NCBI GenBank assembly: GCA_903825765.1
Contig: CAIKBU010000021.1
Location: forward strand, 1 to 38,126
DNA: 38,126 bases
Origin: an uncultured Actinomycetes bacterium
Lineage (GTDB): Bacteria > Actinomycetota > Acidimicrobiia > Acidimicrobiales > RAAP-2
Reading direction: 5' to 3'
The stretch's first letter is position 1. Each line of letters starts with the position of its first letter. The notes beneath the pieces are model-generated. The model saw only the letters and a program-made list of their open reading frames with translations. It did not search any database and was not told where the DNA came from. A program made the translations under genes and the position numbers. This document shows, one piece after another, positions 1 through 38,126 of the stretch.

Positions 1-378
<378 letters not shown>

Positions 379-412
379 CTAACTAGATAGCGCGCACTGG
401 CGCGGACGCCCG

Positions 413-1270
413 TTAGTCACCCTTTGCCGCCTTCCGAAGGGCGAGCGCCAGGTCGTAGGTCTCGCGATGCACCACCCCAAGGGCGGCCACCACTTCAGTC
501 ACCGCATCTCGAACACTCGCCCCGTGTGCAAATTGATCGAGGAGAGCGACCCGTACCGTGTCGGGACTTACCTCCTGCGTAACGGTCGCCCCGGCGAGCA
601 CAATGACAATCTCACCCAGGATCTCACGAGATGAGACCAGCGCACTCACGTCGGCGAGCGTGCCTCGCAGGACTTCTTCGTGCATCTTTGTGAGTTCACG
701 GACCACGGCAACACGCCGGTTCGAGAATCGCCCCGCCATTTCGCCCATGGTGACCGCGAGGCGCTGGGGTGATTCGTACAACACCACGGTTCGCTCTTCA
801 CGTTCGAGCCGGTCGTAGAGTACGGAGCGCTCGCCGGCCTTACGCGGCAGGAATCCCTCCATGCAGAAGCGCTCAGTGGGTAGCCCACTGATAGAGAGTG
901 CCCCAATAACGGCGCTTGGTCCGGGCACCGTCGAAACACGCAAGCCCGCCTGGGCGACCGCCGCCACCACTCGCTCCCCCGGGTCAGAGATTCCGGGGGT
1001 TCCGGCGTCGGAAATAAGGACGACGACTTCACCTCGGGCGACGCGTTGACAAACCTCCTCGCACTGGGAAGCCTCGTTGTGCTGATGCAGTGCCAAGAGT
1101 CGGCCCTTTGGAGCGAATCCATTGGCGCTAAACAGTGTGCGCGAGTGCCGCGTGTCTTCGCAATAGACCACGTCGGCGTCACGCAGTGCGGCGAGAGCTC
1201 GGGGCGATAAGTCACCCAGGTTGCCAATTGGTGTGGCCACGACCAGGAGTTCACCCAGTGATTCGGTCAT
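413..1270 (-). CDS. rsmI: 16S rRNA (cytidine-1402-2'-O)-methyltransferase RsmI
   Basis: RsmI 2'-O-methylates C1402 of 16S rRNA in the decoding centre, using S-adenosylmethionine. The 285-residue length is normal for the family. Motifs of the tetrapyrrole-methylase fold are clear: VATPIGNLGD at residues 11-20, YCEDTR at 36-41, SDAGTPGISDPG at 87-98, and YESPQRL in the C-terminal half. The ATG at 1270 is preceded by AAGGA about 8 nt upstream, so this is a leadered start. metG follows 46 nt downstream on the same strand, an arrangement common in Actinobacteria. bL37 is divergent on the other side. Nothing in the gene looks broken. Confidence 0.95.
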   Translation of the reverse strand: MTESLGELLVVATPIGNLGDLSPRALAALRDADVVYCEDTRHSRTLFSANGFAPKGRLLALHQHNEASQCEEVCQRVARGEVVVLISDAGTPGISDPGERVVAAVAQAGLRVSTVPGPSAVIGALSISGLPTERFCMEGFLPRKAGERSVLYDRLEREERTVVLYESPQRLAVTMGEMAGRFSNRRVAVVRELTKMHEEVLRGTLADVSALVSSREILGEIVIVLAGATVTQEVSPDTVRVALLDQFAHGASVRDAVTEVVAALGVVHRETYDLALALRKAAKGD

Positions 1271-1294
1271 GCGTGCATCCTTACTCGTGGTCGG

Positions 1295-1325
1295 TTGGCT
1301 CGACCAGTGGTCGACCTACTATCAT
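1295..1325 (+). promoter_or_regulatory. Putative promoter of the bL37 gene
   Basis: TTGGCT (1295-1300) is followed after 16 nt by TACTAT (1317-1322), which overlaps TATCAT (1320-1325). The bL37 ATG is at 1334, only 8 nt after TATCAT, so the leader must be very short or absent. No Shine-Dalgarno sequence is visible. Assignment is by sequence pattern only. Confidence 0.4.
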
Positions 1326-1333
1326 TGTTCTCT

Positions 1334-1417
1334 ATGTCAAAGCGGACCGTAAAGCGCAAACTACGTGCAAAGAAGAAGGCCAACCACGGCAAGAAGCCGA
1401 ACTGCGGTCGCGGCTAA
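1334..1417 (+). CDS. Small basic ribosomal protein, bL37-like (27 residues)
   Basis: This is a 27-residue, extremely basic reading frame. It begins MSKRTVKRKLRAKKK and continues with the block KANHGKKPN, ending NCGRG. The ANHG-K-[RK]-PN block preceded by a Lys/Arg-rich N-terminus is the signature I know from actinobacterial bL37, a tiny large-subunit ribosomal protein often missed by gene callers. It has its own promoter-like sequence with the start codon almost at the expected transcription start. A hairpin with a T-run overlaps its stop codon, so it looks like an independent one-gene unit. It sits divergently from rsmI. I infer identity from the motif; no alignment was run. Confidence 0.78.
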   Translation: MSKRTVKRKLRAKKKANHGKKPNCGRG

Positions 1418-1435
1418 CGCCAGACTGCCTTTTTT
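1404..1435 (+). terminator. Intrinsic terminator overlapping the bL37 stop codon
   Basis: GCGGTC (1404-1409) pairs with GACTGC (1423-1428), with one G-U pair. GCG (1410-1412) pairs with CGC (1418-1420), leaving a 2-nt bulge. A run of six T (1430-1435) follows. The stop codon TAA (1415-1417) lies in the loop. This is the only classic hairpin plus T-run placed after a gene that I found in the window. Confidence 0.65.
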
Positions 1436-1500
1436 GCTCACGCCCGCAGGGCAATGAGCTGGTGTAATTTCTTGATTCCTAAGGCGGGACTCGTCACGTC

Positions 1501-1824
1501 TTATCGGGGAAGTCCATTCGGATAGAACCGCTTTTCGAGGCGATGCTCCAACACGAAGGCAAGGCCTGGGACGAAGCCGGCGAAGAACATGAGGGCCAGC
1601 AACGTTACGTTGAGCTTGGCCTTGATAATAAATTGGAATGACATCACCATGTAAATGGGGAACAGCACCAGTCCGTGGGCCATGCCGTCAATCCGTTCGA
1701 ACAGGGCGGTCGCGTGCCACAGAGTATGGTCCACGTACTTGAGCGCCAGGTGCAGAAATAACAGGCTGAGTGTGGTGCCCGTCACGAACGACATGATGCG
1801 ATAGCGGCGAAATGCCTTGTCCAT
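1501..1824 (-). CDS. DUF3817 family membrane protein
   Basis: This 107-residue protein has about three hydrophobic segments (around residues 10-30, 46-64 and 70-92) and a basic C-terminal tail. The opening RYRIMSFVTG and the segment following KLN in the third helix match the DUF3817 family, small integral membrane proteins widespread in Actinobacteria with no assigned function. It begins with the nucleotide directly after the upstream gene's stop codon. AAGGAG, inside the end of that gene, is its ribosome-binding site, so the two are co-translated. It converges with bL37, 83 nt away. The family call is fairly secure; the role is unknown. Confidence 0.75.
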   Translation of the reverse strand: MDKAFRRYRIMSFVTGTTLSLLFLHLALKYVDHTLWHATALFERIDGMAHGLVLFPIYMVMSFQFIIKAKLNVTLLALMFFAGFVPGLAFVLEHRLEKRFYPNGLPR

Positions 1825-2211
1825 CTAGTTTTCTCCTTTTCGTGATGCGTCGCGCTCACTAAGTGCCGCGAGATGGTCGTTGTAGGCCGCGAGAGCCGGA
1901 TCGTCAGCTTCCGCCTGCTGCTGCTCGGCGGCCAGACGTGCTTCGGCGGCCTTTGATCGCATGAGCGCCTCGTAGTCACGACGGGCTTGCTCTTGATGTT
2001 CGGTGACTTTCTCCATGTGGAGCAGAGCCCACCAACCAAAAAATCCCATGATGGCGAAACAGGGCCATTCAATCGCGTACAGGAAACTCAGTTGATTTCC
2101 CGCTGCCGCGCGTCCAATCTGCCAGTAGGACGCGGCGCCGCACATCGCGAGCCACGCCAGCAGGGCGAAGTGAAGTCCAACTGCCCGGGCCGAGAAAAAG
2201 GTTTCTTTCAC
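1825..2211 (-). CDS. Small membrane protein with coiled-coil tail, unknown function
   Basis: This 128-residue protein has two predicted membrane helices (about residues 8-28 and 43-65), with WQIGRA and a GN..SF..AIEWP region between them. An Ala/Glu/Gln-rich, probably coiled-coil cytoplasmic tail follows (about 68-125). I recognise the layout as recurrent in Actinobacteria next to DUF3817 genes but cannot name a function. The start is GTG at 2211. TAGGCT lies 7 nt upstream (2224-2219), consistent with a leaderless message. It forms a two-gene unit with the DUF3817 gene and is divergent from the CtaG-like gene, which hints at a link to respiratory-chain assembly. That link is context only. Confidence 0.7.
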   Translation of the reverse strand: MKETFFSARAVGLHFALLAWLAMCGAASYWQIGRAAAGNQLSFLYAIEWPCFAIMGFFGWWALLHMEKVTEHQEQARRDYEALMRSKAAEARLAAEQQQAEADDPALAAYNDHLAALSERDASRKGEN

Positions 2212-2261
2212 GGTCGCCAGCCTACTGTCTAGTTTTTTTTGAGGGCTTTAGACTTACTTCC
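2212..2261. promoter_or_regulatory. Divergent leaderless promoters (128-residue membrane protein / CtaG-like)
   Basis: The 50 nt between the two start codons hold two back-to-back TANNNT elements. TAGGCT on the minus strand (2224-2219) is 7 nt from the GTG at 2211. TAGACT on the plus strand (2249-2254) is 7 nt from the ATG at 2262. A run of eight T lies between them (about 2233-2240). No Shine-Dalgarno sequence is well placed for either gene. Confidence 0.5.
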
Positions 2262-3113
2262 ATGTCAGGTATGTTGATGAATTCCTTTTCTTGGCATCAT
2301 CTCAATGAGTGGCAACTCAATTGGCCGGCGCTCGTTACCTTCGCCCTGCTCGCGGTGGGCTACGCACTGCGAGTTCGCCGGCTCAACCAACGCGGTATCA
2401 CGTGGTCGCCATGGTGCAGTGTGGCGTTCGCCTCTGGCCTGATCGTGTCATTCCTCGCTACCGAGTCAGTCATTGGCGTCTACGACATGAGCTATCTGTC
2501 GTTCCACATGATCCAGCACTTGCTGCTCATCATGGTGGCCGCTCCGCTTCTCGCGCTGAGTCGCCCTTTCGACCTCCTCGGCCTGTCGGGCGGCGCGGGG
2601 GCCCAACGCTTCCTCACTTCGCGAGGGATGCGCGTGCTGATGCACCCCATCACCGGCTTTGCCGCCTACTTCGTCTTTATTCCCGTCGCCCACCTGTCGG
2701 GGCTCTTCACCCTGATGATGCAGCACATCGCGGTGCACCACGCCGAGCAAATCGCCTTCGTCGTGATTGGCTACCTGTTCTTTCGCGTCGCCTTTGGAGC
2801 GGAGCAAGGACGAACACTGCACCCGGGGCTTCGACTCCTCTTCGTCATGGCGGCCGTCCCCGTCGACACGTTCACTGGCCTGGCGCTAATGATGAGCAAT
2901 CATCTACCCTTCGAGGGCTACCTCGCGACCATGCCACCGGGGACTTCGTACAGTGCGGCTCTCGCGAACGTGCACCTCGGTGGCGCCATCATGTGGATTG
3001 GTGGCGATGCGCTGATGTTGCTGGCCTGCATTCCCGTCGTCGTGCAGTGGGTGCGCTGGGAGACCAAGGAAACCAAACGCACCGACGCGGCACTCGACGC
3101 CCTCGGTCTCTAA
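2262..3113 (+). CDS. Cytochrome c oxidase assembly protein, caa3-type CtaG family
   Basis: This 283-residue polytopic membrane protein has about seven hydrophobic helices. It matches the caa3_CtaG family, proteins associated with assembly of cytochrome c oxidase. Conserved features include SFHMIQHLLLIMVAAPLLAL with its paired histidines, HHAEQIAF later in the chain, and the MPP-T-Y region near the C-terminus. The first ATG (2262) is favoured because TAGACT sits 7 nt before it; a second ATG follows at 2271. Its stop codon overlaps that of the convergent kinase gene within CTAA (3110-3113). No oxidase subunit is encoded nearby, so the role rests on family membership. Confidence 0.8.
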   Translation: MSGMLMNSFSWHHLNEWQLNWPALVTFALLAVGYALRVRRLNQRGITWSPWCSVAFASGLIVSFLATESVIGVYDMSYLSFHMIQHLLLIMVAAPLLALSRPFDLLGLSGGAGAQRFLTSRGMRVLMHPITGFAAYFVFIPVAHLSGLFTLMMQHIAVHHAEQIAFVVIGYLFFRVAFGAEQGRTLHPGLRLLFVMAAVPVDTFTGLALMMSNHLPFEGYLATMPPGTSYSAALANVHLGGAIMWIGGDALMLLACIPVVVQWVRWETKETKRTDAALDALGL

Positions 3114-4147
3114 AGCAGGCCGGCGTCAATCGCCATTTCTTCGAGGTCCGATTCTGGACGGGCACCCAAGTGCGTCACCACTTCACCGGCGCAGAGCGAA
3201 CCAAGTTCGGCTGCTTCAACGGGGTCAGCGCCCAGGGCCAGTCCGTAGAGGAAACCGGCCGCGAACATGTCGCCGGCCCCATTCTGGTCGATAACGTGCT
3301 CGACCGGCGCGGCCGGCACGCGACGCACGGCGTCGCTGGTCACAACGTCAGCCCCGTTCGGGCCCAGCGTGGTCACGGCCAAAATACCGAGGTCGCCGAT
3401 GCAGCGATACGCGTGCTCAAGCGTCGGCGATTGAAAGAGCGCCATGATCTCGGTCTCGTTCGCTAAGAGCACGTCAACGTCGCTGACGACCAGCTCGAGG
3501 AAGGCGCGACGATGACGGTTAACGCAAAACATGTCGGAGAGTGAGAGAGCGACCATGGAGTGGTGGTCGTGGGCGAAGGCGACCGTCTTCGCAATCGCGG
3601 CCTTGGCGGGTGCGAGATCATAGAGATAGCCCTCGATGTAGGTGATCTCAGCGCGAGAAATCAGGTCCTCGCGAATGTCATCGGGACGAAGTTGATTCGA
3701 TGCGCCGAGGTAGGTGGCCATGGTGCGCTGCGCGTCGGGTGACACAAAGACGTGACAGCGACCAGTCGCCCCCTCATCCGCCGCGGCAATAGCGAGATCG
3801 AGTTCGGCGCCGAGGGAGCGCAAATCGTGTGCGAAACGATCGCCAAAGTCATCACGCGCCACTTTGCCGATGTACCCGCAGGTCCCGCCGAGTGCGGCCA
3901 CGCCGGCGATTGAGTTCGCCACCGAACCCCCGGACATTTCAATGGTGGGGCCCATGGCGGCGTAAAAAGGGTCGAGTTGGTGCTCCTCGATAAGGGTCAT
4001 GGACGCCTTTACGAGCCCCAGCGTGGCGTGGGCGTCGCTGCGGTCCTGCGTCACGATGTCAAGCAGGGCGTTGCCGATACCCGTCACCGCCAGTCTCGGT
4101 GGGGTGGGCTTCGAGCGCAAGGAGACTGGTGTCGGGGAATTTGTCAC
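3110..4147 (-). CDS. PfkB-family kinase, adenosine-kinase-like
   Basis: This 345-residue ribokinase-fold kinase probably phosphorylates adenosine or another nucleoside or sugar with ATP. Visible features: GIGNALLD near the N-terminus, GGSVANS for substrate binding, LANETE in the middle, and the anion-hole/catalytic-base segment DQNGAGDMFAAG. The usual DT-x-GAGD is DQNGAGD here; N-GAGD also occurs in adenosine kinases. The start is set at GTG 4147 because TACGCT lies exactly 6 nt upstream. An in-frame ATG at 4204 would overlap the divergent pepN start, and nothing conserved lies in the extra 19 residues. The stop shares CTAA with the CtaG-like gene. Family is certain; substrate is inferred. 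Confidence 0.82.
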   Translation of the reverse strand: MTNSPTPVSLRSKPTPPRLAVTGIGNALLDIVTQDRSDAHATLGLVKASMTLIEEHQLDPFYAAMGPTIEMSGGSVANSIAGVAALGGTCGYIGKVARDDFGDRFAHDLRSLGAELDLAIAAADEGATGRCHVFVSPDAQRTMATYLGASNQLRPDDIREDLISRAEITYIEGYLYDLAPAKAAIAKTVAFAHDHHSMVALSLSDMFCVNRHRRAFLELVVSDVDVLLANETEIMALFQSPTLEHAYRCIGDLGILAVTTLGPNGADVVTSDAVRRVPAAPVEHVIDQNGAGDMFAAGFLYGLALGADPVEAAELGSLCAGEVVTHLGARPESDLEEMAIDAGLL

Positions 4148-4187
4148 CTGTCGAGCGTAATTGCTCGAACGGATAACGTAGGAAACT
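4148..4187. promoter_or_regulatory. Divergent promoter region with inverted repeat (PfkB kinase / pepN)
   Basis: TCGAGC (4151-4156) and GCTCGA (4163-4168) form a perfect inverted repeat with a 6-nt spacer. It overlaps the minus-strand hexamer TACGCT (4159-4154) of the kinase. On the plus strand TAACGT (4174-4179) lies 8 nt before the pepN ATG, and AGGAA (4180-4184) could serve as a ribosome-binding site. The repeat is well placed to be an operator; that is inference. Confidence 0.4.
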
Positions 4188-6683
4188 ATGACTATCGTGT
4201 CCAATCCCTATCGTCTCGACCGCCGTGTGGTCCCCAGTGCGTACCAGATCTCCCTGGCTCCCAATCTGGTCGACTTCACCTTTGAGGGGCACGTTGATAT
4301 TGCCGTGCGCGTCGAAGAACCCACGACCACCATTGTCGTTAACGCTCGCGATCTACAACTCACCACTGCCCTGCTGCAGTCGGGCGACGTGACCTACGTG
4401 TCCGCTCCAGCGGTCCTGGACGCCCAATACGAAACTGCCAGTTTCACCTTCGCGGAAGAACTCCCCCTCGGCGACGCCACGTTGTCCATTGACTTCGTTG
4501 GTGAACTGAACGACAAACTCACTGGGTTCTACCGCTCGAGCTACACCGACCCCGAGGGCGTCACCCACGCCATCGCGACGACGCAGTTCGAGAACTGCAG
4601 TGCTCGGCGCGCCTTTCCCTGCTGGGACGAACCGGCTTTCAAGGCCACCTACGAAACCACGTTGACCATCGACCCCACTCTGTCGGCTTTCTCGAATACG
4701 CGTGAAGTTGGCCGCACGACTCGTGACGATGGTCGCGTCAGTGTTCACTTCGCCCCCACCATGAAGATGTCGACCTACCTGGTGGCCTTCATCGTTGGCC
4801 CGTTCGAGACCACCGAAACAGTTGACGTTGACGGTGTCCCGTTGCGTATTGTCTACCCCCAGGGTCAGGGACACTTGACCGAACTGGCCATGGACGCGTC
4901 GGCCTTTGGACTCCGCTGGTTCGCCAACTACTTCGGCATCCCCTACCCCGGTGACAAGGTCGACATGGTCGCCATACCCGACTTCAACGCCGGCGCCATG
5001 GAGAACCTGGGCTGCATCACGTACCGAATGACGGACCTCCTCATTGACCCAGCCACTGCGTCATTGGCCGAAAAGGAACGGGTCGCCGGTGTCATCCACC
5101 ACGAACTCGCCCACATGTGGTTCGGCGACCTCGTCACTATGGAATGGTGGCAGGGTATTTGGCTAAACGAGGCCTTCGCCACGTTCATGCAAGTACTGTG
5201 CACCAACGCTTACAAGCCCGAATGGAATGTCTTCACCGAGTTCGGCACCGACCGTGACCGCGCGCTATGCGTCGATGGCCTCCACTCGACACGACCTATT
5301 GAGTACGAAGTCATCTCCCCCGACGACACTCGTGGCATGTTCGACGTTCTGACGTACGAAAAGGGCGGATCAGTACTGCGAATGATCGAACAGTGGCTCG
5401 GCACCGAAACCTTCCGCCGAGGCATCCACAACTACCTCATCAAGCACAGTTACGGCAACACCGTGACCGCCGATCTCTGGGCTGCGCTCGAAGAGGCCTC
5501 CGGAGAACCCGTTGGCCAGATCATGGACACCTTCATCTTGCAGGGTGGTCACCCCGCGGTAACGCTCGAAAATGGCGTCATCAGCCAAGCACCCTTCATG
5601 TACGGCCCGCGTAAGGGCACAAGCGCCATCGCCGATGAATGGCTCGTACCATTCTTCACCCGCAACCTTGACGGTGGCGAGCCCATCCGCCATCTGCTCG
5701 GCGCCGAGCCCATCGCGGTGGATGGTCCGGTTTTGCTCAACGCCGGTGGTGCCGGTGTCTTCCGAAGTTTCTACGGTGACGCCGAAATTGCCGTGGTGAG
5801 TGCCCACCTGAACGAACTCACACCGCTCGAGCGATTCACCGTCGTTACCGACGTATGGAATGCCGTGCTGGCGGGGTACCGCACCTGGGACAACTTCCAC
5901 ACCTTGATTCGCTCCGTCGGCGACCAGGACGAGCCGCAGGTCTGGGGCGTCATCTATGAAGCCCTCGACTACGTCAACCGCGCCCTCACGCCCGAGCAGC
6001 GCCCCGCCCTCGCGGCGCTCACGCGTGATCTCGTCTCCCCGCACTTCAACCGACTCGGATGGGAGCCAGCGCCCGGTGAAAGTGAGCGGGTTGGTCAGAC
6101 CCGCTCGACGGTTCTTGGACTACTGGGTCGGATCGGTGGCGACGAGGGCGTCAATGCCGAAGCTCGTCGTCGCTTTGAGGCCAACGAAGTCTCCGGTAAC
6201 CTCGCCACCGTCATTTTGCGCTTAGTTGCCACTGAGAATCGTCCCGAGGACTACGCGACGTTCATTGATCGCTACCGCAACGGCTCCACGCCACAAGAGA
6301 AGCAGCGCTACATGCACATGCTCAACGCCTTCGGGGACGAAACCTTGGCCCTCGACGCCGCGGAGAAGTGCTTCAGCGAGTTCCGCTCCCAGGATGCCAA
6401 TTCCATGCTCGGACTTCTCTGCTCCAACATGTACTCCGGACCTGCGGTCTGGCGCTACATGGTTGAGCGCTGGACTGATGCTGACGAAAAGTTCCCCCGC
6501 GATTCACGGGCGTACTCCACTCGCGGCGTTCGAATGTTCATTTCCGACCGCGCCTTCAGCGCAGAGGTTGAGGCATTTCACCGTGCGCACCCCATTGCCG
6601 GTCAGCAAAAGACAGTCGATCAATCCCTCGAAGTGATGAACTTCGGTCTCAACTTCGCCGAATCAATTCGGCGCAGTTTCTAA
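4188..6683 (+). CDS. pepN: Aminopeptidase N, M1 family zinc metallopeptidase
   Basis: PepN removes N-terminal amino acids from peptides. The 831-residue length fits the family. The exopeptidase motif GAMEN is at residues 269-273. The zinc site is H305-E306-L-A-H309, with the third ligand E328 in NEAFATF. The N-terminal beta domain (about 1-210), thermolysin-like domain (about 210-450) and C-terminal helical region are all present. The ATG at 4188 follows AGGAA. The GDT1-type gene begins 9 nt downstream, so they likely share a message. With the peptide transporter and iminopeptidase at 29.7-36.3 kb, this gives the cell a peptide-degrading set, though they are not in one operon. Confidence 0.96.
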   Translation: MTIVSNPYRLDRRVVPSAYQISLAPNLVDFTFEGHVDIAVRVEEPTTTIVVNARDLQLTTALLQSGDVTYVSAPAVLDAQYETASFTFAEELPLGDATLSIDFVGELNDKLTGFYRSSYTDPEGVTHAIATTQFENCSARRAFPCWDEPAFKATYETTLTIDPTLSAFSNTREVGRTTRDDGRVSVHFAPTMKMSTYLVAFIVGPFETTETVDVDGVPLRIVYPQGQGHLTELAMDASAFGLRWFANYFGIPYPGDKVDMVAIPDFNAGAMENLGCITYRMTDLLIDPATASLAEKERVAGVIHHELAHMWFGDLVTMEWWQGIWLNEAFATFMQVLCTNAYKPEWNVFTEFGTDRDRALCVDGLHSTRPIEYEVISPDDTRGMFDVLTYEKGGSVLRMIEQWLGTETFRRGIHNYLIKHSYGNTVTADLWAALEEASGEPVGQIMDTFILQGGHPAVTLENGVISQAPFMYGPRKGTSAIADEWLVPFFTRNLDGGEPIRHLLGAEPIAVDGPVLLNAGGAGVFRSFYGDAEIAVVSAHLNELTPLERFTVVTDVWNAVLAGYRTWDNFHTLIRSVGDQDEPQVWGVIYEALDYVNRALTPEQRPALAALTRDLVSPHFNRLGWEPAPGESERVGQTRSTVLGLLGRIGGDEGVNAEARRRFEANEVSGNLATVILRLVATENRPEDYATFIDRYRNGSTPQEKQRYMHMLNAFGDETLALDAAEKCFSEFRSQDANSMLGLLCSNMYSGPAVWRYMVERWTDADEKFPRDSRAYSTRGVRMFISDRAFSAEVEAFHRAHPIAGQQKTVDQSLEVMNFGLNFAESIRRSF

Positions 6684-6692
6684 GGAGCACTC

Positions 6693-7286
6693 ATGAGCGT
6701 CACAACCTTTCTCGGCATCGTTGCGCTCATGATTGCGCTCGAACTCCCCGACAAGACAATGATCGCCACCGTCGTGATGTCGACCCGCGCCAAGCCCCGT
6801 AACGTGGCGCTCGGCGCCAGTGCCGGCTTCATTGTGCAGATGGGCATCGCAGTGGCGGCTGGCAGCTTGCTCACCCTGCTGCCCCACACGTTGAAGGGCA
6901 TCATCGTTGGGCTTTTGTTCTTGGGAGGAGCGGCGTACTTGCTCCTCGTCAACGAAAAGGACGAAATCGCGGAGGGTGAGCGAGAGGGTAGCGCCGAGCA
7001 CCCTGCCACGACGTGGCGTGAAATTTTGACCGCCTTTACCGTTATCTTCGTGGGAGAGTTTGGCGATTTGACCCAAATTCAGGCCGCGACGCTGTCCGGC
7101 AAGTACCACCAACCGCTCTCTGTTTTCCTCGCCTGTAGTGTCGCCATGGTGTTTGTCGCCGTCGTTGGCGCCTACGGTGGGAAGGCGCTGCAGCGCATTG
7201 TGCCGCTCGAGAAAATTCGTTTCGTAGGTGGGCTCATCTTCCTCGCGCTGGGCGTCGTGACGTTGGTCCAACTCCGCCACTGGTGA
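6693..7286 (+). CDS. GDT1/TMEM165 (UPF0016) family cation transporter
   Basis: This 197-residue membrane protein has about six helices in two repeats. Each repeat carries the acidic signature: E17-L-P-D20-K-T22 in the first and E122-F-G-D125-L-T127 in the second, separated by a charged loop (about 88-108). The usual first motif is E-x-G-D-K/R-T/S; proline replaces glycine here, which I associate with actinobacterial members. The family exports or exchanges Mn2+ or Ca2+. AAGGAGC from the pepN stop region provides the ribosome-binding site. Its TGA overlaps the GTG start of the next gene in GTGA (7283-7286), so the two are translationally coupled. Divalent-metal supply to that metal-type methyltransferase is possible but speculative. 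Confidence 0.85.
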   Translation: MSVTTFLGIVALMIALELPDKTMIATVVMSTRAKPRNVALGASAGFIVQMGIAVAAGSLLTLLPHTLKGIIVGLLFLGGAAYLLLVNEKDEIAEGEREGSAEHPATTWREILTAFTVIFVGEFGDLTQIQAATLSGKYHQPLSVFLACSVAMVFVAVVGAYGGKALQRIVPLEKIRFVGGLIFLALGVVTLVQLRHW

Positions 7287-7906
7287 GGAACCCCGCCAGC
7301 GTCTTTGACGTCGCTCGACGAACCAAGGGATTTATGCCCATGGTCGAGGGTCTCGCCCTGTTTGAATTTGCTCGGCACGCGCGGGGAACCACCTGGCTGG
7401 AGGTTGGTGCGTGGTGCGGGAAGTCCACGCTCTATCTCGGCGCCGCGGCCACTCGCGCCGGCGCCACTCTCTTCAGCCTCGATCATCACCACGGTTCTGA
7501 AGAATTGCAAGAAGGCTGGCCTCACTTCGACCCCACGCTCGTCGACCCGGCCGATGGCCGCCTCAACACGTTGCCCTCGTGGCAGCGCACTGTCGCCGAT
7601 GCCGGACTCGAGGAGACCGTCATCGGCCTCGTTGGCCGCTCCGAGGTCATCGCCCCGCACTTTGCCACGCCACTCAATCTGCTCTTCCTCGACGGCGGTC
7701 ACGGCGACGTCGTGGCTTGGCGTGACTTTCGTGACTGGGCCCCCAAAGTGGTCGTCGGTGGACTCGTCTTATTGCACGACGTCTTCGCCAATCCCGAGGA
7801 TGGTGGACGTCCGCCCTACGAGATCTACTGCCACGCGCTCGACAGTGGTGATTTCGTGGCGCGCGGCGCCGTTGGATCGCTCCACGCGCTCGAGCGCCGT
7901 CGCTAA
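7283..7906 (+). CDS. Class I SAM methyltransferase, metal-dependent type (MeT1-like candidate)
   Basis: This 207-residue protein has a SAM-binding loop LEVGAWCGKST (about 39-49) and an acidic strand end SLDHHH (about 65-70). FLDGGHG (136-141), D148 and LLHD (163-166) look like the divalent-metal site of Methyltransf_24-type O-methyltransferases. The GTG start overlaps the GDT1 stop. The stop shares CTAA (7903-7906) with the convergent toroid gene. With the neighbouring GT4 enzyme, second methyltransferase and (alpha/alpha)-type protein it matches the gene content I know for mycobacterial methylmannose polysaccharide synthesis, where one enzyme methylates the reducing-end 1-OH. The methyltransferase call is secure; the MMP role is inference. 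Confidence 0.75.
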   Translation: MRNPASVFDVARRTKGFMPMVEGLALFEFARHARGTTWLEVGAWCGKSTLYLGAAATRAGATLFSLDHHHGSEELQEGWPHFDPTLVDPADGRLNTLPSWQRTVADAGLEETVIGLVGRSEVIAPHFATPLNLLFLDGGHGDVVAWRDFRDWAPKVVVGGLVLLHDVFANPEDGGRPPYEIYCHALDSGDFVARGAVGSLHALERRR

Positions 7907-8958
7907 CAACGAGGACACTTTCCGCCGCCGACAGCTCGCCACCATTCCCCCGCCTCACGAAAGAGATGCGATGCCGCTGACGTCTCGGCGAGCGTGTCAA
8001 CCGCGAGAAGTACCGCGGCGGTGCTGTAACTCGAGGTTTCCATCGTGGGGAAGGTCACGCGCTGGGGATAGACCCAACCGGTTAGGTACTCCCCCTCCGC
8101 CGTGCGATGAGCCCGCGTTGACGCGAGCACGGTACGCGCTTCGTCACGACGGCCGAGAGTGACGAGGGCCATCGCGTATTCGGATGTTTCGGCGGCGGTT
8201 ACCCAGTCATTGGTCGACACGCAGCGAACGCCGTGCTCACCCAGAACGAACTCTCGAGCCCGCTGGGCCAAGCGATTGTCTGCCTCACCCCCCCGCACGA
8301 CACCGGTCAAGACGGGGTAGTACCAGTCCATCGCGAACACCACCTTGGGAGCGAAGGCTTCCTCGTGAGCGGCGATCGCGTGGCCCAGACGTCCAAGGGC
8401 CCCACGCCAGGTTGGCCGGTCGTGCCCCAGTTGCGCGGCAATGCGTAAGGCGCATTCAAGCGAGAGAAAAATAGACGACGATCCGGTCAGCAGGGCGAAA
8501 TCGGCTCGGCTGCCTCGTTCGTCATAGGACCACGAGACCGGACCATCCTCACGTTGCGCGCGCAGGACGAAGGTGATTGCTCGTTCAATCATTGGCCAGT
8601 ACATGGCCAACGTGTCAACGTCACCGGTGACCTGGTGGTAGTGCCACAGGCCCGTCGCGACGTACGCCGTCACGTTCGTATCAAGCCGCCGCGACGAAAC
8701 CCAGTCACCAACGTAGTAATTGAACCAACTTCCGTCGCGCCGCTGGTGTCTCGCCAACCACTGATAGGCCGCTCGCGCCTCGTCCAGGTGACCCGTGGCG
8801 GTGAGCGCCATGGCGACCTCCACATGATTCCAGGGGTCGCCATGCCCCCCAGGGAACCAGGGAATAAGACCGCTCGGGAGTTGGAGTCGACACAACCGGT
8901 GAGCGCTCTGGGCAACCTCGTCGCTCGTCACGACGCCGGTGAGTCCCGGGTGCGTCAC
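7903..8958 (-). CDS. Alpha/alpha-toroid protein, glycoside-hydrolase-like (MmpH-like candidate)
   Basis: This 351-residue protein is made of repeated helical pairs with aromatic/Gly motifs such as WFPGGHGDPWNHVEVAMAL near residue 34, QRRDGSWFNYYVGDW, and EGEYLTGWVYP late in the chain. Such proteins are often labelled prenyltransferase, but the pattern is that of an (alpha/alpha)6 barrel as in several glycoside hydrolases. It has no membrane helices and no DDxxD prenyl-diphosphate motif. It ends in KCPRC, an unexplained CxxC at the extreme C-terminus. The GTG start (8958) overlaps the upstream methyltransferase stop in GTGA. Context suggests the endomannosidase of an MMP-like pathway. Acidic catalytic residues cannot be assigned by eye. 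Confidence 0.6.
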   Translation of the reverse strand: MTHPGLTGVVTSDEVAQSAHRLCRLQLPSGLIPWFPGGHGDPWNHVEVAMALTATGHLDEARAAYQWLARHQRRDGSWFNYYVGDWVSSRRLDTNVTAYVATGLWHYHQVTGDVDTLAMYWPMIERAITFVLRAQREDGPVSWSYDERGSRADFALLTGSSSIFLSLECALRIAAQLGHDRPTWRGALGRLGHAIAAHEEAFAPKVVFAMDWYYPVLTGVVRGGEADNRLAQRAREFVLGEHGVRCVSTNDWVTAAETSEYAMALVTLGRRDEARTVLASTRAHRTAEGEYLTGWVYPQRVTFPTMETSSYSTAAVLLAVDTLAETSAASHLFREAGEWWRAVGGGKCPRC

Positions 8959-9677
8959 GACGTCGCCGGTTTGGTGCAGTAGATCACGAGGGACTTGCCC
9001 ATGACCGGATTCAGCAGCGCTTCAGTCCACCGCGTGGTGCGCGGCGCCTTCATGATGTCCCACACCAAGAGCCGGTGGTACTGGCGAACGAGCCAGTGTT
9101 GATCGTTCGTTGTCCCAACAAGGCACTTGAGCCACCAGTAGGGGGTGTGAAGCGCGTGAGCGTGATGCGTCCCTCGCACGACGACGCCGGCTTCAGTGAG
9201 TCGCATTCGTAACACGCGGCGTCGGTAGATGCGGATGTGCCCTCCGGGCACGGAATGATAGGCCGTCGACAGCCACCAGTTGATTCGTTCGGGGGCGTAC
9301 CGTGGGACGGTTACCGCCAGTGTGCCGCCGGGTCGCAGTACTCGAACAATGTCTCGCAAAACGGTGACGTCGTCGGGAATGTGCTCGAGTACCTCTGAGC
9401 AAATGATGTGGTCAAAGGTCGCATCGGGAAATGGCAACCGGTGTGCGTCACCTCGAACGGCGGTCGCCAGGGTGACTGCCGGATCGAACTCGTGTTCGAG
9501 GGCCATGGCACCCAGCATCTGCTGCGTCCCGGTCACCTCCTCTCGCCCCGCGTCGAGCGCAACGACGTGGACCCCGCTGCGAGCGAGGGCGTAGGAGTGA
9601 CGGCCAAAGCCGCAGCCCAGGTCCAGTACTCGGTCGCCGGCGTGTGCACCGAGACGGTCGAATCTCACCGTCAACAT
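8955..9677 (-). CDS. Class I SAM methyltransferase (MeT3-like candidate)
   Basis: This 240-residue Methyltransf_11-type enzyme has motif I VLDLGCGFGRHS (17-28), acidic ALDAG at the end of strand 2, GDAHRLPFPDATFD before strand 4, ICSEVLEHIPDD (strand 4 and following helix), and RVLRPGGTLAVTVPRY. The C-terminal half is rich in Trp/His/Tyr (INWWLSTAYHSVPGG), suggesting a sugar or lipid acceptor site. Its ATG shares one nucleotide with the upstream glycosyltransferase stop (TAATG at 9677), and its TGA overlaps the next GTG, so three genes are strictly coupled. The second methyltransferase in an MMP-like set would be the 3-O-methylating enzyme. I cannot separate the two roles from sequence alone. 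Confidence 0.8.
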   Translation of the reverse strand: MLTVRFDRLGAHAGDRVLDLGCGFGRHSYALARSGVHVVALDAGREEVTGTQQMLGAMALEHEFDPAVTLATAVRGDAHRLPFPDATFDHIICSEVLEHIPDDVTVLRDIVRVLRPGGTLAVTVPRYAPERINWWLSTAYHSVPGGHIRIYRRRVLRMRLTEAGVVVRGTHHAHALHTPYWWLKCLVGTTNDQHWLVRQYHRLLVWDIMKAPRTTRWTEALLNPVMGKSLVIYCTKPATS

Positions 9678-11080
9678 TAGTGAAAGGCCACCGCATCAGG
9701 CAGTGGCGCTCCCGCCAGCACTGCCTCGTAACAGGCCGCGGTACCACGGGCCGTCACCTGCCACGTGAAACGCTCCATCACACGAGCCCGCCCCGCTTGA
9801 CCCATGCGACGGCAGCGCTCGGGGTCATCCAATAACGTCGTGATGGCGCTCGCGAGAGCGGCGGCGTCGCCCGGGGCCACGAGGAGCGCCGCGTCGGGTC
9901 CCACGACTTCCGGGATTGCGCCACCGGTCGTGGCAATCACGGCCACACCGCAGGACATTGCTTCGATAGCCGGCAGGGAGAACCCCTCGTAGAGGCTCGG
10001 CACCACCGCCACGGCCGCTTCACCGTAGAGACGGGCCATCGCTTCGTCACTCACCCCCGAAATCGTGGTCACGACCTCGCCTAATCCCAATCGCTCGATG
10101 GTGCGTGCGACCGCCCCATCAGGTTTCGGCCGGCCGATAATAACGATGTCAATCGAACGCGTCGCGAGTACTAACGCGACCGCTTCGAGGAGGGGAACCA
10201 GTCCCTTCATCGCCACGTCAGAACTCGTCGTCACCATTAATCGATGTGGTCGTGGCACCACATCCTCGTAGGGGCGAAAGACGTCGTGATCAACCCCCAC
10301 CGGCACCACGGTGAGTCGCTCCAGGGCCACACCCATTTGCTCATGAATATCAATCCGGGAGTTGTGCGACACCGTGAGCACGGCCGGTAATTGTTGCACC
10401 ACACGACACTGCATCCGCAAGAAGCCGTACCAACGTCGCACCCCGTAGCGTTCCAGCCACGAAGTGGCGTGCGCGAGGGCGATGGCGCGGTCCACCGTGA
10501 TGGGGTGATGCAGCGTCTCGAGCACTGGCCACCCCTCGTACGAAAGGTCCAAAATACCCGTTGCCATGCACTGGTTGTCGTGTATGATGTCAAAATCATC
10601 ACGTCGGGCGCGAAGAAGTTTCTTGACGCGCATACCAAACGTCCACGGCTCAGCGAAACCTCCCGCTCGCAAACTGGCAAATTCCAGCACGTCAGCCCAG
10701 GAACGAAACTCGCGGAACGCCGGCGTACGGAAGGGGTCGGGGTCACGATAGAGATCGAGGCCGGGCACCGGAGTGAAGCCCACGCCGTCATCGAGTTCGG
10801 GCCACGGGGCGCCAGAAAAGACCTCAACACTGTGTCCGAGTGCGACGAGTTCGCGAGTGAGGTGACGAGTGTAGACACCCTGTCCTCCCACACGAGGATT
10901 CCCTCGATAGACCAAGAACGCAATGCGTCGCCCACCCGGTTGCGCCGGTGCTGGTGCTCGCCGCGGCGGAACGATGAGCGCCTCAGTTCGTTCGACTGAC
11001 GCCCGATGCTTAGCCAGCCAGCCCCTTGTGCGCAGCACCACGTGGATGTTTCCTTTAGTTCGTTCTCGTCTGAGCATCAC
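9677..11080 (-). CDS. GT4-family glycosyltransferase (ManT-like candidate)
   Basis: This GT-B fold, family 4 transferase has 467 residues. The N-terminal Rossmann domain starts near residue 50 at RIAFLVYRGNP and GGQGVYTRHL. The C-terminal domain carries the nucleotide-sugar signature EGFSLPAIEAM (about 362-373), followed by GVAVIATTGGAIPEVVG. Family members transfer sugars with retention from NDP-sugars. The first ~50 residues are Arg-rich and unconserved-looking, so the true start may lie downstream; the ATG at 11080 has only GGGG upstream. It heads the coupled set GT4, methyltransferase, toroid. TetR lies 46 nt upstream on the same strand. An alpha-mannosyltransferase role is inferred from context; family membership is certain. 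Confidence 0.85.
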   Translation of the reverse strand: MMLRRERTKGNIHVVLRTRGWLAKHRASVERTEALIVPPRRAPAPAQPGGRRIAFLVYRGNPRVGGQGVYTRHLTRELVALGHSVEVFSGAPWPELDDGVGFTPVPGLDLYRDPDPFRTPAFREFRSWADVLEFASLRAGGFAEPWTFGMRVKKLLRARRDDFDIIHDNQCMATGILDLSYEGWPVLETLHHPITVDRAIALAHATSWLERYGVRRWYGFLRMQCRVVQQLPAVLTVSHNSRIDIHEQMGVALERLTVVPVGVDHDVFRPYEDVVPRPHRLMVTTSSDVAMKGLVPLLEAVALVLATRSIDIVIIGRPKPDGAVARTIERLGLGEVVTTISGVSDEAMARLYGEAAVAVVPSLYEGFSLPAIEAMSCGVAVIATTGGAIPEVVGPDAALLVAPGDAAALASAITTLLDDPERCRRMGQAGRARVMERFTWQVTARGTAACYEAVLAGAPLPDAVAFH

Positions 11081-11126
11081 TGCCCCAGACCCGTGGTACC
11101 AAGATAGGAGATTTCCGAGGAGGTAC

Positions 11127-11777
11127 TCAGCGAATTGGCATGTCAGTCAATGAGACGTTCATGGCCGTGAGCACTTTGAGGTGAACACCATCACCATATC
11201 GACGCAGTCCCGTGAGGGGACCGAAGGCCGGATTCCAAAAGACTGATTGACCAAAGACGCACGTCCAGTGGGCTACCACGAAGGTAGTTACTGAGTCTTC
11301 GAGCACAATCCAGCCACGCGTACTCGCCCCTTCGAGGTAGGTGGCCAGCTCGACCAGGCCCTTGGCCTGGAGCTGCCGCATACGCACGTCGTCGGGTGCC
11401 GATTCACGAAAGTGCGTCATGAGCGGCGCGAGCCGGTGCACTTCTTCGGCGATCGGGAGTGACCAACTATGGGTCAAAAATGCCTCGAGGCCGGCCATAA
11501 AGCCGGTTTCGTCTTCGTGATCCAGTGCCTGTTTCATGGCCACCATGGATGGCTCGAAGCTTTCAACAAACGCGACGAGGGAGACATACGCCGCCTCAAC
11601 GATGACGTTGGCCAGCGACTTAAAGTGGTAGTAGATGGTCGGAACTGCGACATTCGCTCGTCGCGCGACGTCGCTGACTCGAATGCGGTGGAGTTCGCTC
11701 TCTTCGAGCATCGTCACCATAACGGCGACAATTCCCTGCCTCGTTTCGAGGCCGCCGTCGGGCGAACTGTTACGCAT
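11127..11777 (-). CDS. TetR/AcrR-family transcriptional regulator
   Basis: This is a TetR-type repressor of 216 residues from the ATG at 11777; a TTG at 11819 would give 230. The N-terminal helix-turn-helix is clear: RIRVSDVARRANVAVPTIYYHFKSL, about residues 31-55. The remainder is a helical ligand-binding domain of unknown specificity. It lies between the NifU-domain gene and the GT4 gene on the same strand, so it is a candidate regulator of the downstream glycan genes. No operator-like repeat stands out in the 46 nt before GT4. The start is uncertain: neither candidate has a good ribosome-binding site or a hexamer at leaderless spacing. Confidence 0.85.
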   Translation of the reverse strand: MRNSSPDGGLETRQGIVAVMVTMLEESELHRIRVSDVARRANVAVPTIYYHFKSLANVIVEAAYVSLVAFVESFEPSMVAMKQALDHEDETGFMAGLEAFLTHSWSLPIAEEVHRLAPLMTHFRESAPDDVRMRQLQAKGLVELATYLEGASTRGWIVLEDSVTTFVVAHWTCVFGQSVFWNPAFGPLTGLRRYGDGVHLKVLTAMNVSLTDMPIR

Positions 11778-11833
11778 AGTGAAAACCGCATCGTTCGGTC
11801 GAGGTTCGAGAACAGACAATACCCATGATGGCG

Positions 11834-12163
11834 CTAGATCGAACGATACCGCGGAACGTAACCGCCAACACCGAGAGAGACCGACTCTTCAACGTCCATC
11901 GACTCATCAACACCACCGATAACCTCGGTGACCCACGACAAACGGTCGGTCAAGATTCGAGTGACGCCACCTTGGAGTGTGTCCGACGAAATGGCGCAAC
12001 TCGAGCAGGCGCCGCCTAGTTGGACCTCTACGACGCCCGTATCAACATCAGCGCGGACCAGAACAAGGTCACCACCATCTGCTTGGACGGCGGGTCGCAT
12101 GAGGTCTAAGAGACTGTGGAGCGCTTTGAGGCGGGCGGCGCGTTCGGCTTCGGTGATGTCCAT
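11834..12163 (-). CDS. NifU C-terminal-domain protein (Fe-S scaffold, Nfu type)
   Basis: This 109-residue protein has the NifU C-terminal domain: LMRPAVQADGGDLVLV (about 21-36) and the cluster-binding pair C53-S-S-C56 in GACSSC. Nfu proteins hold or deliver [4Fe-4S] clusters to apoproteins in the cytoplasm. About 30 acidic residues follow the domain. It is 36 nt downstream of the AhpD-like gene on the same strand and 14 nt before the TTG alternative start of TetR, so these three may share a message. No other iron-sulfur assembly gene is nearby. Confidence 0.88.
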   Translation of the reverse strand: MDITEAERAARLKALHSLLDLMRPAVQADGGDLVLVRADVDTGVVEVQLGGACSSCAISSDTLQGGVTRILTDRLSWVTEVIGGVDESMDVEESVSLGVGGYVPRYRSI

Positions 12164-12199
12164 GCCTCTAGTCTGCCGTGTCGCGTTGTTTCTGTGTCA

Positions 12200-12559
12200 T
12201 TAAACTTTTGAGGCGAGAAATTCAGCGGCGGCTTCGTCAAAACTTCGTAAGGCGCGTGGTCCCCACACCGTACCCGGCCCACCATTCATCATGATGGCCA
12301 CGCCAAGGGCCTCGGCGAGAGCCTGCCGCGACACACCTTCGCGGGCACAACTACGAGCGTGCGCCACGATACAACCATCGCATTCACGAGTCACGGCAAT
12401 CACCAAGGCGAGCAGTTCCTTCGTCGAGAGCGGTAGTGCACCGGGTGCCATGGCCGCTCGCGAGAGTTCACCGTAGCCGCGCATGACGTCGGGGATGAGT
12501 GCGCGCAACTCCTTGGCCGGCCCGCGTAATTCGTCTCGTACCTCGTGTGCGTGCTCCAT
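12200..12559 (-). CDS. Carboxymuconolactone decarboxylase/AhpD-like protein
   Basis: This 119-residue all-helical protein of the CMD/AhpD family has the redox motif C60-D-G-C63-I-V-A-H67 (CxxC-x3-H) and KELLALVIAV before it. Members with this motif act as thiol-dependent reductases or peroxidases, for example AhpD as partner of AhpC. Without an ahpC neighbour the substrate is unknown. AAGGAG precedes the ATG at 12559, so this is a leadered start. It is divergent from the carbonic anhydrase gene, 34 nt away. The family call is firm; the function is only at the level of redox chemistry. Confidence 0.82.
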   Translation of the reverse strand: MEHAHEVRDELRGPAKELRALIPDVMRGYGELSRAAMAPGALPLSTKELLALVIAVTRECDGCIVAHARSCAREGVSRQALAEALGVAIMMNGGPGTVWGPRALRSFDEAAAEFLASKV

Positions 12560-12581
12560 CGCTCTCCTTCGTCGTCCCTCT

Positions 12582-12593
12582 TAGACTACGAGT
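12582..12593 (+). promoter_or_regulatory. Putative leaderless promoter of carbonic anhydrase
   Basis: TAGACT (12582-12587) is followed by exactly 6 nt and then the ATG at 12594. There is no Shine-Dalgarno sequence before this ATG and no clear -35 element. The spacing repeats that seen at metG and other genes. Confidence 0.5.
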
Positions 12594-13085
12594 ATGTCCG
12601 TTATCAACACCCTCCTCGCTAACAATGTTGCGTACGTCGCCGGCCACGGGCACCGAGAGTTGCCCACGGCGCCCCAGTTGCATCTCGCGGTGCTCACCTG
12701 CATGGACTCGCGACTCGATCTCTTCGGCGCTCTGGGCCTCGACTTAGGAGAGGCTCACCTGATTCGAAACGCGGGCGGCCTTGCCAGCGATGACGCCATT
12801 CGCTCGCTCCTGCTCAGCCAGCGGCTGCTCGGCACCACGTCCATCATGGTGATCCACCACACACGCTGTGGACTCGAGACGTTCGTCGAAGAAGAACTCC
12901 AGGCTGAGCTTGCAGCAACCTTCGGGCTTCGACCGCCCTTCACGTTGGGCGCCTACGACGACGTGGTCGAAAGTGTGGTCGCCACGGTAGAAACGTTGCG
13001 TCAAAGCCCCTTCATCAACAGCAACGATATTCGCGGCTTCGTCTTCGACGTCGACGACGCGATTTTGACTGAGGTCGGCCTCTAG
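12594..13085 (+). CDS. Beta-class carbonic anhydrase
   Basis: This 163-residue enzyme interconverts CO2 and bicarbonate. Zinc and catalytic residues are in place: C36-M-D38-S-R40 and H89-T-R-C92-G93, matching CxDxR and HxxC of beta carbonic anhydrases. RNAGG (58-62) is also conserved. The short length fits the small actinobacterial type. It has its own leaderless-type promoter. The stop codon TAG (13083-13085) lies in the loop of a perfect 8-bp inverted repeat, which probably separates it from convergent pstB 15 nt away. Confidence 0.92.
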   Translation: MSVINTLLANNVAYVAGHGHRELPTAPQLHLAVLTCMDSRLDLFGALGLDLGEAHLIRNAGGLASDDAIRSLLLSQRLLGTTSIMVIHHTRCGLETFVEEELQAELAATFGLRPPFTLGAYDDVVESVVATVETLRQSPFINSNDIRGFVFDVDDAILTEVGL

Positions 13086-13093
13086 GGCCGACC
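13073..13093. terminator. Stop-codon hairpin between carbonic anhydrase and pstB
   Basis: GGTCGGCC (13073-13080) and GGCCGACC (13086-13093) are a perfect 8-bp inverted repeat. The 5-nt loop TCTAG contains the carbonic anhydrase stop codon. There is no T-run on either strand, so it would be a T-less, possibly two-way terminator between convergent genes. Function is inferred from position. Confidence 0.45.
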
Positions 13094-13100
13094 ACTCGAC

Positions 13101-13925
13101 TCAGCCGAAGCGGCCCTTGGTGTAGTCCACCGTGCGAGGGTCCTTGGGGTCGTGGAAGATCTTCTCGGTCGTATCGAACTCAATGAGTTCACCCGCGCGG
13201 TCCTCGCCCATCAGCAAGAAGGCGCAGTCGTCCGAAATGCGCGACGCTTGCTGCATGTTGTGGGTCACGATAATGATGGTGACCTTCTGGCGAAGTTCAG
13301 CCATGAGCTCTTCAATTCGCAATGTCGCGATGGGGTCAAGGGCCGAGGTGGGCTCGTCCATCAACAGCACTTCGGGCTTCATCGACAAGGCTCGAGCGAT
13401 GCACAGGCGCTGCTGCTGCCCACCGGAAAGCCCGGTGGCGGCCGACTTCAGGCGAGTGTTAACTTCGTCCCAGAGCGCGGCTCCGCGCAGCGACTCCTCG
13501 ACGACCTCGTCGAGGAGCGACTTCTTGCGGATGCCGTTGAGGCGCAAGCCGGAGATGACGTTGTCATAGATTGACATCGTTGGGAACGGATTCGCCCGCT
13601 GGAACACCATGCCGATCCGCGAGCGAAGCTCGGTAACCGTGATGTCACCGCGGTAGATGTCGGTGCCCTCGAGGAGAATTTCGCCAGTCACCTTGGCGCT
13701 CGGCGTCAAGTCGTGCAAGCGATTCAGGGCGCGAAGCAGCGTGGTCTTACCGGAACCCGACGGTCCGATAAGCGACGTCACACGGTTCTTGACGACGTCA
13801 AACGTGGCATCGCGGACCGCCGTGCGGCCGTCGAAGGCGACGGCCACATCACGCAGGCTCATCGCCACGTCGCCACGGCTGATCACACTGGTAGTCGTGT
13901 TGACTTCTACTTGACTCTGTTCCAT
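13101..13925 (-). CDS. pstB: Phosphate ABC transporter ATP-binding protein PstB
   Basis: This is the 274-residue ATPase of the high-affinity phosphate importer PstSCAB. Walker [10 protein letters not shown] is at 54-62, the signature [15 protein letters not shown] is in the middle, and Walker [13 protein letters not shown] follows. The spacing and [10 protein letters not shown] after Walker A are typical of PstB rather than of other importers. AAGGA precedes the ATG at 13925. No pstS, pstC, pstA or phoU is adjacent: carbonic anhydrase is on one side and pfkA on the other. The rest of the transporter must be elsewhere or absent. The family call is secure. Confidence 0.9.
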
Positions 13926-14188
13926 CGCTCAATCCTTTGACGAAGATGCTCAATAAAAACAGTAGTCGTCACCGAACGAGGACTTCTCCGTCAGGGTAAG
14001 CCCCGTAAGACCGCTTCACCAACAGTTCGCAACAGGAGAATGAAATGTGAGTGACGATGACCATTTTGTGCGCAATCATCACGTTTCGCGATCACTGATG
14101 GACGCGATTCCATGTGCTGCACCAAAAATATTTCATAGTTGTTCTAGAGTTGGAGTGGGAAAGACACTGACTTGTAAGGGATAGACAC
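13926..14188. promoter_or_regulatory. Divergent intergenic region pstB / pfkA
   Basis: This 263-nt region has no convincing gene. On the plus strand TAGAGT (14145-14150) is a likely -10 for pfkA, giving a leader of about 32 nt with the ribosome-binding site AAGGGA (14175-14180). CTTCACCAACA followed by GTTCGCAACAG (14014-14035) is a pair of imperfect 11-nt direct repeats, resembling the 11-nt repeat layout of actinobacterial phosphate (PHO) boxes. It lies about 90 nt upstream of pstB. The match is weak and only two units are seen. Confidence 0.3.
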
Positions 14189-15217
14189 ATGCGAATTGGA
14201 GTGCTCACAGCTGGCGGTGACGCCCCGGGGCTCAACGCTGCTATCCGTGGATTGGGCAATGGGGCGCTTTCTGACGGGCACGAATTTATCGGCATCGCTA
14301 ATGGCTGGGCCGGGTTGGCCACGGAATACGCTGGCCGGCCGCTGAGCAAACTTGACCTCAACTACATCGTTGGCAATGGTGGCACCATTCTTGGTACCGC
14401 GCGGCACAACCTCGACAACCCACCGGGTGGTCGCGAACGCATGCTCGAAGTCATCGACGAGCACCTGGACGCCGTTGTTGCCATCGGTGGCGACGGGACG
14501 CAGCGAATCTCCAATTGGCTCTCACAGCACGGCGCCCCCATTGTGGGCGTGCCAAAAACGCTCGATAACGACCTCGCCGGCACCGACTACTGCATTGGCT
14601 TTGATACCGCGGTGTCGATTGTGACTGAATCCATTGACCGACTCATCACGACGGCTGCGTCACACCACCGAGTCATGGTCGTTGAGACGATGGGTCGAGC
14701 AACCGGGTGGGTAGCCGCTATGGGAGGGCTCGCCGGTGGCGCCGACCTTATTCTCATTCCCGAATTCCCGATCACGATGGATGACGTTATCGAGCACGTG
14801 ACTCGCCGTCGCGCCTCGGGCTACGGTTTCTCCATTGTCGTGGTGGCCGAAGGCATCAACCTCGAAACTCTCGGTGGGGTCGAAGTCGGTGTGTCGACCG
14901 AAGGCATCGGTGGCGTTCGCCTCGCGACGCGAGGCGTCGGCAACTTTGTCGCCAACCGCATCGACGAGCACGGGGGCTTCGAGGTTCGCACCACGGTCCT
15001 CGGTCACCTCCAGCGTGGTGGTACGCCGACCGCCTACGACCGAATCTGGGCCACCCGCGTGGGTGCGGCGGCCTACGAGGCCGTGCGCGATGGCAACTTC
15101 GGCACGATTCCCGTGGTTCGTTGCAATGAAGTGGTCTCGGCACCGCTCAGTGACGTGGCCGTCGGCCAACGTCCGGTGCCCCGCGATCTCTACGAACTCT
15201 GTACGGCCTTCTTCTAG
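14189..15217 (+). CDS. pfkA: 6-phosphofructokinase, probably ATP-dependent
   Basis: This 342-residue glycolytic enzyme phosphorylates fructose 6-phosphate. Motifs are GGDAPGLNA (9-17), GGDGT (100-104), PKTLDND (122-128, catalytic base D126), and a later METMGRATGW. The residue after GGD is Gly (103), as in ATP-using enzymes; PPi-using enzymes have Asp there. Lys123 is the residue seen in PPi enzymes and also in Streptomyces-type ATP enzymes. The Gly/Lys pair therefore points to the actinobacterial ATP type. The start ATG follows AAGGGA. The stop shares CTAG (15214-15217) with convergent tdk. Confidence 0.93.
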   Translation: MRIGVLTAGGDAPGLNAAIRGLGNGALSDGHEFIGIANGWAGLATEYAGRPLSKLDLNYIVGNGGTILGTARHNLDNPPGGRERMLEVIDEHLDAVVAIGGDGTQRISNWLSQHGAPIVGVPKTLDNDLAGTDYCIGFDTAVSIVTESIDRLITTAASHHRVMVVETMGRATGWVAAMGGLAGGADLILIPEFPITMDDVIEHVTRRRASGYGFSIVVVAEGINLETLGGVEVGVSTEGIGGVRLATRGVGNFVANRIDEHGGFEVRTTVLGHLQRGGTPTAYDRIWATRVGAAAYEAVRDGNFGTIPVVRCNEVVSAPLSDVAVGQRPVPRDLYELCTAFF

Positions 15218-15822
15218 AAGACTGGCGGCGTACCGAGCGGGCTCAACTGACCCGTGCGGTAGTGCTTGCGACACAAGACTTGGTAGTGCACCACCCCGTG
15301 GGATACGTCACCGGTGAGAATTTGCGTCCCTTCACGCGCCACGCTTCCATTCACAATGCGTGCATTGCATCGCCCCTTTTGACCGCACCAACAGTTCGAC
15401 GTCAGTGGCAGTTCTTGGCAACGATCGGCAATTGCGAACAGTCGCGCGGAACCGGGAAAGACGTCCAGGAGAAAGTCAGCCGATAAGCCAAAGGCGTGCA
15501 CGTCAATGCCGTCGTCGTCCACGACGCGGGCCAATTGATCAATCTGGGCGGCCGTCGCGAACTGGACTTCGTCGATCACCAAAATGTTGTCACCGTCGTC
15601 CAGCAATCGCTTGAGGTAGGGATCAAGGTCCTCGCCGGGGGCAATCGCATCTGCTTCGGCCTCAATGCCAATGCGACTCGTCACCATTCCGCTGTCGCTG
15701 CGGTCGCCGAAGGTCCACAGTGCGACGTCACTTCGACCTTCGCGAAGTTGCCAGCACATCTGAAGGGCCAGGGTGGATTTCCCCGCCGCCATAGTGCCGT
15801 AGGTGAAAGACAGTTCTGCCAT
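15214..15822 (-). CDS. tdk: Thymidine kinase, class II
   Basis: This 202-residue enzyme phosphorylates thymidine to dTMP in pyrimidine salvage. The P-loop is GTMAAGKST (9-17), the Walker B-type segment is LVIDEVQF, and a zinc-binding lasso carries CWCGQKGRCNAR with a later CRKHY. The first Cys pair is C-W-C rather than CxxC, yet four cysteines remain for zinc. GGGAG precedes the ATG at 15822. It is divergent from the TrmO-like gene (84 nt between starts). With the nucleoside hydrolase and PfkB kinases, it adds to a nucleoside salvage theme scattered over the window. Confidence 0.93.
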   Translation of the reverse strand: MAELSFTYGTMAAGKSTLALQMCWQLREGRSDVALWTFGDRSDSGMVTSRIGIEAEADAIAPGEDLDPYLKRLLDDGDNILVIDEVQFATAAQIDQLARVVDDDGIDVHAFGLSADFLLDVFPGSARLFAIADRCQELPLTSNCWCGQKGRCNARIVNGSVAREGTQILTGDVSHGVVHYQVLCRKHYRTGQLSPLGTPPVF

Positions 15823-15872
15823 TGGTGCTCCCGCGAAAGTGTGTCGCTAAGAGTACTCGCCGCCATGTGACC

Positions 15873-15906
15873 CCACTCACGTGCGAGGAGTGGCTAGATT
15901 TTGCCT
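15873..15906 (+). promoter_or_regulatory. Putative leaderless promoter of the TrmO-like gene, with inverted repeat
   Basis: TAGATT (15895-15900) is exactly 6 nt before the ATG at 15907. Immediately upstream, CCACTC (15873-15878) and GAGTGG (15888-15893) form a 6-bp inverted repeat with a 9-nt spacer, covering the spacer region of the promoter. The hexamer spacing is the firmer part; the repeat as an operator is speculative. Confidence 0.42.
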
Positions 15907-16359
15907 ATGAATCTTTCCGTCCGCGCCATCGCCTACATCCGCAACGAGCGAGCCGAAGCGCTCGACGACAACTGGAATGACGTCGTCAGTGTCATTGAGC
16001 TGGCCAGTGACGTGCCCGACGAATCCCTTCGCGGTCTCAGTGACTTCAGTCATATCGAAGTCGTCTTCTTCGCTGACTGGGCCGAAGACGTCCCGCCGGG
16101 TCCGTGGCACCGCCACCCCCGCGGCAACACCGATTGGCCCGATGTCGGTATTTTTGCGCAGCGCAACAAAGACCGCCCCAACCGCCTCCTGCTCACGACG
16201 GTGGCCATTGAGGAAGTGGGCGAACGCTCCATTCGCGTGCGCGGACTTGACGGCATCGACGGCACCCCGGTGCTCGACATCAAGCCGGTCTTTCGATGGA
16301 GCGTCCCCGAGGGTGACATCCGTGCCGCAAGCTGGAGCGACGAGCTCGCTGACGAGTAG
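15907..16359 (+). CDS. TrmO/TsaA-like tRNA N6-methyltransferase family protein
   Basis: This 150-residue protein of the YaeB/TsaA beta-barrel fold is exemplified by TrmO, which methylates N6-threonylcarbamoyladenosine at tRNA position 37. Conserved blocks: LSDFSHIEVVFF, then IFAQRNKDRPNRLLLT (TrmO: FATRSPxRPNxIGLT), then RVRGLDGIDGTPVLDIKP. The middle block departs from the consensus (QRNKD for TRSPF-type), so substrate may differ. The ATG at 15907 is preferred over the in-frame TTG at 15901 because TAGATT is 6 nt upstream. The next gene converges with no gap (16359/16360). Confidence 0.78.
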   Translation: MNLSVRAIAYIRNERAEALDDNWNDVVSVIELASDVPDESLRGLSDFSHIEVVFFADWAEDVPPGPWHRHPRGNTDWPDVGIFAQRNKDRPNRLLLTTVAIEEVGERSIRVRGLDGIDGTPVLDIKPVFRWSVPEGDIRAASWSDELADE

Positions 16360-17292
16360 TTAGTGACCCTGCGCCACTCGCGCTAGCACCGCGTCACGCT
16401 TCGGTCCAGTGGCTGGACCGAACGTCGTAATGGCAATCGAGGCCGCCGCATTCGCCCGCTCCAGCGCGACATCGAGCGTACAGCCCGCCATCAATTCTGC
16501 CAGCACCACGCCGTTGTGTACGTCGCCGGCACCGTTGGTATCGACCACGTTGGTTACGAAGGCCGGACTGATGTAGGTACCGTGTTCGTCGGCGCCAACA
16601 CAGCCGCGCGCTCCATCGCGCACAACGACGCCACGACGACTCCACTGGGTCAGCAGTGCTCGAGCGGCGAGAAAGGCCGAGTTGGCTTTCGTCAGGTACA
16701 CGGCCTCGGCAAAATTGCACAGAAGCCAGTCGGTACGCTGCAGGACCGACCGAAGTATTTTGACGTCGATGTCCGCCACCCGAGGCCCTGGGTCAAAAGC
16801 GACCACTGTTTCGGTGGGCAGACCTGCGAGCCACGTGGCAACCGTGTCAGCAATTTCGGGGTACACGAAGTTGTAACCGGATAAATAGACCGTGTCGGTC
16901 GGCCCCGGCATCACGGTGGCGAGTTCCTCAGCCGTCAACGTGAGTTCGGCACCAGGTGAGGTGACGAAGGTACGCTCACCGGAGCGCTCGACGAGGACCA
17001 CGCAGGCCCCCAGGTCACGAGGTCCGCGTGGCGCAATCAACAACTCAACGCCCTCCGTAGCCAGTGACGCCTGCGCCATCCGACTAAACGGCCCTTCGCC
17101 CAATTGGCCAACGTAGACGGCCTCGCAACCCTGACGAAGCGCGGCACTCAAAATGTTGAATCCCCCACCGGCGCTCACCAAGCGATCATGGGCGACGGCG
17201 TCGCCACCACGGACCGGCAGAGAGTCGACGTGGAGGGCCACGTCGACCATGACAGTGTCAAGAACCAGCAGGCGACCCGGCTGTCCGGTCAT
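16360..17292 (-). CDS. PfkB-family carbohydrate kinase, second copy
   Basis: This ribokinase-fold sugar kinase has 310 residues from the ATG at 17292; a GTG at 17304 adds four. The N-terminal substrate motif is SAGGGFNILSAA, and the catalytic segment is VVDTNGAGDVHNGVVLAEL. The His-Asn after GAGD-V replaces the usual Phe-x-x, marking a subgroup different from the kinases at 3110 and 37377. Substrate cannot be predicted. It lies 42 nt downstream of a secreted-protein gene on the same strand, and no catabolic neighbour helps. Neither candidate start has a clear Shine-Dalgarno sequence or a TANNNT at leaderless spacing. Confidence 0.82.
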   Translation of the reverse strand: MTGQPGRLLVLDTVMVDVALHVDSLPVRGGDAVAHDRLVSAGGGFNILSAALRQGCEAVYVGQLGEGPFSRMAQASLATEGVELLIAPRGPRDLGACVVLVERSGERTFVTSPGAELTLTAEELATVMPGPTDTVYLSGYNFVYPEIADTVATWLAGLPTETVVAFDPGPRVADIDVKILRSVLQRTDWLLCNFAEAVYLTKANSAFLAARALLTQWSRRGVVVRDGARGCVGADEHGTYISPAFVTNVVDTNGAGDVHNGVVLAELMAGCTLDVALERANAAASIAITTFGPATGPKRDAVLARVAQGH

Positions 17293-17334
17293 GCCAATGT
17301 CCACGGACCACGTACCCAGCAGCGACGCACGCTT

Positions 17335-18156
17335 TTATCCCTTAGCCAGCTTGTTTTGCAGGGTGGCTAGCGCCGTTATGTGCTTCGAAATCAACAAGTT
17401 GAGCGTTTGGACTTGCGAGGTGGACAATGGTGCCTTCTTGTGCTGAATCTTCAGGACCTCAGTGCCAGCGACCCGCCCAATCTCCGAGGCCAGCGTCGAA
17501 ACCTGTGCGTTGTACGCACTCGATGGCCCGTTCGCGTGTTGCGCCAAAGCGGCGGCGTCCGATACCAGGTGTTCGGCAATTGCGAGCTCATCGGGGCCAG
17601 TGTTCTTCGGTGAAGCGAACGAGTTGAGATCCGTTTCAATGACGTACACGATGGCACTAACGCCTACGCCCCATAGACGAAACGCTACGGGATGCCCGGC
17701 CGCCTGAGCCGTGAGCACTGCCGTGTCCGATGCGACAGCCGCTGTCGAAAATTCAATCGTGCCGAGGTCAACGTACACCGAAATTTTGGTCGTGTCTTTT
17801 CCGAATGAAGTGAAGGCGTGACTGAGGAGCTTGTCGTCATTGATAAAGAGCTGCACGGGCGCCTTGTACGCGGCGGGCAATGACGCCTTCGAAGCGTCCA
17901 GTGCTTCGGCGTCGAGCGCCGCCAAGCCATCTTGGGCGAGTTTGAGGTTCTGGGTACGTTGCGCCAGACAAGTTTTCGTCGAACAGAAAAACACGTTACG
18001 TATTTCATTGACGTAGGTGTCACCGGCCGAAACAATGGTCTTCACGACGGCTGGCGCAGCGGTGGCGGCTCCGGCAGTTGAGGATGAGAACATCAGGGGG
18101 CTGAGCGGAACCAGTGTGGCCAGCGCCAGCATCCACCGGCGGAAGTTCGTCTTCAT
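17335..18156 (-). CDS. Secreted helical protein of unknown function
   Basis: This 273-residue protein has a Sec signal peptide: Lys/Arg start, hydrophobic LALATLVPLSPLMF, cleavage probably near AGAATA (about 28-33). The mature part is Ala/Leu/Thr-rich and probably mostly helical. One pair of nearby cysteines (FCSTKTCL, about 57-64) may form a disulfide after export. A hydrophobic stretch around FRLWGVGVSAIVYVIE may be buried. I do not recognise the family. AAGGAG precedes the ATG at 18156, and TAGGGT (18188-18183) is a likely -10. It is divergent from another secreted unknown at 18344. Confidence 0.7.
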   Translation of the reverse strand: MKTNFRRWMLALATLVPLSPLMFSSSTAGAATAAPAVVKTIVSAGDTYVNEIRNVFFCSTKTCLAQRTQNLKLAQDGLAALDAEALDASKASLPAAYKAPVQLFINDDKLLSHAFTSFGKDTTKISVYVDLGTIEFSTAAVASDTAVLTAQAAGHPVAFRLWGVGVSAIVYVIETDLNSFASPKNTGPDELAIAEHLVSDAAALAQHANGPSSAYNAQVSTLASEIGRVAGTEVLKIQHKKAPLSTSQVQTLNLLISKHITALATLQNKLAKG

Positions 18157-18343
18157 AAAAGGGACTCTCCTTAGTCACTGCCACCCTAGTAAAGAGTTCC
18201 CCTTTGTCGAACTCGGTTCTGGTGAACGTTCGGACGTTGCATCGCAGTGCCAACGCCGGCGAGGTGCGTAGAGTCCACGGGGTTTGAAGAGTTGACTACG
18301 GTTTATTCGTGCGGTGTTCGTGACACCCACCGAAGGGATCCTC
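18157..18343. promoter_or_regulatory. Divergent promoter region between two secreted-protein genes
   Basis: On the minus strand TAGGGT (18188-18183) with TTCGAC 17 nt upstream fits a promoter for the 273-residue protein, leaving a leader of about 20 nt that contains AAGGAG. On the plus strand TACGGT (about 18297-18302) could serve the 194-residue protein, whose ribosome-binding site AGGGA precedes the ATG at 18344. GTTC-TGGT-GAAC (about 18210-18221) is a short dyad of unknown meaning. The rest of the 187 nt shows nothing I can name. Confidence 0.35.
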
Positions 18344-18928
18344 ATGTCTAGTGCTCGACGCGCTGCGCTCACCGTCACACTGATGCTCGGCCTAGCGCCG
18401 CTGGCCGCGGCCCCCGTCTCGGCAAGCCCTTCGTCCACCGCGGTGAGTGCCCGCCTCGGTCCGGTCCTTTTTCGGGCTATCGAGACGAACAATGTTTCCC
18501 TGGCGCGATCGCTGTTCTTTCCCGGCGACGCGTATCGTGCCATGAAGACAGGAATGATTGCTGACCCGGGAAGCGATTACGCTCATCGACTCCTCGCCTT
18601 TTACGTCCTCGATCTTGAGGCGTATCACCAACTCGTGACTTCAGGTGGCCCAGCCCGGTACCTGCGAACCATCATCGATCCGAGCCTCGCAACGTGGATC
18701 AGTCCAGGTGTGTGTGAGAACCGAATCGGCTACTGGCACGAACCACCCGTACGACTCGTGTACTCCCAAAATGGCCGTACCAGGTCATTCGCAATCGATT
18801 CGCTGATTTCCTGGCAGAACCGCTACTACGTCATTCACCTCGGGCCCAACCCTCGGCCGAGCAATGTCGGCACGGTCGATCAACCACAGCGTGGACCGGG
18901 GATACCAGGGCCGGCAGGTGGGTGTTAA
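18344..18928 (+). CDS. Secreted protein of unknown function with C-terminal Gly/Pro tail
   Basis: This 194-residue protein from the ATG at 18344 has AGGGA just upstream; an in-frame GTG at 18314 is less likely. The signal peptide has ARR, a hydrophobic LTVTLMLGLAPLAAAP core and cleavage near VSASP. The mature part includes the notable segment CENRIGYWHEPPVRLVY, then WQNRYYVIHLGPNPRP, and a Gly/Pro-rich tail ending in GGC. The two cysteines (in VCEN and the last residue) could pair. I do not know the family. CapA converges, with a single nucleotide between the two stop codons. Confidence 0.68.
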   Translation: MSSARRAALTVTLMLGLAPLAAAPVSASPSSTAVSARLGPVLFRAIETNNVSLARSLFFPGDAYRAMKTGMIADPGSDYAHRLLAFYVLDLEAYHQLVTSGGPARYLRTIIDPSLATWISPGVCENRIGYWHEPPVRLVYSQNGRTRSFAIDSLISWQNRYYVIHLGPNPRPSNVGTVDQPQRGPGIPGPAGGC

Positions 18929-18929
18929 T

Positions 18930-20075
18930 TCAGGGAAGAATGGCGCCAGATGCGCCAATCACGGCTGCTGAAGCACCGAAATCTTGGCGTGAAAGGGCAT
19001 TGACAAATGGCCACAGTGCGTGACTCGCATCGGGTAGCACGAGCCCCGTAGACGTAAAGTGTGCCGCCGCCACGTCACCACGAATGAACCGTCCCGACGT
19101 TGACAGCGTGATGTGCACCACGCCCGTGAGGTCGAGCGCACCGAAAGTGGAGAAGGACTCGTAGTTCGTGAAGTCACCCATGGAATAGACGATGAGATGA
19201 CCTTTATACCACTGCATCCCGCGCCACACGTGTGGCCCGCTCCCGAGTACGAGTGAGGCCCCGAGGTCAATGGCGCGATGGGCGAATTCGTAGGGGTTCC
19301 CACGATTCTCCCCGTAGTAGAACTCACTTTGTCGAGTGACGTGATCGGCCGATGCTCCCTCGGCTCCCGAGTGCATATAGACCACGACGATCTGGGCGTG
19401 CGCCTTCGCCCGCTTCATAAGCGCGGCGAATTGCCCGACGTCGAGGAGGTTATTCGTCAAGTAGTAGGGCGCGACGTCGACGAAGGCGACCTTCACGCCG
19501 TGGGTGGTGACGTAGCCAATCTGGCCGGGCAATCCCGCCTGCACCAGGCCAGCCGACGTGAGCGCTGCTGACGTTTCGGCCACGCCGGTGGCGCCAAAGT
19601 CGTACGAATGGTTATTGGCGCTGTTGAGGACGGTAAATCCAGCGGCGCGGTAGAGGTGAGCGTAACTCGGAGGAACTTTGAAGGCGTAGCAGGCACTCGA
19701 ATGCGAGCCACACTTCGACGCCGTGCCCGTGGTCATCGTTCCTTCGAGGTTCGCGAACGACACATCCGCCTGGAGTAACGGGCGCACGGGGGCGAATTCC
19801 GCGGCCGGTGACGGAGGGAGCAGTGGCGTCGATCCGAGGTCGGTGTCGCCAACCGCGGCAAAAGTGATCGTCGTCGGCACCGTGGTGGTCGTGGTTGGCC
19901 GAGTCGTGGGCGGCGCGGGAGGGCCAGTCGTCGCCGGGGCCGGAGCCGCCGACGTCCGGCCAAGGTGCGAGTGCCAGGCGAGGATGGTGGCTCCTACTAC
20001 CACCATCGCGACTGCGGTAACCCCGATCAGTGCCCCGCCGAGTGGACGACGCCGTTTGGCGTGACGGCCTACCAC
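18930..20075 (-). CDS. CapA-family protein (PGA_cap, metallophosphatase-like), membrane-anchored
   Basis: This 381-residue protein has an N-terminal anchor (about 13-33), then a Pro/Thr-rich linker (about 43-69), then a CapA-type calcineurin-like domain. Metal-ligand motifs: AVGDTDLG (D77), FANLEGT, NSANNHSYDFG, VVYMHSGAEG and GSGPHVWRGM. The family includes CapA of poly-gamma-glutamate capsule synthesis, but most members have unknown substrates. The GTG start (20075) overlaps the upstream glycosidase stop by 7 nt, so the two are coupled. Its N-terminus (GRHAKRR) resembles that of the upstream partner (RGRHA). An extracytoplasmic role on a polymer or phosphodiester is inferred. Confidence 0.82.
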   Translation of the reverse strand: MVGRHAKRRRPLGGALIGVTAVAMVVVGATILAWHSHLGRTSAAPAPATTGPPAPPTTRPTTTTTVPTTITFAAVGDTDLGSTPLLPPSPAAEFAPVRPLLQADVSFANLEGTMTTGTASKCGSHSSACYAFKVPPSYAHLYRAAGFTVLNSANNHSYDFGATGVAETSAALTSAGLVQAGLPGQIGYVTTHGVKVAFVDVAPYYLTNNLLDVGQFAALMKRAKAHAQIVVVYMHSGAEGASADHVTRQSEFYYGENRGNPYEFAHRAIDLGASLVLGSGPHVWRGMQWYKGHLIVYSMGDFTNYESFSTFGALDLTGVVHITLSTSGRFIRGDVAAAHFTSTGLVLPDASHALWPFVNALSRQDFGASAAVIGASGAILP

Positions 20076-21100
20076 GGGGTCGCTTCACCGCCACGCCGAG
20101 TGGCGAAGACCGCAAAGAAGTCTTTCGTGCTCGAATAAAGGAAGCGGCCCGGGATTTGGTTCGGATTCGCCACACGAAGGACTGGACCGACGGCGTTACG
20201 TCCGGAATAGGTCACGAAGATTGGCCATTCGGGATTGATATCAAGCTGCATCGCCGACACTGCGTGGAGTCGCACCAGGATCGACGCCAGCGACGCTGCC
20301 GTCTGCAGCGGAGCCGCGACGTAGAGCAGATTGCCGCGTGCGTCAATACCGATGGCCGAGCGCCACACCGCTGGCACGCCACCGAGTGTGATACCCCACC
20401 GAGCGTTGTCCTGACTCAAGGCCGTGGGCCTACCACCCGCCACGAGTAATGACAAGTTCTGGCGGGCCATCACAATCGACGAGTCGGGATGCGCACCGCC
20501 GGTCCATCGGATAATCGACAAACGTCCGTCACGAGTTCGAACGAGCGTCGCCTCTCCTTTGACCATTGGGTAATACAGCGTGCCGTTGGTATAGAAACCC
20601 GCCGGATTATCTGCTTCGTAGAAACCCGAGTTGAACGTGGCCAAGAGTCGTGGCAGTCCGGCTGGCGGCACCGCCTCCGGACCCCGCGCGAGCGAACTCG
20701 GACCGGGCCCTTTGTAGCCCGGGTAGAGGCCAAGATCTATTGAACTCCAGCGTAGCCACGCGGCGTAGGCGACGACTGAAGCAGCCTGCCCCGTGGGGTG
20801 AAAGGTGGTGACGTAAACAGGGTGCGCACCGTCCCAGGTGTCGACGGGCGTCCACGTCAAACAACTTTTCGGGATGCATGATCGATCAGGTGTCGTCAGG
20901 GCCGCGGTGTGGTGATGCTTGACGAAGGTCGGAGTCGGGGCCGTCACCTTTGGGGTGGCCCGACTAGAGGCCCGCGACGAGGGCGCGTGCGAGAGGAGAC
21001 TCCATGCGGCCATCACACTCAGTACGCCAACCAGCGCCACGAGCGGCCATGGTGAGCGCGACGGTGCGGCGTGTCGTCCGCGAGTACGAGCCATCGTCAC
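20069..21100 (-). CDS. Phosphodiester glycosidase (NAGPA-like) domain protein, membrane-anchored
   Basis: This 343-residue protein has one N-terminal membrane anchor (about 18-37) and a linker rich in Ser/Thr/Pro. The following domain has features of the phosphodiester glycosidase (NAGPA) family: ATFNSGFYEADNPAGFYTNG, the SAIGIDARGNLLYVAA strand-turn, and AMQLDINPEWPIF. Family members remove sugars linked through phosphodiesters; the bacterial substrates are mostly unknown. The GTG start abuts the zinc-ribbon stop with no gap; a second start, ATG, lies at 21094. The 3' end overlaps capA by 7 nt. This suggests a jointly made surface-polymer-processing pair. Family confidence is good; the reaction in this cell is not known. 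Confidence 0.75.
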   Translation of the reverse strand: MTMARTRGRHAAPSRSPWPLVALVGVLSVMAAWSLLSHAPSSRASSRATPKVTAPTPTFVKHHHTAALTTPDRSCIPKSCLTWTPVDTWDGAHPVYVTTFHPTGQAASVVAYAAWLRWSSIDLGLYPGYKGPGPSSLARGPEAVPPAGLPRLLATFNSGFYEADNPAGFYTNGTLYYPMVKGEATLVRTRDGRLSIIRWTGGAHPDSSIVMARQNLSLLVAGGRPTALSQDNARWGITLGGVPAVWRSAIGIDARGNLLYVAAPLQTAASLASILVRLHAVSAMQLDINPEWPIFVTYSGRNAVGPVLRVANPNQIPGRFLYSSTKDFFAVFATRRGGEATPW

Positions 21101-21244
21101 CTAGTCACAACAACTGTCGCGCCAACCACAACCACCACATTTGAAGTGGGCGTGTTCGGCGTGGAGTGCTCCGCCACAGTGCGGACACTCGTGGAAAACG
21201 CCAAAGTGATTTTGGCACTCGGTCAATGGTGCAGAAAGAGGCAT
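21101..21244 (-). CDS. Small zinc-ribbon protein (47 residues)
   Basis: This 47-residue cytoplasmic protein has C20-x2-C23-x12-C36-x2-C39, a classical zinc ribbon (CPHCGG and CGGCGW), plus an extra Cys pair at the end (C45, C46) and several His. The start ATG at 21244 has AAGGAG 11 nt upstream; an in-frame start at 21286 is possible. Its stop directly abuts the phosphodiester glycosidase GTG, so it heads a three-gene minus-strand unit with two exported enzymes. I do not recognise a named family. It could bind nucleic acid or be a metal-binding adaptor. Confidence 0.55.
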   Translation of the reverse strand: MPLSAPLTECQNHFGVFHECPHCGGALHAEHAHFKCGGCGWRDSCCD

Positions 21245-21356
21245 TTTGGCGTCCACTCCTTCATCTTTACAGTGTGTGTCGAGCACTCAGGGGATGGTAA
21301 CCCGGGGTGCCCCCATAGTCACTCCGCTACTGTGTCCGGAAGCCGAAAGGAATCTA

Positions 21357-22247
21357 ATGACTGGTACCACCCAACTTCTTACCCTGCGCGATGGACGAGA
21401 ACTCGAAGTCTTGACCATGGGCGATCCCGCCGGTCAAACCGTGGTATTTCAGCACGGGACGCCCGGTTCGATCTACATGCTCGCCGGTCACGCCGAAGCC
21501 ATGCTCGAACGCGGCTTCTTCTTCATCCTCACCTCACGCGCTGGTTACGGGCTCTCGAGTCGTAATGAAGGCCGCCAGGTCGCCAGCGTCGTGAGCGACA
21601 TCAACGAGGTCCTCGATCAGCTGGGGCGCGCGGACTACGTCACCGTGGGTTGGTCGGGTGGCGGGCCCCACGCGCTCGCCTGCGCCGCGCTCGACGCAGG
21701 ACGTTGCCGTGGAGCACTCTCCGTAGCTGGCGTGGCTCCGGTTGGTGACGGCTTTGACTGGACCGACGGCATGAGTGAAGAAAATAAGCGCGAATTCGCC
21801 GACTTCGTCGCTGGCGGCGAAGCATTCGAAAAGTCCATCATCGACGGCTACGAACAGCTCGCCCCCACCACAACGGAGAACTGTCTCGAGGTCTGGGGTC
21901 CGTGGCTGTCGGAAGTCGACGCTGCTTCGTTGTCGACGCCCGAGAAGATTGCCGCCTTCGCCCTCGGCACCTCTCACGCCTTCGTCAAGGGCTACTGGGG
22001 CTACTACGACGACAACGTTGGTACCTTCGGAGACTGGGGCTTTGATCCCTCGGCAATTACGGTTCCCGTCGGTGTCTGGTACGGCGACAACGACCTCATG
22101 GTGCCAGTGCAGCACGGCGACCAACTCGTGTCAATTGTCCCGACGGCCGTGTCGCACCACTACCCAGCCGAGGGTCACCTCTCAATCTTCTCGGAATTCC
22201 GTAGCGAGATTGCTGACGAGATTGCCGCTTTTCACGGCGTCAATTAA
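21357..22247 (+). CDS. Alpha/beta-fold hydrolase
   Basis: This 296-residue protein starts at ATG 21357, chosen over an upstream in-frame start at 21246 because AAAGGA precedes it and the homologous region begins there. Oxyanion-type HGTPGS is at 33-38. The nucleophile elbow is GWSGG (S100). A late Asp is in WYGDNDLMVP and the catalytic His is in AEGHLS. These are the marks of a serine alpha/beta hydrolase such as an esterase or peptidase. The substrate is unknown. It converges on the alcohol dehydrogenase gene, with 12 nt between the stop codons. Confidence 0.85.
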   Translation: MTGTTQLLTLRDGRELEVLTMGDPAGQTVVFQHGTPGSIYMLAGHAEAMLERGFFFILTSRAGYGLSSRNEGRQVASVVSDINEVLDQLGRADYVTVGWSGGGPHALACAALDAGRCRGALSVAGVAPVGDGFDWTDGMSEENKREFADFVAGGEAFEKSIIDGYEQLAPTTTENCLEVWGPWLSEVDAASLSTPEKIAAFALGTSHAFVKGYWGYYDDNVGTFGDWGFDPSAITVPVGVWYGDNDLMVPVQHGDQLVSIVPTAVSHHYPAEGHLSIFSEFRSEIADEIAAFHGVN

Positions 22248-22259
22248 CGCCGTCGCGAC

Positions 22260-23297
22260 CTAAAACGTCGTGGCGTCGATAACGAAGCGGTACTTCACGT
22301 CACTCGCCACGGTTCGCTCGTACGCCTCGTTAATGGCGGACGCCTCAATGACCTCTACCTGACTGGCGATGCCGTGGGTGGCAGCGAAGTCCATCATCTC
22401 TTGCAACTCCACCATGCCGCCAATGGCTGAACCAGTGATGTGACGACGCCCCCCGATGAGCAGCGAGGGGTCGAAGCTAAAGGGGTGGCCCGATATGCCG
22501 ACGAAGCAGAAGACCCCATCGGTGGTAAGCGCCTTGAGGTACGGGTTGATGTCGAGGTCCGCCGACGAGGCGTTGATGATGAGGTCGAAGTGTCCCCCAC
22601 TCGTGGCAACCGCGTCGGGCGCGTGCGTAACAACGACGTCATCGGCACCGAGTGCTCGGGCGTCGGCCTCCTTGGAGGCCGAGTGAGTGAAAACGGTGAC
22701 GTGGGCTCCCAGTGCGTGCGCAAACTGGACGCCCATGTGACCGAGTCCGCCGAGACCGATAATGCCGACGCGCTTGCCGGGGCCGGCACCAAAGTGCTTG
22801 AGGGGAGAGTACAACGTGATACCAGCGCAGAGCAGTGGCGCTGCTCCAGCCAAGTCGCAGTCCTCGCTAACGGTCACGGCGTAGTCCTGATCAATAACGA
22901 ACTGATTGGCGTAACCGCCAAAGAGTGGCTCGCCCTGCGCATCACGTCCGTTGTAGGTGGGGGTCACGCCGGCGCGGCAATACTGCTGCAGGCCGCGGAC
23001 ACAGAAGTCGCACGTACGGCACGAGTCGACGAAGACGCCGACCCCGATCCGTTGCCCCGGCGCAAATTTCGTGACATCAGCGCCAACGGACGTGACCACA
23101 CCAATGATTTCGTGACCAGGCACCATCGGGAAAATCGACGGACCCCATTCTTCGCGTACTTGGTGGATGTCGGAATGGCAGATACCGGAGAACAAGACGT
23201 CAAACGCCACATCGCGAGGTCCAACGGCGCGTCGTGAAAATTCAAAAGGGACAAGTGGGGCGCTGGCCTCGTGGGCGACGTAACCGCGAGTGGTCAT
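22260..23297 (-). CDS. Zinc-dependent NAD(P) alcohol dehydrogenase, CAD/YahK type
   Basis: This 345-residue medium-chain dehydrogenase reduces aldehydes or oxidises alcohols. Catalytic zinc ligands are C40 (CHSDIH), H62-E63 and a Cys near 156. Structural zinc cysteines are C93, C96, C99 and C107. The nucleotide-binding loop is GLGGLGHMG. The CHSDIH and GH-E pattern fits the cinnamyl-alcohol/YahK subgroup, usually NADPH-dependent. The ATG at 23297 has AAGGAG 4 nt upstream; a longer reading frame reaches 23666 but adds unconserved sequence antisense-like to DUF885. It lies 61 nt downstream of DUF885, separated by a hairpin. Confidence 0.9.
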   Translation of the reverse strand: MTTRGYVAHEASAPLVPFEFSRRAVGPRDVAFDVLFSGICHSDIHQVREEWGPSIFPMVPGHEIIGVVTSVGADVTKFAPGQRIGVGVFVDSCRTCDFCVRGLQQYCRAGVTPTYNGRDAQGEPLFGGYANQFVIDQDYAVTVSEDCDLAGAAPLLCAGITLYSPLKHFGAGPGKRVGIIGLGGLGHMGVQFAHALGAHVTVFTHSASKEADARALGADDVVVTHAPDAVATSGGHFDLIINASSADLDINPYLKALTTDGVFCFVGISGHPFSFDPSLLIGGRRHITGSAIGGMVELQEMMDFAATHGIASQVEVIEASAINEAYERTVASDVKYRFVIDATTF

Positions 23298-23338
23298 GAT
23301 TCTCCTTAAGTGAACGAGACACTGGAGGTTAGTCGCGA

Positions 23339-23363
23339 CGTAGTTCCCCCAAACCGAACTACG
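23339..23363 (-). terminator. Hairpin over the DUF885 stop codon
   Basis: CGTAGTTC (minus strand 23363-23356) and GAACTACG (23346-23339) are a perfect 8-bp inverted repeat with a 9-nt loop. The DUF885 stop TAG (23361-23359) is inside the first arm. No T-run follows, so it would be a T-less terminator or an mRNA 3' stabiliser before the alcohol dehydrogenase gene. Confidence 0.4.
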
Positions 23364-25032
23364 ACAACTCGCGAGCGACCCACCGCTCGATTGCGGCGCG
23401 AAGGGCTGGGAGTGGCACTGGACCCGTGGTGAGTACGACGTCGTGAAAGGCGCGAACGTCGAAACGATCACCCAGCACGTCTGTCGCGTATCGGCGACAC
23501 GACTCAATCTCGAGTCGTCCCACCATGTACGAAAGGGCTTGCCCCGGCATCGCGATGTATCGATCAACTTCGGCAACGACTTCCACGAGAGGCATTGGGA
23601 CGTTAGCCACCATGAAATCAATGGCCTGCTGTCGCGACCATCCCATTCCGTGCAAACCTGTATCAACCACCAGTCGAGCGGCGCGCCAGGCGTCGGTGCT
23701 CAGCATGCCCAGGCGGGCCACGTCATCGCTGTAGAGGCCCATTTCGTCGGCCAGGCGTTCGGCGTAGAGCCCCCAACCTTCCGCATTCGCCACGTCCATA
23801 AAGAGGGAATGAGCGAGGTGATTCCCCTCAACTTCTTGAATGATGGTGAGTTGAAAGTGGTGCCCCGGCACCGCTTCGTGGAAGGCGATGGCCTCCGCTA
23901 AGTGGCGGAACCGCTCCTCTGGCTTCAAGGTATTTATGAAGTAGGTACCGACGCGCGAGCCGTCAAAGGCGCCAGTTTGGTAGTAGGCCGGGGCCGAGCC
24001 GGCGGCCAGGGCGAGGGGCACTTCCTCGATGGCACAGGCGGTAGAAGGAAGCAAGCCAAACCACTTCGGCGCTTCGGCTTCGGCGCGACGAACCATCTCG
24101 GTAGCCTTGGCCACCATCTCCTCTTCACTTTCGTAGCGAAGCGCGGGGTCGTTACGCAATCGATCGTGCACTGATGCCACGTCGGTCAGACCCCAGAGGC
24201 GTTCGCCCAGTGTGACGTAGTCCTGATTGAGTTGCTCGATGATGGCAAGTCCCGTGGCGTGAAGGTCACGTGGGCTGCGTGTCGTCGACGTTGAAACCTG
24301 CACCATGGTGTCGTAGAGCGCCTCACCATCGGGCAACCAGCACAGACCTGGGTGCTCGTCGTCACGTCCGAGTTCGAGAATTTCGCTCGTCAATACGTGC
24401 CGATACTGACGCAATGCGTCGCTAACAACGCCATCGAGGAGGTCATCGACGGCCGCACCAAAAGCATCATCATCCTCGGCGCGGCGACGTAGCCCCACGA
24501 GGTCTGGATCACCGAGGACCCGATCAATGAGGGTGACGGTGTTGTCCACCCCTCGACGTGTTGGCGTGCGTCCCGCGGCCACACCTTCGCGGTGGCGCTC
24601 CCCTGCTTCAGCGAGGTAGCGAGGCAGGAGCGTCAGTCGCTCGATGTACTGATCCCGCCGAGCGGCAGTGTCAAGCGGGAGTTGCGGCAAAACCGTTACC
24701 ACGCCCGAGAGGGGTGAATTGAAGAAATCCGTGATGGTGAAGTCCATCTGGCGGACGCCGAGTTGGCGAGCGATAGCGTCCGCGGAATACGCCAAATTGT
24801 CGAGCAGCACGACGTCGCGCTCCGCCAGCGCATCACCGATGTCACTCTGCAGCGCGCGAGCCCGCGCAGCAAAACCGTGGTAGCTCACAATGGCCGCGTC
24901 CTCTTCGGTCCGCGACAATGGAGCGAGCCCAGAAGAACCCTCCTCGATGCCCAAAAGGGCGGCCTCAAGCGGTTCTTGCCGGAAGCGCAGTGCCACCATT
25001 TCATTGGCCAATGTGTTCAGGTCTTCGTTCAT
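23359..25032 (-). CDS. DUF885 family protein, putative zinc peptidase
   Basis: This 557-residue protein is dominated by helices. The signature H385-E386-A-V-P-G-H391-H392 is diagnostic for DUF885, a family related to metallopeptidases and often predicted to be carboxypeptidase-like; its activity is mostly untested. No signal peptide is visible, so it is probably cytoplasmic. TAGTTT lies 6 nt before the ATG at 25032, so it is likely leaderless, and it is divergent from the DMT transporter. A hairpin follows the gene. The substrate is unknown. Confidence 0.85.
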   Translation of the reverse strand: MNEDLNTLANEMVALRFRQEPLEAALLGIEEGSSGLAPLSRTEEDAAIVSYHGFAARARALQSDIGDALAERDVVLLDNLAYSADAIARQLGVRQMDFTITDFFNSPLSGVVTVLPQLPLDTAARRDQYIERLTLLPRYLAEAGERHREGVAAGRTPTRRGVDNTVTLIDRVLGDPDLVGLRRRAEDDDAFGAAVDDLLDGVVSDALRQYRHVLTSEILELGRDDEHPGLCWLPDGEALYDTMVQVSTSTTRSPRDLHATGLAIIEQLNQDYVTLGERLWGLTDVASVHDRLRNDPALRYESEEEMVAKATEMVRRAEAEAPKWFGLLPSTACAIEEVPLALAAGSAPAYYQTGAFDGSRVGTYFINTLKPEERFRHLAEAIAFHEAVPGHHFQLTIIQEVEGNHLAHSLFMDVANAEGWGLYAERLADEMGLYSDDVARLGMLSTDAWRAARLVVDTGLHGMGWSRQQAIDFMVANVPMPLVEVVAEVDRYIAMPGQALSYMVGRLEIESCRRYATDVLGDRFDVRAFHDVVLTTGPVPLPALRAAIERWVARELS

Positions 25033-25097
25033 CTCCCAAAACTAGCCAAAAAGTCAATCGCAGAAGGGTTGCAACACCGTGGCCCTAGAGTTCGGTG
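25033..25097. promoter_or_regulatory. Compact divergent leaderless promoters (DUF885 / DMT transporter)
   Basis: On the minus strand TAGTTT (25044-25039) is 6 nt from the ATG at 25032. On the plus strand TAGAGT (25086-25091) is 6 nt from the ATG at 25098. GTTGCAAC (25068-25075), a perfect palindrome, sits between them. Positions expected for both -35 regions overlap near 25062-25068, so the two promoters may compete or share a regulator. Confidence 0.5.
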
Positions 25098-26006
25098 ATG
25101 CCCCCACTCTCGCCAATGGTCACTTTCGGGGCCATCAGCTTCGCCACGTGTACCGCCCTCGCCAACGCCGTTGCCGTGACGACGCAACACGTTGCGAGTC
25201 AGCGACCAAAGGGAGCAGTCCGGGGCATGTCGCTCGCACTCGCCGTTCTTCGCCAACCGCTGTGGTGGCTCGGCGGCATCGCCCTCTTTGGCTCACTGGT
25301 GTTTCAGGCACTGGCTCTCCACTTTGGTCCACTCTCACTCGTGCAGCCCTTCCTTATTTCTGAATTACTCATGGCATTAGTGCTGCGTCGATTCTGGCGC
25401 CGTCAGCGAATTGTCCGTCGCGCCTGGGTCGCGGGAGCCTTGGTCGTTATTTCCCTTACCGCTTTCTTGATTCTCAGCGCGCCATCAACCGGTCGGCCGC
25501 ACACCAGTGCCCGTACATGGGCCTGGACGATGGGCACGACGCTGCTCGCGATGGGTGTGGTGGCGGTGCTCGGACGTCGAGGTACGGATCGACATCGAGC
25601 TGGTGCGTGGGGCACGATTACCGCGGTTTTGTGGGCCCTCGAAGCCGCTCTCATCAAAGGAACAACCGACTCAATCGCCGTCCACGGCCTTGGTGGTGCA
25701 TTCCTCGATTGGCCGCTCTACGCCTTCGTCGTTATTGGTCTGGCCGGCCTCGCGGCCGAGCAGACGGCACTTTTCGTAGGCCCCCTCGCAGTATCCCAAC
25801 CATGCATCGTCATTTTCGACCCACTCGCGAGCATCCTCTTTGGCGTGATCCTCTACGGGGAGCATTGGCGATCGGGCACCTGGTCAATCTTGAGCAGTGT
25901 TCTCACGCTCCTGATTCTCTGCCTCAGCGCCTACCAACTCATGATGGCGACACCTGACACTCTGCACCCCACGGGATCAGGAGTGTCGCTGCCGACGACG
26001 AGTTAG
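25098..26006 (+). CDS. DMT-superfamily membrane transporter (EamA/NIPA-like)
   Basis: This 302-residue protein has about nine to ten hydrophobic helices arranged as two repeats, as in the drug/metabolite transporter superfamily. The first repeat holds FGPLSLVQPFLISELLMALVL and the second FVGPLAVSQPCIVIFDPLAS, showing internal symmetry (GPL-[SA]-[LV]-x-QP). The substrate is unknown. The ATG at 25098 is preferred over GTG 25095 because TAGAGT lies 6 nt upstream. The last 30 nt overlap the 3' end of a convergent membrane-protein gene. Confidence 0.8.
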   Translation: MPPLSPMVTFGAISFATCTALANAVAVTTQHVASQRPKGAVRGMSLALAVLRQPLWWLGGIALFGSLVFQALALHFGPLSLVQPFLISELLMALVLRRFWRRQRIVRRAWVAGALVVISLTAFLILSAPSTGRPHTSARTWAWTMGTTLLAMGVVAVLGRRGTDRHRAGAWGTITAVLWALEAALIKGTTDSIAVHGLGGAFLDWPLYAFVVIGLAGLAAEQTALFVGPLAVSQPCIVIFDPLASILFGVILYGEHWRSGTWSILSSVLTLLILCLSAYQLMMATPDTLHPTGSGVSLPTTS

Positions 26007-26471
26007 GAGAGCGCACCCGACGAGCGAAAGAACGCTTAGCGCCGCGGGCCAGTAGGCAATAGACGATGTGGTCAGTGACGACAGTGCGCTGGTGGCTACG
26101 ACGTAGTGCTGATTTGTCGGATCAACGGTGCCAGCAATTTCACGACCAGGAGCGAGGAATGTCGACTGCCCGACCACCGTTTCGGCGTACGAGGCGCCTT
26201 CGACGGTGTAGCGACCGGTGCAGTGATATCCCGCCCCAGTGCTGCCCGAGCCCCCCAAGTTCCCCACACAGTTCGTCACGCGCACCGTGACCGAAAGACC
26301 GTGCAGGCGCAGCCGCTGTTCGCGCTGGCCGTCATTCGACACCGACACGACGTTGACCACGGCGAGTGCCACGAGTGACGCCTGGAGAAGCCACCACCAC
26401 GTTCGCCGGCTTAGCGACCGTCGCTTCTCCACCGTTGCTCCACGGAGCACGGCCAGTGGGGTGTTTTCCAT
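25977..26471 (-). CDS. Two-helix membrane protein, DUF3592-like
   Basis: This 164-residue protein has helices near residues 25-45 and 135-155. The loop between them (about 46-130) is probably extracytoplasmic and contains NCVG and YHCTGRYTVEG, two cysteines that could pair. The small beta-rich loop with YTVEG-x-Y and GTVDP-x-N resembles DUF3592 proteins, a family without known function. The last 30 nt overlap the end of the convergent DMT gene. No convincing ribosome-binding site precedes 26471. The family call is tentative. Confidence 0.6.
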   Translation of the reverse strand: MENTPLAVLRGATVEKRRSLSRRTWWWLLQASLVALAVVNVVSVSNDGQREQRLRLHGLSVTVRVTNCVGNLGGSGSTGAGYHCTGRYTVEGASYAETVVGQSTFLAPGREIAGTVDPTNQHYVVATSALSSLTTSSIAYWPAALSVLSLVGCALLTRRRQRHS

Positions 26472-26505
26472 CCCCCAACGTTACTGACAGTGAACCACTC
26501 GAAAC

Positions 26506-26527
26506 GAGTTCGATTAACGGCGAACTC
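26506..26527 (-). terminator. Hairpin at the PLDc_N-domain gene stop codon
   Basis: GAGTTCG (minus strand 26527-26521) and CGAACTC (26512-26506) are a perfect 7-bp inverted repeat with an 8-nt loop. The first base of the repeat overlaps the stop TAG. No T-run follows, so a T-less terminator or processing hairpin is possible. Confidence 0.35.
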
Positions 26528-26829
26528 TACTCCGCGTTGGCGTGTGCGATTGAGCGAATGTAATCCTCGAACGCCTTTTGACGCAGTTGCATCGCCTGGA
26601 TGTCGCGCTCGTGCATCTTGGTTCCACGGGCGAGCAGGTAGACCAAGCAACCCACCAGCGGGAGAAGAAAGATAAAGAACACCCACGCCGCTTTCGCCGC
26701 ACCCACGAGGTCGTGACTCTTGAAAATGTCACTAATAACGTGAAACACCAAGATGATCCAGAAGATGAGGAGCGCAAAATACACGCTTGAGACAAACACA
26801 TCGAAGAGTGGATAGGTCGTTGCATTCAT
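26527..26829 (-). CDS. Small membrane protein, phospholipase-D nuclease N-terminal (PLDc_N) domain
   Basis: This 100-residue protein has two helices (about 15-33 and 46-68). The second contains AAWVFFIFLLPLVGCLVYLL followed by ARGTKMHERD, the pattern of the PLDc_N domain. That domain precedes phospholipase-D nuclease domains but also occurs alone, as here, in many actinobacteria. The short tail is charged and probably helical (EDYIRSIAHA). AAAGGAG precedes the ATG at 26829. The -10 TAGGGT is embedded in an inverted repeat. Function unknown. Confidence 0.78.
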   Translation of the reverse strand: MNATTYPLFDVFVSSVYFALLIFWIILVFHVISDIFKSHDLVGAAKAAWVFFIFLLPLVGCLVYLLARGTKMHERDIQAMQLRQKAFEDYIRSIAHANAE

Positions 26830-27152
26830 GAGGACTCCTTTGTCGCTTAAGGATCACCCTAGACCTCTTCGGTGATCATTACCATTGCGAACGCTCGAAT
26901 TCTCAAACGAAGTCCACCAGCACCACACACTGTTTGCTCGCGGCCTCTGTCGTTCGCTCAAACTGCACCTTCCGATGACATCGGACATCAGAGCGGCGGG
27001 CGCACGCCGATCGAAATTCGGGGTTGCGGTGGTGGCATTTTGTGGCGCGGTCGCGTTCGGGTTTTTTGCGTACCTGCTCGACCTGCTGCCCGGCACTGGG
27101 GAGGCCACCACGGCGAACGAGTACCACCGCACCATTGCTGGATGGCCCTCGG
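26830..27152. other. 323-nt stretch without a supported gene
   Basis: Apart from the promoter region at 26852-26877 I see no firm feature. A plus-strand frame from ATG 26975 would encode a short protein with one membrane-like segment (FGVAVVAFCGAVAFGFFAYL) but has no start signals. It runs on through the antisense strand of the tRNA gene to a stop at 27265, giving the PPAGFEPA-type sequence typical of spurious tRNA-antisense frames. If anything real is here, it is most likely a degraded or unusually short membrane protein. Confidence 0.4.
26852..26877 (-). promoter_or_regulatory. Promoter and inverted-repeat operator candidate of the PLDc_N-domain gene
   Basis: GATCACC (26852-26858) and GGTGATC (26871-26877) form a perfect 7-bp inverted repeat with a 12-nt spacer. 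The minus-strand hexamer TAGGGT (26861-26856) overlaps one arm. A regulator bound here would cover the promoter. The same TAGGGT hexamer and AAGGAG leader layout occurs before the secreted protein at 18156. Confidence 0.4.
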
Positions 27153-27225
27153 TGCCCCCGGCAGGATTCGAACCTGCACCTCAGACCTTAGGACGGTCGC
27201 GCGTTATCCATTTCGCTACAGGGGC
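27153..27225 (-). tRNA. tRNA-Arg (anticodon CCT)
   Basis: This is a 73-nt cloverleaf read on the minus strand. The acceptor stem GCCCCTG pairs with CGGGGGC (one G-U pair), followed by discriminator A. The D-stem is GCG/CGC. The anticodon loop GTCCTAA puts CCT at 34-36. The variable loop is GAGGT. The T-arm is GCAGG-TTCGAAT-CCTGC. The first anticodon-stem pair is a C-T mismatch, and base 32 is G rather than pyrimidine. The 3' CCA is not fully encoded (ACCG follows). It reads AGG codons. Confidence 0.93.
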
Positions 27226-27309
27226 CATCGTTTCGACTCGCACGAGCGAGCGACCACCACGTTAGTTCCCGCGTGTCGCCATGACCCCTCCCCGAAGTGG
27301 CCACGTATG

Positions 27310-27957
27310 TCACCACCAGATTGTTGGCTCCGGTGGCGTCCCGAGACATACCCCCACGCCATGGCCAATTCGCTGCGCACTCCAAGCCACGACGCCCGCA
27401 TCGACCACATCGTCGGGCTGTCCTCGCCGTGCAACCTGCGAGTCGACTGAGCGCAGGTCGATGCCTGCCCCACAGAGGGCATCGTGTCGATCCATCAGAC
27501 CCGACCACGACTTCTTCGAATCGAGTACCCGCCCGGCCAGGTGACGAAATGAAAGCTCCGGGTGCACCTCGTACACCGGCGCGGACGACGACCCGATCCA
27601 CGCCTCGACTTCAAATATCTTGGCTCGCAGTCCGTACGACTGCCGACTCAGCCCCGCCCCACTTAGCTCGCGGGCGATGGCCGTGGCCGCTTCGTGCGTG
27701 GGGGCGGCCAGCGCGGCCCGCACCGGCACGGGGAACAATGTGCTGGCGCGAGAGCCAAGGAGTGCTCTCCCCAACGCGTCGCACGCGCGGTACCCCGACG
27801 ACGCAAAGCCAATGGGAATATCAATCCCGATCGCGTCGAGTGCGCCCAGGCCGTCTATGTCGCTGACGTGTGAAAGGAAATGCCCGCTGACGATGCCCTC
27901 ATCGAGCACCACCGCAATCCACCCCGAGGGGCACGCATCTAGACCCGCTACTCGCAC
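27310..27957 (-). CDS. DUF429 family protein (RNase H-like predicted nuclease)
   Basis: This 215-residue protein opens GLDACPSGWIAV (5-16), then has GIDIPIGF with the second acidic residue, YEVHPELSFRHLAG, and DDVVDAGVVAWSA near the end. Spaced acidic residues on an RNase H-like core are the DUF429 hallmark; members are predicted nucleases with unproven roles. The start is GTG at 27957 with GGGAG about 10 nt upstream. The tRNA-Arg gene lies 84 nt downstream on the same strand and an ABC-F gene is divergent. Nothing in the context gives a function. Confidence 0.82.
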   Translation of the reverse strand: MRVAGLDACPSGWIAVVLDEGIVSGHFLSHVSDIDGLGALDAIGIDIPIGFASSGYRACDALGRALLGSRASTLFPVPVRAALAAPTHEAATAIARELSGAGLSRQSYGLRAKIFEVEAWIGSSSAPVYEVHPELSFRHLAGRVLDSKKSWSGLMDRHDALCGAGIDLRSVDSQVARRGQPDDVVDAGVVAWSAQRIGHGVGVCLGTPPEPTIWW

Positions 27958-28043
27958 CGCTTCATTCTCCCATAGCGCTGATTAATCATGGGCGGTGTGG
28001 CGGTGGCCGACGGGTCCATCATCCTTACTAACCTTGCTCGGAC

Positions 28044-29741
28044 ATGGCCATTCTTCTTGACCTTCAAAACGTTTCATTTCAGGGCTTCGACCGAGCCATT
28101 CTCGAGAGCCTCTCGCTCACGATTTCTTCGGGTGACCGCATCGGGGTGGTGGGCATCAACGGGGCCGGAAAGTCGACGCTGTTGCGTATCGTGGCCGGCG
28201 CCCTCGAGCCAGATGGTGGCGCCATTCGACGCCCCCAAACGGTGCAGGTCGGCTACCTGGAGCAGATTCCCGTGCTCCCCGACGGCACCGTACGGGAAGC
28301 CCTCGGCTACGACTGGCAAGTTGACGCGGCCCTTGATCGCCTCGGCATGCTCGGCTCCGTCGATACGCACGTCAAGCACCTTTCGGGTGGACAACTCAAG
28401 CGCGTCGCCCTCGCGCGGCTCTTCGCCCTCGACTACGACGTCCTCATTATGGACGAACCGACCAACCACCTCGACCTCGGGGCCATTCAGTGGCTCGAAC
28501 AGCAGATTCGCTCCTTCAAGGGTGCCGTCTTGCTCGTTAGCCACGACCGCTTCCTCCTCGACCAGGTGACGACTCGCATGATTGAGGTGGACCGCGGTAA
28601 GACGTACGTTCACGTCGGCGGCTACTCCCAGCTCCTCGAGAATCAAGCCGAACGCGAGGAGCAGGCGGCCAGCGCTGAGCAGGTGCGCCGCAATCTGGCC
28701 CGCCACGAACTGGCCTGGCTTCGCCGTGGTGTGAAGGCTCGTTCCACGAAGCCCCAGGCCCGTATCGACGCCGCGGAGCGACTTCTCAACACCAAGCCCG
28801 ACGCCGCCGCGCGCGAAGGTTCAATCGAGTTCAGGGTCGACGCTCCCCGACTGGGCACCACCGTCATCAAGGCGCACCAGGTCTCCTTCGCGTACCCGCA
28901 AGGTGGGACGATGCTCCACGACGTGAGCCTCGAACTCGGGCCCGGCGACCGTATCGGTATCGTCGGACCGAATGGCGCCGGTAAGTCAACGTTCCTCGAA
29001 CTCCTCGCCCAGCAGCTCGAGCCAACCAAGGGCACCATCAAGCACGGACCGACGGTCGTTACCGCTTTCTTCGACCAAGAAGGCGGCAACTTCGACTTAG
29101 AAAAGACGGTGCAGGAACTCGTTGCCGGACCCCAGGGTATTCCCGATAGTCCCGAGAATCTCGCCATCATGAAACGCTTCTGGTTCACCGGATCGCTCAC
29201 CAAAACCAAGGCCAAGGACTTGAGCGGTGGCGAGCGACGGCGCTTGCAGTTGCTCCTCGCACTCAACACCCGACCCAACGTCCTCTTCCTCGACGAACCC
29301 ACCAACGACCTGGACCTCGAGACCATTCGCTTGGTCGAGGAGTTCTTGCGCTTCTGGACCGGTACCCTCATCGTGGTCAGCCACGACCGCACATTCCTGA
29401 GTCGCACTACCGATCGACTCTTAGAAGTCCACCCCGACGGATCACTCAAAGACATCCCCGGTGGTATCGACGCGTGGATCGCCCGCTCGATGGGTGTGGG
29501 CGTTGTCGACTCGGCCGCGGAGCGCTCCCAGACCACCGGCCCCGGAGGCGTTTCACGCTCCAAACGCTTGCGCGAGGTCGAAAAAGAGGTCGCCAAACTG
29601 GAACGCAAGCGCGTCACCCTCACCACCAGGATTGCCGAGTCGAGCGACTACGCCGAGCAGGGAAAACTCTCCGCCGAACTCACCCAGGTCCTCGCCGACC
29701 TTGCGGCGGCAGAAGAGAAGTGGCTGTCGCTGGCTGACTAG
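28044..29741 (+). CDS. ABC-F family ATPase (ribosome-associated type)
   Basis: This 565-residue protein has two fused ABC domains and no membrane helices. NBD1: GINGAGKST (37-45), LSGGQLKR, LIMDEPTNHLD. A charged linker of about 80 residues follows. NBD2: GPNGAGKST, LSGGERRRLQ, LFLDEPTNDLD. A C-terminal Lys/Glu-rich coiled coil (about 500-560), as in Uup, completes it. ABC-F proteins act on ribosomes as translation factors or in antibiotic protection. The housekeeping setting and coiled coil favour a Uup/EttA-like role over resistance, but this cannot be decided here. The stop shares CTAG with the convergent iminopeptidase gene. Confidence 0.92.
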   Translation: MAILLDLQNVSFQGFDRAILESLSLTISSGDRIGVVGINGAGKSTLLRIVAGALEPDGGAIRRPQTVQVGYLEQIPVLPDGTVREALGYDWQVDAALDRLGMLGSVDTHVKHLSGGQLKRVALARLFALDYDVLIMDEPTNHLDLGAIQWLEQQIRSFKGAVLLVSHDRFLLDQVTTRMIEVDRGKTYVHVGGYSQLLENQAEREEQAASAEQVRRNLARHELAWLRRGVKARSTKPQARIDAAERLLNTKPDAAAREGSIEFRVDAPRLGTTVIKAHQVSFAYPQGGTMLHDVSLELGPGDRIGIVGPNGAGKSTFLELLAQQLEPTKGTIKHGPTVVTAFFDQEGGNFDLEKTVQELVAGPQGIPDSPENLAIMKRFWFTGSLTKTKAKDLSGGERRRLQLLLALNTRPNVLFLDEPTNDLDLETIRLVEEFLRFWTGTLIVVSHDRTFLSRTTDRLLEVHPDGSLKDIPGGIDAWIARSMGVGVVDSAAERSQTTGPGGVSRSKRLREVEKEVAKLERKRVTLTTRIAESSDYAEQGKLSAELTQVLADLAAAEEKWLSLAD

Positions 29742-30646
29742 CGGGCGGCGTCGAGCTCGGCCAAGAAGGCGGTGAGCACCGAGAAGTACGCCTCCGGCTC
29801 TTCGACGAAGGGCATGTGCGACGAGTGAGGGAAGATTTCCCATCGAACGTCAGCAATAGCGTCCATAAAGGGCTGGATGGTCGCAGGGGTGGCCTCGTCG
29901 TGGCCGCCCGACATCAGCAATGTGGGCGCGGTAATGAGGTGCACGCGGTCCACCACAGTCCACGTTTTTATAGTGCCAATTGTTAAGAACTCGTTGGGCC
30001 CATTCATCACGTTGTACACCGTCGAATCGTTGGCCATGGCCTCATTCGTCCACTGCACCTCCGGGGGATTCGGCACGATTCGACAAACGTGTTCGGCGTA
30101 GAAGGCCTCGGTGGCCGCGAGGTACTCGGGGTCCTCGATCGTTCCCGCGGCTTCGTGACGATTGAGGGCATCGGCAATCTCGGCCGGCAGGGCGGCGCGC
30201 AATCGGGCCGCTTCCGACAGCCAAAGCGCCATCGATGCCGGTGAATTCGACAGAATCAGGCCTTTGAGTCCAGCGGGCTGGCGAATGCCGTGTTCGGCGC
30301 CCAGCATGCCACCCCACGACTGACCGAGAAAGTAATAGTTGTCCTCAATACCGAGGTGGCGAAGTAAGTTCTCGAGTTCCGCCAGAAAGAGATCAACCGT
30401 CCAGAAGTTCTCGTCACGCGTGGTCAAGTGGGTCGACTGACCCGAACCCAATTGGTCGTAGTGAATGACGGGACGGCCGGTCTCGGCCACCGAGGCAATC
30501 GAGAGAACGTAGTGGTGGGTCATGCCGGGACCACCGTGGGCGACGACCAGTGGGGTGAGGCTCGATGACAGGTCACCGGTGATGCGGTACCAGGTCTGGT
30601 ACTCACCGAATGGGGCAACGCCCTCGGAACTGGCGGCAGGAATCAC
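29738..30646 (-). CDS. Proline iminopeptidase-like alpha/beta hydrolase (S33)
   Basis: This 302-residue serine peptidase is of family S33. The oxyanion motif is HGGPG (37-41), the nucleophile is GQSWGG (S110), the Asp is in SGGHDEATP, and the His is in PHSSHMPF. Members release N-terminal proline or other residues from short peptides. The start is GTG at 30646 with GAGGAG 6 nt upstream, 15 nt after dppF. It therefore ends the peptide-transporter operon, which fits hydrolysis of imported peptides. The stop overlaps that of the ABC-F gene in CTAG. Exact specificity is not shown. Confidence 0.85.
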   Translation of the reverse strand: MIPAASSEGVAPFGEYQTWYRITGDLSSSLTPLVVAHGGPGMTHHYVLSIASVAETGRPVIHYDQLGSGQSTHLTTRDENFWTVDLFLAELENLLRHLGIEDNYYFLGQSWGGMLGAEHGIRQPAGLKGLILSNSPASMALWLSEAARLRAALPAEIADALNRHEAAGTIEDPEYLAATEAFYAEHVCRIVPNPPEVQWTNEAMANDSTVYNVMNGPNEFLTIGTIKTWTVVDRVHLITAPTLLMSGGHDEATPATIQPFMDAIADVRWEIFPHSSHMPFVEEPEAYFSVLTAFLAELDAAR

Positions 30647-30661
30647 GGCTACTCCTCGTCG

Positions 30662-31642
30662 TTAGAAGGTCAAGGGATGGTGACAGGCCACGAATCGCTT
30701 CGGCCGAATTTCCAGCAAGACGGGCACCTCCGTGCGGCACTGGTCGGTGGCGCTGGGGCAACGAGGATTGAACGGGCATCCGCTCGGGCGATCCGCGGGG
30801 TCGGGGACGTCACCGCTCAAGACAATCCGCTCGCGAGGGACTTCGGTCCCGTCATTGAGCTGGGGCACGGCCGAGAGCAGTGCATTGGTGTACGGGTGCA
30901 GCGGCTCGTCGTAGAGGGCGTCAGCGTCGGCGAGCTCCACGAGTTGGCCAAGGTACATCACGCCAACCCGGTCCGAGACGTGCCGCACGACGCCGAGGTC
31001 GTGCGCAATAAACAGGTACGTCAGTCCAAACTCGTCCTGAAGGTCGGACATCAGGTTAAGAACTTGGGCCTGCACCGACACGTCGAGGGCGGAGACTGGT
31101 TCGTCGGCCACGACCAACGATGGATTGAGGCTGAGGGCCCGAGCGATGCCGACCCGCTGGCGCTGCCCACCCGAAAACTCGTGGGGGTAGCGCTGTACGT
31201 AGGAGGGGTCGAGGCCAACGGTCTTGAAGAGGTCGGCTACACGGGCGTTAATGACAGCGTCCGTTCCCATCTTGTTAATGCGCATCGGGTCGGCCACAAT
31301 GTCGCCCACGGTGCGTCGTGGGTTGAGCGACGCGTAGGGGTCTTGAAACACGAGCTGCATGTCACGACGGGTGTCGCGGAGTTGGCGACGGGAGCGTCCG
31401 GTGAGCACCTCACCCTTGAAACTCACCGTGCCGGAGGTAACCGGCATCAGCTGCACCAGGCAGCGCGCCAGGGTTGACTTCCCACAGCCCGATTCACCAA
31501 CGATGCCGAGGGTTTCTCCCTTGAAAATGTCGAGCGACACGCCGTTAACGGCGGTGGCGACCTTCTTCGTACCGAGCTTGCCGCCACGAATCGGGAAGGA
31601 CTTTACGACGTCGGTCGCCCGCAACAGAACTTCGTCACTCAT
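30662..31642 (-). CDS. Peptide ABC transporter ATP-binding protein, DppF/OppF type
   Basis: This 326-residue ATPase powers di/oligopeptide import. It has Walker A GESGCGKST, Q-loop FQDPYASLNP, signature FSGGQRQRVGIARAL and Walker B VVADEPVSALD. The oligo_HPY C-terminal domain has GCPFNPRCPSATDQC, with a further Cys in VACHH, a four-Cys pattern compatible with the iron-sulfur cluster reported in some Opp ATPases. The ATG shares one nucleotide with the dppD stop (TAATG at 31642). The iminopeptidase follows 15 nt downstream. DppF versus OppF cannot be told apart. Confidence 0.9.
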   Translation of the reverse strand: MSDEVLLRATDVVKSFPIRGGKLGTKKVATAVNGVSLDIFKGETLGIVGESGCGKSTLARCLVQLMPVTSGTVSFKGEVLTGRSRRQLRDTRRDMQLVFQDPYASLNPRRTVGDIVADPMRINKMGTDAVINARVADLFKTVGLDPSYVQRYPHEFSGGQRQRVGIARALSLNPSLVVADEPVSALDVSVQAQVLNLMSDLQDEFGLTYLFIAHDLGVVRHVSDRVGVMYLGQLVELADADALYDEPLHPYTNALLSAVPQLNDGTEVPRERIVLSGDVPDPADRPSGCPFNPRCPSATDQCRTEVPVLLEIRPKRFVACHHPLTF

Positions 31643-32646
31643 TACGACTCCTTCCTACGCAGGGCGACGCGTTGAGTATCGCTCAGCCAACAGGCACTCC
31701 GGTGGTCACCGTCGCTCCACGGCGGACGAGCAGCACACTCGTCCATCACGTACGCGCAACGGGGCGCGAAGGCGCATCCGACGGGTACGTCGAGTGGTGA
31801 CATCACGTTGCCCGCAATGGTGGCGAGGCGCTCACTGCGCTCACCAATGCGCGGCACTGCCCCCAAGAGTCCCCAGGTGTAGGGGTGGCGTGGGTGGCGC
31901 ACAACGTCGAGCTCAGGACCGGCTTCGATGGGGCGACCGGCGTACATCACCGTGACGCGGTCGGCCATTTCGGCAATCACCCCCATGTCGTGGGTAATGA
32001 TCACGATGGACGAGTTGTGAACATCGCGAAGGCGACTCATGAGGTCGAGAATCTGGGCCTGCGTCGTGACGTCGAGGGCGGTGGTGGGTTCGTCGGCGAT
32101 GAGCAATTTGGGGTTACACGACATGGCCATAGCGATGACGACACGCTGGCGCATACCGCCCGAGAACTCGTGGGGATAGGAGTCCACGCGCCGCTTCGCA
32201 TCGGGAATGCCGACCTCACCGAGGAGTTCGATCGCGCGCGCCTTTGCCTGCGCCTTGGTCAGGTCCGTGTGCTGGCGAATCTGTTCGACAATTTGCCACC
32301 CCACCGTATACACGGGGGTAAGTGCGGTCATGGGATCTTGAAAAATCATGCCAATCTCGCCCCCGCGAATTGGCTGCATGGCCTTGTCGCCACTACCAAG
32401 GATCTCACGTCCCTCAAATCTCACGCTGCCGGTAATCGAGGCGTTGGCGTCGCGAGTGAGCCCCAGCAACGAGTACATCGCGACGGACTTTCCCGACCCT
32501 GATTCACCCACGATTCCGTGTACTTCGCCGCGCCCGACCGAAAGAGAAAGTCCGTCAACGGCCCGAATGAGCCCCTGGCGAGTCGAGAAGGATACCGAGA
32601 GGTCGGTGAGCTCGAGAACTGGGGCGGCGTGTTCGTTAGTGGACAC
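31642..32646 (-). CDS. Peptide ABC transporter ATP-binding protein, DppD/OppD type
   Basis: This second transporter ATPase has 334 residues. Start GTG 32646 is chosen over ATG 32694 because the conserved region begins shortly after it and it overlaps the permease stop by 11 nt. Motifs are GESGSGKS (Walker A), FQDPMTALTP, FSGGMRQRVVIAMA, and LIADEPTTALD. The C-terminal domain has GCAFAPRCAYVMDEC and a later ACWL, the same four-Cys pattern as DppF. It pairs with DppF to form the asymmetric ATPase dimer under the two permeases. Confidence 0.9.
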   Translation of the reverse strand: MSTNEHAAPVLELTDLSVSFSTRQGLIRAVDGLSLSVGRGEVHGIVGESGSGKSVAMYSLLGLTRDANASITGSVRFEGREILGSGDKAMQPIRGGEIGMIFQDPMTALTPVYTVGWQIVEQIRQHTDLTKAQAKARAIELLGEVGIPDAKRRVDSYPHEFSGGMRQRVVIAMAMSCNPKLLIADEPTTALDVTTQAQILDLMSRLRDVHNSSIVIITHDMGVIAEMADRVTVMYAGRPIEAGPELDVVRHPRHPYTWGLLGAVPRIGERSERLATIAGNVMSPLDVPVGCAFAPRCAYVMDECAARPPWSDGDHRSACWLSDTQRVALRRKES

Positions 32647-33604
32647 TTCGCACCCGTGGATCCAAGAAGGCGTAGAGCACGTCGACGACGGCACTGGCCA
32701 GGACGATGAAGAAGGCGCCGTACATCACACACCCCATAATGACGGGCAAGTCAAGATTCAACAGCGAGTTATACGTCAGCATGCCGATACCGTTGAGGCC
32801 AAAGACGACTTCGGTCAACAACGCAGCACCGCCGACGAGGGAGCCAAAGTCGAGGCCGAAGAGCGAGACAATGGCCACGAGTGAACAGCGCAGTGCGTGC
32901 TTGACCAATATGCGTCGTTCGCTGAGCCCCTTGGCCCGCGCCGTTCGTACGTAGTCTTCGTTGAGTGCGTTCACCAACTCGGCCCGCAGCACGCGCGCGT
33001 AGACACCGGCGTAGAGCGTCGCCAACGTAATCCACGGAAAAATCAGGTGCAGCGCCCACTGCCAGGGGCTCTGGGTTATGGAAACGTACCCCGGTGCGGG
33101 TAGCCACGAGAAGAGTGAGTGGAACTTGTTCTGGGTCACCAAGTTGACGACTTCTCCTAGCCAGTAGGCCGGAATCGAGACGGCGGCAATACCGCCAAAC
33201 ATGATCAGTGGATCAATCCACTTCCCACGGTTCGCGGCGGCCACCAGGCCACCCGCCACGCCGGCGAGAAGCCACAGCACCGCGGCGCCCACAATCAAGG
33301 ACAGGGTGATCGGCGCCGCACCCGTGATTTGGGGGATCACCTTGACGCCAATGTTCACGTAGGAGGTGAGGTCCTGCTGAAACAACAAGTGCCACATCAT
33401 TAAGCCGTAACGAATCGGGAGCGGTCGGTTAAGCCCGAACTCCGCCGCAACGTGCGCCAGTACTTCCGGTGACGCGCTGCGACCAGCAATACGGGCCGCC
33501 GGATTTACCCCCGGCGTAGCGAAGAAGATGAGAAACACGACGACACTTATGGAAAACATGACCAGGAAGGCCGAGATGAGTCGCCGCACTATGAAGAGGA
33601 GCAT
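32636..33604 (-). CDS. Peptide ABC transporter permease, DppB/OppB type
   Basis: This 322-residue permease has six predicted helices. The first is FIVRRLISAFLVMFSISVVV. The cytoplasmic EAA loop region reads RAELVNALNEDYVRTARAKG, and LLTEVVFGLNGIG follows near the end. These are standard for DppB/OppB. The ATG (33604) shares one nucleotide with the dppC stop (TGATG). The order SBP, C, B, D, F is unusual in having the C-type permease before the B-type. It forms the translocation channel with the DppC protein. Confidence 0.9.
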   Translation of the reverse strand: MLLFIVRRLISAFLVMFSISVVVFLIFFATPGVNPAARIAGRSASPEVLAHVAAEFGLNRPLPIRYGLMMWHLLFQQDLTSYVNIGVKVIPQITGAAPITLSLIVGAAVLWLLAGVAGGLVAAANRGKWIDPLIMFGGIAAVSIPAYWLGEVVNLVTQNKFHSLFSWLPAPGYVSITQSPWQWALHLIFPWITLATLYAGVYARVLRAELVNALNEDYVRTARAKGLSERRILVKHALRCSLVAIVSLFGLDFGSLVGGAALLTEVVFGLNGIGMLTYNSLLNLDLPVIMGCVMYGAFFIVLASAVVDVLYAFLDPRVRSVH

Positions 33605-34623
33605 CAGGCGCCACCTCGCAGCTTCGCCTTCGGGTCGAAGGCGTCACGGACGCCGTCACCGAGCAGGTTGAGTGCGGCGCAGGTGAGCACAATACCGATG
33701 CCCGGTGCAATGGACACCCAGGGTCGGGTGTAGAGCAGGTCGAGACCATCATTGATAATCGTGCCCCACGAAGCGTTGGGCGGTTGCACGCCAATCGACA
33801 AGAACGAAAGTGCCGACTCGGTCAGCATATTGAACGCCACCATCATCGGGAAGAAGACGATGACCGTTGGGGCAACGTTCGGAAAGACATCACGGCGCAG
33901 GATTCGCCAGTCTGACGCGCCCGAACCAATGGCGGCCTGGATGAACTCGCGCTCGCGCAGGGTCATCACGAGACCCCGCACTGGTCGACCAACGTAGGGA
34001 ATGTACACCGAGGCGATGATCAGAATTGGCAACACCAATGAGCCAGGTTGAATGTGAATGAAACCAACATTGAGACCACTCGTCAGCAAGATAACGGACA
34101 AGCTGATCGCCAATAGATAGACCGGGAAGGCCCAGATGATGTCGAAGAGACGTGAGACAATCCAGTCCACTACCCCACCGAAGTAGCCGGCCACCATGCC
34201 GAGGGCGGTGGCGAAGAAGCAGCAGATGACGGCGGAAGAGAAGCCAATGAAGAGCGAGTCGCGTCCTCCGTAGAGAAGTCGGGCGAAGACGTCACGACCC
34301 TGTGGGTCGGCACCGAGGAAGTACGTCGAGAAGTGCCACGTCGGACCGATGGGGGTGACACCAAAGCCCACCGTCGAGGGCTGCAAGACACTGACCGTCT
34401 TGCCACCGAGTGTGATACTTCCCTGCACGTTCGAAACGAAGGGGTTCTCGTGCGCAATCGAGCTGGCGTAATAGGGGGCCAACAGGCAGGCCAGGATGAT
34501 CAATGAGAGTAGGCCGAGGGCCATCATGGCGGCGCGGTTGCGCCGGAGTTGGCGCAATGATGACCGCCAGGGGCTCTCCGAGCCCCTGGCGGTCACTACT
34601 GCATTGTCTGACGTGGTCGTCAA
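33604..34623 (-). CDS. Peptide ABC transporter permease, DppC/OppC type
   Basis: This 339-residue permease counts from TTG 34623; GTG 34596 would give 330. It starts with an N-terminal cytoplasmic segment (SPWRSSLRQLRRNRAAMM), a first helix, a large external loop (about 55-110), then the permease core with MTLREREFIQAAIGSGASD as the EAA loop and SFLSIGVQPPNASWG near the end. No Shine-Dalgarno sequence precedes either start. A perfect 16-bp hairpin covers the first codons, so translation may depend on ribosomes arriving from the binding-protein gene 13 nt upstream. Confidence 0.88.
   Translation of the reverse strand: MTTTSDNAVVTARGSESPWRSSLRQLRRNRAAMMALGLLSLIILACLLAPYYASSIAHENPFVSNVQGSITLGGKTVSVLQPSTVGFGVTPIGPTWHFSTYFLGADPQGRDVFARLLYGGRDSLFIGFSSAVICCFFATALGMVAGYFGGVVDWIVSRLFDIIWAFPVYLLAISLSVILLTSGLNVGFIHIQPGSLVLPILIIASVYIPYVGRPVRGLVMTLREREFIQAAIGSGASDWRILRRDVFPNVAPTVIVFFPMMVAFNMLTESALSFLSIGVQPPNASWGTIINDGLDLLYTRPWVSIAPGIGIVLTCAALNLLGDGVRDAFDPKAKLRGGA
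34561..34595 (-). repeat. Perfect 16-bp inverted repeat at the start of dppC
   Basis: The arms are 34561-34576 and 34580-34595, fully complementary, with a 3-nt loop (34577-34579). The centre reads CAGGGGCTC and GAGCCCCTG. On the mRNA this very stable hairpin covers about codons 10-21 from the TTG start, or codons 1-12 from the GTG alternative. It lies 42 nt after the binding-protein stop. It could stabilise the 3' end of that mRNA and reduce permease translation, as hairpins do in other binding-protein operons. Confidence 0.75.
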
Positions 34624-34636
34624 GTGATTCGTTCGC

Positions 34637-36328
34637 TTACTTCAGCCAGAGCTGGTCGACGTACATGTAGAACTCCAACGAGAAGTTGTAGTTGCCAACA
34701 CGCTTACTGGTGAAGTCGATGAGACGGGGGTTGAAGAGCGTGACCCATGGGGCGTACTGCTGCATGATCTGGGTGTCAATCTGTCCCCAGAGCTTGTTAC
34801 CGGCCACCGGGTTCGTAATCATCAATTTTTCGGCCTGCTGCATCTTCGCGTCGATTGACGGAACGCACATGCCAGAAATGTTGATGGAGTTGGGCGAACC
34901 CTTGTGGAAGTTGGCGCAACTGAGCAAGACGTTGATGAAGTCAGATGCCGCGGGGTAGTCCTGGAACCACTGCGTCAACGAAATCTGGACCTTGTTCTTG
35001 GTGTCTTGGATGTAGTTGAACTCAATGTTCTGCGACAGCGGCTTCAACGTGGCCTTGTAGCCAATGGCGTTCAAGACACTCACGACGTACTGGCCTTCGT
35101 TGTAGTCAACGGTGTCGTTCTGCGCGACCAAGCTGACCTTCATGCCGTAGGTGCCCGATGCCTTGACCAGCGCCTTGGCCTTCGCCAGGTCTGGTCCGGC
35201 GTACGTGGCGCCAGTGCCCTTGTTGTAGACACAGTTGTTCACGTGGCCGGGGAAGTTCGCGGGCAAGATGGTGCAGGTCGGCGTGGCCAACTGCGTACCA
35301 CCGTCAAGGGTGACGGCGGCGTTCTTGTCGACCGCGTACTCAACGGCCTGGCGAGCCTTCAAGTTGTTGAACGGAGCAATGTTCATGTTCATAGGCAAGT
35401 ACCAGTTCGCGGTCAGCGTGTGGACGTTGATCTGCTTGGCGTACTTGGTGGACACTTCTTGCAGGCGGTCTGCGGGCAGTGGGTCAAAGACCCAGTCGGC
35501 CTGACCGTTTTCAACGGCCGTTACTTCGTTCTCGACGGTCTGACCAAAGGTCTCATCGATTTCGTTGGGGTACCCCTGCGGCTGCGCAGCGGAACTCCAC
35601 ACCTTGAAGTAAGGGTTACGAACCATCACCAGTGACTTGTTCGGGTCGTAGGACTTGAACATGTAGGCACCCGTTCCAGGAACTGGGGTTGAGCCTTGGT
35701 CCTTGGCCGGCGTCGAAGCGGGCAAGATCGCACCGAACGGTACGGCCATCTGGTCGAGGAATTCGGCGTCTTGGTGTACCAAGGTGAACGTCACCGTGTT
35801 CGTAGCTGCGTTGACACTCACGCCGGACAACGAGCACGTGGCCGGCGTCTTCACGCAGGCGTCGCCGCCCTTGATCACGTTGTACCAGGTGCCGGCGTTC
35901 GGGTTCGAGACCTTGAACAGGCGCTCGAAGGTGGCCTTGACGTCATTGACTGTCACGGGCGCGCCGTTGGCGAACTTGATGCCCTTGCGCAAGGTGAACG
36001 TGTACGTCAGTCCACCGTTACTCACGACGGGCAGTGCCGTCGCGAGGTCGGGAACGACGGTGAAGGAGGGTGTGCCACCGACCTTCTGGAAAGTGACCAG
36101 GCCGTCGTAAGTGGCCTGGTAGAGCTGCCAGTACTGCAAGGTGTAGTTGACCTGTGGGTCAAGCGTGCCACCAGCACCGGTCGCCAACAAGTGCAACGTA
36201 CCGCCAGCGTGGGCGGGCTGGTAGGTGACACCGGCGGCCGACGCCGCCGAACTACCAATCAACCCCGCCGAACTAATAAGAGCCGCGGCTGCGCCGGCGC
36301 GTACCCACGATGTGAACGAGTGTTTCAT
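34637..36328 (-). CDS. Peptide ABC transporter substrate-binding protein, family 5
   Basis: This 563-residue extracellular solute-binding protein is of the DppA/OppA family. The start is ATG 36328, with GGGGGAG 4 nt upstream; a longer frame to 36433 has no support. The Sec signal peptide runs about 1-32 (VRAGAAAALISSAGLIG, cleavage near SAASA). There is no cysteine near the cleavage site, so it is not a standard lipoprotein. Family motifs include GGTLDPQVNY, YTFTLRKGIKFANGAPVT and VEYAVDKNA. It delivers peptides to the DppBC channel. The permease gene follows 13 nt downstream. Confidence 0.9.
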   Translation of the reverse strand: MKHSFTSWVRAGAAAALISSAGLIGSSAASAAGVTYQPAHAGGTLHLLATGAGGTLDPQVNYTLQYWQLYQATYDGLVTFQKVGGTPSFTVVPDLATALPVVSNGGLTYTFTLRKGIKFANGAPVTVNDVKATFERLFKVSNPNAGTWYNVIKGGDACVKTPATCSLSGVSVNAATNTVTFTLVHQDAEFLDQMAVPFGAILPASTPAKDQGSTPVPGTGAYMFKSYDPNKSLVMVRNPYFKVWSSAAQPQGYPNEIDETFGQTVENEVTAVENGQADWVFDPLPADRLQEVSTKYAKQINVHTLTANWYLPMNMNIAPFNNLKARQAVEYAVDKNAAVTLDGGTQLATPTCTILPANFPGHVNNCVYNKGTGATYAGPDLAKAKALVKASGTYGMKVSLVAQNDTVDYNEGQYVVSVLNAIGYKATLKPLSQNIEFNYIQDTKNKVQISLTQWFQDYPAASDFINVLLSCANFHKGSPNSINISGMCVPSIDAKMQQAEKLMITNPVAGNKLWGQIDTQIMQQYAPWVTLFNPRLIDFTSKRVGNYNFSLEFYMYVDQLWLK

Positions 36329-36346
36329 TTTCTCCCCCAAAGTCTT

Positions 36347-36368
36347 CCCAGCGCCGAATAGCGCTGGG
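36347..36368 (-). promoter_or_regulatory. Leader hairpin/operator upstream of the peptide-binding protein gene
   Basis: CCCAGCGC (minus strand 36368-36361) and GCGCTGGG (36354-36347) are a perfect 8-bp inverted repeat with a 6-nt loop, 18 nt before the ATG at 36328. An A/T-rich stretch (AAAAATTAT, about 36378-36370) lies just upstream and may hold the -10. It could be a repressor site or an mRNA leader structure. Read on the plus strand it is followed by TTTTT, but no plus-strand gene leads into it. Confidence 0.45.
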
Positions 36369-36468
36369 ATAATTTTTAGCCCATCTGGTACCACTGCACT
36401 GCGATGAAATGTTAAATCTAGAGTTTGTCTCACCCCCGGTTCTTTGATTTTGGGAGAGATGAAAGCTT

Positions 36469-37395
36469 TTAGTTATAGTTCGCAATTCGTTGATGAAGCA
36501 ACGTGCGAAATTCGTCATTGTTCACACGAACGCCAACCTGCACTGTCGAGTCAGCGTAGTGAAAGCCACGATCGATGAATGTTGCGCCACGACCGTGCTG
36601 CCCCTCGGTTTCAACGTGAACAACCACCCCCTGCTTAACGATTGCGTCCGGTCGGAGGAGTTCGTAGACAGCCATGGCGTCGTGCATGATGACGTTGCGA
36701 TTGTTGTACCAACGCTCGTGGAACGTGGCGTAGGGTTCGAGCATGTCGGCACAGCGCCGACCAACCTCAGTGCCCAGCGCGCGAAAGGTGGCGAGGTCCT
36801 CATCCGTTAGAAACGCCTGATGGGTCAGGTCAAGCGGCATCAGCGTGATGGGCCAGGACTGAGCGAAGACAATTGCCGCGGCTTCGGGGTCGAACCAGAT
36901 ATTGAACTCGGCGGCGGGCGTTACGTTGCCCTCGAAGGAAGCCCCGCCCATGACGACGAGTTGCTCGACATGGTCGATGACTTCGGGGTAGCGCTGAGCG
37001 AGCACGGCGAGATTCGTGAGCGGACCAATCGCCACGATTGTGGTGGGTGCCTCGAGCAGCAGGTCACGCAACACTTCCACCCCGTGACGCGGATCGAGTT
37101 GGGTGGTCGGCTCATCCCATTCGAGGTCACCGAGTCCATCGTTGCCGTGGACTTCACCGCTGGCGTACTCAGTCTTACCAATTGGCTCGGCGCACCCGGC
37201 CGCGACCACAACATCGGCGCGACCAGCGAGGTCCACCAGGCGGCGCGCGTTGCGGGCAGTATCGCTCAAAGGTGAGTTTCCCGCCACGGCCGTGATGGCC
37301 ACGACATTGAGCTCGGGGCTGTTGAGCGCGAGCAGGATGGCGATGGCGTCATCCACCCCAGGATCAGTGTCAATAATTAGACGCGTGACTGACAT
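36469..37395 (-). CDS. Inosine/uridine-preferring nucleoside hydrolase
   Basis: This 308-residue enzyme splits ribonucleosides into base and ribose. The start is ATG 37395 with GAGG upstream; a longer frame reaches 37533. The calcium-binding signature D9-T-D-P-G-V-D15-D16 is at the N-terminus, IGPLTNLA is in the middle, and HDAMAVYEL near the end holds the conserved His-Asp. The start overlaps the ribokinase-like gene by 19 nt, so base release and ribose phosphorylation are co-expressed. Base preference (purine or pyrimidine) cannot be told. The peptide-binding protein gene follows 140 nt downstream. Confidence 0.93.
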   Translation of the reverse strand: MSVTRLIIDTDPGVDDAIAILLALNSPELNVVAITAVAGNSPLSDTARNARRLVDLAGRADVVVAAGCAEPIGKTEYASGEVHGNDGLGDLEWDEPTTQLDPRHGVEVLRDLLLEAPTTIVAIGPLTNLAVLAQRYPEVIDHVEQLVVMGGASFEGNVTPAAEFNIWFDPEAAAIVFAQSWPITLMPLDLTHQAFLTDEDLATFRALGTEVGRRCADMLEPYATFHERWYNNRNVIMHDAMAVYELLRPDAIVKQGVVVHVETEGQHGRGATFIDRGFHYADSTVQVGVRVNNDEFRTLLHQRIANYN

Positions 37396-38126
37396 GCGAC
37401 TACCTCTTCCGTAGTGGGCAGCGCACCCTGCGCCCCCAGAGCTTGGGTCGCCAAAGCCCCCGCCGTCACGGCGAAGGCGAGGGCGTCGAGCGGGGATGCC
37501 CCACTGGCGAACTGCGCAGCGTAGGCGGCACAAAAAACGTCGCCAGCCCCCACCGTGTCGACCACCGTCACGGTGGGCGGCGCGACCCTCGCCACTTCGA
37601 CACCGTGGGCGTAGTGAACGGCACCTTTTGCACCGAGCGTGACCACGCAGTGAGCGAGATCGGCAATCGTTAGTCGTTCGGCTTCGTGTTCATTGGCGAT
37701 CACCACCGCGCACCGGGCCAGGGTCTCGGGCGCAACTTCACGGGCGGGCGCGACGTTCAGAATGAGTCGCCGAGCACGCAGCGCCACCGCATCCACGATT
37801 GAAGCATCAACCTCCATCTGGGCGAGCACGACGTCGAAATCATCAAACGTGATGTCGTCAACGGTCAGGCAGGCATTCGCCCCCCGAGCCACCACAATGA
37901 TGTTCTCTCCCCTCTCATCCACAGTGATGTATGCGGTGCCCGTGGGAACCTCACTTCGTTGCATCAGTGAGGTCCGAACACATCGCTGCTCGAGGTTGCC
38001 GAGCAGCCAGTCGCCGGCCTCATCAGCACCGACGCAGGCAATCAACGTCGTGTCGACGCCGAGTGCCGCCAGGGCGGCCGCCTGGTTCGCCGCCTTGCCA
38101 CCCGGAAGCCTGATCGGATCCGAGCC
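37377..38126 (-). CDS. Ribokinase-like PfkB kinase (N-terminus cut by window edge)
   Basis: These are the last 249 residues of a sugar kinase whose start lies beyond base 38126. It begins in LPGGKAANQAAALAALG, the GG-K-x-x-N-Q substrate motif of ribokinases. It continues with IANEHEAERL and the catalytic VDTVGAGDVFCAAYAAQF. The GGKxxNQA motif and the coupled nucleoside hydrolase make ribose the likely substrate, giving ribose 5-phosphate. The stop overlaps the hydrolase start by 19 nt. This is the third PfkB protein in the window and the one closest to true ribokinase. Confidence 0.88.
   Translation of the reverse strand, partial: GSDPIRLPGGKAANQAAALAALGVDTTLIACVGADEAGDWLLGNLEQRCVRTSLMQRSEVPTGTAYITVDERGENIIVVARGANACLTVDDITFDDFDVVLAQMEVDASIVDAVALRARRLILNVAPAREVAPETLARCAVVIANEHEAERLTIADLAHCVVTLGAKGAVHYAHGVEVARVAPPTVTVVDTVGAGDVFCAAYAAQFASGASPLDALAFAVTAGALATQALGAQGALPTTEEVVACQSRV

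What the first reader, a model, noticed from the sequence alone, without database searches (positions are those of the whole stretch)
7283..11080. Candidate methylmannose-polysaccharide-like cluster outside mycobacteria
A GT4 glycosyltransferase, two different SAM methyltransferases (one with a metal-type DGGH/HD site) and an (alpha/alpha)-toroid protein form one compact locus. Three genes are coupled by TAATG and GTGA overlaps, and the fourth converges through a shared CTAA. The mycobacterial MMP cluster has the same four activities: ManT, MeT1, MeT3 and the endomannosidase MmpH. MMPs bind fatty acyl chains and affect lipid metabolism. The toroid protein would commonly be mislabelled prenyltransferase. 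The gene content is seen; the pathway match is inference from known families.
Basis: partly seen in the sequence, partly recalled or inferred. Interest (0 to 1): 0.8.

Follow-up and report, generated by a model that had tools for sequence, protein, structure and literature searches.

The report
Methylmannose polysaccharide genes beyond mycobacteria
An actinobacterium far from mycobacteria carries the complete four-gene set that mycobacteria use to build and recycle a fat-binding methylated sugar chain, and nearly all sampled members of its order carry its key gene too, although almost none shows the fatty-acid factory this chain was thought to serve.

Summary
Observation and interpretation both hold. 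The four ORFs are ManT, pMeT3, MmpH and MeT1 of the methylmannose polysaccharide (MMP) pathway. Among all solved structures the best sequence hits of three of them are the MMP enzymes (MeT1 6g7d E 6e-60, MmpH 7qsj E 3e-82, the only hit, ManT 7qsg E 2e-119). Gene order and strands match mycobacterium-like loci. Catalytic residues are kept, and a predicted MmpH model overlays 7QSJ at 1.3 A. What is new: the genome belongs to Acidimicrobiales (inferred from named relatives). MmpH is found in 94 of 96 sampled genomes of that order and 50 of 200 of other orders of the class. The FAS-I marker is absent from the window's genome and from 142 of 144 MmpH-positive genomes of the class, so the classical 'MMP regulates FAS-I' role cannot be general. 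MmpH has Asn at Asp50 in 43 of 43 loci of this class and Tyr at Trp315 in 37 of 37 of this order, which points to Asp47, invariant, as catalytic acid. No enzyme activity or product chemistry is shown.

The parts
9677..11080 (-). manT: alpha-(1->4)-mannosyltransferase (GT4), with an N-terminal extension of about 50 residues relative to M. hassiacum ManT
   Evidence: 7qsg E 1.5e-119, next GT4 9e-28; 48.6% identity to M. hassiacum ManT over 405 positions; H191, K292, E365, E373 = H142, K240, E313, E321; M. hassiacum Met1 aligns with residue 51
8955..9677 (-). pmeT3: putative 3-O-methyltransferase, class I SAM
   Evidence: PF08241; 50-52% identical to the gene in the same place of mycobacterium-like loci L081/L082; model nearest to RebM and AtmM, the latter named D-glucose O-methyltransferase in PDB
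7903..8958 (-). mmpH: MMP alpha-(1->4)-endomannosidase, (alpha/alpha)6 barrel; D41, N44, E257, Y311 correspond to M. hassiacum D47, D50, E262, W315
   Evidence: 7qsj E 2.7e-82, only hit at E<=1; residues; model vs 7qsj_A Z 55.4, rmsd 1.3 A over 344 residues
7283..7906 (+). meT1: MMP 1-O-methyltransferase, Methyltransf_24 type
   Evidence: 6g7d E 6.2e-60 over residues 2-205; DHHxGSxE, DGxH and HDVF positions identical in at least 56 of 58 rows
6693..7286 (+). GDT1-type divalent cation/proton antiporter, GTGA-overlaps meT1 (lineage-specific partner, not part of the core module)
   Evidence: PF01169 E 8.5e-32; same strand and at most 35 nt from meT1 in 17 of 17 of the 60 loci that have both

Best explanation
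This is a complete, orthologous methylmannose polysaccharide (MMP) biogenesis module in an Acidimicrobiales bacterium. Inferred working, after the mycobacterial model: MmpH cuts mature MMP inside the chain into oligomannosides; ManT extends these with alpha-(1->4)-mannose from GDP-mannose; pMeT3 adds the 3-O-methyl groups; MeT1 caps the reducing end with a 1-O-methyl group. The product, an intracellular methylmannan, holds long acyl chains or acyl-CoA. Because no FAS-I is found, it most likely buffers or carries acyl-CoA made by FAS-II or taken up, rather than easing FAS-I product release. Shown here: orthology, gene order, catalytic residues, predicted fold, distribution, absence of the FAS-I marker. 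Inferred: enzyme activities, product, acyl binding, physiological role.
For: Only or best sequence hits to 6g7d, 7qsj, 7qsg. Same gene order and convergent meT1 as in loci 82-86% identical to the M. hassiacum enzymes (L081, L082). ManT H142/K240/E313 kept in 57 of 57 and E321 in 56 of 57 rows; MmpH D47, W49, N101, M215, Y219, E262, E265 kept in 60 of 60 and 80 of 80 named loci. MmpH model overlays 7qsj (Z 55.4; next entry 36.0). pMeT3 model is nearest to RebM/AtmM. No fifth gene family is conserved with the module across the phylum. The tree of the module groups rows by taxonomy. 94 of 96 sampled genomes of the order have MmpH. FAS-I marker in 2 of 296 genomes of the class, none in the window's genome; a FabF-like ketosynthase is present, 441 bits, below the 494-bit cut-off.
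Against: MmpH of the window has Asn for Asp50, a residue whose Ala variant has drastically reduced activity in M. hassiacum (PMC9883506, section 11), and Tyr for Trp315 and Val for Phe102; substrate preference or rate may differ. Thr163 is Ala or Ser in 5 of 60 loci. pMeT3 is only 'putative' even in mycobacteria. Some loci have partial sets (L065, L083, L096, L143). My literature searches found no product isolated from Acidimicrobiales. GDP-mannose supply was not tested.
Confidence: 0.87

Rival explanations
1. The module makes a related but different polymer: another methylation pattern, length or end group (as the acetylated MMP of Streptomyces griseus shows can happen), with MmpH re-tuned by Asn50/Tyr315/Val102.
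For: Substitutions at pocket positions that are fixed by clade (Asn50 in 43 of 43 loci of the class, Tyr315 in 37 of 37 of the order); acetylated MMP in S. griseus (PMC9883506 section 6; PMC4555173 passages).
Against: Catalytic pair and five other sub-site residues kept in 60 of 60; whole module co-inherited; no tailoring gene family conserved beside it.
Confidence: 0.2
2. MMP acts here through FAS-I as proposed for mycobacteria.
For: In the phylum sample 12 of 16 genomes with the FAS-I marker also have MmpH.
Against: The window's genome has no FAS-I marker; 142 of 144 MmpH-positive genomes of the class and 53 of 65 of the phylum sample lack it (the two samples share genomes). The search does find FAS-I frames of about 3,000 codons in two genomes of the same order and rings in the C. 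glutamicum control.
Confidence: 0.02
3. The four genes belong to a cell-surface glycan or natural-product pathway and only resemble the MMP enzymes; the barrel protein is a prenyltransferase or terpene cyclase.
For: Weak squalene-hopene cyclase hit under the cut-off (22 bits, cut-off 26.2).
Against: Near full-length 43% identity to MmpH with its catalytic residues, fold match at 1.3 A, fixed four-gene context across actinobacterial classes.
Confidence: 0.02

Closest known systems
Mycobacterial MMP gene cluster (M. hassiacum MHAS_04402-04405; Maranha et al. 2023, PMC9883506)
   Same: Four orthologous genes in the same order as in mycobacterium-like loci, convergent meT1, 43-49% identity for the three solved enzymes, same catalytic residues, same MmpH fold.
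   Different: Host in Acidimicrobiales without a FAS-I marker; MmpH Asp50->Asn, Trp315->Tyr, Phe102->Val; ManT with an N-terminal extension; meT1 coupled to a GDT1 cation antiporter gene.
Streptomyces griseus acetylated MMP (Harris & Gray 1977, seen only as cited in PMC4555173)
   Different: In those three loci meT1 lies 2.5-4.2 kb from mmpH; MmpH there keeps Asp50/Trp315.
Methylglucose lipopolysaccharide (MGLP) pathway
   Same: Polymethylated, acyl-binding intracellular polysaccharide by the literature (PMC2674218, PMC4555173 passages). A GpgS-like gene is present elsewhere in the window's genome (256 bits, cut-off 262).
   Different: Different sugar and enzymes; the GpgS-like ORF lies near ORFs that look by eye like threonine synthase and GroEL, with no MGLP cluster seen by eye on the 11.7 kb fetched.

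Membership tests
MMP biosynthesis cluster | ManT orthologue with donor-site and catalytic residues (H142, K240, E313, E321) | tested here: met
MMP biosynthesis cluster | MmpH orthologue, (alpha/alpha)6 barrel, base Glu262 and acid Asp47 | tested here: met
MMP biosynthesis cluster | MmpH Asp50 (second acidic residue, needed for full activity in M. hassiacum) and Trp315 | tested here: not met
   Asn44 and Tyr311 in the window; Asn in 43 of 43 loci of the class, Tyr in 37 of 37 of the order. Not family-defining by itself: Asn50 also occurs in 4 of 17 loci from outside the class.
MMP biosynthesis cluster | MeT1 orthologue (6G7D type) with DHHxGSxE/DGxH/HD motifs | tested here: met
   motif choice is by conservation, the MeT1 paper was not readable
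MMP biosynthesis cluster | pMeT3 in the cluster | tested here: met
   its 3-O activity is unproven in the papers I could read
MMP biosynthesis cluster | Gene order manT-pmeT3-mmpH with convergent meT1 | tested here: met
MMP biosynthesis cluster | Product: 3-O-methylmannose polymer binding acyl chains | not testable with these tools
   needs extraction and mass spectrometry
PMPS-FAS-I regulatory system | FAS-I in the same genome | tested here: not met
   PF08354 absent from the window's genome (96% complete) and from 294 of 296 of the class
Squalene-hopene cyclase / prenyltransferase (likely mis-annotation of MmpH) | Score over the Pfam cut-off | tested here: not met
   22 bits against a cut-off of 26.2

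The most novel reading that the evidence does not exclude
MMP is an ancient, core actinobacterial metabolite, kept even in small genomes of 1.4-2 Mb, whose basic role is FAS-I-independent acyl-CoA handling (for example membrane adaptation in the cold); its link to FAS-I and mycolates in mycobacteria is secondary. Acidimicrobiia carry their own MmpH variant (Asn50, in the order also Tyr315) with re-tuned cleavage, and in the window's family MMP capping is tied to a GDT1 cation antiporter.
Probability: 0.5. Interest if true: 0.75.

Novelty: new member of a known kind. Interest (0 to 1): 0.6.

Why it matters
The function of polymethylated polysaccharides is described as still poorly defined and is usually framed around mycobacterial FAS-I and mycolic acids (PMC2674218, PMC4555173 passages). 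A near-universal MMP module in an order of actinobacteria that almost lacks the FAS-I marker makes that framing testable and, if the product is confirmed, untenable as a general explanation. It also gives natural MmpH variants that bear on an ambiguity left by the crystal structure paper (Asp47 or Asp50 as catalytic acid): Asp50 is replaced by Asn in all sampled loci of a class while Asp47 never varies.

Tried and rejected
Rejected: prenyltransferase/terpene cyclase identity of the barrel protein. Rejected: a fifth conserved module gene or primer-making glycosyltransferase beside the cluster; apart from the four genes and antisense ORFs of them, no family reached more than 21 of 60 loci (PepN 21, NifU 19, GDT1 17, mostly in the window's family). 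So the question of how the first MMP chain is primed gets no help from the neighbourhood. Rejected: a shared tailoring gene between mmpH and meT1 where they are separated; the inserts mostly have no homologue in the other loci (exception: a P450-like ORF in L089); this was judged by ORF comparison and by eye, no domain search was made on them. Tried: MGLP pathway in the same genome; only a GpgS-like GT2 under its cut-off was found. Contamination of the bin was considered: PepN, GDT1 and NifU flank the module in the same way in the genus, so the contig is at home. Not tested: GDP-mannose supply, mycolate genes, other phyla (several 'Acidobacteria' or 'Thermoanaerobacterales' titles are probably mislabelled bins; L144 has the contig length of G263, which the genome search files in the window's order).

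Literature: the 2019 MeT1 paper is not held, so MeT1 residues were judged by conservation only; that 6g7d is MeT1 and that MeT1 depends on Mg2+ is recalled (the 2023 paper does not name 6g7d, and only shows MgCl2 in the MeT1 assay). That MMP in Acidimicrobiales is not in print rests on searches of an open-access library. One search (Acidimicrobi with fatty acid synthase terms; 10 of 2,391 papers listed) gave nothing of use.
Full report
Observation. The four ORFs exist at the stated coordinates. manT (9677-11080, -), pmeT3 (8955-9677, -) and mmpH (7903-8958, -) overlap through TAATG and GTGA; meT1 (7283-7906, +) converges on mmpH through CTAA. meT1 itself GTGA-overlaps an upstream GDT1-type antiporter gene (7283-7286).

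Identity. phmmer against all solved structures gives as best hits 6g7d for MeT1 (E 6.2e-60; the only other hit at E<=1 is an antibody chain at 0.45), 7qsj for MmpH (E 2.7e-82, the only hit at E<=1) and 7qsg for ManT (E 1.5e-119; next GT4 9.2e-28). 7QSJ and 7QSG are the M. hassiacum MmpH and ManT entries of PMC9883506; that 6g7d is M. hassiacum MeT1 is recalled. Aligned identity to these chains is 48.0% (MeT1, 204 positions), 43.3% (MmpH, 330) and 48.6% (ManT, 405). pMeT3 has no close solved relative (best 5e-17, MitM; with a profile, RebM 6e-19); its place in the cluster and 50-52% identity to the gene in the same place of loci L081/L082 identify it. Those two loci are 82-86% identical to the M. 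hassiacum chains in the three other enzymes, hence mycobacterium-like, and their MeT1 is the convergent gene.

Residues. Reference residues were taken from PMC9883506 (sections 11 and 14 read) and mapped on alignments of my 60 loci. ManT: H142, K240, E313, G314, F315, L317 kept in 57 of 57, E321 in 56 of 57 (Gln in L089), G15 in 56 of 57 (gap in L077); the guanine-contact position D293 is Asp in the window but varies (Asp in 40 of 57). Three of 60 ManT rows were dropped: L072 (cut off), L096 (remote, doubtful) and L085 (a stop inside the chosen frame, near the start); one MeT1 row, L089, was dropped for a stop near its end. MmpH: D47, W49, N101, M215, Y219, E262, E265 kept in 60 of 60; T163 in 55; D50 is Asn in 47 and Asp in 13; W315 is Tyr in 37 and Trp in 23; F102 varies. 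Sorted by kinship, Asn50 is in 43 of 43 loci of the window's class and 4 of 17 outside; Tyr315 is in 37 of 37 loci of the window's order and 0 of 23 elsewhere. In the 80 named loci Asn50 and Tyr315 are in 78; the two exceptions are titled Jatrophihabitans sp. and Flexivirga meconopsidis (the two sets overlap). The paper could not decide between Asp47 and Asp50 as catalytic acid; the record here favours Asp47 (inference).

Fold. AlphaFold2 models from alignments of the window and named loci: MmpH mean pLDDT 94.7, against 7qsj_A Z 55.4, 1.3 A over 344 residues, next entry Z 36.0; Foldseek agrees. pMeT3 mean pLDDT 94.4; nearest are RebM (recalled as a sugar O-methyltransferase) and AtmM (named D-glucose O-methyltransferase), TM about 0.65. 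This is compatible with a sugar O-methyltransferase but not specific.

Who carries it. The window's assembly is a 1.75 Mb genome in 129 contigs, 96% complete. The nearest named relatives are mostly Acidimicrobiaceae/Acidimicrobiales bins, several with bog, palsa, fen or lake in the title (the best 80 of at least 589 relatives are kept there); the order is inferred from these names. MmpH (E<=1e-20) was found in 144 of 296 sampled genomes of the class: the own genome, 13 of the genus, 5 of the family, 75 of the rest of the order, with 2 misses in the order (94 of 96), and 50 of 200 in other orders (my count of the rows, which are listed by kinship; some matches are fragments). In a sample of 396 genomes of the phylum 65 had it. 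The published survey covered mycobacterial genomes, eight related species and Hoyosella, and states conserved MmpH homologues in Corynebacterium, Rhodococcus, Streptomyces and Nocardia (PMC9883506 sections 6, 11, 18 read).

Module. In 60 hand-picked loci, 56 hold all four genes over 90 bits; the exceptions are L065, L083, L090 (no meT1 on the stretch) and L096 (no pmeT3, manT remote). ManT-pMeT3 gaps are at most 30 nt in 54 of 59, pMeT3-MmpH in 50 of 59; meT1 is convergent in 53 of 57 and within 100 nt of mmpH in 35 of those 53. In 80 named loci 73 have manT-pmeT3-mmpH in a row and 58 have the full convergent arrangement; 7 hold a partial set (over 80 bits), some on short stretches, but L143 shows neither manT nor pmeT3 on a 17 kb stretch. 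A quick tree of the joined proteins (48 rows; ten same-genus rows, the M. hassiacum row and L072, L085, L096 left out) needs the minimum of 10 changes for its 11 taxonomic labels. This speaks for largely vertical inheritance; but the root is not inferred, 9 of 45 inner branches are open, and one row from outside the class (L089, f61) lies on the side of the class.

FAS-I. The literature ties MMP and MGLP to FAS-I by in vitro work (PMC2674218 and PMC4555173, passages read). The FAS-I family PF08354 was found in 2 of 296 genomes of the class (both MmpH-positive, family f8), not in the window's genome, and in 16 of 396 of the phylum sample. Crossing: both 12, FAS-I only 4, MmpH only 53. Of 14 control genomes it rang in C. 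glutamicum alone. A FabF-like ketosynthase is present in the window's genome (441 bits, cut-off 494), in line with FAS-II (inference). So MMP is unlikely to need FAS-I in this order.

Limits. One HMM marker stands for FAS-I; the genome is 96% complete; counts are over sampled species and the two samples share genomes; no activity, product or acyl binding was tested.

Noticed in passing
6693-7286 (+) and 7283-7906 (+): A GDT1-type cation/proton antiporter gene is coupled to meT1 (GTGA overlap); in 17 of 17 loci with both, they are on the same strand and 35 nt apart or less, 15 of them overlapping by 1-4 nt, even where meT1 is separated from mmpH (L050, L054). It may supply or balance the divalent metal for the glycan enzymes (inference).
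   Followed up: partly
L194:9253-10167 (own genome C22): GpgS-like glycosyltransferase just under the NCBIfam cut-off (256 of 262 bits), near ORFs that look like threonine synthase and GroEL; a possible compatible-solute or MGLP-type step.
   Followed up: partly
L188, L189 (genomes G177, G190): Two genomes of one family (f8) in the window's order carry FAS-I frames of about 3,000 codons together with MmpH, unlike the other 294 sampled genomes of the class; possibly a transfer.
   Followed up: no
L059, L060, L062, L063, L064, L066, L067, L068, L070: A family that looks by eye like TesB acyl-CoA thioesterase lies several kb from mmpH in nine loci of other families of the order; it could hint at acyl-CoA metabolism or be chance synteny.
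   Followed up: no
10931-11080 (-): ManT of the window has an N-terminal extension of about 50 residues relative to M. hassiacum ManT; ORF lengths suggest that same-genus loci share it. Function unknown.
   Followed up: no
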